A stretch of 64,000 nt of DNA from a virus (IMGVR_UViG_3300037297_000066:310001-374000), one strand, 5' to 3'; positions 1-64,000 are shown, numbered from the stretch's first letter. The notes: generated by a model from the sequence alone, not told the origin. Numbers and translations are program-made.

Positions 1-1
1 T

Positions 2-142
2 GGTCCTACTGTGGTGACTTTGAGCCCCAACGACTTTTTGAGTCAGTCTGTTGTGGACTTGAACGCTGATACGTTCTACAAGAGAGTACTCGGAACTCTG
101 CAGGGGGTCTTTACTGAAGAGTATCCGACGGCCAGTCTGTGA
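2..142 (+). CDS. C-terminal end of an unidentified protein (cut by window start)
   Basis: An open frame enters from the left edge and stops at TGA 140-142, giving 46 residues that end in EEYPTASL. No motif allows a family call. It lies 7 nt upstream of the next gene on the same strand, so it is probably the preceding member of the replication operon. Because the polymerase is missing from this window, upstream sequence is where one would look for it, but nothing in these 46 residues shows what this gene is. Confidence 0.6.
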   Translation, partial: GPTVVTLSPNDFLSQSVVDLNADTFYKRVLGTLQGVFTEEYPTASL

Positions 143-149
143 GGTTGCT

Positions 150-392
150 ATGTCCGAAAAGGCAGAAGCTGTCGAGGCTGTTTTGCCTGCTTCAGAAGCT
201 GTAGAGAAGGCTCCTAAAGACTTCGAACAACCCCCTCGAAAGACGGTGCAGATTCGTTGTCGAATGCCTAAGTGCGATTCGATGTTGCATTACGAACTTT
301 TGGGAGCGGACGGAGTCCCACTACGAGCCTATGAGTGCGTGGAGTGTGGCAACGTTTGGAACTTGAACCTGGGTGGAGACCCTGGTTTTTAG
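150..392 (+). CDS. Small zinc-ribbon protein
   Basis: This is an 80-residue protein. The N-terminal third is Ala/Glu/Lys-rich and probably disordered. The C-terminal part has two cysteine pairs (CRMPKC and CVECG, about 23 residues apart), which suggests one zinc ribbon. The ATG at 150 lies 7 nt after the upstream stop, with a weak purine-rich stretch (GAGG, 141-144) before it. Zinc ribbons of this size in phages often contact nucleic acid or RNA polymerase, but no specific function can be read here. A second, unrelated small zinc ribbon follows directly. Confidence 0.65.
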   Translation: MSEKAEAVEAVLPASEAVEKAPKDFEQPPRKTVQIRCRMPKCDSMLHYELLGADGVPLRAYECVECGNVWNLNLGGDPGF

Positions 393-455
393 GCTGTTTT
401 CGTTGTCCAGCCCGCCGGTTAGCTACTTCGTTTATCAGACGTCCTAACTGCCCCT

Positions 456-668
456 ATGCCTTCCTCTACGAAGCCTAATAGCTTGATGTTCTGCACGAGC
501 TGCAGGGGCAGACTAGAAATGAGTGGGAGGGAGCCTTACCGCTACGTGTGCTCCGATTGTGGGCAGAACTTCATGGCTGTGATGCAGCTTGTGCCTGTGG
601 CTTCGAATCAGGAGTCACCCCAACTTCCAGGAGAGTCTGTTGCTGGATCGGGTGAAGGAACAAGCTGA
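456..668 (+). CDS. Small zinc-ribbon protein overlapping delta' gene
   Basis: This is a 70-residue protein with CTSC near residue 13 and CSDCG near residue 32, a classic two-knuckle zinc ribbon, followed by a Ser/Gly/Glu-rich tail. No good Shine-Dalgarno precedes ATG 456; a later in-frame ATG at 486 would remove the first 10 residues. The 3' end overlaps the proposed start of the delta' gene by 29 nt, which suggests translational coupling. The function is unknown; the cysteine pattern is the only strong evidence that the frame is coding. Confidence 0.6.
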   Translation: MPSSTKPNSLMFCTSCRGRLEMSGREPYRYVCSDCGQNFMAVMQLVPVASNQESPQLPGESVAGSGEGTS

Positions 669-1572
669 AGGCGTTCGCTTCCTGCGTAGGGTAGTTGACG
701 GTAACCTGACCACCCCTCTCATGCTAGTGGGGCCGGAGGGTACCGGCCGCAGGTTATCCGTTCTTGAAGCTGCTAGAGAGATGTTTGGAGGAGGCGAGCA
801 TCACGATCTTTTGATCGACGAAGGGAAGCACCCTGATTTGAAGGTGCTGGTTCCAGAATCTGGCAAGGATCTGGGAGTGGATGCTGTTCGAGGGCTGTTG
901 AGGGAGACGATCTTCTTTCCCGTTGACGCTCCCAAGAAGTTTTTCGTTATCGATGAGGCTGACCGAATGACTCCAGCAGCGTCCAACGCTTTGCTGAAGA
1001 CGTTGGAGGAGCCGCCAAGCACGTGTCGCTTCTTTCTTCTGGTGCAGTCTACTGACCGAGTTTTGCCAACGATTCGGTCTCGTTGCGGCGTTGTTCAGTA
1101 CCGTCAGTTGTCTGAGTCGTTGGTGATGAGTCACCTTAGTCGTTTCGAGAAGGACGGCACTAAAGCACTTGTCTACGCTCGCTTAGCAGAAGGCTCTATA
1201 GGAAGAGCCGTTTCCCTATGGGGCTCCGGTCGTCTCACTTTACGAGATCAAGTCTTGGGGCTCTTAAAAACAGGGTTATCAGGCGACACGTCTTCTCTCT
1301 TTTCGACTGTGGATGGGCTACAGTCAGAACTCCCGTTGGGTCTTCGTTTTCTAGAACACGTAGTTCAAGATCTGCTGATGCTTCCCTACTGTTCAGAGCG
1401 TTTGACCAACCTAGATGTCGTCGATTCTCTGACGGATCTAAGGGCTCAAATGGGGGACGCTCGTTTGAGGAAGCTTCGAGAGGGTTTGAAGTCTTTGTTG
1501 GGTAAGACCTACCTGACGACGTTGCCCTTTCATACCAAGACGTTTTTGGCTGACGTGTTGGAGGGCGGTTGA
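640..1572 (+). CDS. holB: DNA polymerase III delta' subunit-like clamp-loader protein
   Basis: This is the AAA+ clamp-loader delta' subunit, about 310 residues. A P-loop relic (GPEGTGRR), a Walker-B-like region (FVIDEADRM), the LLKTLEEPP segment and the sensor/arginine-finger motif RSRC are all present in the order seen in HolB/DnaX proteins. The P-loop lysine is replaced by Arg, consistent with a non-ATP-binding delta'. The four-cysteine zinc module found in E. coli delta' is absent. I prefer TTG 640 because AGGAG lies at 629-633; an in-frame ATG at 589 lies inside the previous gene without such a site. It overlaps the delta gene in a TGATG arrangement. With delta (next gene) and DnaX (21219) it would form a phage-encoded clamp loader. 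Confidence 0.85.
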   Translation: MLDRVKEQAEGVRFLRRVVDGNLTTPLMLVGPEGTGRRLSVLEAAREMFGGGEHHDLLIDEGKHPDLKVLVPESGKDLGVDAVRGLLRETIFFPVDAPKKFFVIDEADRMTPAASNALLKTLEEPPSTCRFFLLVQSTDRVLPTIRSRCGVVQYRQLSESLVMSHLSRFEKDGTKALVYARLAEGSIGRAVSLWGSGRLTLRDQVLGLLKTGLSGDTSSLFSTVDGLQSELPLGLRFLEHVVQDLLMLPYCSERLTNLDVVDSLTDLRAQMGDARLRKLREGLKSLLGKTYLTTLPFHTKTFLADVLEGG

Positions 1573-2543
1573 TGGCTAAGCCCTTCCCGTTCCACGTGGC
1601 CTATGGAGAAGACACCTTCATGTTGGGGCGTCACCTGGCATTCGGAAGGTCTTTCCGGAACCGAGACATAATTCAGCTGGACGGGGCTGTTGTTGGTGAA
1701 GAGGAACTGGTTTCTGCCTGTGAGTCCTTTTCGCTTGGGGGTCAAGATCGGGTAGTTGTTTTGGACAACGCCCAGAAGGTGAAAGGCAAGGAACTATCTC
1801 GGTACATCGAGGAGAAGGAGCGTAAGGATCTGGCTACGATTCTGGTGGCTGTGGTTCGAGCCAAGTCACTCCCTGATCCGTGGTCTAAGCTTGGCTCCAA
1901 AGGTCAAACGGTTTGTTTTCAGGAGTTGAAGCCGTGGTCGGAGGAGCCTGCCAAAAAACTGATGGCAGAGGAAGCAGAGCGTTTGGGGATCAAGTTGAGT
2001 GTGGAAGTACCGGGGATCCTTTGGAGATCCCTAGGGAACAACTCCGGGCGCATCTGCAACGAGCTCGGCAAGCTTTCGGTGTTGGTAGGCCCCCGAGGCA
2101 CTGTCAAAAAAGAACACCTGAAGCTGGTGTTGTCTGCGATACCTTCGGTAGACAGTTACCAGGCGACTCAACTAGCTGAAGCAGCCTTTAGTTTCAAGGT
2201 CAACACGGCCATGAAGAAGGCGTCTTCGTTGTACAAACATCAGGGGGAAGGGGTTTCTGTGCCTATCGTCTCTGCTTTGATGAAGCAGGCAGAGCGCTAC
2301 TATGTTGCTCGTAGGATGCTTGATTCGGGGGACACCGTAGGGATAGTGGCCCATCGGTTTGGGATGGGGGGTAGTCGAGAGTTTTTCTTCAAGAGAGATG
2401 TGCTGCCTAGTGTGCAGAAGCGAACTGCCGTTTCTCTTTTGAAGCAGATGAAATTTCTATGCGAACTAGATGTGAAGGTAAAGGGACCGGCTCACTCGAA
2501 AAGGTCCTTGGTCGAGCTGGCAGTGTTGTCCATCACCTCATGA
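1572..2543 (+). CDS. holA: DNA polymerase III delta subunit
   Basis: A 323-residue protein with HolA architecture: a YGEDTFMLGRHL opening (the 'G.d.yl...' clamp-wrench N-terminus), VVVLDNAQK in place of a Walker B, no P-loop, then an all-helical C-terminal collar domain containing RICNELGKL, the family's 'i.nEleKL' element. Delta opens the sliding clamp during loading. ATG 1572 overlaps the delta' stop (TGATG), with a GGAGGG ribosome site at 1559-1564. Physical linkage to delta' supports both calls. The family diverges strongly between organisms, so the match rests on order, length (E. coli 343 aa) and these motifs. Confidence 0.85.
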   Translation: MAKPFPFHVAYGEDTFMLGRHLAFGRSFRNRDIIQLDGAVVGEEELVSACESFSLGGQDRVVVLDNAQKVKGKELSRYIEEKERKDLATILVAVVRAKSLPDPWSKLGSKGQTVCFQELKPWSEEPAKKLMAEEAERLGIKLSVEVPGILWRSLGNNSGRICNELGKLSVLVGPRGTVKKEHLKLVLSAIPSVDSYQATQLAEAAFSFKVNTAMKKASSLYKHQGEGVSVPIVSALMKQAERYYVARRMLDSGDTVGIVAHRFGMGGSREFFFKRDVLPSVQKRTAVSLLKQMKFLCELDVKVKGPAHSKRSLVELAVLSITS

Positions 2544-2552
2544 GGAACTCCA

Positions 2553-4493
2553 ATGGAGATCGTCACCGTTTCCCAACCCATTGAATTTCGACTTCGTGAA
2601 GACTTCTTGGCTCCTTACCGGCAGAAAGGGGACCCGTTCACTAGTCTCTTGGCTCGCTCTACCTATCTGACAAAGTATTGCCGGGAAGGAGAGACTTGGA
2701 CGGACACTGTCCGGCGTGTAGTGGAGGGGAATTTGTCCTTGGTGATGGGAAGCAGCAACACGGAAGCAGAGTTGCTCTTTCATCTGTTTTGGACGGGCCA
2801 GTCGCTGCCCCCTGGCCGTGGTCTTTGGGTCGGGGGCGTTCCGGGCATTCCTTCTGATGCCAGGTACAACTGCTGGTATACAACCCTCTATGGTATCGAC
2901 GATTGGTGCTGGATTGCCAATCAGCTCATGTTGGGAGGGGGCGTCGGAGTTGGGTTGCTAGAGATCGATAAGATGCCTGTGGTTCTGAAAAGCAACGCTC
3001 GCCTGGTTCTACGGTGTGCGTCGTCTCACCCGAACCGAGACGAAGTCAAACCTGATGACAACGATCCCCTTAACGGGAGCACGCAGGTGTTCGTGATTCC
3101 CGACTCCCGGGAAGGTTGGGTGGAAGGCATTGGTATGATGCTGGAACACGCTTTCAATGGCGTGGACCTGATCATGGATGTGAGCAAGATCCGTCCCCGG
3201 GGGCAGCCTCTTAAGACCTTTGGCGGAATCGCTTGTGGACCAGGTCCTTTGGCTCACCTTCTTCGGTCGGCTTGGAAGATCATACGAGGGGGCCAGGGCC
3301 GGAAGTTGACCTCTGTCGAGGTCCTGGATGTGACCAACCACATTGGGCTGTGCATCAAGAGCGGTAACGTTCGGCGTTCGGCCATGATCACTCTGGGAAG
3401 TGCCTATGACCAAGCCTTCCGGGACGCCAAGAAGGATTGGGAGGCAGTCGCTTCTCATCGGCACACCAGCAACAACTCGATTGCGTTCCAGTCGTGGAAG
3501 GAGATCGAGGATTTCGATTGGCGTTCTTTGGTGGAGGACAACTCAGTCTATGGAGAGCCTGGCATTCTGAACTTGCCTTTAGGATGGCAGACGGATCCCG
3601 GGGCTAAGGGAGTGAACCCTTGTGGTGAGCAGCTTTTGCACGATCGAGAGGCATGCAACTTGGGGGAGGTGTTCCCGGCAAAGTTTGAAAAAGATCTGGA
3701 TCCTGTAGTGGCGTTTAGGCTCGTGACCCGTTACTGCCTCAGGCAGAGGATGACCCCTCTTTTGGATTCTCAAAGCCAAGCGGTGGGTACCCAAAACATG
3801 CGGATTGGAGTTGGTCTTGGAGGGATCTGCGATTTCGATTGGACCCCTGAGATGCTGGCCAACTGGTTCATGGTGTGCCGGAAAGAGGCTGACAGCTATG
3901 CTGACGAGCTAGGGGTCAATCGACCTACAACCGTCACCACTGTCAAGCCTTCGGGGACTGTCAGTTTGCTCAATGGATCGAGTCCAGGGATGCATGCTCC
4001 CGAGGCTCCTTACTACCTTCGGAGAACCCGGATCGCTAAGAACGATCCGATGTCTTACGCCATGATGGAGGCGGGTGTCCCCTTCGAGGAGGATGTGTAC
4101 GACAAGTCAGGGAACACTTGGGTGTTTTCTTTCCCGATGAAGGCTCCTCATACCACGTTCACTCGAAGCACTGAAACTTTGCTAGAGCAGTTCGAGCGGC
4201 AGGCGGCGGTGCAGGAATGGTGGTCTGACAATGCTGTTTCGGCCACTCTCAATTTCAATGCGGATACGGAGCGGGAAGAACTAGCTTCGTGTCTCAAAGA
4301 ATTCGTTCCACGTCTCAAGAGCACCAGCTGTATGCCCCGGGCCCACGGCTACGAGCAGCCTCCTTACGAGCCGATCGACGAGATCACCTACCGGCGTATG
4401 GCTGGCTACATCAACAACGAGCATCCTCTAGTAGGGGGCGGCGAGATCGAGGTAGCCGATTCGTGTTCCAGTGGGGCTTGTCCGATTCGATGA
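2553..4493 (+). CDS. nrdJ: Adenosylcobalamin-dependent (class II) ribonucleoside-triphosphate reductase
   Basis: This 646-residue enzyme reduces ribonucleotides to deoxynucleotides through a thiyl radical generated from coenzyme B12. The active-site loop NPCGEQ places the radical cysteine at C357, with E359 next to it. C107 (in SDARYNC) and C368 (EACNLGE) form the expected redox pair; the 11-residue spacing from 357 to 368 equals that of C408/C419 in the Lactobacillus leichmannii enzyme. KPSGTVSLLNGSSPGMH is the phosphate-binding region. The C-terminal CSSGAC pair is the usual thioredoxin-reduced shuttle. The protein is about 90 residues shorter than the L. leichmannii enzyme. It depends on host or environmental B12, is independent of oxygen, and would boost dNTP supply. 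It overlaps the next gene (ATGA). Confidence 0.95.
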   Translation: MEIVTVSQPIEFRLREDFLAPYRQKGDPFTSLLARSTYLTKYCREGETWTDTVRRVVEGNLSLVMGSSNTEAELLFHLFWTGQSLPPGRGLWVGGVPGIPSDARYNCWYTTLYGIDDWCWIANQLMLGGGVGVGLLEIDKMPVVLKSNARLVLRCASSHPNRDEVKPDDNDPLNGSTQVFVIPDSREGWVEGIGMMLEHAFNGVDLIMDVSKIRPRGQPLKTFGGIACGPGPLAHLLRSAWKIIRGGQGRKLTSVEVLDVTNHIGLCIKSGNVRRSAMITLGSAYDQAFRDAKKDWEAVASHRHTSNNSIAFQSWKEIEDFDWRSLVEDNSVYGEPGILNLPLGWQTDPGAKGVNPCGEQLLHDREACNLGEVFPAKFEKDLDPVVAFRLVTRYCLRQRMTPLLDSQSQAVGTQNMRIGVGLGGICDFDWTPEMLANWFMVCRKEADSYADELGVNRPTTVTTVKPSGTVSLLNGSSPGMHAPEAPYYLRRTRIAKNDPMSYAMMEAGVPFEEDVYDKSGNTWVFSFPMKAPHTTFTRSTETLLEQFERQAAVQEWWSDNAVSATLNFNADTEREELASCLKEFVPRLKSTSCMPRAHGYEQPPYEPIDEITYRRMAGYINNEHPLVGGGEIEVADSCSSGACPIR

Positions 4494-4756
4494 CGGACAT
4501 TCGTGCCTTAGGCCACCTTCTGGAAGGGGTGGTGGAGCAGGACCCTCTTACGGATCATTATCAAATTCGTACGGTGGACTCGGACGGGCGTCACGTCTCA
4601 GTGGATCTGCATGCGTTGTTGGAGAAGTACCAAGGTAAGCCTGTTCGGCTTACCTTAGCCTCCCTGGAGAACCTGGCCAAACTGGCTGCTCTGGTAGAGA
4701 GTCAGGGAGGAGGGGGCCAGGTGACGGGTGTAGGGTCGGATCTGCTTCGCAAATAG
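4490..4756 (+). CDS. Hypothetical protein downstream of nrdJ
   Basis: This 88-residue protein starts at ATG 4490 inside the nrdJ stop (ATGA), so it is almost certainly translationally coupled. The same frame is open further upstream, but that part only shadows nrdJ. The sequence is mixed alpha/beta: a YQIRTVDSDGRHVSVDLH strand pair, then an LTLASLENLAKLAALVE helix and a Gly-rich tail. No family is recognised. Its position suggests a role tied to nucleotide metabolism or to the ligase that follows, but this is inference only. Confidence 0.6.
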   Translation: MTDIRALGHLLEGVVEQDPLTDHYQIRTVDSDGRHVSVDLHALLEKYQGKPVRLTLASLENLAKLAALVESQGGGGQVTGVGSDLLRK

Positions 4757-4780
4757 GACCATCTAGTGTAGAACGGAGTC

Positions 4781-6706
4781 GTGGACTTCTTCGACCAGAT
4801 GGATGAGGCTCGTATTGCCGAGCTGGAAAAGAAAATTTCCGAGGCTCGCAAATCCTACTTCAACGGGGTGGCTACCGTTTCAGACGAGCTGTACGACGCT
4901 TGGATGGACGAGCTAGAGGAGCTGAAGAAGGACAGCCCTCAGGTCCTGGCTGTAGGAGCCCCGGTTTCTGAAGCGTGGCCTAAGACTCGCCATGTCATTC
5001 CCATGGGATCCTTGGGGAAGATCAACTCTTTGGAGGAGCTCACTTCTTGGGTTCACGAGGTCAGTCGTCCTCCCACGAAGGAAATCCCCTATGAAGAGCT
5101 GATTGTCACAGACAAGCTGGATGGGTTGAGCACTTCGATCACTTATGTAGAGGGTGTTCTTACCCAGGGGGTGACTCGTGGGGATGGTCTAGTTGGTTCG
5201 GACGTCACTCCCAACATCGCTCGTATTCCAGACGTTCCCAACAAGCTACCTAAGCCGCTTGACCTGACTTTGAGAGCTGAGATAGTGCTCTACCGAGGTG
5301 TGTTTGAAGAGCGTTTCCAATCAAACTACAAGAACACTCGAAACGCAGCCTCTGGCATCATTCAAAGGCTGGATGGTAGAGGGTGCGAGCATTTGAGCGT
5401 GCGATTCTTCGAGGTGGCCGAGGGGTTTGACTGCGAGAAGCGTTCTGATCAGTTCGAGTTTATGGATCAGTTGGGGCTACCTATCCCCAACTGGTATGTG
5501 ACGGCTATGGTGCCTGGGGCCAAGACCCCTCACGATTTGTGGGTTGAGTATCAGCAGACCGTTCGGGAGCAGTTACCTTACGACATTGATGGCCTGGTAG
5601 TGGAGGTCAACGACCTTGGGTATCTTTTGGAGTTGGGGATAGGAAGCGACAACCGTCCCAAGGGGGCCCGAGCCTTCAAGTTTTCTGCGGTGACTCGGGA
5701 AACGGTTGCCGTTCGGAGGATCGACCAGGTGGGGGGAACGGGGCGTATCACCCCAGTGGCTGAGTTCCGACCCGTTCGCTTGTTGGGGGCAGAGGTCTCC
5801 AGAGCCAGTCTCTACAACCAGGACTACATCAAGCAGATCGGTTTCGATGTGGGGGCCAAGATCTTGGTGGCCCGAGCCAATGATGTGATCCCCAGGGTGG
5901 TCTCTGTGTTGCAGCCCACTGGAACGATCTCTAAACCTCCGACCCATTGTCCGGAATGCGGTACCCCCACAGAATGGGACGGAAAGTTCCTGATCTGTCC
6001 AAACATCTATGAGTGTCCGGCCCAGACTGAGGGTCGGATCAAACAGTGGATTCGAGAGTTGAACATCCTTGGGTGGGGGGACGTTCTCATTGAGAGACTG
6101 GTTTCCGAGAAATTGGTGACCTCGGTTCCGGACCTCTACAAGCTCTCCAGAGAGCAGATCGCCTCTTTGGACCGGATGGGCACCACTTCGGCAGAAAACG
6201 TCTTGAGGACGCTCTGGGAGGTCGTACCGATGCCTCTGGAGCAGTTTTTGGGAGCTCTATCCATTCCCTTCTGTGCCACTACCACGGTTCGGATCATCGT
6301 GGATGCGGGATTTGACTCGTTGGCCAAAATACAGGAGGCTTCCGAGCAGGATCTTCAGCAGATCGCTGGGGTGGGCCCCCGGAGAGCCTCGGCTATCTGT
6401 GGGTGGCTCCGGCGTCATGAAGACCTTCTCTCTGACCTGCAGGAGGCGGGGGTCAAGATCAAGGATCGTCCAGTCGGAGTGTTGACTGGCAAGAGTATCT
6501 GCTTCACGGGCAAGATGGCCTACAAGCGGGCAGAGATGGAAAGAATGGCGCAGGAGCAAGGGGCTTCTGTAAAGAACACGGTGGGAAAGGGTCTTACTCT
6601 TTTGGTAGTGGGGGACAATGTTGGGCAGAAGAAAATCGCTGCTGCTCAGAAACACAAGACGCAAACTCTCACCGTGGAAGAGTTTCTTCAGTTGATTGGC
6701 GGCTAA
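4781..6706 (+). CDS. ligA: NAD+-dependent DNA ligase
   Basis: A 641-residue ligase that seals nicks using NAD+ (E. coli LigA is 671). Domains in order: a short NAD-binding helical domain, nucleotidyltransferase with KLDG (adenylated Lys112), OB fold around VGGTGRITPVAEFRPV, a four-cysteine zinc finger (CPEC ... C ... C), helix-hairpin-helix region (IAGVGPRRA) and a C-terminal BRCT domain from GKSICFTGK. The start is GTG 4781 with CGGAG at 4774-4778. All domains of a cellular-type LigA are kept, whereas many phages use a short ATP ligase. It directly abuts the helicase gene (TAA then ATG). Confidence 0.95.
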   Translation: MDFFDQMDEARIAELEKKISEARKSYFNGVATVSDELYDAWMDELEELKKDSPQVLAVGAPVSEAWPKTRHVIPMGSLGKINSLEELTSWVHEVSRPPTKEIPYEELIVTDKLDGLSTSITYVEGVLTQGVTRGDGLVGSDVTPNIARIPDVPNKLPKPLDLTLRAEIVLYRGVFEERFQSNYKNTRNAASGIIQRLDGRGCEHLSVRFFEVAEGFDCEKRSDQFEFMDQLGLPIPNWYVTAMVPGAKTPHDLWVEYQQTVREQLPYDIDGLVVEVNDLGYLLELGIGSDNRPKGARAFKFSAVTRETVAVRRIDQVGGTGRITPVAEFRPVRLLGAEVSRASLYNQDYIKQIGFDVGAKILVARANDVIPRVVSVLQPTGTISKPPTHCPECGTPTEWDGKFLICPNIYECPAQTEGRIKQWIRELNILGWGDVLIERLVSEKLVTSVPDLYKLSREQIASLDRMGTTSAENVLRTLWEVVPMPLEQFLGALSIPFCATTTVRIIVDAGFDSLAKIQEASEQDLQQIAGVGPRRASAICGWLRRHEDLLSDLQEAGVKIKDRPVGVLTGKSICFTGKMAYKRAEMERMAQEQGASVKNTVGKGLTLLVVGDNVGQKKIAAAQKHKTQTLTVEEFLQLIGG

Positions 6707-8881
6707 ATGGCTTGGGTTGCGGGACGTGTTACGTCAGTCAAGTTCACTTCGGATAGTTTTTGCGTCTGTGAGCTGAGAGTCGCTGAAGCAGCGCCTTTAG
6801 CGTCTTCTTTGATCACCGTCAAAGGCCATTTCTACGGATTGCTGCAGGTGGCTCATGGCATGCCTATCAAAGTGATTGGTACTTGGAGAACTCATCCAAA
6901 GTACGGTCGTCAGTTTCACGTGAGCTCGTGGGAACCTTGGGCTAGGAATGATAACGAGAGAGTTCACTTTCTGAGTCTCTGCATCCAGGACTTTGGGATA
7001 GGGCCAGCCCAAGCGGTAGTTCAGGAGTATGGGTCCGAAGTTTTCGAGGCTCTGACGCACAAGGCGTCCGAGGTCTTGTCAAAGGTCAAGAAGGACGGGA
7101 TAGGGCCAGCCCTTCTCAGTTGGAAGGTAGCCTTGTCCACAAGAGATGTGACTGTCCTTCTTCGTAGCGGGGGTCTGAAGTCAGCTGAAGTAGCTTCGGC
7201 TATGGCTCGTTTTGGTTTGGAGGCGGGGACCGTCATCAAGAAGAATCCTTACCGTCTCATGGAGATCTCGGGGTACGACTTTTCCAAAGTAGACTTGCTG
7301 GCCAAATACCTAGGGTTTGACCGGAACGCTCCTTGTCGATTGGAGGGACTTGTCTTGTGGGCTCTCCAAGCAGCTGCCTTGGATGGGCATCTGTATCTTC
7401 GAAGAGGAGACATCTCCCAACATGTGACCGAGCTGTTGGATCGGAATTCGACGGCGGGTCCGGATCTTGATGACTGTGCTTCTGACACCTATGCTCGGGT
7501 AGTGGCTGAATTGGAGGGGCGTCGAGTAGTAGTGGTGGACTCTGGTACGGGGGTCTACTTGCCTGAGTTCTATGAGTACGAGAGAACGTCAGCTAAGATG
7601 TTTGGGGAGTTGTTGAAGCCCTCCCCTATCGAGGTAGATCTGAAGCCTTTTCTGGAAGAGTATGAGCGCTCAAATCGAATCACGTTGTCAGAGGCTCAGC
7701 GGGAGGCTGTTTCATCTTTGGCAGAGCATCGGGTTCTCGTCCTTACAGGGCTCCCGGGGACTGGTAAAACAACGGCGCTCAGGGCACTAGTTCGATTGTT
7801 TGAAGAGGCTAGAACCTCCTTTGTGTTGATGGCTCCTACCGGGGTGGCGGCCAAACGGTTGGCTGCTGTTACGGGTCATCCTGCTGCGACCGTGCATCGT
7901 ACTCTCAGGTATGATGGGAGTTCCTGGGGGCACAACCAGAACAACCGTTTTTTGGTGGACGCTGCCATCGTGGATGAGGTGAGTATGATGGATCAGGAGT
8001 TGTTCTATAGACTTCTGTCCGCTCTTCGTTCTGACACGATGTTGGTCCTGGTAGGGGATGATGCCCAGCTTCCCTCAGTAGGCCCTGGCAATGTGTTGCA
8101 GCAGTTGGTGTCTTGCAGGAGTGTGCCTCACATCAAGCTAACTCAGATCTACCGACAAGACGAGAAAGGGGACATCGTCTCCAACAGTCACAAGATCAAT
8201 CGGGGGGAGATGCTCGACCTTCCTAACCCCAGGCTTCCCTCAGAGTTCAAGCTGGTTCGGATCCGGGATGAGGAGAAGATCGCAGACTTTATCGTGCAGT
8301 TGGCTACTAAGCTCAAGAGCAAGGATGCCAATTTCCAGGTGCTTTCTCCTAAGTACGCTGGTGAGGTAGGTGTAGACTCTCTCAACGAAAGGTTGCGTGA
8401 TGCTCTCAACCCCAAAGGCCCTCCTGAGTGGAACGGACATGGGTTGAACTTTCGGTTAGGGGACCGGTTGATGGTGGTCAAGAATGACTACGAACTGGAC
8501 GTTTACAATGGGGATGTGGGGAAGCTGGTCAAGATTGGATCTGACCATCTCCTGGTGAGAGTCCACGGGGAAGGCGTAGACTCAGAAGTTGAGTTTCCGA
8601 TTGGGTCGGTTCCAGATAAGCTTCGTTTGGCCTACTGTGTGACGGCCCACAAGAGCCAAGGCTCTGAGTTCGATACCATTGTGATGCCTGTGGTTCGTAG
8701 CCAAGGACGTATGTTGCAACGCAACTTGCTCTACACAGCTGTCACCCGGGCCCGGGAGCATGTTTGGTTGGTGGGGGAGGAAGCGGCTGTTCAAAGGGCC
8801 ATCGCCAATGATAAGGTGGTCCGCAGGAACACTGTGTTGGCGAAAACCATTTCTTCAGTGGTGGAGAGTCTGTGTCCCTGA
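6707..8881 (+). CDS. recD2: RecD2-like superfamily 1B DNA helicase
   Basis: A 724-residue 5'-3' helicase. An OB-like N-terminus and helix-hairpin-helix segments (FGIGPAQAV, DGIGPALLS) precede the motor. Motor motifs: Walker A GLPGTGKT (348-355), motif Ia APTGVAAKRL, Walker B VDEVSMMD, motif III VGDDAQLPSVGPG, motif V VTAHKSQGSEFD, motif VI YTAVTRAREH. The N-terminal extension with HhH motifs is typical of RecD2 rather than RecBCD RecD. No RecB or RecC gene is present, also consistent with RecD2. Likely roles are strand separation in replication or recombination together with RecA and SbcCD. The start codon follows the ligase stop with no gap. Confidence 0.92.
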   Translation: MAWVAGRVTSVKFTSDSFCVCELRVAEAAPLASSLITVKGHFYGLLQVAHGMPIKVIGTWRTHPKYGRQFHVSSWEPWARNDNERVHFLSLCIQDFGIGPAQAVVQEYGSEVFEALTHKASEVLSKVKKDGIGPALLSWKVALSTRDVTVLLRSGGLKSAEVASAMARFGLEAGTVIKKNPYRLMEISGYDFSKVDLLAKYLGFDRNAPCRLEGLVLWALQAAALDGHLYLRRGDISQHVTELLDRNSTAGPDLDDCASDTYARVVAELEGRRVVVVDSGTGVYLPEFYEYERTSAKMFGELLKPSPIEVDLKPFLEEYERSNRITLSEAQREAVSSLAEHRVLVLTGLPGTGKTTALRALVRLFEEARTSFVLMAPTGVAAKRLAAVTGHPAATVHRTLRYDGSSWGHNQNNRFLVDAAIVDEVSMMDQELFYRLLSALRSDTMLVLVGDDAQLPSVGPGNVLQQLVSCRSVPHIKLTQIYRQDEKGDIVSNSHKINRGEMLDLPNPRLPSEFKLVRIRDEEKIADFIVQLATKLKSKDANFQVLSPKYAGEVGVDSLNERLRDALNPKGPPEWNGHGLNFRLGDRLMVVKNDYELDVYNGDVGKLVKIGSDHLLVRVHGEGVDSEVEFPIGSVPDKLRLAYCVTAHKSQGSEFDTIVMPVVRSQGRMLQRNLLYTAVTRAREHVWLVGEEAAVQRAIANDKVVRRNTVLAKTISSVVESLCP

Positions 8882-9264
8882 AAGACCTTCCTGAGCAAGC
8901 CAGAGAGCGGTTGAAAAGGCTTCAGCAGGAGATCCAGGTTGACAAGGTCACGGTCTCCTTCTCGATCGAAAACCGAACTTTTGATGGGCGCAAGGTTTCA
9001 GCGTTTTTCGCTTCTACTGCCTCTCGTGGGCACCTTTCTAACGAGGGGCCTACAGATCAAGGCTGGGGGTTAGACGATTGTCGTTTGGTGACCCACTTGC
9101 TGAGCAAAGAGGTCGTCTTCATCACCTATCAGAACGCCGTGAGACAAAGAGTTATGTCTGCCTCACAGGCCAAGAAAGAACTGGTAGAGATTCTGAAAGC
9201 TTACGACGAGGACATCCGTAAACGGTTGGAAAAAGAAAGGGTCTCGGGTAGTAAAGAGACATGA
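8872..9264 (+). CDS. Hypothetical protein after recD2
   Basis: This 130-residue protein begins at GTG 8872, overlapping the helicase gene by 10 nt, with GGAGAG at 8863-8868 as ribosome site. The N-terminal helix (LPEQARERLKRLQQEI) is followed by a beta-rich middle (VTVSFSIENRTFDGRKVSAFF) and a long charged C-terminal helix. No catalytic motif or cysteine pattern was seen and no family is recognised. Tight coupling on both sides places it in the replication operon. Confidence 0.65.
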   Translation: MSLKDLPEQARERLKRLQQEIQVDKVTVSFSIENRTFDGRKVSAFFASTASRGHLSNEGPTDQGWGLDDCRLVTHLLSKEVVFITYQNAVRQRVMSASQAKKELVEILKAYDEDIRKRLEKERVSGSKET

Positions 9265-10310
9265 AGGCTAAGCGAGTCCAAGAGATTTACGACGAGATCG
9301 GGGGGTACATCATCGAGTTGGATCCAGATCCTGTGACCCGTGGCCCCGCCTATCTGCAGGATCTTATTGCCAAGTGTCGAGGCTACCAGAATGCCGTGAG
9401 TCTCATCTTGCATGAGGTTCATCGGGAGAAGCATGCTTTGGAGTCGAAGCTCTGGAGCTTGAAAGCTTCTTTCCAGGTATCTTCGGATGAGCTGTTGTCG
9501 GGGGACCGGCGGGTGAAAAACCTACCTTCCATTGATGATCGGAAGGCATCGATCAACACGATTCTGTGCAAGGAACGTGACCAGATCGACGAGGCAGAGA
9601 ACGAGCTGCGGGACCTAGGGTTCGTTGACAAAGCTGTGCGTCACAGGAGTAAGGAGCTCTCGGACACTATGAGCGCCATTAGACTCCAAAGATCTCTCAT
9701 TCGAGACGAGCTGGATACAGGGTCCTTCTATGGGGACGAGTCTCGTGAGTCTAGGAACCAGCAACTCTTGAAAGAGGGGTCTTTGGATGGTTTTGGGCAG
9801 GAAGAGGACTTCAGGGATCTGTTAGAAGACGCCTTTGGGGAGGATGAGTCTGAGGAAGATTCGGAAAAGTCAGAAGACGAGTCCGAGGGGGATCTGGAAG
9901 AGGTAGTCGAAGAAGACGCTTCAGAGGAGGAGCCTGAAGAGGACTTAGAGGAAGAGGGGGAGCCTGTCGAAGAAGAGCCTCTCAAACACTCGGAGGATGA
10001 GGAGGAGGACTTTGGGGATCTCTTCGAGGATGATTCTGAGGTAGTGCGGTTTTCGGAGTCCAAATCCGAGAGTTCTGATTCTGAGTTTGAAGGGCTATTC
10101 GAGGACGAGGAAGAGTCTGGGTCTGGTGACGGGGAGGCGTCCGAAAAAAGCGTTTTGTCGGAGCCTGAGGTTTCTGATGCAAACGAGTCTGAGGAGACCC
10201 CCCAAGATGTTGGGGGTGAGGACCCGGAAGATACCGACATAGACGAGTTCCTAAAAGAAGGTGGTTACGAAGACCTTTTTGAGGGACTCGAAGACGAAGA
10301 TACGGTATAA
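9261..10310 (+). CDS. Coiled-coil protein with very long acidic tail
   Basis: This 349-residue protein has a helical N-terminal 165 residues, including a charged coiled-coil-like stretch (KERDQIDEAENELRDLGFV) ending at LQRSLIRDELDTGSFYGDE. The remaining ~180 residues are almost all Asp, Glu and Ser in imprecise repeats (SEEDSEKSEDESEGD, EDEEEDFGDLFEDD). Such polyacidic tails can mimic DNA or bind OB-fold and basic partners; that is inference. No enzyme motif is present. It lies between the helicase and the SSB-like gene, so a replication or recombination accessory such as a loader or mediator is plausible but unproven. Confidence 0.6.
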   Translation: MKAKRVQEIYDEIGGYIIELDPDPVTRGPAYLQDLIAKCRGYQNAVSLILHEVHREKHALESKLWSLKASFQVSSDELLSGDRRVKNLPSIDDRKASINTILCKERDQIDEAENELRDLGFVDKAVRHRSKELSDTMSAIRLQRSLIRDELDTGSFYGDESRESRNQQLLKEGSLDGFGQEEDFRDLLEDAFGEDESEEDSEKSEDESEGDLEEVVEEDASEEEPEEDLEEEGEPVEEEPLKHSEDEEEDFGDLFEDDSEVVRFSESKSESSDSEFEGLFEDEEESGSGDGEASEKSVLSEPEVSDANESEETPQDVGGEDPEDTDIDEFLKEGGYEDLFEGLEDEDTV

Positions 10311-10389
10311 GGGGAGCACCTTTCGTTCATAGCTGCCCCACCTTCTAGTCGCTTTGTGGGGTGGCGTGACCCTACAAGGAGACAATCTA

Positions 10390-11250
10390 GTGCCTGATTA
10401 CTCGGAATACGAGGAGTACGAGGACGATATCGGTCTCGACTCTGACGAGGACAAGAAATTCATCAGGAGTGGTAACCAGGATTGGTTCAAAGGAGACAAA
10501 GGACGTACCTATCGAGTCGCCTTCGTCTACTTCCATCCGTTGGATGTGGTAGCTGTCATGGCTGCCAAGAAGAAGAATCCTGAGATCACTGACGAAGAGA
10601 TCGAAAAGTTGGTTCAGAAGGTTCTGTCCAAGCGGGCCGAAGAGGTTGGGAAGCCTGTCGATCAACTGGCGGATCACGAGAAGCTCGACCTGAGGAGAGT
10701 TCAGTTCAAGCGGATCAGAGCTCACTTCAAGGAAGGCTTCGGTTACGTGGTTTCCAGATTGGGCAAGGACGGCAAGGACGCTGACCGCATCTGGGAACAA
10801 CTGGGAGAGCCACGTGACTACTTTTCTACCCTCTTGTTGATCTATCCGACTGACCGAGATGGTGACGTGGACAAGGCAGAGCTGTCCAAAGGCAAGGGGT
10901 GGATAGTCAACCCTTGGAGGTTCTCTGGAAAGGTGGCTGAAAGGGTCATGAGTCTGGGCAAGTCGCTGAGGAACAACGACTTGTCTTTGGCTGCTCAGGA
11001 CCTGACCATGAAGTGTACAAATTCGGAGTACCAGAACTTCGATCTTGACCCGGCTGGGAAGGCCATTTGGCTGCAGAGTCCCAAGTTCAGGTCCAAGGTT
11101 CTGGAAGCCGCTTTGAAGCTGTACTCCAAGATGAATCCTTTCCGGGAGATGAGTACGGCAGACGTACGCATCAAGCTTGGGATCAGTGACGGTGATGTCG
11201 GAGAGTCTGTCGATGAAGAAGACTGGTCCGGCATGCTGGGCAACGTCTAG
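10390..11250 (+). CDS. Probable gp32-like single-stranded DNA-binding protein
   Basis: A 286-residue protein with the layout of T4 gp32-type SSBs: an acidic N-terminal arm, a core with DYFSTLLLIYP and KGKGWIVNPWRFSGKVAERV (compare gp32 'tyy.nvlvi' followed by 'eGkv.l..fGkki.dki'), QDLTMKCTNSEYQNFDLD (compare 'dl.i.......y...d'), and an acidic C-terminus ending EDWSGMLGNV. I choose GTG 10390 because AAGGAG lies at 10376-10381; upstream in-frame TTG 10354 lacks a site. Its position between helicase, RuvC and RecA genes fits an SSB. The match is to pattern rather than clear sequence identity, so another OB-fold protein is possible. Confidence 0.55.
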   Translation: MPDYSEYEEYEDDIGLDSDEDKKFIRSGNQDWFKGDKGRTYRVAFVYFHPLDVVAVMAAKKKNPEITDEEIEKLVQKVLSKRAEEVGKPVDQLADHEKLDLRRVQFKRIRAHFKEGFGYVVSRLGKDGKDADRIWEQLGEPRDYFSTLLLIYPTDRDGDVDKAELSKGKGWIVNPWRFSGKVAERVMSLGKSLRNNDLSLAAQDLTMKCTNSEYQNFDLDPAGKAIWLQSPKFRSKVLEAALKLYSKMNPFREMSTADVRIKLGISDGDVGESVDEEDWSGMLGNV

Positions 11251-11260
11251 GTCTTGGTAG

Positions 11261-11968
11261 GTGATTACGCTTGGCATCGACCCTTCGTTGACAGGGTTTG
11301 GCTGGTGCGTGCACAACGGATCGGTCATCGGTGCCAAGCGTGTCATCGGCAAGGGGGTGTTCGAGACCTCTTCCAAGAGACCTTTCATTTGGAGGTACAT
11401 CTTCTTGCGTCAGGCCGTGTTTAAGCTGCTCGATGCCTACCCGGAAGTGGAGGCTTTGGGGGTGGAGTCACCTCCTTTTGGGGAGCAGTTCTCCGAGGGG
11501 TTGTATGGCCTGTTTATCATGGTCATCGAGGCTGTTTTCCAGAGACGTAAGAACGTAGTTTTCTTCGATCCTCTGACAGTCAAGTTGTTGGCCAAGATGG
11601 ATCCGTCCATCCGCAAAGGGCAGATGGATAAGGCCGACATGGTGGAGGCATCCAAGGCAGACACGGGGATCAAGAAATGGAACCATAATGAAGCGGATGC
11701 TTTCATCATTTCCAGATCAGCCGCTAGGTTCTGGGACTTCTACGAAGAACGAGTGGTGGAAGAGGAGTTAACCCCTTCTGAGAAACATGTGTTCGCTAGA
11801 AAGCACACCTACAAGAGAGGTCGTCGAGCTGGGCGGACGGTCAAGAAGGGTACTGTCTATCGTGAGGGGGAACGGTTCTTTCGTTTCTCCGAGCTAACAC
11901 CTGAATACGTGGATGTGAGAGTGTTGTTTGAGCGTGGAGATCGTTATGTCCGAGACCGCCAAAACTGA
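11261..11968 (+). CDS. ruvC: RuvC-like Holliday junction resolvase
   Basis: An RNase H-fold endonuclease of 235 residues. GIDPSLTGFG at the N-terminus carries the first catalytic Asp, VESPPFG the Glu, and NHNEADAF the final acidic residues, in the order and spacing of RuvC. E. coli RuvC is 173 residues; the extra ~60 at the C-terminus are basic (HTYKRGRRAGRTVKK) and then acidic/aromatic, probably an added DNA-contact region. The start is GTG 11261. The end overlaps recA by 23 nt. It would resolve four-way junctions from RecA-driven recombination or debranch replicated DNA before packaging. Confidence 0.85.
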   Translation: MITLGIDPSLTGFGWCVHNGSVIGAKRVIGKGVFETSSKRPFIWRYIFLRQAVFKLLDAYPEVEALGVESPPFGEQFSEGLYGLFIMVIEAVFQRRKNVVFFDPLTVKLLAKMDPSIRKGQMDKADMVEASKADTGIKKWNHNEADAFIISRSAARFWDFYEERVVEEELTPSEKHVFARKHTYKRGRRAGRTVKKGTVYREGERFFRFSELTPEYVDVRVLFERGDRYVRDRQN

Positions 11969-13361
11969 AGCCCCGAAACAGCAGGTTAAGAGGGGTCCCG
12001 GTCGGCCTCCTAAGAATCCTGGCGCCAAGCCTGGTCCGAAACCAGGTAAGAAGTCAGTAAAGAACGCCAACGCCAATCGTTCTGCCAAGTCAGCTGCAGC
12101 AGCTAGAAATGCCATTCACAAGTATCTGAAGCAAGATCCTGTGGCTATGAATGTTTCGCAGCTTCCCCACCTCTCTACGGGGAGCTCTAGCATCGACAAC
12201 CTGATTGGAGGCACTCCGTCCAAGGACGGCAGCGGCCCTGTCTGTCCTGGCTTCCCTAGAAAGCATGTCTCGGAAGTGTTTGGTCCTGAGTCAAGTGGAA
12301 AGACCACGTTGGCTTTGGAAACCGTTGTCCGTGTTCAGAAGAATGGCGGGGTAGCCATGTTTCTGGACTTTGAGCACGCTCTTCACCATGGCTATGCAAG
12401 CGCCGTTGGGGTGGATTTTCATAAGGACAGGTTGCTTCTCTATGCCCCTGAGACTCTTGAACAGGGTTTCAAAATGATTTGGACTGCCATCCATACGGGA
12501 GTGGATCTTGTGGTGGTGGATTCCGTATCTAGCATGGTGCCCAAGTCTGAGATGGAGAAGAAGCCCGATGAGGCGGCAAAGGTAGGGGCCCAGGCAGCTT
12601 CCTTTTCGATCATGCTTCCCAAGCTGATCAACTGGCTCCACAGTGAGGCTGCTCTGAAAATCAACCCTCAAGGAACGGCCATTATTTTCTTGAACCAGGA
12701 ACGGGCTTTCATTCAGACGTCGGGGGGTAAGGGAGGTCCGAAGGCCCGGGAGGGAACCGTCAACACCTCAGGAGGGAAGGCGCTCAAGTTCTATGCCTAC
12801 GTGCGGCTGATGATGACGAAAAAGGGGCATGACACCATCAAGCGGAAGGATCGTTTCACTGGCAAAGAACGGACATACCCCTACGGTAACCACGTCACAG
12901 TCAAGGTGGTGAAGTCGAAGATCGATGCTAAGCAGGGCCATTCCTGTGACATCTTCATTCGCTACGGTCAAGGCATCGACGATTACCACAGCATCCTTCA
13001 GGGGGCGTTGTCCAATCGTCTCGTCAAGACAGGAGGGGGAGGTTACTACGAATACGAAGGACAGCGGATTCGGGGTAAAGACAAGTTCCGTCAGTACCTT
13101 GTAGACAATCCGAAGATCTTCAAGAAGCTTCGGGCAGCTGTGCTGTCGGCCGTAGTAGAAACCGAGCCTCCGGTGGAGCTGGAGGAAGATGACGATCTGA
13201 TCAGTCAGATGGAGTCGGCGTTTGAAGGGGAGGACTTCGATTTGGCAGCTGCTGTGAACGAAGAGTACGAGGGAGAGGTCATCGAGGAAGATTCTTCGGA
13301 AGAGGAGGATTCCTCTGAAGAGGGGGAGGACTCCTCAGAGGAGGGGTCGGGGGAGGACTAG
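11946..13361 (+). CDS. recA: RecA recombinase with basic N-terminal extension and acidic tail
   Basis: A 471-residue RecA (E. coli 353). The core has Walker A GPESSGKTT (113-121), DFEHALHHGYA, Walker B LVVVDSV, an L1/L2 region (FLNQERAFIQTSGG) and a C-terminal segment with the 'qGkeN'-like KIFKKLR. About 47 extra N-terminal residues are Lys/Pro/Ala-rich and contain an AT-hook-like RGPGRPPK. The last ~65 residues are acidic repeats (EEDSSEEGEDSSEE). ATG 11946 has GGAGA at 10 nt; a TTG at 11928 would add six residues. It acts in strand exchange and probably recombination-dependent replication. The acidic tail extends a feature that in cellular RecA is short and autoinhibitory. Confidence 0.95.
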   Translation: MSETAKTEAPKQQVKRGPGRPPKNPGAKPGPKPGKKSVKNANANRSAKSAAAARNAIHKYLKQDPVAMNVSQLPHLSTGSSSIDNLIGGTPSKDGSGPVCPGFPRKHVSEVFGPESSGKTTLALETVVRVQKNGGVAMFLDFEHALHHGYASAVGVDFHKDRLLLYAPETLEQGFKMIWTAIHTGVDLVVVDSVSSMVPKSEMEKKPDEAAKVGAQAASFSIMLPKLINWLHSEAALKINPQGTAIIFLNQERAFIQTSGGKGGPKAREGTVNTSGGKALKFYAYVRLMMTKKGHDTIKRKDRFTGKERTYPYGNHVTVKVVKSKIDAKQGHSCDIFIRYGQGIDDYHSILQGALSNRLVKTGGGGYYEYEGQRIRGKDKFRQYLVDNPKIFKKLRAAVLSAVVETEPPVELEEDDDLISQMESAFEGEDFDLAAAVNEEYEGEVIEEDSSEEEDSSEEGEDSSEEGSGED

Positions 13362-13366
13362 TCTGA

Positions 13367-14722
13367 ATGATTGAAGTCACCATTCAGAACTTCCAGTCGA
13401 TTCGAAAGGTATCCCTTCGGATTGATCGGTTCACAGCCCTAGTGGGTCGTTCTAACATTGGCAAGTCAGCTATTGTTAGGGCGATCCGCTGTGCTCTGAC
13501 AGGAGCTGCTGGTACCGAGTTCGTTCGACACGATCCAGAGACGTGTGCTCGTCTGCTCAAGGGGAACAAGAAGTGTAAATGCTTCACCTCTGTGCGTCTC
13601 AAGATGAACGGCATTTCCTTGCTTTGGGAAAAGGGGGATGCCGTCAACAAGTACACGGTTGTCAAAGATGGGGTGGAACAGGTCTACACCAAGGTAGAGC
13701 GGGGGACCCCTGAGTTTCTGAGCCCTGAGTTTTCTTTGGTCAAAGTTGGGGACTCCAAGGATCTGGTTCAGGTTTCTGAGCAGTTTGATCCTATCTTCTT
13801 GTTGGACCAATCAGGGGCTACCGTAGCGGATGTCCTCAGTGATGTAGCAAAACTGGATAGCATCAACGAGGCCATGCGGTTGGCCGAGAAGGATCGTAGG
13901 GAGGCGGTCTCTACTCGGAAGGTTAGAGAGAAGGATCTGAAGGCCATACGTGACGAACTTTCGGCCTATGACGGTTTGGATTCTACGGTGGCTCGGGCTC
14001 GCAGGGTACAGGAGGAGTACGAGGGCGTTTTGGCAGCCTCTAAACGGCTTCAGGAGCTCGTTGCCTATCGGCAGTCTCTAAGGGACCAGGTGACAGCCGC
14101 AAAGCTTCTGAAGGCCGCTACGGAGCCAGACTTACCTGATCGTGACGTATTGAGCTCCCAGTACACGAAGGCGAGTCAGCTGGAGAAGTTGGCCCGTCGT
14201 TCGGTTCAGCTTCGAGGACTGGTCAAGTGCATGCGGGAAGCTCTAGCCCCGGATCTACCTGACCACAGTTCGCTGGAGGCGTCTCATAGCAAGGCAAAAG
14301 AGTTGGAAGTCTTTGCGGGACGTCTTGTCGTAGTTCGTAAACAGATCAAGGCTCTTTTGGTGGTGCAAGGCACCTCCCTTATGGACGAGGCACCTGTTCA
14401 GAAAGCTTTGAACCGGACTGTGTTGTTGGGAGAGTGGGCGTCTCGTGTTCGTGGGCTTGTTGGGCTGTTGAAAGGATCCGAAAAGCTTCAGCAGTCGTTG
14501 GCAGCTCCTGATGCTTGCTCGAAGCCTTTGGAGAAGGTTGTTCGTTTGGCGGCCTTTTCCCAAAGGTATGAGACTCTTGTGGGCCAGGTGGGGGATCTGG
14601 AAGAGAGTCTTGAGAGGGCTGTAGAGGATGAAAAAGGGTTGCGACAGGAGTTCAATGAGCTCGGGGCGTGTCCCACTTGTTCTCAGCGTCTTAGTCCTGA
14701 ACACATGCTGGGGCACTCCTGA
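13367..14722 (+). CDS. sbcC: N-terminal half of a Rad50/SbcC-type ATPase ending at a zinc hook
   Basis: A 451-residue protein. It opens like Rad50/SbcC/RecF (IEVTIQNFQSI), with Walker A GRSNIGKSA (27-35) and a Q-loop region, then ~270 residues of helical arm from about residue 160. The arm shows ~45-residue imperfect repeats (PDLPDRDVLSSQYTKA, PDLPDHSSLEASHSKA). It ends with CPTC (C435, C438), the Rad50 zinc-hook motif, only 13 residues before the stop. ABC signature and Walker B are missing; they are encoded separately at 18082. It overlaps the SbcD gene by 1 nt. Together these would form an SbcCD/Mre11-Rad50 end-processing complex. Confidence 0.88.
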   Translation: MIEVTIQNFQSIRKVSLRIDRFTALVGRSNIGKSAIVRAIRCALTGAAGTEFVRHDPETCARLLKGNKKCKCFTSVRLKMNGISLLWEKGDAVNKYTVVKDGVEQVYTKVERGTPEFLSPEFSLVKVGDSKDLVQVSEQFDPIFLLDQSGATVADVLSDVAKLDSINEAMRLAEKDRREAVSTRKVREKDLKAIRDELSAYDGLDSTVARARRVQEEYEGVLAASKRLQELVAYRQSLRDQVTAAKLLKAATEPDLPDRDVLSSQYTKASQLEKLARRSVQLRGLVKCMREALAPDLPDHSSLEASHSKAKELEVFAGRLVVVRKQIKALLVVQGTSLMDEAPVQKALNRTVLLGEWASRVRGLVGLLKGSEKLQQSLAAPDACSKPLEKVVRLAAFSQRYETLVGQVGDLEESLERAVEDEKGLRQEFNELGACPTCSQRLSPEHMLGHS

Positions 14723-15699
14723 TGGCTATTCGATTTCTCTACCGGACAGACGTACACATGGCGGATCGATCCCCCGCTTCATGGAAGGGAGACTACCCTG
14801 CTGAGCTCTGGGAGTCCCTTCGGCAGATCGGGGAGCTGGCCAGGAAGTACCAGGTACAAGCGGTGTTGGATGGGGGAGACTACTTCCACGTCAAAGCTGC
14901 TACCCGTAACTCTCATGCCATCGTGGCCAAGACGGCTTCTTTGCATCTGTCGGAGTACTCTTGTCCGGTGTGGGCTATCGAGGGCAACCATGACATTGCC
15001 TATCGCTCTCTGGACACCTTGGATAGACAACCTCTGGGTGTACTTTTTGCCTCGGGGGTGTTTCATAAGTTGAGGAATGAGGTTTTCCGAGAAGGCTCCC
15101 TTAAGGTGAGGGTGGTGGGGGTTCCATTTGATCCTCTTCTGAAGCTGGAAGATCTTCTGGCCATCAAGAAGGAGCCCGGTGATACCCACCTGATCATGGT
15201 GGTGCATGCTCTAGCGTCGAAAGACCCTCCTCCCAACGTGAACGAGTTTTTCGGAGAGTCTGTTTTCCGGTACAGTGACCTGGTTCACGAAGGGGGCCCT
15301 GACGTAGTCTGCTTTGGACATTGGCATCGGGACCAGGGAGTTGAGGTTATTGATGGTCGCTACTTCGTCAATCCTGGAGCTATCAGCCGGGGAGCTTTGA
15401 TCAAGGAGAACCTCAATCGAATTCCGAAGGTGGTTCTCATCGAGTGTTCGGAGGAGGGGATTTCTATCTCAGCTGCTCCTCTCAAGGTGGCCCCAGCTCG
15501 GGAGGTCTTTGACCTAGAGCGTAAAGCTCGTCAAGAACGGGAGAATGAGTCCATCGAGCAATTCGTGGACAGGATTCGACAAGACGTTCAGTTGGAGGCT
15601 TCCTCTTCGGTAGAGGAAACTGTTCGATCCCTTGACTTTGCTCGTGATGTGAGGGATGCGGCTTTGGAGTATCTTGAACGAGCTAGGGCCCAAAGCTGA
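14722..15699 (+). CDS. sbcD: SbcD/Mre11-like DNA nuclease subunit
   Basis: A 325-residue metallophosphoesterase. All metal-ligand motifs are in order: D10-x-H12 (RTDVH), GGD53, GNHD (88-91), VVH162, and GHWH (199-202). The C-terminal ~70 residues are charged and helical and fit the Rad50-binding segment. Mre11/SbcD is the endo/exonuclease of the Rad50 complex and trims blocked or hairpin DNA ends; T4 gp47 is the phage counterpart. It is flanked by the Rad50 N-half (TGATG overlap) and a Cas4/AddB-like nuclease (1-nt overlap), a compact end-resection cluster. Confidence 0.93.
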   Translation: MAIRFLYRTDVHMADRSPASWKGDYPAELWESLRQIGELARKYQVQAVLDGGDYFHVKAATRNSHAIVAKTASLHLSEYSCPVWAIEGNHDIAYRSLDTLDRQPLGVLFASGVFHKLRNEVFREGSLKVRVVGVPFDPLLKLEDLLAIKKEPGDTHLIMVVHALASKDPPPNVNEFFGESVFRYSDLVHEGGPDVVCFGHWHRDQGVEVIDGRYFVNPGAISRGALIKENLNRIPKVVLIECSEEGISISAAPLKVAPAREVFDLERKARQERENESIEQFVDRIRQDVQLEASSSVEETVRSLDFARDVRDAALEYLERARAQS

Positions 15700-16580
15700 T
15701 GTATCTGTCTTACTCTGGCTGGAAGAAACTGAGCGACTGCGAGTTTGCCTATTGGCTGGCTTACGTTGCTCGGTTACCCATCGAGGGTGTGGACAACATG
15801 GTCAACTCCTTGTTTGGGTCGGTGTTGGGGGAACTCTTCGAGGACTTTTACAATGGGGGGTACTGGCGCAAGAATCGACGGAACGGCCTCTCTTCCGAAG
15901 AGTTCTTGGATAGTCGGACAAAGGATAAGCTGCTGCAGGTAGTTAAGGATAAGAAGCGAAAGGGACAGGTCATCCAGTGGAAGGACGAGGACCCTTTAGC
16001 TACCTACAAGTCCAAGGATGAGTTGTTGAGGGACTTGCGTCAGGGTATTCGGTCTGGGTTGGCCAGCATACGGTTTCACAGGCTAATTGGGAAAGACGCA
16101 AGGGCCGAGGTGAAGCTGGATGGTACCTTCCATAGCCATCGGATTGCTGGCCGAGCAGACTTGCTAATGACTCGGATCCCTCCTGATGAGGATCTAGTCT
16201 TGTTAGATGGCAAAGGGTCCAAACCTCACAATCGGAAGTACGTGGACCCTGACCAGTTGCGTTGGTACGGAATGCTCTACCGGCACAAGTTCAAGAGACT
16301 TCCTGACAAACTTGGTTTTCTGTTTTGGAGAGCCGGACCGGTAGAGAGCATCGATTGGCTGGCTTTTTGCGAAGACGACCTGTCAGAGCTTTTTGAACGT
16401 GTGCTAACCGTTGCGAATAGTGTAGAATCTCGCCTTGCTCGGTTAGAGAGCAGCCCTTCTCTGTCGTCTGTCAGGAAGATTTTCAGAGACCGTCCGAGCC
16501 AGTCGGCTTGTCGTTTCTGCCCTTACGCCGTCCGCAAGATTTGTCCCGAAGGGTTCTCTTTGACCCATCAATCTGACTAA
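15699..16580 (+). CDS. Cas4/AddB-like PD-(D/E)XK nuclease with 4Fe-4S cysteines
   Basis: A 293-residue RecB-family nuclease. The core shows E137, GRAD154LL, LLD170GK172 (the D-x-K) and Q186 followed by Y190 (QLRWY), the usual RecB-nuclease signature. Four cysteines fit the AddB/Cas4 iron-sulfur staple: C14 near the N-terminus (LSDCEFAYWL), then C271, C274 and C282 (CRFCPYAVRKIC). Such enzymes process DNA ends 5' to 3'. There is no CRISPR array or Cas1/Cas2, so a resection role beside SbcCD and RecA is far more likely than spacer acquisition. It overlaps sbcD by 1 nt. Confidence 0.88.
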   Translation: MYLSYSGWKKLSDCEFAYWLAYVARLPIEGVDNMVNSLFGSVLGELFEDFYNGGYWRKNRRNGLSSEEFLDSRTKDKLLQVVKDKKRKGQVIQWKDEDPLATYKSKDELLRDLRQGIRSGLASIRFHRLIGKDARAEVKLDGTFHSHRIAGRADLLMTRIPPDEDLVLLDGKGSKPHNRKYVDPDQLRWYGMLYRHKFKRLPDKLGFLFWRAGPVESIDWLAFCEDDLSELFERVLTVANSVESRLARLESSPSLSSVRKIFRDRPSQSACRFCPYAVRKICPEGFSLTHQSD

Positions 16581-16589
16581 GGAACAGCA

Positions 16590-16862
16590 ATGTCTCTCGA
16601 TCGACTACAGAAGAGATTTGAGGATCTTTCTCAACGGTACCACAAGGCTTCTGGGAACAAAGCCAAGCTGGAAGCCCAGCTGGAGATGAAGAAGAAGGAG
16701 TTGACTGATCTTGTAGAAGAGATCAAGGCAGCTGGTTTCGACCCTAAGAAGCTGAAGGAGGCTGTGGACGATGCTGAGAAAGAGCTGGTAGCTCTCATGG
16801 ATGAGTACGAGTCCAAGCTCAAGAGTGTGGAAGAGGCCCTAGAAGCCTACAAAAACAGATGA
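16590..16862 (+). CDS. Small coiled-coil protein between resection genes
   Basis: A 90-residue protein that is almost wholly heptad-like and charged (KLEAQLEMKKKELTDLVEEI, then EKELVALMDEYESKLKSVEE), with a single break at AAGFDPKK, so it likely folds as a helical hairpin. There are no cysteines. It lies between the iron-sulfur nuclease and the clamp, within the interval that separates the two Rad50 halves. Whether it supplies part of the missing descending arm of the split Rad50 is speculation. Start ATG 16590 follows AAGGAACAGCA; its stop overlaps the next start (ATGA). Confidence 0.7.
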   Translation: MSLDRLQKRFEDLSQRYHKASGNKAKLEAQLEMKKKELTDLVEEIKAAGFDPKKLKEAVDDAEKELVALMDEYESKLKSVEEALEAYKNR

Positions 16863-18118
16863 GGATGGAGATGAAGTTCAACGCATTGGTGAAGGATTTG
16901 GTGGCATCCTTGGATGTCGTTTCTGTGGTGCCTCCCAAGTATCCGGGGGCTGACAAGAGAGATTCTGGCTACTTGTTCGTGCTCAAAGAGGACAGGTGTC
17001 TGGTCTACTCTTCTGATGGGTCTCGGGTAGTTCGGTCAGAGTTTCCTGTGACGGAGGTAGAAGGCACTGGATCCTTCGTGTATCCCGGGGATGTCAAGGC
17101 CAGCGCCCCTTTGCGATTCTTGGACCAAGATTCGGAGATCACGATGGAGGCTGGTCACGAGGAGACCGGAGACCGTTACTTCGTCAAATACCAGGTGGGC
17201 CAGGCCAAATCGGAGAAGTCCACTTACGACCCGAGGCGGTTCTCTACCTTCGACGATGCTCTACAGAGGGCCGGGGAAGGGTTCGAGGTTGTCACTTCTG
17301 TGTTGAGGACTTCCTTGCAAATGGCCAAGCCTTACGTAGCTAATAGTTCGGATCCGGACAGTGCTTTTGCTACGGTGTGCTTGTTCGACGATTCGAACGA
17401 AGCCTGGGCCGCCGGCAACGGGGTCGTTTACGCAGCCGACAACAAGGGCAGCACGGCTTTTTTCTTCCAGTGCAGTGAGTTGGAAGGAAAGGGGCTATCG
17501 GTTCATGGCCAACACCTGCCGTTCGTGGGGGCTTTTTTGTCTAGGTGTGGGGTCAAAACCCGGGTTCTTGTAGGGGAGTCGATGACTTACCTTGTCAACG
17601 ACGATAACCAGGTCTTTGGTTGGAGTCGTTGCCAGAGTAATCACGATCACTTTCGCTACCCTGCTCTGAAGAAAGACCAGTTCGTTCTGCGCATGTCTTT
17701 GGAGAGTCTCCTGAACGCTCTTCGACACATGCAAGCGGAGATGGGGTCTCAACAGAGCAGGATCAACATGCGGTATTCTCACGAAGAGAAGATCCTGCAG
17801 TTCCGTGGTAGGGGCGGTTCGAACAAGGTGCAGAGTGTCCCGGTGGCAGTCACTCCTGTGAAAGACGAGGATGAGGCTGGAGGGGGTTCTGCTGGAGACT
17901 CAGAGGACTTTAGCCTCAACGCAAACGTCAACCATCTCATTTCGTTGGTGGAGACTTCCAAAGCTCACGAGGTGAACTTGAGAGTGAGTGCCGCTGGCAA
18001 GAAAGCGTTCTTCCGGACCATCGATGAGTTCCGTTTGGACGACAAAGGGAGAGTTGTGGCTGAGGTAGATGGGACCTACTTGTGCAGCGTGACACGATTT
18101 GCAACGACCCAAGCCTAG
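16859..18118 (+). CDS. dnaN: Probable DNA sliding clamp (polymerase III beta-like)
   Basis: A 419-residue protein with three similar alpha/beta segments as in beta clamps. Segment 1 starts MKFNALVKDLVASLDVVS. Segment 2 contains NGVVYAADN (compare 'DGhrla'), then LSVHGQHLPFVGAFLSRCG and a strand series. Segment 3 has NANVNHLISLVETSKAHEVN followed by AFFRTIDEF. E. coli beta is 366 residues; a Gly/Asp-rich insert (DEAGGGSAGDSEDF) explains some of the extra length. The call is supported by delta, delta' and DnaX genes in the same operon. Several ATGs (16859, 16865, 16871) are possible starts. Sequence match to known clamps is weak by eye. Confidence 0.65.
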   Translation: MRMEMKFNALVKDLVASLDVVSVVPPKYPGADKRDSGYLFVLKEDRCLVYSSDGSRVVRSEFPVTEVEGTGSFVYPGDVKASAPLRFLDQDSEITMEAGHEETGDRYFVKYQVGQAKSEKSTYDPRRFSTFDDALQRAGEGFEVVTSVLRTSLQMAKPYVANSSDPDSAFATVCLFDDSNEAWAAGNGVVYAADNKGSTAFFFQCSELEGKGLSVHGQHLPFVGAFLSRCGVKTRVLVGESMTYLVNDDNQVFGWSRCQSNHDHFRYPALKKDQFVLRMSLESLLNALRHMQAEMGSQQSRINMRYSHEEKILQFRGRGGSNKVQSVPVAVTPVKDEDEAGGGSAGDSEDFSLNANVNHLISLVETSKAHEVNLRVSAAGKKAFFRTIDEFRLDDKGRVVAEVDGTYLCSVTRFATTQA

Positions 18119-18807
18119 TCTCTAGGGTCCAGGCTCTTGGAGAGTCTTCGGCCAGATTGGTTGCTTTGCGTGATCGTCTGGTCGAAGACTTGAAGGCCAA
18201 AGAGACAGAGGTGGAGACCTTGGGGAGCACGATTGACAAGCTCACCAAGGTAGGGGAGTTGTTTCGCAAGTTGATGGATCTGTTGGTTCATGAGCAGGTC
18301 CAGGCAGTCAAGAGTCTCATTTCTAAAGGCTTTCAAGCCATTTTCTACGACCTTGATCTGTCCTTCGAGGCGGACATCCTGTCCAAGCACAACCGGGTTT
18401 GGATCGACTTCTTCATTCGGCACGGGCAACCAGACGACCCTCTCTCACATCGAGGGAAGCCCTTGGACTCGTTTGGAGGAGGCCCCTCTAGTGTGGCCTC
18501 TTTGGTGTTGCGTATCATCACATTGCTGAAGCTCAAGCGCTATCCGTTGCTGGTGTTGGACGAGGCTTTAGGGGCGGTATCTGACGAGTACACGGAACGT
18601 ACGGGTATGTTCCTGAACAAGCTGGCTGACGAAACGGGGATCGATATTCTGTTGGTGACGCACAAGGCGGCCTATCTAGATCATGCTAACCAAGCGTACC
18701 GCAGCTCCGAGGGGATAGAGGGGAGTGTACGGTACTTGATGCTCAAGGGCCTTCGACATGAAGACAGCACGAGAGATCGAAAACCGAATTCGTCAGTTGT
18801 TGGTTGA
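18082..18807 (+). CDS. C-terminal half of a Rad50/SbcC-type ATPase
   Basis: A 241-residue protein carrying the ATPase elements missing from the gene at 13367: the ABC signature (SFGGGPSSVASLVLRI), Walker B and catalytic Glu (PLLVLDEALG), a D-loop (AVSDEY) and the H-loop (LLVTHKAAYLD). Only ~60 residues of coiled coil precede this lobe, with no CxxC, so the descending arm and second hook are absent. The start is uncertain: GTG 18082 overlaps the clamp gene by 37 nt without a clear ribosome site. It should pair with the 13367 product to complete the two-lobed ATPase. Confidence 0.85.
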   Translation: MQRDTICNDPSLVSRVQALGESSARLVALRDRLVEDLKAKETEVETLGSTIDKLTKVGELFRKLMDLLVHEQVQAVKSLISKGFQAIFYDLDLSFEADILSKHNRVWIDFFIRHGQPDDPLSHRGKPLDSFGGGPSSVASLVLRIITLLKLKRYPLLVLDEALGAVSDEYTERTGMFLNKLADETGIDILLVTHKAAYLDHANQAYRSSEGIEGSVRYLMLKGLRHEDSTRDRKPNSSVVG

Positions 18808-19303
18808 CGAGGTCGATCGTCGAGTGGCGGTGGCTCAGGCTCGCATTCCTGTGAACTGCAAATTCAACCACCGTCAGCCGCTTGACCCTAGAAAGTTGGT
18901 AGGCGGGGAACCCAACCCTCAATACAATCGAATCAGCGACACGGAGCAGACTATTGGTCTGTGTATGGTGGGGGCGGAGGATCCTGAAGATTGGAAGGGT
19001 ACCATCTGCGAGGATGCTCTTGATGCTCAACGTTGCCCTCTCTTCCAATCTGTCTTGAGCAAGGAGGCCGTTTGGAAGCAACTGAAACTGGACTTGGTGA
19101 TGGAAGGCTGGGCTAAGGAGCGTATGCCCGAGCTCTACGCCTTGCTATGGGTGTTAGACCACGCTCTCTCTCCATTCATTCCGTGGTGGAAGAGAGTATG
19201 GTTTTGGTTTCTTCGGGTAGAGCCCGAGCCCCGTCTGACCTTCATTCCGGACTCACTGCTGCAACTTCCAAGCTCAGGATCTGATGAGACTGCCGGTTCT
19301 TGA
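18758..19303 (+). CDS. Hypothetical protein with four cysteines
   Basis: A 181-residue protein overlapping the previous gene by 50 nt and the next by 20 nt. Residues NCKFNH, IGLCM and ICEDALDAQRCP place four cysteines and a histidine over ~70 residues, which could bind zinc or an iron-sulfur cluster. A Trp-rich hydrophobic stretch (FIPWWKRVWFWFL) near the C-terminus may be an amphipathic or membrane-surface helix. No family is recognised. Being coupled to primase and Rad50 genes, it is likely expressed with the replisome. Confidence 0.6.
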   Translation: MKTAREIENRIRQLLVDEVDRRVAVAQARIPVNCKFNHRQPLDPRKLVGGEPNPQYNRISDTEQTIGLCMVGAEDPEDWKGTICEDALDAQRCPLFQSVLSKEAVWKQLKLDLVMEGWAKERMPELYALLWVLDHALSPFIPWWKRVWFWFLRVEPEPRLTFIPDSLLQLPSSGSDETAGS

Positions 19304-19901
19304 ACGAATCCTGTGTGTGGAGAGACTACGTCGTCAGGCTTCTTTGTCTGGGGGTTTCTCTGTGCCTGTGATGTTGCAGTGGCCTGTTGGGCCGGAAGAG
19401 AGCCCCTTTCTGGTCAGCAACATGAAAGGTAGGTTTTTGTTAGGCCGTAGATCTAGGGAAGGGGATACCCGGCTGGCTTTCTTCAGCTGTGTTACGGAGG
19501 AAGAGGAAGCTGCTTTCCGGCGTTTTCTAGAAGATCTGCACCGAATTTCTGTGGATGGAGGATGGGGGAATCGGTGTACTAGTGTTCGAGGAGCTCAAGC
19601 CTTCATGGTTGGCCAGGGTCTTGAGCCTAAGATGCTGGTGGTGCCTTACTCTATGCTTCGTGCAGTTGGTGTTGACGTCAGTCTGGAAGAGGCAGAGAAT
19701 CTCATGCTGGCTCAGGGATGCGTTGCAGAAGTAGAAGGATTGAGAGTGATCACAAGCACGGTTTTGTCTTCGGGGTCTGCTGTCTTGTCCACTGCTCCTG
19801 CGTTGGTGGGGACCTGTGTCCGAGTGGACGACAGGTTGGGGGTCTTGATCAGGCAGGCTAACCGGTCAATTGTACTGGTGGGGGATGTCCTGGGTGAGTG
19901 A
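19284..19901 (+). CDS. Hypothetical protein upstream of primase
   Basis: A 205-residue protein, not recognised. The C-terminal half alternates short strands and turns (GLRVITSTVLSSGSAVLST, then RLGVLIRQANRSIVLVGD) and looks like a small beta domain. The middle has acidic helices (TEEEEAAFRRFLEDLHRI). There are no metal-binding or catalytic motifs. Start ATG 19284 lies inside the upstream gene, and the stop lies inside the next gene's N-terminus, indicating coupled translation. Confidence 0.6.
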   Translation: MRLPVLERILCVERLRRQASLSGGFSVPVMLQWPVGPEESPFLVSNMKGRFLLGRRSREGDTRLAFFSCVTEEEEAAFRRFLEDLHRISVDGGWGNRCTSVRGAQAFMVGQGLEPKMLVVPYSMLRAVGVDVSLEEAENLMLAQGCVAEVEGLRVITSTVLSSGSAVLSTAPALVGTCVRVDDRLGVLIRQANRSIVLVGDVLGE

Positions 19902-20592
19902 TTTGGTGTCTCTAGCTCATGAGTCGGTAGACGAAGAGCGTCTTACCCTGTGGGGTAGAGGAGTCTCTGACTCTCAGATCGAGCAGTTCCAGGTAGGGTA
20001 TCTGGAGGAGATTCCGGATAGCCTGGAGGTCGATCAGGGGTTTTTGGAATGGGCCCGGAAGAAGGGCCTCTACAAGGCTCTGATGTTCCCCTTGACGAAT
20101 ACCTTGGGGGAGGTTAAGGGATTCCAGTTCCGGGTGGTTAGGCAAGGCAAGTCGGTCTACTCGGACTACTTCCTGACCGAAGAGGAGCCCGTTTACTTCG
20201 GGCTAGCTCAAGCGATCCCCTCGATTTGGGAGACTCGCAAGATCTTCATTGTCGAAGGGTGCTTCGATTTGTTCCCGATTCAGAGGGTGTTGCCGTACAC
20301 CATCGCCACCCTGAAGGCTGGGGTGTCCGAGAGCTTGGTCCCCTTGTTGAGAAGACTGGTGGACCAGGTGTGGATGGGGTACGACAATGACCCCGTGGGC
20401 CGAAAGCACGCTTACGGTTTTGCCAAGGAACACGGCCGTGAATTTGACGTGCAAGTGGTGCGCTACCCTGAGGTACCGTTAGCCGATGGCAAGAGAGCCA
20501 AGGACCCTGGTAACCTTTGGGAAGCCTGGGGGGATGAAGGTCTGAGAGACTTTCTCAATCGAAAGATGCAACCATACTCACAGGAGATATGA
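19885..20592 (+). CDS. Minimal TOPRIM (DnaG-type) primase
   Basis: A ~235-residue protein containing the DnaG catalytic core only. A remnant of the N-terminal RNA-polymerase basic subdomain (RGVSDSQIEQFQVGYL, ALMFPLTNTLGEVKGF, YFGLAQAIP) leads into TOPRIM: IFIVEGCFD (catalytic Glu) and GYDNDPVGRKHA (the D-x-D). The zinc-binding domain and C-terminal helicase-binding domain of full DnaG (581 aa in E. coli) are absent. ATG 19885 or GTG 19894 could be the start; the G-rich stretch 19876-19884 serves either. It would lay RNA primers for the phage replisome, with template recognition perhaps supplied by another protein. Confidence 0.8.
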   Translation: MSWVSDLVSLAHESVDEERLTLWGRGVSDSQIEQFQVGYLEEIPDSLEVDQGFLEWARKKGLYKALMFPLTNTLGEVKGFQFRVVRQGKSVYSDYFLTEEEPVYFGLAQAIPSIWETRKIFIVEGCFDLFPIQRVLPYTIATLKAGVSESLVPLLRRLVDQVWMGYDNDPVGRKHAYGFAKEHGREFDVQVVRYPEVPLADGKRAKDPGNLWEAWGDEGLRDFLNRKMQPYSQEI

Positions 20593-21143
20593 AGATGGCG
20601 AGGACCTACGATTCCGGGGATGCTATTGAGTCGGTGGCCAATGGCTTGATTCCTCAGTACCACCCTGAACTAACCTCTGCTCGAATGGCGTATGTCTTCG
20701 TCGATCGAGCGGGCAAGAAAGCCGGCAAAGAGGTGATGGGAGTCACCAAAAAAATCGGTGGCGTTCACGAGTACCTTCTAGAGAAGGACTTCTTGATCGT
20801 CATTGCTCTGGACAAGTGGAACGAGCTCAACGAAGGCCAGCGGTTGGCTTTGGTTGACCACTTGCTAGAACGGTGCACCGGTGAGGAGGACGAAAGCACG
20901 GGTGAGATGCGCTGGAAGGTGCGTGAACCTGATGTTCAGGAGTTCGCTTCGATTCTGCAGCGTCGGGGCGTGTGGCATTCGGACCTTTCTGGGTTCGTTT
21001 CCGTGGCTCAGTTGATTTCCGTGGACGAGATCGTCGAGGAAGAAGTGGAAGTCCAGGGCGAAGAAGGGGAGAGGGAGAACGTTGTCGTTTCTGAGTCGGC
21101 GGACGACGACGAAGACGAAGATTTCGATTTCGATGACGACTAG
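20589..21143 (+). CDS. Phage metallopeptidase-family protein lacking HExxH, acidic tail
   Basis: A 184-residue protein that resembles the 'putative phage metallopeptidase' family. RMAYVFVDRAGKK, DFLIVIALDKWNEL, NEGQRLALVDH and REPDVQEFASILQRRGVWH follow that family's order. At the expected zinc site the sequence is LVDHLLERC rather than the HExxH-type 'vdHElcH', so the catalytic Glu and second His are gone. The last ~45 residues are acidic, ending DDDEDEDFDFDDD. It is likely a non-enzymatic binding protein. It overlaps the primase stop (ATGA). Family assignment is from remembered motif order and is moderately sure. Confidence 0.6.
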   Translation: MKMARTYDSGDAIESVANGLIPQYHPELTSARMAYVFVDRAGKKAGKEVMGVTKKIGGVHEYLLEKDFLIVIALDKWNELNEGQRLALVDHLLERCTGEEDESTGEMRWKVREPDVQEFASILQRRGVWHSDLSGFVSVAQLISVDEIVEEEVEVQGEEGERENVVVSESADDDEDEDFDFDDD

Positions 21144-21158
21144 ACCAACTTGACGAAC

Positions 21159-21202
21159 CCAGGGGTCGGTGGGGACTTCGGTCTCCACCCGGGGCCTCCT
21201 GG
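21159..21202 (+). promoter_or_regulatory. UUCG-tetraloop hairpin in dnaX leader
   Basis: Nine base pairs (21168-21176 with 21181-21189, one G-U) close on a TTCG loop, and CCAGG 21159-21163 can pair with CCTGG 21198-21202. The outer arm reaches the probable ribosome site (GGTAGG 21201-21206) of dnaX at 21219. No T-run follows, so it is more likely a regulatory or processing structure than a terminator. Confidence 0.55.
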
Positions 21203-21218
21203 TAGGTAGGCTCCTTTC

Positions 21219-22613
21219 ATGTGGGACGTTAAGTATCGTCCAAAGAAGTTCTCTGACGTGCTGGGCCAACCCGGCATCGTACAGGTGTTGAAGGCTAGGC
21301 TGAAGAACGGCACTGCTCTAGACACTTCGTACATTTTTTCCGGGGGTCATGGGATCGGCAAAACCACCCTGTCCAGGATTTTGGCCAGGGCTTTGCTTTG
21401 TCATGATCTTCAGCCTGAGGGAGAGCCCTGCAATCAGTGTGACAACTGTCGAGACATCTTGAGCGAGACCTCTCATGCGTTTCAGGAGCTGGATGCTGCC
21501 AGCTCGGGGACCATAGACAACGTACGTTCGATGGTCGAGTCTCTGCCCTTTGCTGTGCAAGGGGCTGCCAAGAGGATCATCCTCTTCGATGAGATGCATC
21601 GCATGTCTCGGGATAGCCAAGACGTGTTGCTGAAGCCTATCGAAGACAAGCGTTTGGTGGGCATCTTCTGCACTACTGAACCTACCAAGATCCGAGCTAC
21701 TATTCAGTCCAGGTGTGAGGAGTTCACGCTAAGGCCAATCACTCGGGAGGACATCCTGGCTCGAATGAAGAGGGTCTTAGAACAAGAGGGGGTCACCTAC
21801 GATGAAGACGCTGTGAACATCGTCATCGACTATTCAGGGGGACATGTACGGGATGTGCTCAACCGGCTGGAGATGATGGGACAGCTTGGGGAGATCACCC
21901 AGGAGTCTGTTCGAGAGTATCTGAACCTGTCTGTGGTCTCGCTTTACTATGAGATCTTGTTGTCTCTGGGGGACCCTGCTGTCTCTTTGCGGTTAGTAGA
22001 TCAGGCTGTGGATCGAGTGGGGGCGGATCAGGTGACCTCTGGTTTGGCCGAAGCTGCTATGAGCTCCTATCGGCTGGCTCACAAGATGCATTCTGACTTC
22101 GTGTATGCCGATCGAAAACTGGCAGTGAAGGTTTACGAGGTCTACGGGGATGCTGTGGTTCAGTTAGCTAGGTATTTCCTGAGGGATCGTAAGGTAACGG
22201 CTCCAGGGTTGTTGTGTGATGTGGTCTTGTGTGCCGGAGGGGTCCCTTCTGCGGTAGCTGAGAGCACTTCTCAGGTGGTCGTGAACGCCCCTCAGAGCGC
22301 CCCTGTTTCGGTTTCTTTACCAGAGGCCCCTACTGCTCCTACTGCCTCCAATCCTGTTTCTGAGCCAACCTCAGCCGTTGCTGCTGTGTCTGGTTCTGAG
22401 ACCTTGAAACCAGAAAAAGTCCCTGCTCCTGCCACTAGAACGTTGACTAGTTTGGATCACAAGGCAATATCTCCTGACATGCCCCGAGGTAGTTGTCCTG
22501 AGGAGCCTTTGGTGATCCCCAAAGGGACCAGTGATCGTGCCAATGACCTTTTGACTCCGGCGGAATGGCGACAGGCTTTTCAGAAGCTCTACTTGAGTCA
22601 AAATCGTGGGTGA
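21219..22613 (+). CDS. dnaX: DNA polymerase III tau/gamma (DnaX) clamp-loader ATPase
   Basis: A 464-residue AAA+ protein. N-terminal KYRPKKFSDVLGQ is the DnaX signature opening. Walker A GGHGIGKTT spans 42-50, zinc-module cysteines are C61, C71, C74 and C77, Walker B is ILFDEMH (121-127), and the arginine-finger motif SRC is at 164-166. The oligomerisation domain follows to ~residue 330, then a Pro/Ala/Ser-rich linker and a short tail. Walker B has DEMH where DEVH/DEAH is usual. Only one product is expected; no slippery heptamer in the right frame was seen. It overlaps the next gene by 8 nt. It is the motor for the clamp loader with delta and delta'. Confidence 0.93.
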   Translation: MWDVKYRPKKFSDVLGQPGIVQVLKARLKNGTALDTSYIFSGGHGIGKTTLSRILARALLCHDLQPEGEPCNQCDNCRDILSETSHAFQELDAASSGTIDNVRSMVESLPFAVQGAAKRIILFDEMHRMSRDSQDVLLKPIEDKRLVGIFCTTEPTKIRATIQSRCEEFTLRPITREDILARMKRVLEQEGVTYDEDAVNIVIDYSGGHVRDVLNRLEMMGQLGEITQESVREYLNLSVVSLYYEILLSLGDPAVSLRLVDQAVDRVGADQVTSGLAEAAMSSYRLAHKMHSDFVYADRKLAVKVYEVYGDAVVQLARYFLRDRKVTAPGLLCDVVLCAGGVPSAVAESTSQVVVNAPQSAPVSVSLPEAPTAPTASNPVSEPTSAVAAVSGSETLKPEKVPAPATRTLTSLDHKAISPDMPRGSCPEEPLVIPKGTSDRANDLLTPAEWRQAFQKLYLSQNRG

Positions 22614-24423
22614 ATGGTTAGTTATAGAGCTGTCCTCTCGGTGTGAGGGGGAGGACCCTAGAGTCCTTCAGGAGGCTTTGACGCGCTTGGTCAAAACCTC
22701 TGAGGTGTTCGTTCCTGCGGCCGTCACAGAGATAGGGGACGATGTTGTCTACTCATATCTCTTGGAGGGGTATGCCTTCGTTCGTCGAGACAGCCCTGAT
22801 TCCACTTATTTGAGATTGGAGAACAGCCGTTACGTAGAGTCTGTTTTGACGGAGCCTCGGGGTTCAGGGGGGAGTCGTCGGTTGTCTACTGTATCAGAAG
22901 AGGACATAGACAGGTTTCGGCGACAGGTGAAGGCTATTTCAGATCAGGGGATCAGCGTTGGAGACACCGTCACAATCACCTCTGGTCCCTATCGGAATAT
23001 AGAGGCTACGGTAGTCGAGGACATCGCAGAAGAGGGGATGGTCCAGGTGCACGTGAAGCTGCGCTCCAAGCAGTCTCTGGTGACGTTGCCACGAGGCTTC
23101 TTGAGGGTAGTAAAGAGGGCCCCTCTTTCCCCGGTCTACAATCGGATGGCTTCCCTAAGGGCCTGGTCCACGATGGCTACGGCCCTCTTGGAGTGGGAGG
23201 AAGGCGATTGGAGCCAGGTCCAAGCGGCGTATGACCGGTACCATCGACTGCACCAGTGGTCCAACAAAGGGAGGCTTCTCTACTCCTTCCTAGGGTCCAA
23301 AGGAATTTTGGACCATTCTTATCGGGATTTGCAGCGGAGACTGCAACGTTTGTCTCGTGTAAAGGCAGCGGCTAGAAAGGCCAGTAGGATCTGTAATCTC
23401 ATAGCCTTTTCTAGGGGGTGGGCGGGACCCCGTGATTTGGAGTCTCTTCAGAACAAACTGATGGATTTGGCGTGGCTGGATGACGTGATGCGTCGAGTTC
23501 AGGAGCTCCATCGTAGCTACAATGTACTGAATCGTAGGTTAACCCATAGGAACGAGAAGCGTAAGATGGTTCAGAACGTGTTGATTGATGGGCACAACTT
23601 GGCTTTTCGGTGCATGTATGCCCCTGGAATGTCCAGGCTGTCTGATAGTCAGGGACGTCCTACGGGGCTTATTGTGGGGTTCCTTCGTAGCCTGGGGGCT
23701 CTTCGCAAGAAATACCCCACGGCCCGCTTTTGGGTTACTTGGGACGGCTCTTCGCAAAGGCGCAAGTCGTCATTTGCTGACTACAAGGCAAATCGTCCAG
23801 TTAGGGAGGCCGATGAGTCTGGGTTTGACCAAATGGCTTATGTACGCAAAGTTATTGTGTATTTAGGGGTGACTCAAGCCTTCAACCCAGAAGAAGAAGC
23901 GGATGACGTGATTGGGGCTTTGGTGAAGGGGGACTTGGTTTCCCAGAAGAACGTGATCTTTTCCTCCGACAAAGATCTCCTACAGTTGGTTACACACGAC
24001 ACTTTCCTGTTGATCCCGGCCATCGGAAGTAGAAAGGAAATTTTGTTCGAAGGTCCCGAAATCGTTGAAGAATATATGGGGGTTCCACCTGGAAAAATGG
24101 TGGAGTTTAGGGCTCTGTGTGGGGACCCTAGTGACAACATTCCTGGGGTGCCTAGAGTTCCAAAGAAGGTATTGCGAGCATTGATTCAGGCCCATGGTTC
24201 GGTGGATGGCATATACAAATCTGGATTGGCTGGTTTGACAAGAAATCAATATGATCGCTTGCGTTCCGCCGAACCTCAGGTGAGAATTAACCTAGAACTG
24301 ATGGCGTTAGTTGACGTCGAAGTCTCTCTCACGTATCCAGATGTAAACAGCAGTGTTGCTCAGCAGTTGATGGAGGAAGTGGGGATCAAACCCCAACCCA
24401 TCCTTAAAGCGTTTGGATTGTAG
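22606..24423 (+). CDS. NusG-like domain fused to a FEN1/5'-3' exonuclease
   Basis: A 605-residue protein. Residues 1-~175 read as a full NusG: NGN-like start (EWLVIELSS), EVFVPA, a YLLEGYAFV strand (compare 'kffpGYvlv'), then a KOW domain (SVGDTVTITSGPYRNIEATV). Residues ~176-320 are a basic helical linker. Residues 321-605 are a flap endonuclease: NVLIDGHNLAF (D328), WVTWDG, EEEADDVIGAL, FSSDKDLLQL, CGDPSDNIPGVP. An ATG at codon 321 (23566) could also start a free exonuclease of 285 residues, close to T5 exonuclease (291). The start is GTG 22606 inside dnaX. It probably removes RNA primers; the NusG part may link it to transcription complexes. Confidence 0.85.
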   Translation: MGEWLVIELSSRCEGEDPRVLQEALTRLVKTSEVFVPAAVTEIGDDVVYSYLLEGYAFVRRDSPDSTYLRLENSRYVESVLTEPRGSGGSRRLSTVSEEDIDRFRRQVKAISDQGISVGDTVTITSGPYRNIEATVVEDIAEEGMVQVHVKLRSKQSLVTLPRGFLRVVKRAPLSPVYNRMASLRAWSTMATALLEWEEGDWSQVQAAYDRYHRLHQWSNKGRLLYSFLGSKGILDHSYRDLQRRLQRLSRVKAAARKASRICNLIAFSRGWAGPRDLESLQNKLMDLAWLDDVMRRVQELHRSYNVLNRRLTHRNEKRKMVQNVLIDGHNLAFRCMYAPGMSRLSDSQGRPTGLIVGFLRSLGALRKKYPTARFWVTWDGSSQRRKSSFADYKANRPVREADESGFDQMAYVRKVIVYLGVTQAFNPEEEADDVIGALVKGDLVSQKNVIFSSDKDLLQLVTHDTFLLIPAIGSRKEILFEGPEIVEEYMGVPPGKMVEFRALCGDPSDNIPGVPRVPKKVLRALIQAHGSVDGIYKSGLAGLTRNQYDRLRSAEPQVRINLELMALVDVEVSLTYPDVNSSVAQQLMEEVGIKPQPILKAFGL

Positions 24424-24432
24424 GAGTGTGAT

Positions 24433-25104
24433 ATGGCTGCTTCTGGGTATGTGATCCCTGTAAATCCTCACGAGCTTGCAAGTAGGGTTCCCACCCACGA
24501 TCCTTGGTACGACGAAGAGAATACGTTCGAAGACGATGACGAAGAGGAGGATGGTTTTTCTGAAGTCGATGAAGAGGAAATGGCTGCTTTGGTAGCCACC
24601 ATTGACTACGAGAGCCAGATAGCCCCTTTTTTGGATCGTATTCCCGAGCGTGAAGCAGACCTGATCTATCTCTACTTCATCCAACACAAACGACAAGCGG
24701 ATATAGCCACCATTTTTGGAGTGACACAGGCGGCTATCTCCTATCGATTGGACCGGGGTATCAAGCGAATCAAGTTCCTCTTGGACATCCCTCAAGTGAC
24801 GGAAGACGACCTTCGGGCTGACCTCCCTGAAGTGTTCCCGGACTCGATGGATATCGATATCTTGGTGGGTATGTGGAAGACAACCTGCCAATCGGAAGTA
24901 GCCTCTCAACTCCGGTTAACACAGGGCCGGGTGCGCCACCGGTTCTTCAAAGCTGTCCGGGTGTTGCAGGAGGCGGCCGAACAGAACGAGAGGTTAAAGC
25001 CTTACAGTCAGATTTTCTCGAAAATTTCAAGCAAGCGGTTCAACATTCTGAGGGAAGTTAAATTACCACAGTGGTCAAATCGGGGTGGTGACGAGTGCTT
25101 GTGA
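24433..25104 (+). CDS. Sigma-70 region-4-like transcription regulator
   Basis: A 223-residue protein. After an acidic N-terminus, residues ~65-115 contain a helix-turn-helix like sigma region 4 (IPEREADLIYLYFIQHKRQA, then IFGVTQAAISYRLDRGIKRI). A second helix-turn-helix-like unit follows (SEVASQLRLTQGRVRHRFFKA). Region 2, needed for -10 recognition, is not evident, so it may be an anti- or co-sigma-type DNA binder rather than a complete sigma factor. As the last gene before a terminator and the start of the virion genes, it is well placed to switch on late transcription; that is inference. Confidence 0.7.
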   Translation: MAASGYVIPVNPHELASRVPTHDPWYDEENTFEDDDEEEDGFSEVDEEEMAALVATIDYESQIAPFLDRIPEREADLIYLYFIQHKRQADIATIFGVTQAAISYRLDRGIKRIKFLLDIPQVTEDDLRADLPEVFPDSMDIDILVGMWKTTCQSEVASQLRLTQGRVRHRFFKAVRVLQEAAEQNERLKPYSQIFSKISSKRFNILREVKLPQWSNRGGDECL

Positions 25105-25124
25105 GTTTCACTGGAGTTGCAGTA

Positions 25125-25171
25125 GGCCCGGAGGCTGGGGGGTGAAGGCCCCTAAGGCCGGGTTTTCTTTT
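25125..25171 (+). terminator. Rho-independent terminator ending the replication block
   Basis: CCCGG 25127-25131 pairs with CCGGG 25158-25162 around an inner GGGG/CCCC arm, followed by TTTTCTTTT (25163-25171). It lies 21 nt after the sigma-like gene and before the first virion gene. Confidence 0.75.
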
Positions 25172-25174
25172 ATG

Positions 25175-25198
25175 TAGTCTCTTCCTCGGGAGAGACTA
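25175..25198 (+). promoter_or_regulatory. Hairpin over the ribosome site of the first virion gene
   Basis: A perfect 8-bp inverted repeat, TAGTCTCT (25175-25182) and AGAGACTA (25191-25198), can extend inward to a four-base loop. It contains the likely Shine-Dalgarno (GGGAGA 25188-25193) of GTG 25201, so folding would block ribosome entry. It may also act as an mRNA 5' stabiliser after the terminator. Confidence 0.5.
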
Positions 25199-25200
25199 TC

Positions 25201-26106
25201 GTGACTCTAGCCGCCAATCTCCGAACTCAAAGTTACCAGTATGGGTACCAGGTTGCCGAAGGCCGGTGGGTCTGGACTACCCAGGTAGATGTGACTTTGG
25301 CGTCTCCCGTCTACCGAATCACGAACATCGTCTCTCCCTACGGAATCCTTCGAGACACGATCCCCATTCCGGGAGAGGTCATCACGGCGATGAGTGATTC
25401 CATTGCCGAGATCCAGCAGCAGTTCCCACCGACCATCTTGCTGGGGCCTCCTACGTCTCTCACCTTTACAGTGGACGAGGGCCGGGGTTTCAGCCCGTCC
25501 CAGAACGTGGTGTTGACCAACACTGGGGTTTACGGGTCGTTGCTGGGCACCACTCTTGTAGCTTCGGCTTCTTACATCCTGGTGGACCCCGAGACGGTGG
25601 GGAACCTGTCCTTCAATGAGTCTGGGGCCTTTGATGTGTCTGTGGACTCCACAGACTTGTTGGCGGCGTCCAGTCCTTACGTTGGTAGCGTCACGGTCCA
25701 GGATGTTCACGCCACCAACAGTCCCCAACTGTTGCCGGTGAATATCATCGTGCGACCCAAGGCTGTCATTGATCTGTCTGTGCCTTCATTGAGTTTCTCG
25801 GTAGTGAAGCCTCTCACGGGTGTGTTCCCGCCGATTCCCTCCCAGGACTTCACGATCGAGAACATTGGGCCTTCTGGTTCTGTGCTGGACTACCAGGTAC
25901 AGAGGGTTGGCACAGCTTCACATACTTGGTTGACCAGTTTCTCTCCTGTCAGCGGTACTCTTGGTTCTGCCGAGACTGATATTGTCACTGTCAACGTAGC
26001 TCCTGATTCCAACTTGACGGCGGGGGTCTACACGGAGACTTTGCGTGTGAGTGGGTACAGTTCCAACTCCTATGTGGATTTGGAAGTGACCTTGACCATC
26101 ACCTGA
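25201..26106 (+). CDS. Virion protein with two Ig/BACON-like domains
   Basis: A 301-residue protein. Residues 1-75 form a unique N-terminal domain. Two immunoglobulin-like beta-sandwiches follow (about 78-187 and 190-301). Each begins with a strand of the type LTFTVDEGRG or LSFSVVKPL, and contains NTGVYGS or NIGPSGS plus a terminal VTVQD or VTLTIT strand, the pattern of BACON/ASPM-type folds. Such domains decorate phage virions and may bind glycans. The start is GTG 25201. As first gene after the terminator it likely opens the late operon. Confidence 0.65.
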   Translation: MTLAANLRTQSYQYGYQVAEGRWVWTTQVDVTLASPVYRITNIVSPYGILRDTIPIPGEVITAMSDSIAEIQQQFPPTILLGPPTSLTFTVDEGRGFSPSQNVVLTNTGVYGSLLGTTLVASASYILVDPETVGNLSFNESGAFDVSVDSTDLLAASSPYVGSVTVQDVHATNSPQLLPVNIIVRPKAVIDLSVPSLSFSVVKPLTGVFPPIPSQDFTIENIGPSGSVLDYQVQRVGTASHTWLTSFSPVSGTLGSAETDIVTVNVAPDSNLTAGVYTETLRVSGYSSNSYVDLEVTLTIT

Positions 26107-26113
26107 GGCGATC

Positions 26114-26398
26114 ATGAAAGATTTTGATTTAGGTTCTGTGCAGAGTAGCAATGCTGGTCTCGATGCTTTTTTCGAGAACGAGCCGCAGGTGGTATCTCCT
26201 GTAGGAGCCGTCAAGCCCAAGACCTCTAGCATGATGCGGGTGGGCTCTCTGCAGCAGCTTCAGCCCTTCCAGCGGGTGTCTGCCGAGACCTTGGTGAACA
26301 AGTCCACTCAGGATTTGTGGGCTCTCCGTAAAAGCCAGAATGGGGAGTTCTTCATCGAGCGTCTGTTCGATGAAAAGGGGGCCCCTCTCAAGGGTTAA
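26114..26398 (+). CDS. Small conserved-looking hypothetical protein
   Basis: A 94-residue protein. The first half is polar and probably flexible. The second half (TQDLWALRKSQNGEFFIERL) is ordered and ends FDEKGAPLKG. No domain is recognised. Start ATG 26114 has GAGGCGA upstream. It precedes the packaging genes in the same direction with an 8-nt gap and may be a small virion or assembly protein. Confidence 0.6.
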   Translation: MKDFDLGSVQSSNAGLDAFFENEPQVVSPVGAVKPKTSSMMRVGSLQQLQPFQRVSAETLVNKSTQDLWALRKSQNGEFFIERLFDEKGAPLKG

Positions 26399-26402
26399 GG
26401 GT

Positions 26403-28193
26403 ATGAGCCGCAAGACTTCGAATCTGTCCGACATTGCCCAAAGGGTGCGGTGTCGATACTTGTTGGCTGCTCAAGGGCTGGAAGGGGCTGACTTGAGCTC
26501 CACAAAAGGTTCAACCGATTCAGAAGGAACGGTCAGAACGGCATCTTTCCCCTTTCAGAAGCAGGATGGCCCTTCCGGCTCTCCTGCGGGCAACCAGAAG
26601 AGGGATATCCCCAAGGACCACCCCTTCGACCCCCGATCTCTAAAGCCTCTCAGCAAGGCTTTATGGGCCTCTAGTGTGGGTCTTGGGCACGCACTCACGG
26701 CCTACCGGTATCTGTCACGTCTCAAGAGTGCCACGATCAGTCCGGACGGCCTGTTGGGAGGGCGGGGGTACGTGATGCCCGTGTCCGAGATGCGCCGGAA
26801 GCTCTACGAGGCATGTGAAGCCCTGAGCAACCTCTCGGATACGCTGTATGACGAGATTTCCGCCCCGCACTGGAAGCCCCGTTTGGCTCAACTCGACGAG
26901 AATACGGCTGAGGATGTGGAGCGCTTCGTCGAAGAGTCTCAGCAAGTGCTGGATAACCCTGAAGAGGGTGCTGAGGACAAGATCAAGGAGATCGAGGAGG
27001 AAAACGACGGTAACTCTGAGACTTCTAAGGAAAAGTCTTCTCAGTTGCCGGAAGCGGGGCAGGACTCGTCGCTTTCTGCTGAAATGGCTCCGCAGGAGAA
27101 GGAGGCCCGCCTTCGAGGGGTCCCAAAGCTCGTTGCCTATCTGGATGACCATCAAGGGTTTTCCAAGAAGGGCGCTCTGGTCACCATGGAGCAGCTTTTG
27201 GCGTGGAGCGAGGATGATTCTGTACCTCGTGTAGACAACAGGGATCCTGGTGAGGGACAAGGGCCTTTCGGTTCCTTCAACAAAGACGAGCCTCTTGTTT
27301 CTGACGAGTGGGGGCAGCAACAGGGAGGGCGGTTCGATGATGACTATGACTACCCTTCTGAGTGGGAAAATGACCTGCGGATGGCAGGGATGCTGGTCTA
27401 TCTCAATGACGGCACTCCTGTAGACCCTACGGATCTTCCTTCTGGTGTGCCCTCCAACTCTGTGCCTTTGACTGAAGTTCAGGAGCGTCTTGGTCAATTG
27501 GCCGGTGTGGTAGAGGTGCAAGCTTCTGAAGGACCTAGCACCCTGGCCGAGATCAAAGAACAGTTTGGGGTGGATGTTAGCCCTATCAGGTTTTCTCAGT
27601 CGGTGATGCCGGAAGACTCTACGCCTACTGAAGCTTGGGACTATGGGTTGGGGTATGGTGCCCGCGGACAAGGCGTCTTGGAGATGGAAGTTCCGGGACC
27701 TCAATCCGAGCTCCCTTCGTCTGCAGCGCCTGAATGGGGTTCTGGGGGGGATGCCGTAGATGTGTCTCTGAATGAGCGTCGTGGGCAAGGTCGTGGGCAA
27801 GGGGGTTACGGTCGTGGACAAGGTCCTGGAAGGGGCCAAGGACCTGGCTGTACAGAGGAAGGGCCAGGTCAAGGTCAAGGTGTTGGTCAGGGACAACGCC
27901 AGCGTATGCGTAAACGGGATCCCTCCAACTGCCCTCGTCTTGAATCCACCTTACCAGGAGACGGTCAGCCTCCTGTTGCCCGATCGGACTACTATTATGG
28001 TCCTGGCGGGGGTCCTACTCTGTCAGAGTCAGGGCTGCCTTCAGAAGCAACTCCGGTAGAGGACTTCGATACCGGGCTTCTCGATACATCGTATAAGTCG
28101 GAAGATGTAGAAACCCCTTACGTGCGTTTCGAAGACTCCTTCAGTGGGTACCGAGACGATCCGTTCCACGACTGGCCGCAAAAGGATGCGTGA
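26403..28193 (+). CDS. Large hypothetical protein with Gly/Gln/Arg-rich repeat region
   Basis: A 596-residue protein. The most ordered part (KPLSKALWASSVGLGHALTA through EISAPHWKPRL) is helical, about residues 80-160. Acidic low-complexity and poorly structured sequence follows. Around 27775-27905 lies a run of GQG, GRGQ and GPGRGQ units, then a basic RQRMRKR. I choose ATG 26403, 4 nt after the previous stop and preceded by AAGGG. The function is unknown. The RG/GQ tract could bind nucleic acid, so an internal virion or packaging-associated protein is possible. Confidence 0.6.
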   Translation: MSRKTSNLSDIAQRVRCRYLLAAQGLEGADLSSTKGSTDSEGTVRTASFPFQKQDGPSGSPAGNQKRDIPKDHPFDPRSLKPLSKALWASSVGLGHALTAYRYLSRLKSATISPDGLLGGRGYVMPVSEMRRKLYEACEALSNLSDTLYDEISAPHWKPRLAQLDENTAEDVERFVEESQQVLDNPEEGAEDKIKEIEEENDGNSETSKEKSSQLPEAGQDSSLSAEMAPQEKEARLRGVPKLVAYLDDHQGFSKKGALVTMEQLLAWSEDDSVPRVDNRDPGEGQGPFGSFNKDEPLVSDEWGQQQGGRFDDDYDYPSEWENDLRMAGMLVYLNDGTPVDPTDLPSGVPSNSVPLTEVQERLGQLAGVVEVQASEGPSTLAEIKEQFGVDVSPIRFSQSVMPEDSTPTEAWDYGLGYGARGQGVLEMEVPGPQSELPSSAAPEWGSGGDAVDVSLNERRGQGRGQGGYGRGQGPGRGQGPGCTEEGPGQGQGVGQGQRQRMRKRDPSNCPRLESTLPGDGQPPVARSDYYYGPGGGPTLSESGLPSEATPVEDFDTGLLDTSYKSEDVETPYVRFEDSFSGYRDDPFHDWPQKDA

Positions 28194-29857
28194 TGTCTGA
28201 TCTAGGCGATATCAGCAAGTTCATCGAAGGTTCGGTGCCCAACCTGGATTGGTTGGAAGTCGATGATAGGGATTACCAAGCCCTGGATCGGTTGCCCAAA
28301 CAGAACTTGGACATTCTTCCCGACTTGGAGGAGGCATGGAGCCACGGGGACGCTCCTCTCCATGGCAATTTGGAGCCTAACACTGGAGAATCTTTGACCA
28401 TGCTCGATGTTGGTCGAAGGGGCCCCAAAATGGCCACTGTCAAGGAGATTGCCAGGGTTGCTGTGAAGGCTTTGAACGAGTCTTCCAGCGTGCCCGCCAT
28501 GGTTAAGCTGCTTGCTAGTGCGTTTGATCAGACCTCCCTGCAGGCAGCTCATCCTGTGCTTAAGCGGGTAGTGGCGTCGTTTCGTCAACACCAGAAGCAG
28601 GCGGCCACCAAAGCCCCGGGGGAGTTCTCAGGGCAGCGTCAGACGGTGGCCAAGAAGGAAGCTTCATCCAAGGAGCAGGTGCAGCAGGGCTTGGAGGCCG
28701 TGTCCAAAACGGCTGCCGACGAATCCAAGAAGCAGCAGTGGAAGGTTGCGGCTGAGAAGGCTGCTCCAGTTGTGGCTCTGCTCCGTCGGGAAATGCTCAA
28801 GGGGCGTTCGGCCTCGGACATTCTGAAGGCTCTGAAGATGTCTTTTGATGTCCGAGATCTGCAGGCTACTCGGGAGCATTGGGAGCCTCTGTTCCGTAAG
28901 GTAGGGCTTTACGGGGTGGTATACTCTAGTCAGGATTCGTTCCCAACCTGTCCTGAGGGAGCAGACTTCTTGGCCAAGCACGCTTCCTCGGTGAAGGGAA
29001 TTGTAGCTGGCGACAAGTGCGGCTCTTGCATCTTCAGCCAGGTCGGTCGCTGCATGATGTATGGCCGCCGACTAGTGGCTAAGGAGGGAGATCTCATCAC
29101 AGCAGAGATGGTTCAGGCTTTGTTGGACGAGCATAAGCTCTCTGGTCGTCTGCCCCACGACTTCCAACCTACCGGGGAGACGTTGGAAGAGAATCTGAAG
29201 GCTATTCATGAGGCGGCCATGTCTCCCAAGCCTTCTGCTGCACTCAATCTTCGGAGTACCGTCGAGCGGGCTTTCACAGGAGCCACCCGTCAGCACAAGA
29301 CGAGTTCTATGACCGTCAGGGAAGTGGTGAAGACAGCTTGTCAGTACATGAACGAAGGTTTGTATGGCCGAGAACTGTTGGCCGTGCTCAAGTCTCGATT
29401 CGAAGAGCGAGACATTCAGGCATCCGTTCCCGAACTGAAGCAGGTCTTGGCAGAACAAGGGTTGCAGGGCTACAAGTTCGTCGATCCTACGGTCTACGAC
29501 GACTATGGTAAAGGCTGCAAAGTTGCTGCTCGAAAGTTCCGTACCAAGACGGCGGTGCAGTATCTCAAGGTGGGTAGCAAGTGCAATTCTTGTGTCCATC
29601 AAACTAGTCCGGGCTTCTGTTCTGTCATCCACAAGCAGCTCGTGGTGGAGCCCCCATACGTAGACAAGGCGGCAGAGCAGAAAGCCATCTTGAGTTCTGG
29701 ATCTGCTATAGATGTTCCCCTTGGCAACCTGGTCAACAGTGGGTTGAGCATGTTGCAAGAGTACCAACTGCAACAGTCCGGAGACGTTGATCTGAACCCC
29801 GAAGCTCCTTCGATGGAGGTGTCCGTAGAGTTGGGTACGTCCGAAGTGAAGCTCTAG
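28193..29857 (+). CDS. Hypothetical protein with duplicated four-cysteine module
   Basis: A 554-residue protein. A ~110-residue module occurs twice. Each copy starts with helices (LLRREMLKGRSASDILKAL and ACQYMNEGLYGRELLAVLKS) and ends in four cysteines: C253-x22-C276-x2-C279-x7-C287 and C442-x21-C464-x2-C467-x8-C476. A third, N-terminal copy keeps only the helices (about 80-134). The cysteines suggest zinc or iron-sulfur binding; no known family is recognised. ATG 28193 overlaps the previous stop (TGATG) with AAAGGA at 28181-28186. Being next to the terminase genes, a DNA-packaging or virion role is possible. Confidence 0.65.
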   Translation: MSDLGDISKFIEGSVPNLDWLEVDDRDYQALDRLPKQNLDILPDLEEAWSHGDAPLHGNLEPNTGESLTMLDVGRRGPKMATVKEIARVAVKALNESSSVPAMVKLLASAFDQTSLQAAHPVLKRVVASFRQHQKQAATKAPGEFSGQRQTVAKKEASSKEQVQQGLEAVSKTAADESKKQQWKVAAEKAAPVVALLRREMLKGRSASDILKALKMSFDVRDLQATREHWEPLFRKVGLYGVVYSSQDSFPTCPEGADFLAKHASSVKGIVAGDKCGSCIFSQVGRCMMYGRRLVAKEGDLITAEMVQALLDEHKLSGRLPHDFQPTGETLEENLKAIHEAAMSPKPSAALNLRSTVERAFTGATRQHKTSSMTVREVVKTACQYMNEGLYGRELLAVLKSRFEERDIQASVPELKQVLAEQGLQGYKFVDPTVYDDYGKGCKVAARKFRTKTAVQYLKVGSKCNSCVHQTSPGFCSVIHKQLVVEPPYVDKAAEQKAILSSGSAIDVPLGNLVNSGLSMLQEYQLQQSGDVDLNPEAPSMEVSVELGTSEVKL

Positions 29858-29870
29858 AAAGAGAGCTAGT

Positions 29871-30440
29871 ATGTCTGACGAGAAAACTGAGAAACCTGGG
29901 GCCCAGATTGTGCCCATCCACTCAGCCACAGCCACTGAGAGGCCAACCGTAAAGCGGGGCAAAGGACGTCCGAAGAAGGTAGTCCTCAAGCCTTCTCGAG
30001 AGGACCTAGAGTACCATGCTGAGATGGCTCAGGAGCGTGAGAGGTTTGTGGATCTCGACGCTGTGGTACAGGACTGTAAGGATGGAAAGGACACTCTAGA
30101 GCGTCTTCGAAGCCTTCAGTTGCAGATGGCCCGGGAAGCGGCGGCTTTGCAGTTCACTCGGCTGGAACAAGAGAAGTACGGCAAAGAAACGGCTCAGATT
30201 TCTACTCGACGTCTCAACGCCCTCAAGCTCGTTGCGGACATCGAGTTGGAGATCAAGAAGTTGGGGACCAATGTTCTGGACTTGCATAGTGAGAAAGTCC
30301 AGAAGCTCTTCCAGTTGTGGATCGAGTTCATCAAGGAAGCTGCCTCTCCTCTTCCTCCCGAACAGTCCGATCTGTTCTTCAATCGGCTGGAGAATCTGAT
30401 GAGCGACTGGGAGGAAAAGGCATCTGAGGTTCTCCGGTAA
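29871..30440 (+). CDS. Probable terminase small subunit
   Basis: A 189-residue protein directly upstream of the large terminase. A disordered N-terminus carries an AT-hook-like RGKGRPKK (29-36), then long helices (LERLRSLQLQMAREAAAL, LNALKLVADIELEIKKL) that could form the usual helical oligomer. The C-terminus is helical and acidic. Small terminase subunits recognise phage DNA and regulate the large subunit. The call rests on position, size and DNA-binding motif, not on a clear family match. Confidence 0.5.
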   Translation: MSDEKTEKPGAQIVPIHSATATERPTVKRGKGRPKKVVLKPSREDLEYHAEMAQERERFVDLDAVVQDCKDGKDTLERLRSLQLQMAREAAALQFTRLEQEKYGKETAQISTRRLNALKLVADIELEIKKLGTNVLDLHSEKVQKLFQLWIEFIKEAASPLPPEQSDLFFNRLENLMSDWEEKASEVLR

Positions 30441-30448
30441 GGAGTACT

Positions 30449-32449
30449 TTGGCTTCTCCCAGCAACAAAGGCGTAGCCTCTATGATTCGCCAGGCGAATC
30501 GAGAGGTGAAACGCAATCAGAAGGATGTTGTTCAGACCGAGAGAGACGGTCGTAGCCGCACCTTCAGTGTTCTGGACTACATCGAACAGCCCTGGGGCCT
30601 CAACATGAGGTTGTTTCCAGCGCAAAGGTTCTTGGTCAAGCTCTACTACAACATCCCTTTGGACACAGCGCTGCCTGAGCGTCCTGAGTCTCGTATTCAG
30701 ATCCCGGACATGTTTGCTACTCGGATCCTCTACGAGTTCAGCGAGCGTCAGTATTTGAGCTACCTGTTTAATGAGGGGCGCTGCAACGTCGGGAAACAAG
30801 ACCTAGAGCATGATCGTAGGGAGTTGATCCTTGCCATCGGTAGAAGGGCGGGAAAGACAACTTTATCAGGTATTTTCGCTAGTTACGAGGTTTACCGGCT
30901 GCTCAATCTCTACAACCCTCAGGAGTACTACGGGCTTCCCAACGGCAATCGAATCCAGATCATCTCGGTAGCTACGGACAAGGATCAGGCGGGGCTGCTC
31001 TACAACGAGGTGAGCACACACTTGGCCAAGTGCGAGTACTTCAAACCCTACATGAGCAACTTCACTCAGTCTAGGGTGGACTTCCGGACGCCTTATGACA
31101 TCGAGAAGTTTGGGGTCAACACCTGGCACGAAAACGGTCGCTTCGTTTCTCAGCAAGGCAAAGCCACGCTTCGGGTGACCTTCAAGAGCTGTATCGCCAA
31201 GGGTCTCAGAGGCTCTGGAAACGTGGTTGTGATCTTGGATGAGATCGCCCACTTCCAGGACAAAGGCAACAGCTCGGCGAAAGAGATCTACGATGCAGTG
31301 ACTCCTTCGACCGCTGCCTTTTCCCGAAAGGATCCGGAGACGGGGCTACCTGCAGTGGACCCTGAATCGGGAGACAAGGCTCCTGTTGAGGCTAGGGTTA
31401 TCCTCATCTCCTCTCCGTTGGGTAGGTCAGGGAAGTTCTTTGAGCTGTTCGATCTAGCCATGCACGGGGGTGAAGGCTCTGAGAACCTGTTGGCGATTCA
31501 AGCTCCCACTTGGGAGATCAACCCAACAATCCCGACCTCCTACTACAAGGAGAAGTATCACGCTGACCCTCAGGTTTTCTCGGTCGAGCACGGAGCTCAG
31601 TTCTCGGATCAAACCAAGGGTTGGATCGAGCGTGAGGGGGATATCCAAGACTGTATTCGTTCAGAGCTTCGTCCCCAGCAGCAAGCTCGTCCCAAGATGC
31701 CTCACCAGATGGGCATTGACGTTGGATTGGTAGGGGACGGAACGGGTATCGTCATCACGCACATAGAAGACGACAAAGTCGTGTTGGACTACCACGAGGT
31801 TTGGTATGCGGGGGTGGATTGGCGAGAAAGCAACCCCCATTTAGGCAACCTTTACCCTACCGACTATGCAAAGGTCCTTGGGGATCTTGAGCGTTTGGAC
31901 TTCGATGAGATCGCCAACTGGATAGTGGCTTTGTCCAAACGCTTCCACATTGTGCAGGGGTTGTTTGACCGTTGGAATGGTATCCCTCTTGAGCAGACTC
32001 TCCACAAGCGGGGCTTCAAGCAGTTCAAGGCTGAGTTCTTCACTCGGGACACGACCAGCAAGATCTACCAGACGGCCAAGATGTTGATGTTGGATGAGCG
32101 CCTGGTACTCTATGACTGGCCGATACCAGAGCAGGGGGCTGTAAAGCACTCAGGGCTCATAGCGGAGCTTCTGGCTTTGCAGGCTCGGCAGATTTCCAAG
32201 AATTTGGTGTTGGTGGAGGCCCCTGTGAAACGGGGCGCCCATGACGACCTGAGTGACGCCTTTGTACGCAGTGTTTGGCTATCTGTGGAGCAAATGCTCA
32301 ATCAGAAGCATACGGCCCACGGGGGAGTCTACCGTCCCCATGTGGCCAGTAGCATGACTTCCCAGCGGTATCAGGCTATGCGGATGAGAAAGCATGGAGT
32401 TCCAAGCAGGATGCCTGGCAGGGTTCGGCAGCGCTTTGGGGTTAGGTAG
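30449..32449 (+). CDS. terL: Terminase large subunit
   Basis: A 666-residue packaging motor. The ATPase domain has Walker A GRRAGKTT (131-138) and Walker B VVVILDEIAH (D264, E265), then the coupling SSP motif (LISSPLGRSG). The RNase H-fold nuclease has GIDVGLVGDGTG (D424) and the terminal HDDLSDAF (D599-D603). It cuts and pumps DNA through the portal. The start is TTG 30449 with AAGGAG at 30439-30444. The ~120-residue region before the ATPase is longer than usual. Subfamily (cos or headful) cannot be read with confidence. Confidence 0.95.
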   Translation: MASPSNKGVASMIRQANREVKRNQKDVVQTERDGRSRTFSVLDYIEQPWGLNMRLFPAQRFLVKLYYNIPLDTALPERPESRIQIPDMFATRILYEFSERQYLSYLFNEGRCNVGKQDLEHDRRELILAIGRRAGKTTLSGIFASYEVYRLLNLYNPQEYYGLPNGNRIQIISVATDKDQAGLLYNEVSTHLAKCEYFKPYMSNFTQSRVDFRTPYDIEKFGVNTWHENGRFVSQQGKATLRVTFKSCIAKGLRGSGNVVVILDEIAHFQDKGNSSAKEIYDAVTPSTAAFSRKDPETGLPAVDPESGDKAPVEARVILISSPLGRSGKFFELFDLAMHGGEGSENLLAIQAPTWEINPTIPTSYYKEKYHADPQVFSVEHGAQFSDQTKGWIEREGDIQDCIRSELRPQQQARPKMPHQMGIDVGLVGDGTGIVITHIEDDKVVLDYHEVWYAGVDWRESNPHLGNLYPTDYAKVLGDLERLDFDEIANWIVALSKRFHIVQGLFDRWNGIPLEQTLHKRGFKQFKAEFFTRDTTSKIYQTAKMLMLDERLVLYDWPIPEQGAVKHSGLIAELLALQARQISKNLVLVEAPVKRGAHDDLSDAFVRSVWLSVEQMLNQKHTAHGGVYRPHVASSMTSQRYQAMRMRKHGVPSRMPGRVRQRFGVR

Positions 32450-32451
32450 TT

Positions 32452-32697
32452 ATGGACGACTTTCCCAAAACACCGCTGGTTTTTGCCAATAAGGTGATTC
32501 AGCAGCTGATTGATCACGTGGTGGGGGACGACTACATAGTGACCAATGGGGACTACCTGACTATCCGAATTGCATTTCGGAATGGTGGAGGCCGGTGGCT
32601 TAAGGTAGCTTTGGGGGATATCATTCACAGTCGATTGTTGACCAATATCGTTGTTGCCTGGGGTAAGATGCCCTGTCGGCAGAAAAAGCCTTTTTGA
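32452..32697 (+). CDS. Hypothetical small protein after terminase
   Basis: An 81-residue alpha/beta protein (VFANKVIQQLIDHVVGDDY, then ITRIAF-type strands and a short basic tail). It starts 2 nt after the terminase stop. There are no motifs and no family is recognised. Coding is supported by its tight fit between terminase and the next gene and by an amphipathic N-terminal helix. Confidence 0.55.
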   Translation: MDDFPKTPLVFANKVIQQLIDHVVGDDYIVTNGDYLTIRIAFRNGGGRWLKVALGDIIHSRLLTNIVVAWGKMPCRQKKPF

Positions 32698-32726
32698 GAA
32701 ACAACTTCTAATCCCCCTAGATTCGA

Positions 32727-33203
32727 ATGCCTGAACTGACTGCTAAACAAGAGGCTTTGCTCCAAGAGGAGTTACAGCGTATTGAGGCTGAACGATCCAG
32801 AGCGGCTGAGGCAGCTCGGCATCAAGGGAAGTCGGTAGAAGACGTGATCTTCCAGATTCAGGCAACTCGGGGAGAGCTGGAAGAGAAGGCCGCTCGTTTG
32901 CAAGAGTTGGCAACTCGGCTTCGTTCGGAAATCCGCAATGCGGCTGACTTGGAAGGCATTCGTCACTACACAACGTTCAACAACGCCCACCTTCGATTGG
33001 CTGGGGCTGTCTTTCAGGCAGTACGCCGAACAGTGTCAACGGACCGGCTTTTGACAGCAGCCAAAGCAGACCAGGAAGACGCTCAACGACGGGATGCTAG
33101 GGAGCGTCAGTATCAGGAGGCCCGGGTTCGTCAAAAGGCTGTAGAGCGTCTTCAGATTCCTCAGGAAGACGACTTTGAATCTATCTACGGAGAGCTAGTC
33201 TGA
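32727..33203 (+). CDS. Coiled-coil protein upstream of portal
   Basis: A 158-residue, mostly helical and charged protein (EALLQEELQRIEAERSRAAE, then ELEEKAARLQELATRLRSEI). It ends QEDDFESIYGELV and overlaps the portal start by 1 nt. It has no cysteines and no enzyme motif. Position and composition suggest an assembly chaperone or connector-associated factor, but this is inference. Confidence 0.6.
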   Translation: MPELTAKQEALLQEELQRIEAERSRAAEAARHQGKSVEDVIFQIQATRGELEEKAARLQELATRLRSEIRNAADLEGIRHYTTFNNAHLRLAGAVFQAVRRTVSTDRLLTAAKADQEDAQRRDARERQYQEARVRQKAVERLQIPQEDDFESIYGELV

Positions 33204-35029
33204 TGCCTGACTACTTTTCCAACACTCCAGAACCTTCCTATATCGCGAGGACGTCGGTACGAACTACTCGTCCGTACGTTTCAGGGGGATACCACACTCA
33301 GCTGACGGCCCGTGAGCGTTTGGCTCGTGAGCAGCAGAAACTGGCTAGTTGTGGTTCTTTTGGGGGAGCTGTTGGAGGGATGGGTTACTCAGGGGGAGCT
33401 GCTGGTGGTTTCGGCAACACCATCATGTCGGGGTCGGACAACTTCTTCTCGGTCCAGCTTTCGACTGACTTTCTAGAGCTCCCACAGACACTTAGAGAGA
33501 AGCGGGAGATCTACCGCCACTTCTACAACTCTGATGAACTGGTGGGACAGGCCATTGACTTGCATACGGAACTTCCGTTGAGCAAGGTTCGGTTGGCTCC
33601 TCCCAAAGCTCGGACGGCTCCTGAAGGGTTCAAGGATCCTCACGACTACAGTCGCTACATCCTGTCTAGATTCGAAAGGATGTGTAAGAGGACGAAGCTC
33701 TTTCAGCGCCTCGTCACAGTAGTCCACCACTATTGGTTGGATGGGGGCGCCGTGGTGTTTGCGGAGGACAGTGCTGTCCCTATCCCCGATAACGTTGGTT
33801 TTGATGAGACTGTGGTAAAGCAAGCTGTTCTCACAGAGTCAGGGGAGGCTCTTGAGGTTCCTAAAAAGACTTTGGTAGCCCGAGCAGACAAGGAAGAACA
33901 AGAGCTAGCCTACTACCAGAGACACTACAGTGGTTGGGCTAAGCTCATTGTGATTCCATTGGATCGAGTGAAGGTCACTACGGCAGACTTCACAGAGAAG
34001 GTTAGGATTGAGCTCATTCCTAGCAATCGGACTAGAAAGCTGGTGCAGGATGCTCAGATGGGTAATCCTGAGGCTGAGCAGATGGTCCGGGACATCCCTG
34101 AAGAGGTGCGGAGTCACATCGAGAACGGGAACCTGATTCCTCTTGGTACGAATCCTGACGAGGGTAGTTTTGCGGTCATGGTCACGGCGGACAAGAGCGC
34201 CGAGCCCCACCTGGGTCGGAGCATTCTTGACCGTTGCTTACGGACTCTCTACTTCCGAGAAAAGCTTCGCCAGGCTCAGACCAGCATTGCTTCTCGGGCG
34301 ATGACCCCCAAGCGTATTGTGTGGGCGGAAGGGCTTTCTGACGCTGATACAGACGATCTTCGGGAGCAGGTGGACCTGGCTCTGGTGGATCCTGACTACA
34401 GCATCGTTGCGAACTACGAGATTCGTTGGGAAGAGATGGGGGCTCGGGACCGCCTTCTGGATCTTTCCTCGGAGTATGAGAACACCCAGCGTCTGTTGAT
34501 CTCTGGCTTGGGTGTGACCGAGAGTCTGATGAGTGGGGAGTCTCTTTACTCCGGGGATCGCCTCAAGCTAGAAGTCATCAACCAACGCTACCTGTACCTT
34601 AGAGAGGTTCTGCAGGACTTCGTGGAAGAGTCCTTGTTCAAGCCGGTGGCTCGACGTATGGGGTTCGTTGAGACTGATGAGTGGGGCCAAGAGGTAGTTC
34701 TCTTCCCCCGTCTCAGCTTCACCCGACTACCCCTTCGAGACAGCCAGGATACTTTTGATGCCCTCTTCAACCTCTACCAGAAGGGTTCGATCAGTATTGA
34801 CCTCATTCTGGAGATGTTGAATATCGATCCTGAAGATACCCGGGCCAAGATTGAAAAAGACTTGTTCACGGTCAACGATGCCCTCTTCAACGAGGTCATG
34901 CGTAGCGTCTACTCTGAGGTGGGCCGTGCTTTGGCCGAGAAGACGGATTTGGTAGAGAAGATCGCTGCTTACCTCAAATTGGACATGACCAAGGGTGGTG
35001 AGGACGAAGGTGGCGGGGGTAGGTATTGA
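33203..35029 (+). CDS. Portal protein
   Basis: A 608-residue protein between terminase and the head genes. It shows the features of large portals: a Gly-rich N-terminal arm, then DFLELPQTLREKREIYRHFY and ELVGQAIDLHTELPLSK (wing/stem entry), QTSIASRAMTPKRIVWAEG, and a long C-terminal helical crown (SEYENTQRLLISGLGVTESL, RLKLEVINQRYLYLREVLQD). The dodecameric portal is the DNA gate and terminase docking site. No short invariant motif exists; the call uses overall pattern, length and gene order, which agree well. Confidence 0.85.
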   Translation: MPDYFSNTPEPSYIARTSVRTTRPYVSGGYHTQLTARERLAREQQKLASCGSFGGAVGGMGYSGGAAGGFGNTIMSGSDNFFSVQLSTDFLELPQTLREKREIYRHFYNSDELVGQAIDLHTELPLSKVRLAPPKARTAPEGFKDPHDYSRYILSRFERMCKRTKLFQRLVTVVHHYWLDGGAVVFAEDSAVPIPDNVGFDETVVKQAVLTESGEALEVPKKTLVARADKEEQELAYYQRHYSGWAKLIVIPLDRVKVTTADFTEKVRIELIPSNRTRKLVQDAQMGNPEAEQMVRDIPEEVRSHIENGNLIPLGTNPDEGSFAVMVTADKSAEPHLGRSILDRCLRTLYFREKLRQAQTSIASRAMTPKRIVWAEGLSDADTDDLREQVDLALVDPDYSIVANYEIRWEEMGARDRLLDLSSEYENTQRLLISGLGVTESLMSGESLYSGDRLKLEVINQRYLYLREVLQDFVEESLFKPVARRMGFVETDEWGQEVVLFPRLSFTRLPLRDSQDTFDALFNLYQKGSISIDLILEMLNIDPEDTRAKIEKDLFTVNDALFNEVMRSVYSEVGRALAEKTDLVEKIAAYLKLDMTKGGEDEGGGGRY

Positions 35030-35055
35030 ATTTCTGTCGATGCTTTCCCTAAAGC

Positions 35056-38000
35056 GTGCAGCCGATCTGGGCCACCAAAAACGATTTGGAGTCGGAGAAC
35101 GAGGAAACTGAACGTCTCGTTCGAGAAGCTCCTAAGAAAAAACCCCCTCGTCGAGACCGGCGACGGGAACGGGTGAACCCTGATCGAGACCTTGATACGC
35201 AAGGGGATCCGGACCTGAAGAATGATCCGGATCTGAGCCTAAACTACAAGGACGTGGGGGGCTCCGTATCGGAGCGGGTGGCCTTTAGGTTTGTTGCCAA
35301 AAAAGACCGTATCAAGGTCCGGCGTAAAGACACGGGTACCGTTGTCTACGTCACCAAGGAGAAGCTCAGGGAAGAAGGCGGTAAATACGAACTGGTCAAA
35401 CCAAAGGAGGATCCTCCTTGGGGGGGCAAGGGAGCCCAGCCGGGGGAGACCGATACAGAGCCTCCTTGGAAGGAAAAAGGGCCTCCTGAGAAGCCTGGTA
35501 AGGAGCCCCAGAAGCCTTCTGAGAAGCCTCCCGTTGAGGAGGGGGCCCAACCCGAGAAAGAGGAGAAGCCTGCTGAAGGGGGCCCTGAGGAGCCTGGAAA
35601 AGGGGGAGAGAAGCCTGCCGAGGGAGAGCATACTGAAGAGAAGCCGTCGGCCGCTGAGGCTGAAATCGACAAGCTGATCGAGCAGGACCCTTCATTCCAA
35701 AAAGCCCTCTTGTCGGTGCAGGAAAAGGCTAATGCCTACGCTCAGAAATCAGAGGGCATTCTCAAGGAGTTGGAGGGCCTGGAGAAGGATAGCAGCCCCG
35801 AAGCTGCTGAGCGAAAGAAGGCTCTAGTTGATGAGCTCAATTCTGGTCAGGATGAGCTGAATTCCTACATGGAGGCTGTCCAGTCTAGAGTGGACAGAGC
35901 TCAGGCCAAACAAGATTTGGCGCAACAAAAGGCCGATAAGGAGCAGGCAGAGGCCGAGGCTGAGGCAGCCAAATCAGAGGCTGAAAAGGCTGGGATCAAA
36001 GATCCTCAACGGCCTGAGCCTACTGAAGCGGAACGAATGGAAGCGATGGAGATGGTGGTGGACACCTTCCCTCCAGACATCGCTGCCGACATCATTGCCA
36101 AAGGGTACCATCCCTCAGATCTTCAGAGCATGGCGGCTTCCTATGAGGCTGCCAAGGTTTCTCCCATTCCCAAGGGAGATTTGAAGGACTTCGCTGCCAA
36201 GGTTGGGAAGATCTACCAAATTGACCCCAGCAAGGTGAAGCCTCCCAAGACCTGGGAGAAGGAAGGGCGTGAGGTCCCCTTTGAGGAGTTGAGTCCCAAA
36301 GAGCAGTCGGAGGCTATGCGTCAGCACCAGATGCAGACGGTGGCCATGAGTCTGGCAGCCAAAGACCAGCTTACGGAGGCCCTGACTCAAAGAACTCGCT
36401 CGGGGAAAGCTCAGATTCCTGAGGAACTGGCCGGTACCCTAGCTGACTTCATGCTGTCTCCAGAGGGAAAGGGTCGGGAGGATCAGGCTAAGAATCTCGC
36501 CTCCCAAACCTTCAAGATTACTAGGGAAAAGGGCGAAGCAGAGAACATCAAGGATGGCGTAGTCAAGAAGCTTTTGGGGTCCTTGCCGAAGGAAGCTCAG
36601 CAAATCGCTTCAGGCTTCTTGCAGGCCAATGACTATCTGGTAGCTCGGGAGAAATTTCTCGACTCTGGGGAGATTTCTGAGCATCAGAGCCCGGGGGATA
36701 TTGTTAGTGGTTTCCGAGACTTGGACAGTTACTTCCAGAAGAGATCCAAGTTGTATCCTGGGGGGAATGACCAGCATGCGGGGAAGCTGCTGCAGAGCCA
36801 GATTCGAACTCGTCTGAAGGAACTGGACCAGCGCAAGTACGGAGAAGTCCGAAAGCGTTTGGATGCCATTGCTGCAGATGAGTACGACATCGCTGAAGGT
36901 AAGTGGAGAAAGGCGCGTAAAGCCTGGGAAGTAAAGAAGAAAAAGCACCAGCAGAAGGTCAGAGAGTACGACAACGCTCATCTGATCACAGACTGGAAGA
37001 ACCTTCCTGAAGGGCATCCTGGAGAGTTTACAGAGGCTCCCCCTGAGCCCCCGAAGAAGCCTCTTCGGTATGATTTGGTTCGAGGGAAGCGTCCTCGGGT
37101 TTGGGAGGAGCAGTTCCGGCGCATGGGCCAGAAGGTAGCTTCTCGATATCTCAAATCCTTTTATCCCTGCTCTGTACCGATGGACTCGAATTCTAGGACA
37201 GGTGCCTACCATGGGGTAGAGCCTGCGGACAACTCCCCCCCAGAAGGGTATGCCGGCTGGCAGCAAGCTCATCAGAGAGATCTAGGAGAGTCTGATTTCG
37301 ACATCATCTTGCAGAGTGCTCGGGAGTGGATGAAAAGTCCTGTTCTTTCCAAGGACATCGACGGTTACCTGCCTGACATGCAGCTTCGGGCGGCCTTGGA
37401 TTTGGCTATTCAGAGCAGCCCCTACAATCGAGCCATCAATCCTCAGACCTACAACATCTTGTTGGCTCGGTTGGCCAACATCCCTCCTGAGGAGTTCCTG
37501 GGGCAAACACTTCGTTCGGCCACAGTGTTGGTGAGGACTGCTGGAAGCAGCTACGTCGTCGAGAAGATGAGCCTAGTTGTTTATGGAAAGGGTCCTTTCA
37601 ATATCGATGTGATTCGAGCCATTGAAGGGCAGTACTTTCAGTACCGGGACGAGGAAGGGAATGTCCGGGATGATGGGTACGCTCATGTCGATGATGTGAA
37701 ATACGGACGAGCTCTTCCCCGGATGCAGGAACTGCAAGGCTTCGTGCCTGAAGGCTCTCTCAACATCTCTTATCCCAAAGGAGCCTCTGCTGAAGCCTTC
37801 AAGGCTGTGCAGGCGGCTTGTCGCAAACATAAGCTCCAGGTCGAAAAGGCCAAACCCGGATACAAGCCGAGCTTTCGGAAAATGCCGGGATCAAAAACCC
37901 GAAGGGCGCAATCCAGCAAAGGTGAGGACAGCATGAACAAGCAAGCGGCCAATGGCATTCTGGGTCGTCTCGATCGGCTCGCCGACAACATCCAGAACAA

Positions 38001-38295
38001 TCACGAGAAGATGGGCATGAACTTCGACACTGCCAAGGGTCTCGTGAATGAGTTGGATCGAGTAGCGGACGAGATCGAGAAGGAAGCCTTCGGTGAGGAG
38101 TCGTTGCATCGTCGGCAGGCCGAGGTGCTCCAGCGGGATCAAGACGAGCCCTACATGGACACGTTCAACTCTCCAATGGCGCCCGTTCAGACCGATTCCG
38201 ACGAACCCTACATGGATGCCTTCGTGGACGACCAGAGCGTGGCCGTGGACGATGGCAAGTCCCAGGACGGCAAGGAACTGACTCCCAACAACTGA
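35056..38295 (+). CDS. Large proline/charge-rich head-region protein
   Basis: A 1079-residue protein. The N-terminus is basic (KKKPPRRDRRRERV) and followed by a Pro/Glu/Lys/Gly-rich region (~110-205) and a coiled coil rich in Ala, Glu and Lys (~215-330). A helical middle leads to a folded alpha/beta part (~725-950). The last 120 codons appear to be a nested gene (separate entry). An in-frame TAA at 35050 makes GTG 35056 the first possible start, and no ribosome site is visible there. No family is recognised. Its place between portal and protease suggests an internal head or scaffold-type protein. Confidence 0.65.
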   Translation: MQPIWATKNDLESENEETERLVREAPKKKPPRRDRRRERVNPDRDLDTQGDPDLKNDPDLSLNYKDVGGSVSERVAFRFVAKKDRIKVRRKDTGTVVYVTKEKLREEGGKYELVKPKEDPPWGGKGAQPGETDTEPPWKEKGPPEKPGKEPQKPSEKPPVEEGAQPEKEEKPAEGGPEEPGKGGEKPAEGEHTEEKPSAAEAEIDKLIEQDPSFQKALLSVQEKANAYAQKSEGILKELEGLEKDSSPEAAERKKALVDELNSGQDELNSYMEAVQSRVDRAQAKQDLAQQKADKEQAEAEAEAAKSEAEKAGIKDPQRPEPTEAERMEAMEMVVDTFPPDIAADIIAKGYHPSDLQSMAASYEAAKVSPIPKGDLKDFAAKVGKIYQIDPSKVKPPKTWEKEGREVPFEELSPKEQSEAMRQHQMQTVAMSLAAKDQLTEALTQRTRSGKAQIPEELAGTLADFMLSPEGKGREDQAKNLASQTFKITREKGEAENIKDGVVKKLLGSLPKEAQQIASGFLQANDYLVAREKFLDSGEISEHQSPGDIVSGFRDLDSYFQKRSKLYPGGNDQHAGKLLQSQIRTRLKELDQRKYGEVRKRLDAIAADEYDIAEGKWRKARKAWEVKKKKHQQKVREYDNAHLITDWKNLPEGHPGEFTEAPPEPPKKPLRYDLVRGKRPRVWEEQFRRMGQKVASRYLKSFYPCSVPMDSNSRTGAYHGVEPADNSPPEGYAGWQQAHQRDLGESDFDIILQSAREWMKSPVLSKDIDGYLPDMQLRAALDLAIQSSPYNRAINPQTYNILLARLANIPPEEFLGQTLRSATVLVRTAGSSYVVEKMSLVVYGKGPFNIDVIRAIEGQYFQYRDEEGNVRDDGYAHVDDVKYGRALPRMQELQGFVPEGSLNISYPKGASAEAFKAVQAACRKHKLQVEKAKPGYKPSFRKMPGSKTRRAQSSKGEDSMNKQAANGILGRLDRLADNIQNNHEKMGMNFDTAKGLVNELDRVADEIEKEAFGEESLHRRQAEVLQRDQDEPYMDTFNSPMAPVQTDSDEPYMDAFVDDQSVAVDDGKSQDGKELTPNN
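37933..38295 (+). CDS. Putative nested in-frame gene: 120-residue head protein
   Basis: Inside the 1079-codon frame, ATG 37933 follows a strong ribosome site (AAAGGTGAGG, 37918-37927) at 5 nt. From this point codon choice shifts to C-ending codons like the capsid and decoration genes. The product would be an independent helical protein (ANGILGRLDRLADNIQNN, LVNELDRVADEIEKEAFGEE) with an acidic tail carrying two DEPYMD-F/A motifs. Nested in-frame scaffolds are known in phages (lambda Nu3 inside C). Evidence is from sequence only; the separate product is inferred. Confidence 0.55.
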   Translation: MNKQAANGILGRLDRLADNIQNNHEKMGMNFDTAKGLVNELDRVADEIEKEAFGEESLHRRQAEVLQRDQDEPYMDTFNSPMAPVQTDSDEPYMDAFVDDQSVAVDDGKSQDGKELTPNN

Positions 38296-38308
38296 GCCTT
38301 GAAGTTCC

Positions 38309-39016
38309 ATGATTGACTACTGGAAACTCGTGAAGGACTTCTCGGTCGGGGACATCGTCCAGAAGTACATGCCGGGTCGTGGAGGAGCGTTGGCTCCCTT
38401 TGCAGGAAGGGTGACGGCGATTCTCAAAGGCATCGGTTTCCTAGATGTCCAGTGGCCATTCGGGAATGAGAGGGTCTCACCAGAAGAGGTGGTCAGGGTA
38501 AATCCTGCCTTTTCTGCGTACCTGCCTCCAACGTTGGATGCTTCCTACTATCCAGGGTGGGACACACGCCAAGCAGCGAAGAAGGGGATCTGGAGGGACA
38601 AGGAAGTCCCTCCAGGTTTCCACAAAGCTTTGGCCTCCCTCTGGAACAAGAAGTTTGGAGAGGTGGCTGCTTACGATGAGCTCTGGCATCGTTTTGCAGC
38701 TGGTTCCAACGACGAGGTCCTTCGGGAGGAAGTGGCAAAGTTCTATCGCTTTGCTTACAACTCGGCAGGGTTGCTGTTGGAGCAACATGCTCGGACAGCT
38801 ACCTACTGGTCTTCTCAAGGACGGCAGCACCGGGCCACGAGATCTGAAATGGATGCTCGTAAGCCCAATTGTCCGAAGTGTGGAACGCCTTTCCGTAAGA
38901 CCATCTACAAGATGGATGAGGGACGAAGAGCACGGCTGTTTGCTTGCCCTAGTTGTCTGTTCCTGATCAAGCAGGACAACATCCTGGGGCCGGGTGGAGA
39001 AGCCGTAGCGTGGTGA
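38309..39016 (+). CDS. Hypothetical protein with C-terminal zinc ribbon
   Basis: A 235-residue protein. An SH3-like beta start (VGDIVQKYMPGRG, FAGRVTAILKGIGFLDVQW) is followed by a helical middle and a C-terminal zinc ribbon with CPKCG and CPSC about 27 residues apart. ATG 38309 has only a weak ribosome site. No known function. It sits among head genes, 4 nt before the protease-like gene, so it may be a virion or assembly protein. Confidence 0.6.
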   Translation: MIDYWKLVKDFSVGDIVQKYMPGRGGALAPFAGRVTAILKGIGFLDVQWPFGNERVSPEEVVRVNPAFSAYLPPTLDASYYPGWDTRQAAKKGIWRDKEVPPGFHKALASLWNKKFGEVAAYDELWHRFAAGSNDEVLREEVAKFYRFAYNSAGLLLEQHARTATYWSSQGRQHRATRSEMDARKPNCPKCGTPFRKTIYKMDEGRRARLFACPSCLFLIKQDNILGPGGEAVAW

Positions 39017-39020
39017 ACAG

Positions 39021-40514
39021 ATGGCCTTTCTGAAGTACGCTAATGCCGCCGTAGTCAAGCCAGTCATTAACCTGGCTGGGTGGGATGACGTGCGTCATCA
39101 ATCGGTGACTTCAGGAAACGTCTTCAATGAGCGACAGGCGGCCAAGGCTTTCAATCAGTTCAGTCCCAACAAGTACATGCTTTCGCATTGTACGATAATC
39201 GCTTCGGTAGACACTGAAGAGGGCCCGGGGCCCCTTGGTCGGCAGTTGGTAGATGGTTTCCAGGTTGACCGTCAGTACGGGGATTACTACATCACCCCCG
39301 GCACTACCCAGTACGTCAACAACAACAACGACAGCTGGGAACGTAAACTACTACTTTCGGCTTTCCACACCTTCATTGGTGGAGAGAACTACGTTGAGCA
39401 TCTTCAAATTCCTGAGCTCAGCAAAGGGAAGATTGTAGATGCGGTGGCTCGGGACATTGGGGATTCCATCTACGTGGACATCCTGGTTGCGACGGACAAG
39501 AAGCACAAGCCTCTAGTCGCTGCCATTGAGAGCCAACAGCTTCAAACCCTTTCGATGGGGTGTTCGGTACGTTTCACGATCTGTAGTCGATGTGGAAACA
39601 TTGCCATCGATGAGACTCAACTCTGCCCTCATATTCGATATGGAAAGGGTAACACTTTCCAGGATGCTTTGGGGCAGACTCGCAAGACGGCTGAACTATG
39701 TGGGCACTTCAACGCTGAGCCTGGGAGTGTCAAATTCGTCGAAGCCTCTTGGGTAGGAAACCCGGCTTTCAAGGGAGCCGTACTTCGCAATATCCTCACT
39801 CCTCAGGAAGCGGAAGCCTATTCGAATCGAATTCAAGTGGCTTTCTCTCAACCTGCTCGAACTGCCGATGCCTCTCTGATGCAGAGAGCGGCATTCAACC
39901 TCAAGGGGTTCAACTTCGAAGATGAGGAGTCTTTCGAGGGTGAGGGGGAGAGTACCAATAAGGAAGAGAAGGATCCTCTCGAAACTCTAGTAGATGAGGT
40001 GGCCGACAAGATTCGAGATCTGGCCAAACAAAAGGTCAAGCAAGAACTCAGTGGTGGTGGATTGGCAGATTTGCCCGCTGACAGGGATGAAGATCTCAAT
40101 AACACCCTAATCAAAGAGGCGGCCCTGAAGAATCTGATGCTTCGGCAGCCTGCCTGGTTGAAAGTAGCCAGGATGGTCCTGAAGCGGGTACAAGATCCCG
40201 TTTTGGCTAGGAAAATCCTCCGGGGTCTCGTTCTCTACAAGAAAGCTGGGTGGGAGGCTGTACGACAGTCTAGGGAGTTCTCTGGGAGAGAGATTCTAGC
40301 TATCTCCCAATTCGCTGATCAACTCAGTCATAGAGTTTCCATGGCTGGGGAAAATCGCATTTACCGCACGGTTTTAGCTGTTGGCGGTATGACCCCCTAT
40401 CCAGATGTAAACAGCTATTTGGCCGTTTGTCGGCGCATCATAAACCGTGACCTGACGGGAGCTGAGAAGGAAGCTCTCGTCTTAAAAGGGAAACTTTACG
40501 ACTTAGGGTCGTGA
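39021..40514 (+). CDS. Prohead-protease-like protein
   Basis: A 497-residue protein. Residues 1-250 fit a herpes-type (S14-like) capsid maturation protease: VEHLQIPELSKGKIVDAV gives the His (H127), a strand pair follows, and QTLSMGCSV gives the Ser (S178) in the common SMG context. An embedded zinc-like knuckle, C188-C191-C202-H204, follows the Ser. The C-terminal half is helical, with an acidic segment and a PDVNSYLAVCRRIINR tail, perhaps a scaffold part released on maturation. Position between portal and scaffold/capsid genes supports the call. A separate confirmation of the catalytic residues is missing. Confidence 0.65.
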   Translation: MAFLKYANAAVVKPVINLAGWDDVRHQSVTSGNVFNERQAAKAFNQFSPNKYMLSHCTIIASVDTEEGPGPLGRQLVDGFQVDRQYGDYYITPGTTQYVNNNNDSWERKLLLSAFHTFIGGENYVEHLQIPELSKGKIVDAVARDIGDSIYVDILVATDKKHKPLVAAIESQQLQTLSMGCSVRFTICSRCGNIAIDETQLCPHIRYGKGNTFQDALGQTRKTAELCGHFNAEPGSVKFVEASWVGNPAFKGAVLRNILTPQEAEAYSNRIQVAFSQPARTADASLMQRAAFNLKGFNFEDEESFEGEGESTNKEEKDPLETLVDEVADKIRDLAKQKVKQELSGGGLADLPADRDEDLNNTLIKEAALKNLMLRQPAWLKVARMVLKRVQDPVLARKILRGLVLYKKAGWEAVRQSREFSGREILAISQFADQLSHRVSMAGENRIYRTVLAVGGMTPYPDVNSYLAVCRRIINRDLTGAEKEALVLKGKLYDLGS

Positions 40515-40557
40515 ATCTCTTTATAGCCCTCCTGGGGCAAGAAGGAGTCATCCTGCC

Positions 40558-41979
40558 ATGCGTGAGAGAACCACTTGGAGCCTAGAAGCTATTGCCGCCA
40601 GGACTGCAGCGGAGCAGGAGCGTACCGCTGACGATCCTCGGGCAATGAATCAAGACCACCATTCTCAGCAACCGTCGGCAGACCAGTACGAGATCGGTGG
40701 GCCCAGCGACTTCGCAGAGGATGTGACTCCTCCCAACTGGAAGGACGAGCAGGCTGGTGGCGAGACGAAGAGGGATGAGATCGGACTTCCCCAGTTCGAC
40801 TCGGACACCTTCAAGCAAGGCGCCTTGGACGAGGAGCATCTGCTCAAGAAGTCCGAGGTCTGTTCGAAGGTGGCCTCTTTGATCCTTGGCGAGGCCACAG
40901 AGGCTGCTGTCGAAGATCAGGCTGTCGAGTTGATGGACCTCTCCGATGCCACTCTTCTGTCGATGTACGCTCGTGTACTCGAAGCCAAGGGTCAGGTTCC
41001 TCCCCAGTTCTTGAAGAACAAGGGCGACGACAAGGGCGACGACAAGGGCGACGACAAGGGTCAAGAGCAAGACAAGGAAGCTGCCCAGCAGAAGCAGCAG
41101 CAGGACCAAGCCGAAGACCAGGAAGGTCAAGAAGGCAAGGAAGCTGCCCAGCAGAAGCAGCAGCAGGACCAAGCCGAAGACCAGGAAGGTCAAGAAGGCA
41201 AGGAAGCCGCTCAGCAGAAGCAGCAGCAGGACCAAGCCGAAGACCAGGAAGGTCAAGAAGGCAAGGAAGCTGCTCAGCAGAAGCAGCAGCAGCAGGGTGA
41301 AGGCGAGGAAGGCGACCAGGAGCAAGGCAAGGAAGCCGAGGCTCTCAAGCAGGCTTCCGAGGCTCTGACCCTTTTGGCTCAGCAGCAACCGTTCCAGGCT
41401 CAGGCTCAGCAGTTGCTATCGCTGGTTCAGCAACAGTTGGCCCAACAGCAGCAGCAGTCTTGCTCGACTCCGATGTCGCAGCAACAGCAGCAGGCTCAGC
41501 AGCAGATGCAGCAGGCTCAGCAGATGATGGAGCAGGCTCAGCAGATGATGCAGCAAGCCCAGCAGCCGCAGCCGCAACAGTCGATGGAGGACGAGCTCCT
41601 CCAGCAGTTGCAGCAGGAGCCTGGTCAGGATGACCTGATGGAAGAGACCATCGAGATGGAAAGCCCTTCGATGGATGTCGGTGAGATCGCTCTGGACCAG
41701 CAGGATGCAGAGACTCTCGGACAGCTCTTCGCTTCCAATCCGGAAGTTCAGCAGGCCAGGCAGGCTCAGGCTCTGGAGACCGGGGTGCCTCAGGCTCCCT
41801 CAGCTCCAATGACTCGCACTGCTTCGGTCAATCCGTCCCTGCGAACTGTTGGCACTCAGCCGACAGGTGGGGTCTCCCAATTGGGAGGTGCTGCTGCTGC
41901 TGACTCCGGCTCCCAGGATACGGACAAGCTTTCAGCTCTCTGGAATTCGGCTCCTGACGTCAAGGATGTTTTCCGCTGA
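40558..41979 (+). CDS. Gln-rich repeat protein, probable scaffold/core protein
   Basis: A 473-residue, highly charged, low-complexity protein. Residues 156-167 are three GDDK units, followed by three full and one partial 21-residue copies of EAAQQKQQQDQAEDQEGQEGK, then poly-Gln helices and an acidic segment with methionines. It is directly upstream of decoration and capsid genes, where scaffolding genes lie, and has capsid-like codon bias. Helical, hydrophilic and unstable-looking sequence fits a removable core. ATG 40558 has AAGGAG at 40541-40546. No family match is claimed. Confidence 0.65.
   Translation: MRERTTWSLEAIAARTAAEQERTADDPRAMNQDHHSQQPSADQYEIGGPSDFAEDVTPPNWKDEQAGGETKRDEIGLPQFDSDTFKQGALDEEHLLKKSEVCSKVASLILGEATEAAVEDQAVELMDLSDATLLSMYARVLEAKGQVPPQFLKNKGDDKGDDKGDDKGQEQDKEAAQQKQQQDQAEDQEGQEGKEAAQQKQQQDQAEDQEGQEGKEAAQQKQQQDQAEDQEGQEGKEAAQQKQQQQGEGEEGDQEQGKEAEALKQASEALTLLAQQQPFQAQAQQLLSLVQQQLAQQQQQSCSTPMSQQQQQAQQQMQQAQQMMEQAQQMMQQAQQPQPQQSMEDELLQQLQQEPGQDDLMEETIEMESPSMDVGEIALDQQDAETLGQLFASNPEVQQARQAQALETGVPQAPSAPMTRTASVNPSLRTVGTQPTGGVSQLGGAAAADSGSQDTDKLSALWNSAPDVKDVFR
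41023..41058 (+). repeat. 12-bp tandem repeat (GDDK codons)
   Basis: Three perfect copies of GGCGACGACAAG lie in frame within the Gln-rich gene, immediately before the 63-bp repeat array. Confidence 0.9.
41077..41304 (+). repeat. 63-bp tandem repeat array (21-residue units)
   Basis: Full units occupy 41077-41139, 41140-41202 and 41203-41265. A fourth begins at 41266 and decays after about 30 bases. Copies are nearly identical in DNA, differing only at a few synonymous sites, so the expansion is recent. The array is coding, not CRISPR. Confidence 0.9.
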
Positions 41980-41985
41980 TCGTCG

Positions 41986-41998
41986 GGGCCCGAGGCCC
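41986..41998 (+). terminator. Short GC hairpin after the Gln-rich gene
   Basis: GGGCC (41986-41990) and GGCCC (41994-41998) flank a CGA loop, beginning 7 nt after the stop. No T-run follows, so it may be a pause or processing site rather than a true terminator. Confidence 0.3.
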
Positions 41999-42061
41999 AT
42001 TCAGATGAAGATGTAGATAGGCCCATCCACCCCAGTCAATGAGAAGATCTAGGAGCAATTA

Positions 42062-42685
42062 ATGCCTCTCAGCATCGGACAAGGCTCGGGTGACTTCCGG
42101 GAGACCTCCGGTAGGGTACAAATCCTCCATGCAGGAGTCCGCAACTCTGTGGGCATTCTGACGGCGGATGCGTTCACGCAGGCGAATCCCCCCATCGTCA
42201 CCACGGCAGCCAACGTCAGCACGACATTGTCGGGCATCTCGAAGTTGGGTGTCTTGGGTGCTTCCATCGCCTTCACCAGGCCCGATATCGGCAATGCCCG
42301 AATCGGTGGCCCGGTGCAGGTGGGTGCTGCCTATGTGGCAGCTCAGAAGCCCCTCGGCATCTTCATCAACGATTCGCTCGGCAATGCCTACGAAAACACA
42401 CCGGGTCCCGCCTCCGAGCGTGGTCCGTACCTCTCAGGTCAAGGTACCTGTGCCGTATCTCTCTGGGAGACCCAGATCCAGATCGGTGCCAACACGGCCC
42501 TGACCTACGCTGCTGGTGACAAGCTGTACGCCAGTGTGAACGGCCTGCTCACGAACAGGATTGAGGACGCTTATGAGTACAACGTGTCCGGTCAGAACGA
42601 CCCGGATTTCGTGACAATCATGGGTGTCGTCAAGATCGCTCCTGATGCAAGCAACACTCTGATGGTCCTCGACCTGCGAGTCTAA
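42062..42685 (+). CDS. Probable head decoration protein
   Basis: A 207-residue, beta-rich protein with few charged residues, just upstream of the capsid gene. It contains IGGPVQVGAAYVAAQKPLGI, a YEYNVSG segment and a C-terminal DFVTIMGVVKIAPD strand pair. Strong C-ending codon bias and an AGGAG site (42052-42056) point to high expression. Head-stabilising or decoration proteins occupy this slot in many phages. No specific family motif is claimed. Confidence 0.6.
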   Translation: MPLSIGQGSGDFRETSGRVQILHAGVRNSVGILTADAFTQANPPIVTTAANVSTTLSGISKLGVLGASIAFTRPDIGNARIGGPVQVGAAYVAAQKPLGIFINDSLGNAYENTPGPASERGPYLSGQGTCAVSLWETQIQIGANTALTYAAGDKLYASVNGLLTNRIEDAYEYNVSGQNDPDFVTIMGVVKIAPDASNTLMVLDLRV

Positions 42686-42701
42686 GCGGAGGAAAGGTGA
42701 C

Positions 42702-43580
42702 ATGAATCAGGTTTCCAACGCTGTCAAGCAGCAGATCATCAGCGAGTACATCAAGACCGCAGCTGGCCGTGCCAAGCTGGCAGCCTCGATGACCCAACCT
42801 CTGCGTCTCCGCAGAGACTACACCGCCGTCGGCCGCAAGACCTTCTTGGTCGAAGAGCTGCCTGATGGCGCACTCCCCATCTACGACAAGGACCCCGAGG
42901 TCACAGCGTACGTCGTGGGCGAGGAAGGCGAGAACATCGTCGCCATCCAGAAGCCACGTCGTGTGATCTTCCCGTTGTTCGAGATCGCCTCGAATCCCGA
43001 GATCCCCTTGACCCAGATCAAGGAGCGTCGTTTCGATCTGATCGAACGATCCCAAGACCTGGCCAAGGCTCAGATTCAGGCGGCCGAGGACGAGCGGGTC
43101 TTCGCCGTTCTGGACTCCATCGCCGTATCGGGCTTCGACACGCTTCCGGGTGGAACAAACCCGGATGTGAACGTCGTTGCTCCGATCAGCCCGTCGGTGC
43201 TGGCTGACGCCTTCGCTGAAGTGGAGAGGCACGACCTTCGGGTCGCTCGCATCTACATGAATGCGGTGGACTACGCCGACATCCGCAAGTTCGGTCGGGA
43301 CATCCTGGACATCGAGAGCCAGGCCACCCTGCTGAAGACGGGTCTGCAGGCAACCCTCTGGGGCGCTCAGATCATCACGAGCCGCCTGGTTCCGGCCGGG
43401 TACGTGTATGTCTGTGCAGAACCGGAGAACTTCGGCCGGTTCCCCGTTCGGACCGAACTTACCGTTCTGTCGGCAGACGATCCGAAGGCTCGAACCATCG
43501 GGTTCAGCTGCTTCCAGAACGTCGGAATCGGTGCCTTCAACCCCCGTGGGTTGGTCCGCATCGTGGTCACTCGACTGTAG
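42702..43580 (+). CDS. Major capsid protein (HK97 fold)
   Basis: A 292-residue protein. The order fits HK97-type capsids: an N-terminal helix, the E-loop region (DYTAVGRKTFLVEELPDGAL), a spine helix (DLIERSQDLAKAQIQAAEDE), P-domain strands, and an A-domain with GAQIITSRLVPAGYVYV followed by a terminal IGFSCFQNVGIGAFNPRG. Codons are strongly biased to C-ending forms, as expected for the most abundant virion protein. It follows the decoration gene by 16 nt (GGAAAGG ribosome site). The N-terminus shows no obvious cleaved delta domain, in line with a separate scaffold gene. Confidence 0.88.
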   Translation: MNQVSNAVKQQIISEYIKTAAGRAKLAASMTQPLRLRRDYTAVGRKTFLVEELPDGALPIYDKDPEVTAYVVGEEGENIVAIQKPRRVIFPLFEIASNPEIPLTQIKERRFDLIERSQDLAKAQIQAAEDERVFAVLDSIAVSGFDTLPGGTNPDVNVVAPISPSVLADAFAEVERHDLRVARIYMNAVDYADIRKFGRDILDIESQATLLKTGLQATLWGAQIITSRLVPAGYVYVCAEPENFGRFPVRTELTVLSADDPKARTIGFSCFQNVGIGAFNPRGLVRIVVTRL

Positions 43581-43607
43581 TAGTTTAGGCTACTTAGCGA
43601 GTATTGT

Positions 43608-43643
43608 TGAGCCCCTGGTCGGCAACAGCTGGCCGGGGGCTCA
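43608..43643 (+). terminator. Strong hairpin after the major capsid gene
   Basis: TGAGCCCC (43608-43615) pairs perfectly with GGGGCTCA (43636-43643); an inner CGGC/GCCG arm lengthens the stem. No T-run follows. The rest of 43581-43828 shows no convincing gene; a 25-codon frame at 43711-43788 lacks a ribosome site. Confidence 0.55.
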
Positions 43644-43828
43644 GCATATTTGTCTGACTGGTTGGCCTGTTTAAGGGTCTAAGGTAACGGGAACCGTCCG
43701 AAGTTTATTTGTGATAACCATCCCTACCGAGATCGCTCGTGAGTTGATGATCTTGGCCGACCGGGTGGCCGCTAAACCTAGCGTCTAGGGAGTTACTTTC
43801 GTCCGTCTGCTGGTGTATCTCTAGAGGG

Positions 43829-44494
43829 ATGCATGCGTCTTGGAAGAAGATCCTCCAAGGGGAGTTCGAGAAGCCCTACTTTCAGTCTTTGATAGAGTTC
43901 GTCAATAAGGAGCGTAGGGAGGGCGTGGTCTTTCCTCCTCCGGGGACGCTTTTCAATGCCTTTCAAGTCCCCTACGAAGAGGTCAAGGTTCTGATCCTAG
44001 GGCAAGATCCTTACCCCAATGCCGGACAGGCTTACGGTTTCTGCTTTTCGGTGCAGCCTGGCGTCAAGCCTCCCCCTAGCCTTGTGAACATCTACAAGGA
44101 GCTGGAGGGGGACCTGGGGATCAAGCCTCCAAAGCACGGATGCCTTCAGCATTGGGTGGACCAGGGGGTCTTCCTTCTCAACGCTGTATTGACGGTCCGA
44201 GCTCACCAGTCGGGTTCTCACCAAGGCAAGGGGTGGGAGCAGTTCACAGACAAGGTCATACGGCTCCTAGACGCCCGTCAGGAGCCTGTTGTCTTCGTTC
44301 TATGGGGCAGGTATGCCCGGAACAAGAAGGACCTCATAGACTGCCAGAGGCACCTTGTATTGGAGGCTGCTCATCCCTCTCCAATGTCGGCTAGGAACGG
44401 GTTCTTCGGAAGCCGCCCCTTCTCTCAGATCAACGCAGCCTTGGAGTATTCGGGGCTGGATCCTATAGACTGGCAACTACCCCCGAAGGTCTGA
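43829..44494 (+). CDS. ung: Uracil-DNA glycosylase (family 1)
   Basis: A 221-residue enzyme that removes uracil from DNA. It has the water-activating loop LGQDPYPN (catalytic Asp), FSVQPGVKPPPSLVNIYKEL, the FLLNAVLTVRAHQSGSH uracil-binding region and the HPSPMSA intercalation loop. The usual GQDPYH is GQDPYP here, replacing the histidine. The start is ATG 43829 with AGAGGG upstream. It overlaps the next gene (TGATG). It lies away from the replication operon, after the capsid hairpin, like an inserted accessory gene. Confidence 0.93.
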   Translation: MHASWKKILQGEFEKPYFQSLIEFVNKERREGVVFPPPGTLFNAFQVPYEEVKVLILGQDPYPNAGQAYGFCFSVQPGVKPPPSLVNIYKELEGDLGIKPPKHGCLQHWVDQGVFLLNAVLTVRAHQSGSHQGKGWEQFTDKVIRLLDARQEPVVFVLWGRYARNKKDLIDCQRHLVLEAAHPSPMSARNGFFGSRPFSQINAALEYSGLDPIDWQLPPKV

Positions 44495-45099
44495 TGGAGC
44501 AGCTAGCTTTTCCGTTCTTTGAGTGGGAGGTAGCAGTACCTTTGGAGCCTCAACCCTACTATGGGAGCAGTTTTTTTGGGGGTAATGACTGGCACTTCTG
44601 GACAGGCGGGGGGTGTACTTCTGTCGCTACTTTCCCAACCAAATCCTACGAGAACAAGGGGACCTACTATCATGCTTGCCCTTTCAAGGTAGGAAGACAG
44701 GCTGGGGGTGGGGTGATAAGGAAAATCCGGCTCTTCCAAGGGTACTCAGAGACCTGGTACTGGATTCTGAGTCTGGATCCGGTGGGAGATTGTGTAGACT
44801 TGCTGAGCGATTGGGAGTCTCTCGGGGTTTCTAACAGGGAATGGTACCACTACGACGACAGATACTGGCACAACGAAGAAATCCATGTGAGGTCTCGGGA
44901 TGCTATTGTTGCTCGGAAGAAGACTCCTTCCAAGATTCCATACTTGACCTTAGAGTACAACGTGGAAGGGGATGTGGTGGGCGCTAAACTAGAACTTTTT
45001 AGGGCTTATTCAGGTGAAGAGCTTGAAGAGCTCAAGAACTTGGTTCCCTCAAAGGCTTTCGATCTAATTAAGTCTGCCTATCAGGAATGCATGTGTTAG
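44494..45099 (+). CDS. Hypothetical protein after ung
   Basis: A 201-residue protein, rich in aromatic residues (WHFWTGGGC, ETWYWILSLD, REWYHYDDRYWHNEE) with a beta-rich core and two C-terminal helices. Cysteines are scattered with no clear metal motif apart from a terminal ECMC. No family is recognised. Coupled to ung by a TGATG overlap, so the pair may have moved together. Confidence 0.6.
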   Translation: MEQLAFPFFEWEVAVPLEPQPYYGSSFFGGNDWHFWTGGGCTSVATFPTKSYENKGTYYHACPFKVGRQAGGGVIRKIRLFQGYSETWYWILSLDPVGDCVDLLSDWESLGVSNREWYHYDDRYWHNEEIHVRSRDAIVARKKTPSKIPYLTLEYNVEGDVVGAKLELFRAYSGEELEELKNLVPSKAFDLIKSAYQECMC

Positions 45100-45108
45100 G
45101 GCTTGTGG

Positions 45109-45378
45109 ATGACTAGCATGGACCAAATTGTAGAAGAGATGGACTTTCAGGTTCTGCAAGAGGGAATCGAGAGTATTCAAGGTGGGGTCTCTACTCTGAA
45201 GGTTTGGGTAATAGGGCTGGTTCGCAAGAACTCTGGGGAGAGTGTACCCCTTTTGGTCTACCTGGAGCGCGAAGAGGCTATGAAAAGCTACGGATCCATG
45301 ACTCAAGTGATGCTGAAGCGAGGGTTGGATTCCGAGTGGGAGTTGACTCTCAAGAGCAGGTATCTGGAGAATTTGTGA
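45109..45378 (+). CDS. Hypothetical small protein
   Basis: An 89-residue protein. A helix (DQIVEEMDFQVLQEGIESI) is followed by beta strands (STLKVWVIGLVRKN, VPLLVYLERE) and a short C-terminal helix-strand. Possible starts are ATG 45109 and ATG 45118; ribosome sites are weak. It is the third member of the small accessory group between the capsid and tail-connector genes. Unrecognised. Confidence 0.55.
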   Translation: MTSMDQIVEEMDFQVLQEGIESIQGGVSTLKVWVIGLVRKNSGESVPLLVYLEREEAMKSYGSMTQVMLKRGLDSEWELTLKSRYLENL

Positions 45379-45460
45379 GAGGGGAGGCCCTCTGCTTTCG
45401 GTAAAGTATTTGTCTGATTGTCTTAGGGGGAGCCTATTTGCTCTTCAGGAGATGATCAAG

Positions 45461-46570
45461 ATGAGTAACCAGATCCGATACAAGTTGGGGGACTACTTGA
45501 CCTACACGGCCACCCGGAGCTTCGATCTTGGCGCCCACCCGGGCCTGAAGATTTCGGCGGGAGATGAGGTACTGTTCGACGGTACCATCATGAAGTTTGC
45601 CGGAATGGAGGTATCCATTCCCAAGCTTCGGGGAGCTATCAAGCTGGGGTGGTTGGTACCGGCTCAGCAGTACGATCCTGAGGCCCCGGTATTTCCTGTT
45701 TCGGCAGGCATTCAGGTTCGGGCGGCTGATGGCGGCAACCCGATGAACCCCAACCCCCCAAAAACACTTTCCTCTACGGTAGCTGCCGAAGAACAGGAAG
45801 TGATGGCTGTCAGCAGCCACGCCGCTCAGACGAGAGACCGAAACGTGACCAACTACCGGCGTACCCCTGCTTCTGAGAGCAGCCAGGGACAGAGGTATGA
45901 GGGCACCACTGTCGAAGCTCAGGATGGTACGGTGGTCCGGAGCATTCGTACCCCGGCTCGTCAGGACACCAATCTTGGCAAGAAAACGCCTGGACAGGCC
46001 ATCTCCGAGGCTGAGAAGGCTTCCAAGATTCAGCCTGGTCAAGGCATGACCCAGGAGGATTTGCTGGCTAGGATGAGTCCTGAGGACCGTGAGCAATACC
46101 TCTCAGAGATCCGTGCCCGCAAGAGCCAGTACGTAGACGAGCCTCAGGTGGTAGGCCGTGTGTCTGCTACTCAGGTTTCGGAGAGCATGGGTATCAAGAC
46201 GGCTATGACGGTTGGTGGGGGCACGGCCATTGCAGATCCCAGCTCTGGGGAGAGGGCTCCTCAGAACGTGGTAACCGAGGTAGAGGGGATCAAGTTCACC
46301 AACACCTCTTCGGTCAAGAAGCCAGTTCAGCCTCAGTCTCAGCCTGTGGCCCCTGCTGACGAGGGTAGTTCGAGGAAGATTGCCAAGGCGATTTGCTCGG
46401 ATTTCCCGGATAACTACGTGTTCACGGACCCCATTCGCAAGAAAATTGCCAGGCTTCAGGCAGACTACGATGATCGGCCGGACATCATTCGGGCCGTAGC
46501 AGCAGCGGATACCGATCCCGAGGTTCGAGGACGTCTGTTGGAGGAATTTCCCCAGGCATTCTCGGGGTGA
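45461..46570 (+). CDS. Hypothetical virion-region protein
   Basis: A 369-residue protein. The N-terminal ~65 residues (GDYLTYTATRSFDLG, LKISAGDEVLFDGTIMKFAG, LRGAIKLGWLVP) form a compact beta domain. A long disordered Pro/Gln/Ser-rich linker follows, with an acidic helix (EDLLARMSPEDREQYLSEI). A C-terminal helical domain (IAKAICSDFPDNYVFTDPIR) ends in LLEEFPQAFSG. ATG 45461 has AGGAG at 9 nt; upstream in-frame ATG 45452 sits directly on that site. Probably a virion protein by context. Confidence 0.65.
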   Translation: MSNQIRYKLGDYLTYTATRSFDLGAHPGLKISAGDEVLFDGTIMKFAGMEVSIPKLRGAIKLGWLVPAQQYDPEAPVFPVSAGIQVRAADGGNPMNPNPPKTLSSTVAAEEQEVMAVSSHAAQTRDRNVTNYRRTPASESSQGQRYEGTTVEAQDGTVVRSIRTPARQDTNLGKKTPGQAISEAEKASKIQPGQGMTQEDLLARMSPEDREQYLSEIRARKSQYVDEPQVVGRVSATQVSESMGIKTAMTVGGGTAIADPSSGERAPQNVVTEVEGIKFTNTSSVKKPVQPQSQPVAPADEGSSRKIAKAICSDFPDNYVFTDPIRKKIARLQADYDDRPDIIRAVAAADTDPEVRGRLLEEFPQAFSG

Positions 46571-46613
46571 GCGGTTTCTATTTGTGGGCGGCCTAATCTG
46601 AATAGGTTGCCTC

Positions 46614-48746
46614 ATGAGCAAAACCGGTGACAGTGCTGGGCGTCCGAAAGATGCCTCCGCCACAGTTTATCTGATGGAGGAGCTGGGGGACGCTCGCCTC
46701 CGTTGCGACCAACTCATTCGGTATCTGGATGAGGCGGTCAAACTCGTGGAACAGTCCAAGTACAGGGACCACTTCTTCGAGGTAGCGGGGCATCTCATCA
46801 CAGGTCTGCCCGAGGCAGCCTTCAAGCTGCAGAAAGCTCTCCAGGCGGTGGCACTGGCGGCCGACCGTTTGGACTATGAAGAGGTCAAACAAGAACTTCG
46901 GCCCGAGAAGGTCGAGGAGCTTGAGCGAGTTCTTCAGGATGTTCGTATCCGCCAAATCAGACGTCGTTCGGAGCCTCCCATGAATTACAAGGATACCGCT
47001 GAAAGACTCAGACTTCTCGCTGCCAAGATCAAGGAGAGCCAAGCGTTCCCTGTGGTGGAGACGTTGCTTCTGGCGAGTGAGTTGGAAGGGCAACAGAAGG
47101 TGGCTAGTAACCGAGAGGTCTTGGCGGATTTCTTCGAGGGCCTGGCGACTTCTCTGGATGAGGCCCAGCCGGGAGAGATGAGTCGAGCCTATTTGGCCAA
47201 GCTGCTTCGGCGCGTGACCGGGGAGAACCTTCAGGTCAAGCCTCCTGTCAAGCAGGCGGAGTCAGAGGTGACTGCTCTTTCTACCGAGGTAGATGTCAAT
47301 CGTCTGGAGCGGGCGCTTGTTAATGCCGAGGCCCAGGTCAAGGAGATGCGACATTCTCTGAATCTGTACAAGAGAGACCCTGGTCGGAACCAGCCTCAGC
47401 TGAGTAATCTGGTGATAGCTGCCAGCTCTGCTGCCAAGGTTTTAGACCGGCTCATTATCAAGCCCTTGTGGGGGAAGCTGGGAGCCAAGGAAGAGGATCG
47501 AGAGTCTCGTTTCGAGGAGGGGAAGCCAGCGGACCCCACGAAGGACATGAGTCCCGAGGATGCCAAGAAGTGGCGAGAGCAGAATCGTAAGCACCGAGAC
47601 GAGTTCAAGGGCGCTGCTGGAGGAGACCCTGCTGACTTGGCTCACGAGATCCTAGAGCAAGGACTTCGGCATCCTGCTCTGAAGGAGATCACCAGATCTT
47701 GGTCGAAGGTGGAGGCCGATCTGAAGAAGGCGGAGACAGAGCACAAGAACCTGCATCGGTTTGGTGTTGGAAGCACCGAGGATGTGACTCTTGTCAATGC
47801 TCACATCGTTCCGGCTCTCAAGTCCTATCGTGATATGGTGGACATCATCATCGAGCAGATAAGCAAGCGTCTGAAGCGACGTACGGCTTCGGAAGAGGAT
47901 CGAGAGTCTCGTTTCGAGGAAGGGAAACCGGCCGATCCGACCAAGAACATGAGTCCTGAGGACGCCAAGAAGTGGAAAGAGCAGAACGATAGGCACAAGG
48001 ACAAGTTCAAGAGTGCTGATGCCCAAAAGGAGTCTGCCAAGTGGATCCAGAAGGCCATCAAGGACAAGGGAGCTCTTCATCGTCACTTCGGGATCCCTGA
48101 AGACGAGACGATCCCCACCGAGAAGATCAAGAGTGAGCTAGCCAAGCTGAAGAAGAAGGAAGACAAGAGCGACGCTGACAAGAAGCTCCAGCATCAGCTC
48201 AACATGGCTCTCACCCTGCGTGGTCCCAAGGTTCCCCCTCCAGGTGGGAAGAAGGCTGGCGACGAGTGGAAGGTGGAGGCTGTAGAGGTCACGGCTGCTC
48301 TCAAGCCTAAGGACAAGAAAGTCGTCGATGCTTTTGCCGACAAGAAGCCGATGGATGGTGACTTGCTCGACACGGACGGTAAGAAGCTGGAGAAGTCTGG
48401 CCTGGGTGGCGGTACATTCGCCGAGTGGAAGGGTGGCAAGATCCACATTCTGAGCCCGGGTGGGAACCGGAGCCATGACGCAATCCTCCGCTACATGAAG
48501 AAGTCGATCCCCAAGAACGACCTTGCCGACCATCCCCAGCTGAGGGCCGCGTCAGACCCTTGGAAGGCCGCAGCCCTCAAGTTCAAGCCTGGTGACAAGG
48601 TGAGGGTCAAGGACTCTCATGGTTCTGCCAAGTTCCGGGGCGACACTGGAGAGATCGAAAAGAACGTTCCGATGGGCAAGTACTACGTCCAGCTCAAGAA
48701 GAACGGACGGTCTTTGGTGGACGAGGGAGACCTGGAAAAGGCGTGA
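46614..48746 (+). CDS. Large helical virion-region protein with duplicated motif and KOW-like end
   Basis: A 710-residue protein. The N-terminal ~280 residues are helical. A 40-residue motif (EEDRESRFEEGKPADP ... MSPEDAKKW) occurs at codons ~293-332 and ~427-466. Lys-rich helices then lead to a small alpha/beta domain (GGGTFAEWKGGKIHILSPGG) and a KOW/SH3-like C-terminus (FKPGDKVRVKDSHGSAKFRG). Codon usage shifts towards C-ending codons over the last ~250 codons. The family is unknown; a DNA-associated internal virion protein is plausible. Confidence 0.6.
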   Translation: MSKTGDSAGRPKDASATVYLMEELGDARLRCDQLIRYLDEAVKLVEQSKYRDHFFEVAGHLITGLPEAAFKLQKALQAVALAADRLDYEEVKQELRPEKVEELERVLQDVRIRQIRRRSEPPMNYKDTAERLRLLAAKIKESQAFPVVETLLLASELEGQQKVASNREVLADFFEGLATSLDEAQPGEMSRAYLAKLLRRVTGENLQVKPPVKQAESEVTALSTEVDVNRLERALVNAEAQVKEMRHSLNLYKRDPGRNQPQLSNLVIAASSAAKVLDRLIIKPLWGKLGAKEEDRESRFEEGKPADPTKDMSPEDAKKWREQNRKHRDEFKGAAGGDPADLAHEILEQGLRHPALKEITRSWSKVEADLKKAETEHKNLHRFGVGSTEDVTLVNAHIVPALKSYRDMVDIIIEQISKRLKRRTASEEDRESRFEEGKPADPTKNMSPEDAKKWKEQNDRHKDKFKSADAQKESAKWIQKAIKDKGALHRHFGIPEDETIPTEKIKSELAKLKKKEDKSDADKKLQHQLNMALTLRGPKVPPPGGKKAGDEWKVEAVEVTAALKPKDKKVVDAFADKKPMDGDLLDTDGKKLEKSGLGGGTFAEWKGGKIHILSPGGNRSHDAILRYMKKSIPKNDLADHPQLRAASDPWKAAALKFKPGDKVRVKDSHGSAKFRGDTGEIEKNVPMGKYYVQLKKNGRSLVDEGDLEKA
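47490..47609 (+). repeat. 120-bp direct repeat, copy 1
   Basis: In-frame copy encoding EEDRESRFEEGKP through HRDEFK. It matches copy 2 at 47892-48011, offset 402 bp (134 codons), with mostly synonymous differences in the later part and identical bases over the first 20 or so. Confidence 0.85.
47892..48011 (+). repeat. 120-bp direct repeat, copy 2
   Basis: Second copy of the repeat at 47490-47609, encoding EEDRESRFEEGKP through HKDKFK within the same gene. Confidence 0.85.
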
Positions 48747-49621
48747 AGCAGCCGCTCGTTCCTCGACCGCCCTATGGAGAGGGCCAGTCTCGGGAGCCAC
48801 AAGCGGAAGCTAGGCTCCCGCAGGGGGAACCTGCCGACAAAGGGCTGCCTCTGGACCCTGACTACTCGGGATACCAGACGTTTGCCAAGCCAGTGGAGGA
48901 CATTCGGGAGCCGGACAACGATGACGAGTCCATTTGGAGGGTGGATGGCCCCAACGACCTGACCAAGGACCAGAGCCATCCTGATGTGAACGAGGAGAAC
49001 TCTGACCAGAGCACCAGCTACCCTGGCCGAGGGTTCGATCAGGACAACTCCAAGACCAAATACCCGTATCGGGACGACCGGCCGAACACACACAACTCGG
49101 CTCAACCCAACCCTTGGCACGTAACCCTCCTTCATTTGCTCCAGAAGGCCCCCTCAAGGCTTTTCAGGGCTGGGGGAAGGGTCAAGGTCGCTGCTACCTC
49201 AGAGGAGATTCTGGCGGGTCTAGACCCTGATTTCCAGGAGCGAGCCCAGGCGTGTACGGTGACCCTCAAGAGGGCGGATATCCGAAACCTGAGGTGGATA
49301 TTCGTGGTCAACTGTGGGCACAAGGATTGGGCTTCCAAGATCAAGGCCGTTCGGGGCAAGGGCAACATCACCGACTTCAACAAGCTGGACTTGCAAATCA
49401 CCTGTTCCTGTCCGGCTTGGCGGTGGTTGGGTCCGGAATTTCACGCCAAAGGGGATCACTACATTGATGGGAAGCCTCGGGGCACGGCTTCACCTCCCAA
49501 CATACGAGATCCTGAGCGGGACAACTTCGTCTGCAAGCATGTTGCCGCTGTTTTAGCTTTTACCCGGGGATGGAAGGTGCCTGTGAAAGTCATCCGGAAG
49601 CCCCGGCCCAAAAAGAAATGA
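48743..49621 (+). CDS. SWIM zinc-finger protein
   Basis: A 292-residue protein. The N-terminal ~125 residues are Asp/Pro/Asn-rich and look disordered. A C-terminal domain begins with ACTVTLKRADIRNLRWIFVV and carries a SWIM motif: TCSCPAW, then FVCKHVAAVLA ~45 residues later (CxC...CxH). SWIM domains bind DNA or proteins and support recombination or integration factors. The start is GTG 48743 overlapping the upstream stop (GTGA). It ends in a basic tail (RKPRPKKK). Its location among virion genes is unusual for this fold. Confidence 0.75.
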   Translation: MKQPLVPRPPYGEGQSREPQAEARLPQGEPADKGLPLDPDYSGYQTFAKPVEDIREPDNDDESIWRVDGPNDLTKDQSHPDVNEENSDQSTSYPGRGFDQDNSKTKYPYRDDRPNTHNSAQPNPWHVTLLHLLQKAPSRLFRAGGRVKVAATSEEILAGLDPDFQERAQACTVTLKRADIRNLRWIFVVNCGHKDWASKIKAVRGKGNITDFNKLDLQITCSCPAWRWLGPEFHAKGDHYIDGKPRGTASPPNIRDPERDNFVCKHVAAVLAFTRGWKVPVKVIRKPRPKKK

Positions 49622-49628
49622 AGATCAG

Positions 49629-50039
49629 ATGCCTACCTACACAGTTCGCCGCAAAACCGATGGGGTATTTCTCCGACGACGTCTCTCTTTTGTGGAGTAC
49701 GATGCCGTCAAGGCCGGAGAACAAACACTGACTGACGAGGATGGGGTGGCTTTGGAGTTGGTGTTTGATCCGGGAGAGGTGGGCTTCGTTCTCAAAGACG
49801 GTCAGAGTGGTGGGTGGGCCACGAAGGCGGGTAAGGAGAACCAGTATCGGAAGGCTCGTCGTAAAGAGATGTCTCGTCGAGAACGAGACCATGTTTTCAA
49901 GAATCGGCTCGTTCCAAATGTGGGAGGACTGGAAGCTCCCACGTGGAAGGACGCTCAGGAAGAGGTTCGTCGGGTGAAGGGTTCAGAAGCAGCCAGCACC
50001 TATGACAAACACGTAGCTAAGGAGCAAGCGAATGGCTGA
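49629..50039 (+). CDS. Hypothetical basic protein
   Basis: A 136-residue protein. A short beta N-terminus (PTYTVRRKTDGVFLRRRLSF, then a GVALELVFDPGEVGFVLKDG strand set) precedes a very basic helix (NQYRKARRKEMSRRERDHVF) and a charged tail. There are no cysteines, although the opening resembles small FmdB-type ribbons in rhythm. It overlaps the next gene by 8 nt. Function unknown; it likely binds nucleic acid or a virion partner. Confidence 0.6.
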   Translation: MPTYTVRRKTDGVFLRRRLSFVEYDAVKAGEQTLTDEDGVALELVFDPGEVGFVLKDGQSGGWATKAGKENQYRKARRKEMSRRERDHVFKNRLVPNVGGLEAPTWKDAQEEVRRVKGSEAASTYDKHVAKEQANG

Positions 50040-50676
50040 CCGACTGTTTTCTGTTGTCCGCAGACGCCCGAACATGGTGGACATCATCGTTCCCAAAATT
50101 CAAGGTGTAGAGGGCTACAGGTTTCTGTCGTCTCTCAACTTTGATGGGACTTTCAATGCCTTGTTCACAGCGCCTATCGCTTCAGGCTATTTGGATCAGA
50201 ACATCAATCCGGCAGTCTTGAGTTCTGTTCCAGGGAGCAGCTTAGTTCGCTGCGTGTTCGATCCTGCAACCTTTTCTGGAGTTCCTTGGAACCTGGTGGA
50301 CACCCAGCCTTTCTGGCTCAAATTCCAGCCAGTCCCTGGAACAGCCGGAGCTCCCTCCCTGCTTCTGCCCGATAGTGCCCATCATGGGATAGGGAGGGTG
50401 ACCATTTCTGGGACAGCTCCGAATGAATCTTCGGTGGCTGATTCTTTGGAGATACATCTGCCCATGAGCATGAAGGATGTCATCATCCTCAATGAGGAGC
50501 CTGGAGCAGGCAACGGTCTGTATGTGGCGTTTGAGACAGGAGGCCCGGAAGTTCTACTCCCTCAAGGTAGCCCGAAGTACGACCCTCGTGAGGGGAACAT
50601 CAGTAAGCTTCTGGTTCGAGGATCTGGTGGGACGGCTGCTTTCTCGGCTTCGTTCACCAATGTGTTTCCCGCATAG
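50032..50676 (+). CDS. Hypothetical tail/virion protein
   Basis: A 214-residue, beta-rich protein (VDIIVPKIQGVEGYRFLSSL, FWLKFQPVPG, IGRVTISGTAPNESSVADSL, DVIILNEEPGAGNGLYVAF) with a Ser/Gly-rich end. It is compatible with a tail or neck beta-sandwich. No family is recognised. ATG 50032 overlaps the previous stop. Confidence 0.6.
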   Translation: MADRLFSVVRRRPNMVDIIVPKIQGVEGYRFLSSLNFDGTFNALFTAPIASGYLDQNINPAVLSSVPGSSLVRCVFDPATFSGVPWNLVDTQPFWLKFQPVPGTAGAPSLLLPDSAHHGIGRVTISGTAPNESSVADSLEIHLPMSMKDVIILNEEPGAGNGLYVAFETGGPEVLLPQGSPKYDPREGNISKLLVRGSGGTAAFSASFTNVFPA

Positions 50677-50697
50677 TTCGAGCTTGGTTGAGTAAGT

Positions 50698-51024
50698 GTG
50701 TACCTTGTCAACTATCTCGATGCCCAGACGATTGCCCAGCAGTATATCGCTACTGCCAGGTTCCGTACTGGGCAGGTCCTGCTAGGGACCAAGGATGGGG
50801 TGAACGTAATCTTCACCATCCCATTCGGAGACAAGTTCACGCACAATCTGCCCTTTCTGACGATACAGGTCTACTACAACGGGCAGAGAATCCTTTTGAT
50901 CGACGACTATACCATTGCTGAAAGTGGGGGTTTTGGCACGGGATACGACACCGTGATCATGGAGATTGCTCCTTTGCCCACCGACAAGCTTTGGGCGGAC
51001 TACATTGCTATTGGATCTCCTTGA
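50698..51024 (+). CDS. Small tail/baseplate-type protein
   Basis: A 108-residue protein. The middle (GTKDGVNVIFTIPFGDKFTH, LTIQVYYNGQRILLIDDYTI) matches the feel of small 'DGtn..F.l' beta proteins found in phage tails, where a strand of the form 'V..NG..l...dYt' is common. The start is GTG 50698. It is followed by a 65-nt leader with a duplicated 15-mer before the next gene. The family was not confirmed. Confidence 0.6.
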   Translation: MYLVNYLDAQTIAQQYIATARFRTGQVLLGTKDGVNVIFTIPFGDKFTHNLPFLTIQVYYNGQRILLIDDYTIAESGGFGTGYDTVIMEIAPLPTDKLWADYIAIGSP

Positions 51025-51039
51025 TAGCTCTCTTATACC
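51011..51039 (+). promoter_or_regulatory. Weak sigma-70-like promoter candidate
   Basis: TTGGAT (51011-51016) and TATACC (51034-51039) are 17 bp apart, upstream of a gene with strong codon bias. Matches to consensus are partial (3/6 and 4/6). Confidence 0.25.
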
Positions 51040-51048
51040 CTTGCTTTG

Positions 51049-51088
51049 CTAGGAACTCACCACCTCTCTGATCCTAGGAACTCACCAC
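51049..51088 (+). repeat. Duplicated 15-bp leader containing the ribosome site
   Basis: CTAGGAACTCACCAC occurs at 51049-51063 and 51074-51088. The second copy places AGGA 10 nt before ATG 51090. The tandem copy may be a spare ribosome site or a binding site for a translational regulator. Confidence 0.7.
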
Positions 51089-51089
51089 T

Positions 51090-52640
51090 ATGGCTCGTAC
51101 ATTCATTCGACAGGTAACTCAGATTTGGAACTCCGATACCTACGATGACACCATTGCAGCGGGTTCTACGATGGAGTCAGGTGTCACTACCATCGAGGGA
51201 GATCTGAATACGCTTCGGTCCCAAGCCAAACGGGCAATGTGGGCGGATTCGGCGGGCAACTGGTACGACGATCTGACGACCACGAACTCCAAGAAGCGTG
51301 GCATCAATACCCTGAACAGCGACCTGGATGACATCGAGGAGAAGCGCTTTCTGTTCCGGGCGGATATCCTGACAGACGTCACGGTCACGGCGGCTCAGAA
51401 CTATGAGATCTTGGTTGTAGCCAGTAGCGAGGCACCTACCCAAACCGCTGCCGTTGGTGCTGTTACCACGGTGGGTGCTGTGGTCGCCTTCCACTCAGGT
51501 ACTTTCGGAACTCACAGTTTGGACGAGGTTACGGGCGACACGGCTCTGACTCCGAAGAACTTGTGTCTGGTTCGTGATGGGACGACAGGTGACCCCATCC
51601 TATCGGACAACCGTCAAGTCTTTGCTCTCATCCAGTCCGAGAGCGCCGTGGACGGGCACACTTTCGACGATGCCAGCAATCGAGTCCAGCTCTCGTTCGT
51701 ACGTCCCAACTCGACGTTCGATGACCTAGAGGCTTGCCCGGTGGCAGACATCGCCGGCAAGACCATCAACTATTCGTACGTCCGGCGTATCGATCTCGAC
51801 AGTATCCCTGAAGACGCCTACCTCAATGGGAGCTTCGTGGACCAGTCGGGTTCTGTGGACGTGACCCTGGACAACGCCATCGACAATCAGTCGGGGCCAG
51901 CCACTCAGACCCAGACCATCGAGTGGCAGATCGCCGACACCTACACCCTAGACTTCCAGGATTCCACGGGTGGCACCAACCTGCTTCGCATTGCTCCGAA
52001 TGCGGCGGGTGACGAGATCGAGATGAACGTCGATACCCTCGACGTGAACACCACGAACGATGTGGACTTCAACCAGGCTCTCAAGGTGGATACGGCAGGC
52101 ACCGAAATCGACGTCGGTGTCACGGCTGGATCTATCGAGACCACGGGCTCCGACGATCTACGTATCAACGGTGCTGGTGAGTTGTACCTGGATGACGGCA
52201 ACCAGACGGGTTCCACCTGGGCCCAGACGGACGGCATCAAGCTGTCAGAGACGACCACAGAGTGGGACGACTTCGAAACAGCCTTCGGTGAGGTCAGCAT
52301 CCTGAACGCCATCTTGCAGGCCAACACCAGCACGGTGGTCCGGAGCAAGGGTGTGGCTGAGGTGACTGGCGGCAACTATGCTGCTGACACCAACATGACC
52401 GGTGCTGGAGGTACTCCGAACCTGTCGGCTCAGCTGCCTGACTACAGTGGTGTGACAGCCTTCGTGACTGACTGTGATGTCTACCTCAATGGTCAGTTGC
52501 TCTGGAACGGAGCGGATGCATCGGCGAACAATGACGTGTATCCTGGGGACGCCCCTGCCAACGGGGACCTCAAGTTCGAGTTCCAGGTGTTCGGCACGGG
52601 CTCCAAGAAAGATGTCATCACGCTGATCGTATGGGCGTAA
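51090..52640 (+). CDS. Abundant tail or fibre structural protein
   Basis: A 516-residue protein. The N-terminus (ATTFIR-like, then GVTTIEGDLNTLRSQAKRAM) is helical. A beta-rich middle (NYEILVVASSEAPTQT) and a long repetitive beta region (TLDVNTTNDVDFNQALKVDT, GSIETTGSDDLRINGAGELY) are typical of fibre shafts. The C-terminus (VYLNGQLLWNG, KFEFQVFGTGSKKDVI) resembles fibre tip domains. Strong C-ending codon bias, own leader and following terminator suggest high expression. Probably a fibre or whisker. Confidence 0.65.
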   Translation: MARTFIRQVTQIWNSDTYDDTIAAGSTMESGVTTIEGDLNTLRSQAKRAMWADSAGNWYDDLTTTNSKKRGINTLNSDLDDIEEKRFLFRADILTDVTVTAAQNYEILVVASSEAPTQTAAVGAVTTVGAVVAFHSGTFGTHSLDEVTGDTALTPKNLCLVRDGTTGDPILSDNRQVFALIQSESAVDGHTFDDASNRVQLSFVRPNSTFDDLEACPVADIAGKTINYSYVRRIDLDSIPEDAYLNGSFVDQSGSVDVTLDNAIDNQSGPATQTQTIEWQIADTYTLDFQDSTGGTNLLRIAPNAAGDEIEMNVDTLDVNTTNDVDFNQALKVDTAGTEIDVGVTAGSIETTGSDDLRINGAGELYLDDGNQTGSTWAQTDGIKLSETTTEWDDFETAFGEVSILNAILQANTSTVVRSKGVAEVTGGNYAADTNMTGAGGTPNLSAQLPDYSGVTAFVTDCDVYLNGQLLWNGADASANNDVYPGDAPANGDLKFEFQVFGTGSKKDVITLIVWA

Positions 52641-52667
52641 GCCTAACCTGTGAACCAGCCATACGGG

Positions 52668-52697
52668 AAGGCCGGGGAACAACCTCGGCCTTTCTTA
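52668..52697 (+). terminator. Rho-independent terminator
   Basis: AAGGCCGGGG (52668-52677) pairs with CCTCGGCCTT (52683-52692), one G-U, around loop AACAA. A TTTCTT tail follows directly. It lies 28 nt after the fibre-like gene. Confidence 0.85.
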
Positions 52698-52719
52698 CGA
52701 AAACCAGATGAGATGAAAA

Positions 52720-53445
52720 ATGAGCATTGAAAAGTCAGTGATCAAGATCGGAACCATTCAGGAACTTGGCAACCAGTTCGACGACTTCAAAGAGGAGGCT
52801 TTAGCTGAGCAACATCGGAATGAGGGGGCTCGATCGGCTCTCAAGCAGGCGATGAAGCTATTTCAGCCAATCTTCGATAAGGTAGAGGCGGAAGCCAAGG
52901 AGGGAGCGTTTGACGAGGTTGAGGGGGCTATAGCAATCTGTGAGGTGGTCAAGCGATCCCTTAAGCGAGTCTTGGGCGCCCTGGATGGGCTGGCCACACA
53001 AGCCAACGTCAACCGTTTGGTGCAAGAGGGTAAGGTCGCTGGCTACGAGAGGGTCATCAAGGTATCCAAAAAGGCTTTGGATACCGAGATCGCCAAGAAG
53101 ACGGCTCAGGAGAACGGTGAGAATGAGTCAAATCTGACCCCTCTTGGGGAAGAGCCGACGGATCCCAGGATCAAAGGTAGAGCCGGGGGTCAGACAGTTA
53201 GTGAACGTTCTGCTGGAATTCGTCCTGGCCTTTCTATAGCTGCTCAAAGGAAGTCTGAGGATGTTACTGAAACTACTGAGGAAAACACTTCAGTAACCCC
53301 TGATCAAGAAGCTCAGTTGCCCCAGGAGAAGGCTTCTGATATCCCCCCTCCGGTTTCAGCTTCCATTGGTAACGGAAGATCTAGTAAGAAGACATCTTCC
53401 AAGCCCGGCGCAAAGCGCAGAGGAAGACCTAGAAAGGTCACCTAA
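52720..53445 (+). CDS. Helical protein with C-terminal AT-hook
   Basis: A 241-residue protein. Residues 1-~130 are helical and charged (QFDDFKEEALAEQHRNEGAR, GAIAICEVVKRSLKRVLGAL). The rest is a disordered Ser/Thr/Glu/Pro linker. The end is basic with an AT-hook core (AKRRGRPRKVT). AT-hooks bind the minor groove of A/T-rich DNA; here the motif might contact packaged DNA. No family is recognised. The first gene after the terminator, it starts at ATG 52720 and overlaps the next gene (TAATG). Confidence 0.6.
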   Translation: MSIEKSVIKIGTIQELGNQFDDFKEEALAEQHRNEGARSALKQAMKLFQPIFDKVEAEAKEGAFDEVEGAIAICEVVKRSLKRVLGALDGLATQANVNRLVQEGKVAGYERVIKVSKKALDTEIAKKTAQENGENESNLTPLGEEPTDPRIKGRAGGQTVSERSAGIRPGLSIAAQRKSEDVTETTEENTSVTPDQEAQLPQEKASDIPPPVSASIGNGRSSKKTSSKPGAKRRGRPRKVT

Positions 53446-53750
53446 TGCCACAGACACCAGACAGGTTTCCTGGAGAACGATACGAGGAAGGTATCATTCT
53501 ACAGGACAATACTGCTGGTGATCCGACCGAGAACGGAGGCGTCCGCTACACGAGCGGAGACTTCCGGATGAAGGACTCGGTAGGTGTCTTCAATCCTCGG
53601 GAGGGGGGTCTCCCGGCGGCTAGTCAGGTGGGGGACATGTTGCTTTCTACGGATGGGTCTGAATTCACTGTCCAGCACCCCATCGTGAGTTGTGACGGTT
53701 GGTTAGCCAATTGGCATGGGGAGTTGTTGATCGAGGGGCTTGAACCATGA
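53445..53750 (+). CDS. Hypothetical small virion protein
   Basis: A 101-residue beta-rich protein (EGIILQDNTAGDPTENGGVR, VGDMLLSTDGSEFTVQ). Phrases like RYTSGDFRMKDSVGVFNPR resemble short connector segments in tail-fibre clusters, where a fibre-attachment protein precedes the fibre. No family is recognised. It is overlapped at both ends by neighbours, indicating coupled translation. Confidence 0.6.
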   Translation: MPQTPDRFPGERYEEGIILQDNTAGDPTENGGVRYTSGDFRMKDSVGVFNPREGGLPAASQVGDMLLSTDGSEFTVQHPIVSCDGWLANWHGELLIEGLEP

Positions 53751-54352
53751 CGTTAGCGGGCCACGCAAGACAGACTCTGACCAAAGGTATTCACACCCCG
53801 ATTACCTGGACTTTCACCAACTCCACGAATCGGACCAACTTCGTCCCAGCCAGCGGGATTCCCGACGGGTCAGTCTTTGCTCTGACGGCCGATGACGTTT
53901 ACAAGTTGGGCCTTCAGACTGACGACAGTAGTGTCTGGATTCTGACCAACCATAGTCCTGTTACATGGGAACAGTTTGGAGGGACGCCTTCCCCTGCTGC
54001 TGACTCTAGGTATGTTTGTGTGAGTGCCAACCGAGGAGCTTACTTTGTCACTGATACCTACCTTCGGTGGAACCAAAACGTTCCGATGAACTTGGCGGGT
54101 TTCGTGCTACCTTTTGACACGAACTTGTTTGCGATGTCTGCTGTCTGTGAAACGAGCTCTAGCTGGACAGCTGAGGTCCACAAGAACGGGGGAGGTCTGG
54201 TTTCGAGCGCTACTTTGTCGGTGAGCACGGCAAGGACAGCGTATCGAACGGACCTGGACATTGATTTCAGCGCTGGAGATGAGGTTCAGCTCTACTTGAA
54301 CGGAACCAACATCTTCAATCCAGGGATAAAGGCGTTTTTCAGGCGTAGGTAG
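53747..54352 (+). CDS. Hypothetical tail-fibre-region protein
   Basis: A 201-residue, beta-rich, low-charge protein. The N-terminal half (FTNSTNRTNFVPASGIPDGS, VYKLGLQTDDSSVWIL) and the C-terminal half (WNQNVPMNLAGFVLP, SWTAEVHKNGGGLVSSATLS, LYLNGTNI) look like two small sandwiches; the second resembles the head domain of some fibres. Overlaps the previous stop (ATGA) and sits 2 nt before the beta-helix gene. Probably a fibre component. Confidence 0.6.
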   Translation: MTLAGHARQTLTKGIHTPITWTFTNSTNRTNFVPASGIPDGSVFALTADDVYKLGLQTDDSSVWILTNHSPVTWEQFGGTPSPAADSRYVCVSANRGAYFVTDTYLRWNQNVPMNLAGFVLPFDTNLFAMSAVCETSSSWTAEVHKNGGGLVSSATLSVSTARTAYRTDLDIDFSAGDEVQLYLNGTNIFNPGIKAFFRRR

Positions 54353-54354
54353 AC

Positions 54355-56697
54355 ATGGCCCGACAATTTCTAGTCACCACTACTGGAACCCAGAATCCTG
54401 TTGTCATTGCTGACTTGGGCTCACGGTCTATCTCGCACCCTACGACGGATCTGGATCTGGCTCTGGAGTACAGTGCCGAGGAGATCGTAGCTTCGGCAGA
54501 CCTTCAGTCAGCCATCACTTCTGGCTACATTACGGCCGAAGACGAAAACTCCAACAGCATTACCAACATCGCCACCCAGGCTGGAGGCGTCACTAGCTTC
54601 AACTCTCGGGCGGGAGCGGTTGAGCCCACCTCAGGAGACTATGCCGTTTCGGATCTGGGATCGGGCACGTTGAGTCAGCTCAACTCGGTTATCAGTGATG
54701 CCACCCTAGATGATTCCAGCGATCCTCGGGACCCTACCAGCCATGCTTTGGGTGGAGCAGCTCACAGCACTTCTACGCTGTCCCAACTGAACGCCAAAAT
54801 CTCGGACGCTACTCTAGATGATTCTAGTGCTGCTAGGACTCCCACAGCTCACGCTTCCTCTCATTCTGATGGGGGTTCGGATGAAATCTCGGTAGAGGAT
54901 CTTGCAACGACTGCTTCTGACACTAGTCAAGTTCTTCGTCCTGATGGTGCAGGGGGCTTGGCTTTCGGAGCGGATGCTGGGGGACAAGAAATCTACGACG
55001 CTATTGTGGCTGCAAGTGGAGGGGATTACACGTCAGTAGCCGCAGCGTTCGCAGCTGGTAAGAAGTCGGTTTACGTACGCAAAGGGACCTACGTAGAAAC
55101 AGCTGACGTGGTTCTGACGGATGGTTGCAGACTCCATGGTGAAGTGGGGGCGATCATCTATCTAAACGGCAGCTATTCTGTCAAAGTGGACGGGTCTGGG
55201 GGAACCCAGGAAACTACTGGGACCATTGCGGTCACAAACGGCAGCACACAGGTCACAGGTACCAGCACTACCTTTACCAACTTGTCGGCGGGAGACTACA
55301 TCCTCATCGACACCACCTTCTACGAGATCGACTCAATCACCAGTGACACGGTGTTGGATCTGACGCTCATGTGGGAAGGGGCTACAGAGTCGGGTCTGAG
55401 CTACATCGCTCAGACGATGGTCAATGTTGCTGCCTTTCAGAGCATCATCATCACTGGCTCATCTTCTGTGGGACTCTACATTCGAGGGGGCTTGGCTGTC
55501 TCTCTCAACAACGTAGTGATCACGGGTTGTGCCAACAACGTACAGATCATCGATTCTGGATCCATCAGCATGTTGACTGTTCTGTCGAGAGACAGTGCAG
55601 GAGTGGGTCTCTCTTTTGATGGGGTTTATGGCAGCGGAATGGTCAACGTTGCTTCCTACAACAACAACGGGGCTGGTTTCTACTTCACAGGCTGTAGCGG
55701 CTTCTTTGTGGCTAGCTGCAACGCTTCTGGGAATGATGGGAATGGGTTCGATGTAACGGGTTCTTCAACCAAGGTTACTCTGACCACTTGTGGCTCTTCT
55801 CAGAACAATGGGAAAGGCTTCAACGTAGACTCAGGGGTAGAGCTCTGCACTATCAACGCTTGTCTGTGTCGGGGAAACGGCTCTGAAGGTATCGACATTG
55901 ACGGCTCTGAAAATGTGGTGGTCAACTGTGCCATTCGGGACAACGGGGCAAATGGCATTCAGTGTGGGATCAGTGGCCTGATTGCTAGCAACCAGATCTC
56001 GAATAACACCAGCAATGGGATCATGATCGGCTATGATGCCGATGTACTTGTAGACGGGAACATTATCTACGACAACGGGAACTACGGCATTAACACTGAG
56101 GGTACAGGTAACACCAACTGTATCGTTTCGAACAACCGAATCTATGACAACACCGGCAACATCGGGATTCGGATAGCCTCTGGGAGCACTGGCTGGGTGT
56201 TGAGCGGGAACCTGGTCACCGGACACACCACGAACATCTCGAATCTGGAGAGCACTACCAAGATCTCTGTGGATGCTACTGGGACTCCGGCGGCAGGTAA
56301 CTTGGTCAGGCACAACGGGACCAACCCTGCTTGGACTAGTGCACTAACGGGGCTGACTACAGCCTCCTTCACGGAATACCAGATCAATGGGGGCACGGCC
56401 GTTACGGGGAACTTTGCTCCGAACTTCACCACCAATGGGCAGAAGCAAATGGTGGTCCTGGGGGCATCCGTAAGTATCACGTCCCTGACTTTCCCAGGGG
56501 CAGGAAACTACATTCTTAGAATCGTTCAAGACGGGACTGGGAGTAGGGTATTGACCTGGCCGGCAGCGGTACAAGCACCAGGGGGAAAGACTTCAGGATT
56601 GGTGCTGAGTACGGGGGCTGGGGCAGTAGATGTTGCTGCGATCTATTACGACGGATCGACAGCACGGGTAGTTCTGTCAAAGAACTTCGCTACATGA
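54355..56697 (+). CDS. Beta-helix tail fibre/spike, possible depolymerase
   Basis: A 780-residue protein. N-terminal residues contain GVTSFNSRAGAVEPTSGDY, a common fibre attachment motif, then two ISDATLDDSS repeats and TAHASSHSDGGSDEI, seen in many tail fibres. A pectate-lyase-type start (GGDYTSVAAAFAAGKKSVYV) leads to parallel beta-helix coils (NGIQCGISGLIASNQISNNT, NGIMIGYDADVLVDGNIIYD). The C-terminus (GNYILRIVQDGTGSRVLTWP) is a trimer tip domain. Such spikes often cut host glycans, but no catalytic residues can be assigned here. Confidence 0.8.
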   Translation: MARQFLVTTTGTQNPVVIADLGSRSISHPTTDLDLALEYSAEEIVASADLQSAITSGYITAEDENSNSITNIATQAGGVTSFNSRAGAVEPTSGDYAVSDLGSGTLSQLNSVISDATLDDSSDPRDPTSHALGGAAHSTSTLSQLNAKISDATLDDSSAARTPTAHASSHSDGGSDEISVEDLATTASDTSQVLRPDGAGGLAFGADAGGQEIYDAIVAASGGDYTSVAAAFAAGKKSVYVRKGTYVETADVVLTDGCRLHGEVGAIIYLNGSYSVKVDGSGGTQETTGTIAVTNGSTQVTGTSTTFTNLSAGDYILIDTTFYEIDSITSDTVLDLTLMWEGATESGLSYIAQTMVNVAAFQSIIITGSSSVGLYIRGGLAVSLNNVVITGCANNVQIIDSGSISMLTVLSRDSAGVGLSFDGVYGSGMVNVASYNNNGAGFYFTGCSGFFVASCNASGNDGNGFDVTGSSTKVTLTTCGSSQNNGKGFNVDSGVELCTINACLCRGNGSEGIDIDGSENVVVNCAIRDNGANGIQCGISGLIASNQISNNTSNGIMIGYDADVLVDGNIIYDNGNYGINTEGTGNTNCIVSNNRIYDNTGNIGIRIASGSTGWVLSGNLVTGHTTNISNLESTTKISVDATGTPAAGNLVRHNGTNPAWTSALTGLTTASFTEYQINGGTAVTGNFAPNFTTNGQKQMVVLGASVSITSLTFPGAGNYILRIVQDGTGSRVLTWPAAVQAPGGKTSGLVLSTGAGAVDVAAIYYDGSTARVVLSKNFAT

Positions 56698-56710
56698 AAG
56701 GTACCAGTAA

Positions 56711-57310
56711 ATGGGAACAACTACATCCACACAAACCTACCTGTTGAGTGAATTCCCCAACACCAAGTGCAACGTCCAGATCTTGGAAGCCGAGATCGTG
56801 GCGGCCAGCTTGACCGTGAATCTGGTCAGTACTCCTCAACTGACAGGTTCTTCGGTAGTCTGCACTTTCGAAGACCTTTTGACTTCGGGAGATGTCACCT
56901 CTCTTGATGCCGTTGTGGCGGCTCACCAGGGGGACGACTTCGGTTCGACCCTTATCAAAGCCAACTCAACCGGTCAAAGTGAAAACAGCACTACCGATTG
57001 GGTAAGCAAACTGTCGTTGACGGCGGATCCTTTGCCCTCGGGGGTCTATTTGGTTTCGTGGGCGATCGAACATGAGATGGCAGCCATCGTTTCTGGAACA
57101 GGTTCTCAGGTTCGATTGACCTGGAATGGATCCTCTGTCTATGTGGACACTTGGGATCTGAACCAGCCTCACAACTTCGGTGGTGCTATCCCGATGGATC
57201 TCGACGCAGGAGCGGAGCCCGTGGTGGCTTTGGAGTTCAAGAAGATCGGAGCTTCGGCTGCGACGGCGTACTGTCGTCAAGCCCGTCTCTCCATTGCCAA
57301 GATCGGCTAG
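56711..57310 (+). CDS. Hypothetical virion protein
   Basis: A 199-residue, beta-rich protein (CNVQILEAEIVAASLTVNLV, GVYLVSWAIEHEMAAIVSGT, SQVRLTWNGSSVYVDTWDLN) with a C-terminal AYCRQARLSIAKIG strand, like small head or fibre domains of phage adhesins. No family is recognised. ATG 56711 follows AAAGGTACC. Confidence 0.6.
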   Translation: MGTTTSTQTYLLSEFPNTKCNVQILEAEIVAASLTVNLVSTPQLTGSSVVCTFEDLLTSGDVTSLDAVVAAHQGDDFGSTLIKANSTGQSENSTTDWVSKLSLTADPLPSGVYLVSWAIEHEMAAIVSGTGSQVRLTWNGSSVYVDTWDLNQPHNFGGAIPMDLDAGAEPVVALEFKKIGASAATAYCRQARLSIAKIG

Positions 57311-57322
57311 TCATAGCCTTCG

Positions 57323-58663
57323 ATGTCCATCATCTTTGATAACGCAACCTCAGCAGACAACGGCAGTGGTTCGTACACCTATACCCATACTCTGGGGATG
57401 GGTTCGGGATCCAACCGTCTGCTGGTGGTGGTGATCTGTCCGAGAGGGCCATCGAACACGGTTACCGGAGCAACCTACAACGGGGCCTCGATGACTCGGG
57501 GCCCCGAAACTTACGTGGACCAGTACGGTTATCGTCTTCGAGCTACGATGTTCTACATGCTGGACGCTCAACTACCGTCCAGTGCGGGATCGTACAGCAT
57601 AGCTTTCACAGTTGGGGGAACTGTCTGGGAATGGATCTCTGGGGCGGTGAGCATTTCGGGTGCTTACCAAGGGGCGCCTGAGTCTACGGTTTACGGGACT
57701 CAGCTGAGTGGTTCCACGATGTCTGTATCCCTGCCGTCTGTTAGCGATCAGTCGTGGTGTTTCGACGGGCTCCTAGAAGACCTGGCCTATGGCAGCGGAA
57801 CTCCTGATTCAGGGCAGATCGAGCGTTGGGATCGTAATCGAGCTAGTTGTTGTGGTATGGGATCCACCCATGGGAAGAGTGGGTCTGGTTCTCGGACTAT
57901 GGGGTGGACCTTTAGTGGGTCAGGAAACAGTTGTGCTCAGGTAGCGGCGGCTTGGGCTAAAGCCGGATCTGGTAGCCCGGCCGTGGTGGATTCCTCGCAA
58001 GGCAACCAGTCTGGGACCACTTGTACGGTCAGCCATACCTGTTCTGCAGGGTCGAATCGAAAGCTGATTGTCTTTGCTAGCGGGGAAAGAGCGGGGGCTA
58101 CGGACATAACTGGGGTTACCTACAACGGGCAGGCTTTGACCAAGGTCACAGAAATAGATCTTGGAACTACTTACCAGAACTGCCATTCGGCTTGGTACTT
58201 GGATGACACAGACTTTCCAGGGACTCCGGGTGCCTACAACGTGGTGGCTTCTTACAGTGCCAGTGTGTCTAACGGGATTGTCCACATTGTCGAGCTCAAC
58301 AATGCTGCTCAAGGGGATCCTGAGGCTTACAACACCAGTACGGCCTCAAGTACGACTACAATTTCTACCAGTGTTACCACTCAACATGACAACTCTTTGA
58401 TCGTGGGGGGAGTGTCGAGTGGGGACGGTGGAAGGACTTTTTCTCCAACTACAGGACAGACCGAGCTGGAGGAAACGGATGTCGGGGGTGCCTTTAATGC
58501 CGCTGTAACAGGGGCCGAGGCCATAGCTACGGCTGGATCTGAGTCTATGGCATGGTTGGCGTCTGCCAGCTGCAACCGGTTATTGCAAATTCTTCTTTCT
58601 ATTGGAGATGCCGGGACCGAGACAGGGGTGGAGAACTCTCCCTACTACGGGGCCAACTTTTAG
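57323..58663 (+). CDS. Duplicated beta-sandwich virion protein
   Basis: A 446-residue protein made of two related halves (about 1-225 and 235-446). Both carry NRLLVV/NRKLIVF, then TGATYNGASMT or TGVTYNGQALT, a Y/W-x-L segment before PGSAGSYSI or PGAYNVV, and an A/G-rich end with SVSLPSV or SVTTQHDNSLIV. This is the layout of lectin-like or concanavalin-type phage proteins; carbohydrate binding is plausible but not shown. Located in the fibre cluster. Confidence 0.65.
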   Translation: MSIIFDNATSADNGSGSYTYTHTLGMGSGSNRLLVVVICPRGPSNTVTGATYNGASMTRGPETYVDQYGYRLRATMFYMLDAQLPSSAGSYSIAFTVGGTVWEWISGAVSISGAYQGAPESTVYGTQLSGSTMSVSLPSVSDQSWCFDGLLEDLAYGSGTPDSGQIERWDRNRASCCGMGSTHGKSGSGSRTMGWTFSGSGNSCAQVAAAWAKAGSGSPAVVDSSQGNQSGTTCTVSHTCSAGSNRKLIVFASGERAGATDITGVTYNGQALTKVTEIDLGTTYQNCHSAWYLDDTDFPGTPGAYNVVASYSASVSNGIVHIVELNNAAQGDPEAYNTSTASSTTTISTSVTTQHDNSLIVGGVSSGDGGRTFSPTTGQTELEETDVGGAFNAAVTGAEAIATAGSESMAWLASASCNRLLQILLSIGDAGTETGVENSPYYGANF

Positions 58664-58685
58664 GATTTCCTAGGTTGTTTTTGGG

Positions 58686-58710
58686 AAAGCCTCTCTCAGA
58701 AGGGCTTTTT
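58686..58710 (+). terminator. Rho-independent terminator candidate
   Basis: AAAGCC (58686-58691) pairs with GGCTTT (58703-58708), extended by TCT/AGA, followed by TTTTT through 58710. It lies 22 nt after the duplicated-sandwich gene. Downstream to 58820 a second hairpin, TTCCGC/GCGGAA (58773-58778 and 58789-58794), precedes the next gene. Confidence 0.6.
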
Positions 58711-58820
58711 GGGTTCGAGTGGAGGGGGCGCTGAGGTTTCTTTTATGGCCTGTCAGGGTCGTATAGGTAGTTTTCCGCCAGCCAGACAGCGGAAGTCCCC
58801 AGAATCAGGAGTTCAGGCTG

Positions 58821-59426
58821 ATGCTCAGGCTTATCCACAGTCAGACCGTTCAAGGCGCCCTTCTCGTTGACGATATCGATGACGGGCTTCCCAACAAGCA
58901 AGTTCACCGGCTTGGCACTTCGGCGGACCCTAACGCCTACCCTCGGGATGGCTACGCTAACGCTCCCAAGCAGTCTTGCTACATCCCTCGGGTCAAGCCA
59001 ACGGATGCCACTTTGCCCGGCTACATCGACCTCGACCAGACCCCTCGGGTGGTTTTGTCGGCGGACCGAGGCAAGATCTACGGCCTCCAGCAGGCAGGTC
59101 TCATTACGGTGGTTTCTTTCGTGGCCAGTGACTTAACGGCTCCGGCCGTGACAGGGGCTACCATTGGAGCTCCGGCGGCAGGAGACGTGACCATCGCTGG
59201 GACCAACTTCCTGAGTGTGACTCCGAACATCAGTACGGTTCACCTTTCGGGAGCTGGGGTGGGCGATGTCACTTTGACCCAGGCCCAGATCGTGGCGGTT
59301 TCTCCTGGTGCCATCACCGATACCCAGATCATCATCGATTCAACCCTCATTGCAAGCTTGGCACTCGGAGATGTCATCGTGGTGCACTCCGACGACCAGG
59401 ACAGCAACAGCTACACCATCGTCTAA
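58821..59426 (+). CDS. Virion protein with IPT/TIG-like domain
   Basis: A 201-residue protein. The N-terminal ~105 residues include DDGLPNKQVHRLGTSADPNA and a PRVVLSADRGKIYGLQQAG strand set. The C-terminal domain (PAAGDVTIAGTNFLSVTPNI, then strands) resembles an IPT/TIG immunoglobulin fold and is shared with the gene at 59819. Codon bias is towards C-ending codons. AGGAG (58808-58812) is the ribosome site for ATG 58821. Probably an abundant tail or collar component. Confidence 0.65.
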   Translation: MLRLIHSQTVQGALLVDDIDDGLPNKQVHRLGTSADPNAYPRDGYANAPKQSCYIPRVKPTDATLPGYIDLDQTPRVVLSADRGKIYGLQQAGLITVVSFVASDLTAPAVTGATIGAPAAGDVTIAGTNFLSVTPNISTVHLSGAGVGDVTLTQAQIVAVSPGAITDTQIIIDSTLIASLALGDVIVVHSDDQDSNSYTIV

Positions 59427-59434
59427 TCCGTGAC

Positions 59435-59809
59435 GTGCCTCAACTCCTCCGCAAAATCCTTGAGCAAGAAGGACGAGACTTCTACCGGATTGATCACCGG
59501 TGGCAGCCTCGGAGTCTTCTGCCCGAGCCTTATACTCGGAACATGCTCAAGGAAGCCCAAGAGAGATACGACCGTCTCTCCAAGGCTGAGGCAGAGTTTA
59601 AGGGGCTGTTGCGAGCAGACCGTTACATCAAGATTCTTCGGCGAATGCAGATCACCCTTCGGAAAGCTGCCTTCGCTTGGAGAGCTGACGACCTCAAATT
59701 TATCGCAGCCGTTTCGGAGTTCTTCATGGACTACGGGACCGTTCTCCAGATGCTCAAGATTGACGAAGCTCGGGGACGGTTGGACGAGCCAGAACCAGAG
59801 CAAGAGTAG
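59435..59809 (+). CDS. Helical protein between virion genes
   Basis: A 124-residue, charged, helical protein (EPYTRNMLKEAQERYDRLSK, RYIKILRRMQITLRKAAFAW) with an acidic Pro/Glu end. Its frame is favoured over two other open frames in this stretch, because its composition gives regular amphipathic helices. The start is GTG 59435, with no strong ribosome site. It may be an assembly factor; no family is recognised. Confidence 0.6.
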   Translation: MPQLLRKILEQEGRDFYRIDHRWQPRSLLPEPYTRNMLKEAQERYDRLSKAEAEFKGLLRADRYIKILRRMQITLRKAAFAWRADDLKFIAAVSEFFMDYGTVLQMLKIDEARGRLDEPEPEQE

Positions 59810-59818
59810 GAGCTGATC

Positions 59819-60940
59819 ATGCGTGTTGGAGTCATTCGTGGCGACCTAGGTGGACCCATCTTCTTGGCAGACGTGGAGCCGGTTTCTCGTAGGAACGTTC
59901 CCGTCGATCCTCCTGGTCAGGAGCGCTACATCGGGCGACCTACGGTAGCCGAGGTGGAAGCTGTCCTGGCCGACTCGACAGTCGGGGCTGGTGCTGTTCT
60001 GGAGGGAAGCGACATCGCAGGATCTTTCCCCCTGACCATCACTTTGGGTGTCGATGATGACCTCATGTTGAAGACCTCTTCTTCAGCATCTTTCTCTACC
60101 TACACGATTGCGGCTGGTGCCTACACCACTCTGCCGCTCTTGCTGGCGGCCATCAACACGGCCCTTGCCGGTTCGGGTATCACAGCCAGGGCTGGCACCG
60201 GGTCCGGATCGAGAGTGGCTCTGGAGTCGGACACGAAGGGTGTGGACAGCTACATCGAGAACGACACAGTGGCCCATGGCTCGACGGCCAACACTGGGTT
60301 GGGGTTGGCTGATGGAGCGGTTCGGGACATGCCCACGGCTGCTACCTTCATCACCGATTGCTTGCCCGTAGGCGGCCCTCTGGACGTCTCTTCGACCACG
60401 GTCAATGCCGTGGGGGCTACGACCAATGCCAATGCCCTGGGCCTGATTCCGTCGGCTAGGGGCACGGTCACGGCTCTGGCAGATGCCCTGGCTCCTCGGT
60501 TGGCTGACACAGCAGCTGCCATCGACAGCTTCCTGGTGGGCTATCTGAGTGAGTACCGGAATGCCAGTTTCAATCCTGATCCTCGTCGAGTCCCGGCCCT
60601 TTCCAGTGGGGCGGCTGTGGAGGTAGTGGCTGATGACGGTTCGACTCCGTACGCAGGCACTCTCCCGACCATCACCACTTCTACTCTGGGCAGTCCCACA
60701 GCGGGAGACGTGACGATCGCTGGAACAGGTCTGGGAGGAGAGGCCCCCGAGACCAAGGTGAAGTTCACTGGGGATGTCGTGAAGCTACTGGACCAACGGC
60801 TCATCGAGGCCAATGGTGGCTCAGTTTCGAGCACGGCCATCGTCATTCCGGCGGCCCTCATTCCAGGTGCGGCGACCACGACGACTTCGGTGCAAGTCCA
60901 GGTTCGTCAGCGTCTCTCAGCTGTTGATGCACTCGTCTAG
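59819..60940 (+). CDS. Virion protein with shared IPT/TIG-like domain
   Basis: A 373-residue, Ala/Thr/Gly-rich beta protein with biased codons. A conserved N-terminal piece (DVEPVSRRNVPVDPPGQERY) is followed by a domain with YTIAAGAYTTLPLLLAAINT (the pattern of adhesin-type 'ytLa.gty....La..in'). The C-terminal domain (SPTAGDVTIAGTGLGGEAPE) matches that of the 58821 protein. Likely abundant in the tail. A GC hairpin follows the stop. Confidence 0.65.
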   Translation: MRVGVIRGDLGGPIFLADVEPVSRRNVPVDPPGQERYIGRPTVAEVEAVLADSTVGAGAVLEGSDIAGSFPLTITLGVDDDLMLKTSSSASFSTYTIAAGAYTTLPLLLAAINTALAGSGITARAGTGSGSRVALESDTKGVDSYIENDTVAHGSTANTGLGLADGAVRDMPTAATFITDCLPVGGPLDVSSTTVNAVGATTNANALGLIPSARGTVTALADALAPRLADTAAAIDSFLVGYLSEYRNASFNPDPRRVPALSSGAAVEVVADDGSTPYAGTLPTITTSTLGSPTAGDVTIAGTGLGGEAPETKVKFTGDVVKLLDQRLIEANGGSVSSTAIVIPAALIPGAATTTTSVQVQVRQRLSAVDALV

Positions 60941-60945
60941 ATGAT

Positions 60946-60961
60946 GGGGGCTTTGGCCCCC
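60946..60961 (+). terminator. GC hairpin after abundant virion gene
   Basis: GGGGGC (60946-60951) and GCCCCC (60956-60961) enclose a TTTG loop, starting 5 nt after the stop. There is no downstream T-run. Confidence 0.4.
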
Positions 60962-61004
60962 TGTCCTGACCCAAATCCAAATCCAGATCAAATCAAGCGT
61001 AGTA

Positions 61005-61025
61005 CGACCCTATTTTTTAGGGTCG
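61005..61025 (+). promoter_or_regulatory. 8-bp hairpin with T5 loop before the DUF5659-like gene
   Basis: CGACCCTA (61005-61012) and TAGGGTCG (61018-61025) are a perfect inverted repeat around TTTTT. The T-run is in the loop, so it is not a standard terminator. It may regulate or stabilise the following transcript. Confidence 0.4.
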
Positions 61026-61039
61026 AGATGGGATGCCAA

Positions 61040-61291
61040 ATGAGCAAGCAAGCTTCTGGCGGGGAGTTCCGTACCCACGATCTGTACTTTGCAGCCTATC
61101 TCCAGGTGGCTGGTGTGCAGATGCTTCGGGCAGACCGTAATGGATCAGGAAAGGTTGCCTTCGTATTCGATACGAGCATTTGCAACCTAGAGGAGCTCCA
61201 GACGGCCTGGTTCAACCAGACCGGCAAGGTGGCGGCTCTTCCGTACTCACACGCCGTCAAGTCTCTGAAATCGATTTGCCACATGACCTGA
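61040..61291 (+). CDS. DUF5659-like small protein
   Basis: An 83-residue protein. EFRTHDLYFAAYLQVAGVQM, then KVAFVFDTS and LPYSHAVKSLKSICHM, follows the DUF5659 family found in phages and plasmids ('yyT.Dl.laAyL...G..l', an 'F.F' strand, a helix and a final '..y....r.LK..i'). The function is unknown. Starts at ATG 61028 or 61040 are possible; the frame is open further upstream but crosses the hairpin at 61005. Confidence 0.65.
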   Translation: MSKQASGGEFRTHDLYFAAYLQVAGVQMLRADRNGSGKVAFVFDTSICNLEELQTAWFNQTGKVAALPYSHAVKSLKSICHMT

Positions 61292-61320
61292 GGAGGTCCG
61301 GCAAGGTTTCGGAGGGAGCA

Positions 61321-61335
61321 AGCCCAGAACGGGCT
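61321..61335 (+). terminator. Weak hairpin with T-rich downstream
   Basis: AGCCC (61321-61325) and GGGCT (61331-61335) with loop AGAAC, followed by an interrupted T-rich stretch to 61361. It lies between the DUF5659-like gene and ATG 61372. Confidence 0.3.
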
Positions 61336-61371
61336 AACTTTGCTCTTGTTGCCTCTTCTTAGTGAGGAAGC

Positions 61372-61779
61372 ATGGCGACGACACGAGGAAGAGTCGTATA
61401 CACGAACCAGGTCGTAATCGATCAGGCAGACTTCTTTGAACCTGATGGGTTCACACGGGTCACCGGGTTGGTCATCGGAGACCTGACTTCAGAGCTGTTC
61501 TTCAATAACGTGTTGCAGCCTTGGTCTTTGACTGATGGTTCTGCAACTCAAGATGCCCAGGTAGTTTCTGGGGCAGTTCTCTGGAACGAAGTTTCAGGTA
61601 GCCCGGGTTTCTACAACGTTCGTTTTCGTCCGAACGCTGAGGGCTATTGGAGACTGCTGATCAACTACCCGGCAGGGACTCAGATCATGGGCCAGGACTA
61701 TGATGTGAAGACTCAGCCACCTTTCGCCGCACCTGGACTTCGGGCTTCTTTCGTTGGTTCTTCTGACGGGCCGTGTTGA
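61372..61779 (+). CDS. Small tail protein
   Basis: A 135-residue beta protein. The N-terminal strand set (TTRGRVVYTNQVVIDQADFF, VTGLVIGDLTSELFFNNVLQ) and the GFYNVRFRPNAEGYWRLLIN segment resemble small fibre-proximal or baseplate proteins. ATG 61372 has GAGGAAG upstream. No family was confirmed. Confidence 0.6.
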   Translation: MATTRGRVVYTNQVVIDQADFFEPDGFTRVTGLVIGDLTSELFFNNVLQPWSLTDGSATQDAQVVSGAVLWNEVSGSPGFYNVRFRPNAEGYWRLLINYPAGTQIMGQDYDVKTQPPFAAPGLRASFVGSSDGPC

Positions 61780-61786
61780 GGTAGCG

Positions 61787-62170
61787 GTGCCCAAGACCAC
61801 CTACTTGAGGAACGCCCAACTCAACCAAGCGTTGAGAGGGACTGCGTGGACACCTCCTGCATTGGTCTACTGTGCCTTGTTCAACGTGGCTCCTACAGCA
61901 GCCGGGGGAGGCACCGAGGTTTCGGTAGGAGGCTACGTTCGGCAGTCTGTGACTTTCGGAGCTCCTTCCAATGGTCGAGTCTACAACAGTACGGATGTTG
62001 TGTTTCCTGTAGCTACGGCAGATCAAGGAGACGTTGTTGCCTACGGGATCATGGATGCTCTGACAGCCGGCAACCTACTTTACTGGGCTAACTTGAACGT
62101 TGCCTACCCTGTCCAAACCGACAACCAGTGGAAGTTCCCTGTAGGGACTCTTTTGGTGATCGAGGATTGA
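61787..62170 (+). CDS. Phage tail-fibre-family small protein
   Basis: A 127-residue protein. PKTTYLRNAQLNQALRGTAW, then LVYCALFNVAPTAAGGGTEV and YVRQSVTFGAPSNGRV, follow a widespread small phage protein in which 'yvaLft..P.a.g..tEvsg.gY.R' is the hallmark; usually annotated as a tail protein. The start is GTG 61787, with GAGGTAG at 61778-61784. A longer frame from 61754 lacks that site. Confidence 0.75.
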   Translation: MPKTTYLRNAQLNQALRGTAWTPPALVYCALFNVAPTAAGGGTEVSVGGYVRQSVTFGAPSNGRVYNSTDVVFPVATADQGDVVAYGIMDALTAGNLLYWANLNVAYPVQTDNQWKFPVGTLLVIED

Positions 62171-62171
62171 T

Positions 62172-63197
62172 ATGGCCCAAGCGACTATCCAGATCACTCA
62201 AGGCGCAATCGTTGGCGGATCGGGGCAATCCATCATCGGCTTCGATACGACTACGGATGTGACCCTTACGGATGACGGTGGGGCAGGGGCCACCAGCTAC
62301 CAATGGGAGGTTGTGTCCTATCCAGCTCCTCTAGCGTCCCCTCCAACCATCAATGACGATACAGACCAGGTGGCAACCATCACGGACGCGCTTCTTGATG
62401 GGGTCTACGTGATACGTCTGACTCGGAATGACCCTGTGGACGGGGTCACGACCGATGTACGGTTCTTTGCGGTAGCCGACGAAGACGGGCTCAGCCTTCC
62501 CTCATGGGGGATGAACCGTAACATGTCCAACGTGGGAGGATCCGTTGCTGCTCAGTTGGCTGGTTGGTTTGGTTCTGAGGCAGCGAGCACCAACGTTTTC
62601 CTGGACGCCTACCTGCGAGACCTAAAAACCAAGGTCAAGCTAGTTCTTCCCGAAGCTCCCACGGACAATAGCAAGCTCACGTTCGCTTACAATGGGGGTT
62701 CGGTCTTTGCTGCAGGGATCAGTATCATTGATCCCACGGGAGCACAGAACGGTCTCGTGCTCTCTCGGATAGAGTCTACGGAAGGGCTTGTCTTCCAAGC
62801 GGGGGACATCACTGGGGCTGCGGGCAGTTCTGTGACTATCCAGGCTGGCTCTGTCTTGGCTGGGGACTTCAACGGGGGTGACGTGGTCATCTCTAGTGGA
62901 GCGGGCAACGGGGCTGGAGTGGAAGGATCTGTCACCTTGAACGTGGCTTCTGCGGAGATGGTCAAGTGCAGTGCCGTAGGAATCGGCTTGTATGGGGCTG
63001 ACCCGGTTCCTCAGGCGGATGACCCGGGGGAGATTGTAGACAACACTGGGGGCTCCACAGCGGGTCCCTTGGAGGATGTGGGGGCGACTTTCAACCAGAC
63101 CACCCTCAATAACAACTTGGCTTTGTTGGCCGATGGGTTTAACAAGATACGAGCCATCCTCTCTGAAGGCTCGGGTGGGATGGGCGTCTGCAAATAG
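62172..63197 (+). CDS. Virion protein with PKD-like domain
   Basis: A 341-residue protein. The N-terminal ~100 residues look like a PKD/Ig domain (TTDVTLTDDGGAGATSYQWE, VATITDALLDGVYVIRLTRN). A linker with a WGMNRN motif leads to a fibre-like beta region (GLVFQAGDITGAAGSSVTIQ, GGDVVISSGAGNGAGVEGSV). The C-terminal helix (NQTTLNNNLALLADGFNKI) resembles trimerising fibre tails. Probably a fibre or adhesin component. Confidence 0.65.
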   Translation: MAQATIQITQGAIVGGSGQSIIGFDTTTDVTLTDDGGAGATSYQWEVVSYPAPLASPPTINDDTDQVATITDALLDGVYVIRLTRNDPVDGVTTDVRFFAVADEDGLSLPSWGMNRNMSNVGGSVAAQLAGWFGSEAASTNVFLDAYLRDLKTKVKLVLPEAPTDNSKLTFAYNGGSVFAAGISIIDPTGAQNGLVLSRIESTEGLVFQAGDITGAAGSSVTIQAGSVLAGDFNGGDVVISSGAGNGAGVEGSVTLNVASAEMVKCSAVGIGLYGADPVPQADDPGEIVDNTGGSTAGPLEDVGATFNQTTLNNNLALLADGFNKIRAILSEGSGGMGVCK

Positions 63198-63199
63198 CT

Positions 63200-63218
63200 T
63201 TTCAGGCTGAGCCTGAAA
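63200..63218 (+). terminator. Hairpin after the PKD-like gene
   Basis: TTTCAGGC (63200-63207) and GCCTGAAA (63211-63218) enclose loop TGA, beginning 2 nt after the stop. The A/T flanks fit a terminator on either strand, although the T-tail on the + strand is absent. Confidence 0.45.
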
Positions 63219-63244
63219 GATGAGCATCGAATCACGAGGTAATC

Positions 63245-63673
63245 ATGCCAAGTCTGCGCAAAATTGAAGTTCCCAAACCCTTGAAAATGGTCGTCAACAA
63301 AGAAGAACAAGAGTTCGGTCTTTTTGAGCTGATTGAGCACTTCGTGAGGACTCAGTCGGCTTACAACGACGATGGAGCGGGCATCAAGTCAGCTTTGGTT
63401 TTGCTGGACAGGATCGAAAAGGCCAGGAAGGAAGCCGAAGAGCTGAAGAAGAGTCTTTCAATGAAGGAAGACGGAGAGGAAGCGGCCCAGGAGCTCACGC
63501 CGAAGCCTATGATTTTGGATGAAGAAGACTACCAACGCCTTCTGAAGACGATCCAGAAGCCTCACAAGCTCCGCAACCAGATGACTGGCGAGATGGTGTC
63601 TGGGTACCCCATTACCCCGGCCCACATTTTCGGGGATTACATCAAGGCAGTCGAAGAGGCTGAGAAGATCTAG
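63245..63673 (+). CDS. Hypothetical charged protein, possible tail-assembly factor
   Basis: A 142-residue, helical, charged protein (FGLFELIEHFVRTQSAYNDD, LLDRIEKARKEAEELKKSLS) followed by EEDYQRLLKTIQKPHKLRN and an ITPAHIFGDYIKAVEEAEKI tail. It resembles small tail-assembly chaperones in size and composition, but no frameshift partner or tape-measure gene is visible in this window. No family is recognised. Confidence 0.55.
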   Translation: MPSLRKIEVPKPLKMVVNKEEQEFGLFELIEHFVRTQSAYNDDGAGIKSALVLLDRIEKARKEAEELKKSLSMKEDGEEAAQELTPKPMILDEEDYQRLLKTIQKPHKLRNQMTGEMVSGYPITPAHIFGDYIKAVEEAEKI

Positions 63674-63682
63674 TGAGGGTAG

Positions 63683-64000
63683 ATGGCCTACGGGCAAGGT
63701 GAGTATGGGCAGATAGGGTACGGCGGCTCCTCTTTGGAGTCTGGCGGCCCTGCTCTGACTTTCTTTGATCCTTCAGAGGCCGAAGCCATCACTCAAGACG
63801 ACCCTTTGGAGTTCGTTGTTGAGTCTCCTGCTGAACTGGACGTCTTCAGTCTGAATCTAAGCCTGGGTGGGAAACAGGCTATCGTAGGTGGTGTGTTCCT
63901 CTCTGGGTATGAGGGGAGCATCACCTACGATCCTGAGACGAAAGTCGTCATCACCATAGAGAAACACCCTGACTTTCTGTCGAACACGGAAGTCAGCATC
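63683..64000 (+). CDS. N-terminal part of a tail or baseplate protein (cut by window end)
   Basis: From ATG 63683 the frame stays open to the end (106 codons). It begins with a Gly/Tyr-rich arm (AYGQGEYGQIGYGG) and continues with an FFDPSEAEAITQDDPLEFVV segment and strands (LNLSLGGKQAIVGGVFLSGY). This resembles N-terminal attachment parts of tail proteins. GAGGGTAG at 63675-63682 sits directly before the ATG. Confidence 0.65.
   Translation, partial: MAYGQGEYGQIGYGGSSLESGGPALTFFDPSEAEAITQDDPLEFVVESPAELDVFSLNLSLGGKQAIVGGVFLSGYEGSITYDPETKVVITIEKHPDFLSNTEVSI

Follow-up and report, generated by a model that had tools for sequence, protein, structure and literature searches.

Rad50/SbcC is encoded as two proteins, cut at the zinc hook, in a large group of giant phages

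The giant phages concerned form a large group; in place of a single long Rad50/SbcC chain they make two proteins, together with the same very small helical protein. Rad50/SbcC is near universal. In archaea and eukaryotes Rad50 is naturally a single chain, and models of DNA-end tethering and cutting give its long double arm and its hook a central place. Given a natural split form, this machine, which was believed to require two equal arms, can evidently also be built in another way. The window, a stretch of 64,000 nucleotides (bases 310001-374000 of a 437,331-base virus record), encodes an N-half and a C-half, with the cut at the zinc hook and four genes in between (positions counted from the first base of the window):

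13367..14722, + strand: N-half of the split Rad50/SbcC, 451 aa, with N-lobe, neck helix, modular arm and C-terminal zinc hook
13445..13468, + strand: Walker A motif GRSNIGKS, residues 27-34 of the N-half; G27, R28, S29, N30, G32 and K33 invariant in 32 sequences
13976..14659, + strand: distal arm, residues 204-431; five predicted helices, their number variable in modules of ~40 aa
14669..14680, + strand: zinc-hook motif CPTC, residues 435-438; C435 and C438 invariant in 32 sequences
14722..15699, + strand: SbcD/Mre11 nuclease, 325 aa (Metallophos, 1.6e-11)
15699..16580, + strand: PD-(D/E)XK nuclease with a four-Cys (Fe-S type) pattern, 293 aa (PDDEXK_1, 6.9e-16)
16590..16862, + strand: small two-helix coiled-coil protein, 90 aa, with the turn motif AGFDPK; relatives in the same place
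16859..18118, + strand: DnaN-like beta sliding clamp, 419 aa (profile against the PDB 8dt6 beta clamp, E 8.2e-12)
18082..18807, + strand: C-half of the split Rad50/SbcC, 241 aa, with one neck helix and the C-lobe
18472..18483, + strand: ABC signature loop, FGGG for LSGG; G132 and G133 invariant and G134 at least 90% conserved in 35 C-halves
18547..18564, + strand: Walker B motif LLVLDE, residues 156-161; D160 and E161 invariant in 35 C-halves

The ABC motifs are divided over the two genes and conserved in each, with Walker A and Q139 in the N-half and Walker B and the H-loop in the C-half, and each half taken alone has only part of the ATP site. The N-half matches Pfam AAA_23 (4.7e-8) and phrog_16465 (1.8e-19), and its best Foldseek match is the P. 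furiosus Mre11-Rad50 structure 9a9j; with GRSNIGKS and the conserved Q139 it has the Walker A and Q-loop expected of a Rad50 N-lobe. The C-half matches phrog_15167 (1.1e-13). In its AlphaFold model (pLDDT 88.8) a single helix, residues 10-87, precedes a lobe whose Foldseek matches are SMC and Rad50 C-halves (5h66_B, 1ii8_B), and it has the Walker B and H-loop of a Rad50 C-lobe (VTHK in the window, T193-H194 being typical of the relatives). Its GTG start is supported, since relatives begin with ATG at the same place. The position of the signature serine is a glycine, as FGGG is found in the window and in nearly all relatives, and the D-loop Asp is usually Ser in the aligned C-halves; with both residues replaced, the ATPase activity could be altered or weaker.

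The original prediction, a Rad50/SbcC ATPase in two genes cut at the hook, was right in its coordinates and in the content of all six genes. The N-half was correctly described as having Walker A, a long arm and CPTC 13 residues before the stop, without Walker B, and the intervening SbcD, nuclease, small coiled coil and clamp were all borne out. For the C-half, Walker B, the H-loop and the lack of a CxxC stood, and the ABC signature has to be qualified, the loop reading FGGGP and not LSGGQ/E. From the model, roughly residues 10-56 project from the lobe, giving ~47 residues of free coil, a limit that is an estimate.

The hook is well supported. Its profile matches the Rad50 hook structures 1l8d (E 0.0024) and 6zff (E 0.003), and the tail of the N-half, CPTCSQRLSPEH, resembles a canonical Rad50 hook up to the expected start of the descending helix. 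A CxxC hook at the arm apex is thus met by sequence and by hook-structure matches, while zinc binding itself is inferred. In P. furiosus hook peptides, the Zn(Cys2)2 core contributes -20.4, the hairpin -5.8 and the flanking coil only -2.1 kcal/mol (PMC5093744). The tail of the N-half covers the hairpin segment on which most of the stability of the zinc dimer rests (PMC5093744). We infer that, as most stability lies in the zinc-cysteine core and hairpin, a hook without the descending helix could still dimerise.

The split is neither a chance event nor a fault of this record. Searches of the whole 437-kb record with the N-half, the C-half, AAA_23 and phrog_77 found no second or fused Rad50/SbcC, which would have refuted the prediction. 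Its proposed search for the same split in related phages returned 35 loci outside the record (one of them the 485-kb record LR745208), of which ~31 are clearly distinct, a few being near-duplicates. The halves are always separate but close together, no ORF matches both, and the order N-half, SbcD, nuclease, small coil, clamp, C-half is kept in 34 of 35; the remaining locus, L047, differs only in lacking the nuclease gene. Isolated phages of four other host groups are also split: Bacillus vB_BboS-125, Microcystis Mvi-JY20, Tunturiibacter Tunturi_5 and Microbacterium Magritte. The N-half ends 9-14 residues after the CxxC in the first three, and that of Magritte has no CxxC; the genes for the two halves are widely separated in the genomes of Magritte and Tunturi_5. 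A recent gene break or assembly artefact, for which no search gave any support, can be put aside with near certainty, as the prediction had anticipated: it is refuted by the split conserved in the 35 loci and the isolates and by a tree of concatenated N- and C-lobes, in which a 100/100 branch separates all 13 split forms from nine fused proteins (T4 gp46, E. coli SbcC, T5-like, Herelleviridae and others). The split is thus probably old and single. The tree has a small fused sample, no archaeal Rad50 or OLD/RecN-type ATPases, some long branches and a deep alignment. Among sequenced phages the canonical form is common (3,790 records match T4 gp46) and the split is found in only a handful; a scan of genome contigs with the Bacillus phage N-half gave only one weak match.

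The arm of the N-half was modelled by AlphaFold from an alignment of 32 sequences (31 relatives and the window), with a mean pLDDT of 77 and a pTM of 0.37. The model predicts a neck helix (163-199), arm helices at 204-252, 259-290, 301-335 and 341-377, and a last one at 385-431 leading to the hook; these arm helices are 32-49 residues long, with low-confidence, mostly Pro-containing linkers. Measured from the conserved Asp205 to the first Cys of the hook, the neck-to-hook distances group at 147, 186-192, 228-238 and 269-272 residues; a single divergent sequence lies outside these classes, at 207. As judged from these sequences, the arm between neck and hook is built of 3-6 modules of ~40 residues each. 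None of 5000 uniform draws was as strongly quantised, a figure made optimistic by relatedness. At least 10 changes of module number are needed on the N-lobe tree, some of them between close sisters, whereas the lengths of the C-half and the small protein hardly vary. This means that the C-half cannot supply a full-length descending arm; a full-length partner strand would change in step, so that even the C-half and one small protein together cannot be a normal descending arm. The suggestion that the arms are unequal is strengthened by these stepwise changes.

The small protein forms a hairpin of two helices joined by a conserved AGxDPxxL turn, and its relatives, of ~89-99 aa, occupy the same position in the locus. 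No search of Pfam, PHROG or NCBIfam names the protein of the window. Its profile finds gp34 of Bacillus phage vB_BboS-125, a 78-aa protein whose gene adjoins the C-half of that phage, at 35 bits versus 7.2 for the best of 90 shuffles, and hhalign gives 95% for the pair. In the Microcystis and Tunturiibacter phages, small helical genes adjoin one of the halves, with weak similarity; locus L047 has an 84-aa gene with the same GYD turn, and beside the C-half of Magritte no clear small-protein gene was recognised. The proposed involvement of the 90-aa protein gains support from its retention beside one half in very distant phages, and its strong association with the Rad50 halves leads us to infer that it is a subunit. 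An identification as simply the descending arm of gp46 was rejected, its hhalign match to gp46 not being significant.

We consider it likely that the locus encodes a composite Rad50-SbcD nuclease whose modular arm is a single chain, with dimerisation through hooks at the chain ends and the small protein as an added subunit. What the sequences show directly is that the gene is split and stays split among relatives, which motifs are present, that the arm is modular and that the small protein is retained; how the parts assemble, and in what stoichiometry, is inferred, as is the dimerisation at the hook. The six genes would specify a DNA-end nuclease of the Mre11-Rad50 type (SbcCD, gp46/47), with Rad50 assembled from two chains. 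The N-half and C-half lobes would join into one ABC head, and the neck helices (N 163-199, C about 10-56) would pair and bind SbcD. Two heads would sandwich ATP, with the Walker A and B motifs of one facing its partner's FGGG loop, and would gate SbcD, which may trim phage DNA ends for the RecA-type recombinase encoded upstream; such ATP-driven control of the nuclease is an inference. Beyond the neck, the arm would be the N-half chain alone, 3-6 helical modules of ~40 residues with the hook at the end. Two N-halves would share one zinc through their C-terminal CxxC hairpins, so that dimerisation at the tip would survive without a descending arm, and the 90-aa protein, as a third subunit, may pack on the helices of the arm or the hook to replace the missing strand, its binding place also being inferred. 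More tentatively, and with some doubt on our part, a single ancient phage Rad50 lineage may have dropped the antiparallel two-arm design for a one-chain rod that can be extended stepwise, a dimer through terminal hooks and a small hairpin protein, possibly in several copies, replacing the descending strand. If the one-chain rod is true, arm length evolves freely, with no partner strand to match.

The shape of the arm is where other explanations have to be weighed. The modules may instead be folded back into a compact helical bundle, making a short complex in which the hook lies near the heads and has another purpose. Helices of module length separated by low-confidence, mostly Pro-containing linkers would suit such a bundle, as would a hydrophobic period of ~3.4 residues in the module helices. 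A straight coiled coil has a period of 3.5, and the neck helix, the last arm helix, the helix of the C-half and the small protein come close to it. The common gain or loss of a single module makes an alternating up-down bundle awkward, though not excluded, as each change would move the hook to the opposite end, and the pTM of the model is too low to support a compact fold. We regard the bundle as unlikely, but the weak arm model does not separate a rod from a folded-back bundle. The geometry could also be canonical but in three pieces, with the 90-aa protein and the C-half neck helix forming an ordinary descending arm paired with the whole ascending arm. The gene order does place the small protein between the halves, its match to phrog_77 lies past the hook region, colinear with a fused protein, and it scores weakly better against the descending than the ascending arm of T4 gp46 (14.2 versus 7.1 bits). 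The hhalign match to gp46 falls short of significance, however; the small protein, with its conserved turn, has the form of a hairpin and not of one long strand, and a neck-to-hook stretch ranging from 147 to 272 aa in 40-aa steps has near-constant partners, which leaves this arrangement improbable.

A further question is whether the halves form one Rad50 at all, since they could act separately or belong to another class of ABC ATPases (OLD/Gabija or Mad3-like defence). The E-values of the N-lobe against the Old, GajA and mad3 models are indeed as good or better, the MADS protein Mad3 (PADLOC mad3), a single 374-aa chain, can be aligned colinearly to both lobes, and the signature and D-loop depart from those of Rad50. 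Against this, the ATP site is incomplete in either half by itself, the N-half carries a Rad50-type hook motif next to an SbcD gene, the two halves co-occur in the Bacillus, Microcystis, Tunturiibacter and Microbacterium phages, and Mad3 is one short chain whose length leaves no room for a long hooked arm. We find this explanation very hard to sustain. The defence-system reading was likewise set aside on its neighbours, which are SbcD, a nuclease and a clamp, with no TOPRIM or MADS partner among the six genes.

The six genes touch or overlap (TGATG at the junctions of N-half and SbcD, by 1 nt, and of SbcD and nuclease, ATGA between coil and clamp, and 37 nt between clamp and C-half), with a gap of only 9 bases before the coil gene; thus, the locus looks like one translationally coupled operon. 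The clamp/C-half overlap (18082-18118) is remarkably constant, being exactly 37 nt in 24 relatives and 34-43 nt in most others. The SbcD metal ligands (D10, H12, D53, N89, H90, H162, H200 and H202) are conserved in the aligned relatives, and C14, C271, C274 and C282 of the nuclease are kept in 35 of 35. The clamp sequence alone receives no name from Pfam, PHROG or NCBIfam and is named only by its profile and relatives, 18 of 22 of which match phrog_947. The presence of a clamp and an Fe-S type nuclease in the operon suggests, by inference, a coupling to replication. Just upstream lie a RuvC-like resolvase (11261-11968) and the RecA-type recombinase (11928-13361), which point to a likely role in processing DNA ends for recombination-dependent phage replication, as for gp46/47. 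At its C-terminus the recombinase has a long acidic tail in which E, D and S are abundant.

Compared with SbcCD and gp46-gp47 (PHROG 77 and 100; E. coli SbcC, T4 gp46, T5 D13), the split system shares the Walker A/B ABC head, the CxxC hook, the adjacent SbcD and the phage recombination setting. All nine SbcC/gp46 controls are one chain with the hook near mid-chain, whereas the window has two chains, the hook ends the first, there is no full descending arm, the signature is FGGG and there is, by inference, an extra small subunit. The system would work like Mre11-Rad50/SbcCD and meets most of the motif criteria for it, as well as that of an Mre11/SbcD partner; it fails those of a single chain, of roughly equal antiparallel arms (a ~270-aa arm versus ~47 aa) and of a signature serine (SGG), and in the lobe tree it does not group with T4 gp46/PHROG 77. 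Archaeal/eukaryotic Mre11-Rad50 structures (1ii8, 1f2u, 9a9j) are among the best structural matches of both lobes. In the P. furiosus Rad50 structures 1f2u and 1ii8, among the Foldseek targets, the N and C halves are separate chains, a precedent that such halves can assemble; we take these to be engineered, deliberately co-expressed constructs.

The N-half, C-half and small protein of vB_BboS-125 belong to PHROG 16465 (exonuclease), 15167 (ATPase) and 18563 (unknown), the first two of which are matched by the halves of the window. The three families are listed as unconnected, and nothing was found that links them as parts of one Rad50; the label 'exonuclease' is misleading for an ATPase half. 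Our analysis identifies these families, with their unlinked or misleading labels, as parts of one machine. No description of a split SbcC or split Rad50 was found in the open-licence literature, and as far as that literature can be searched the split is undescribed. A comparative jumbo-phage paper calls SbcC/SbcD near universal, and the passages found of it do not mention a split (PMC7824862). A deeply conserved natural version, cut at the hook and with variable modules, is a direct test of the purpose of the second arm and of whether Rad50 arm length matters, and it supplies separately expressible halves for structural work.

Several minor observations were made. In the N-lobe, H55, C60, C70 and C72 (residues 55-72, window 13529-13582) are nearly invariant in close relatives and are not kept as a set in the distant loci L044, L046, L047 and L001; going by this pattern, a second zinc site is possible. 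Stand-alone C-lobes of ~190-220 aa occur in other phages, and Spodoptera frugiperda ascovirus 1a has an entry for a Rad50-like C-lobe that stands alone, a protein of 16.8 kDa (BFVD Q0E500), so that other viruses may also split Rad50. In vB_BboS-125, an AP2-domain gene of the homing-endonuclease type lies between the N-half and the small protein (L052:7407-7979). One SbcD ORF (L008:11350-13416) has 688 aa instead of ~325, with only the normal phosphoesterase domain recognised and the extra ~360 aa unidentified. Insertions of 2-2.8 kb lie inside the otherwise compact operon at L036:2507-5201, L044:12157-14150 and L001:13363-16185.
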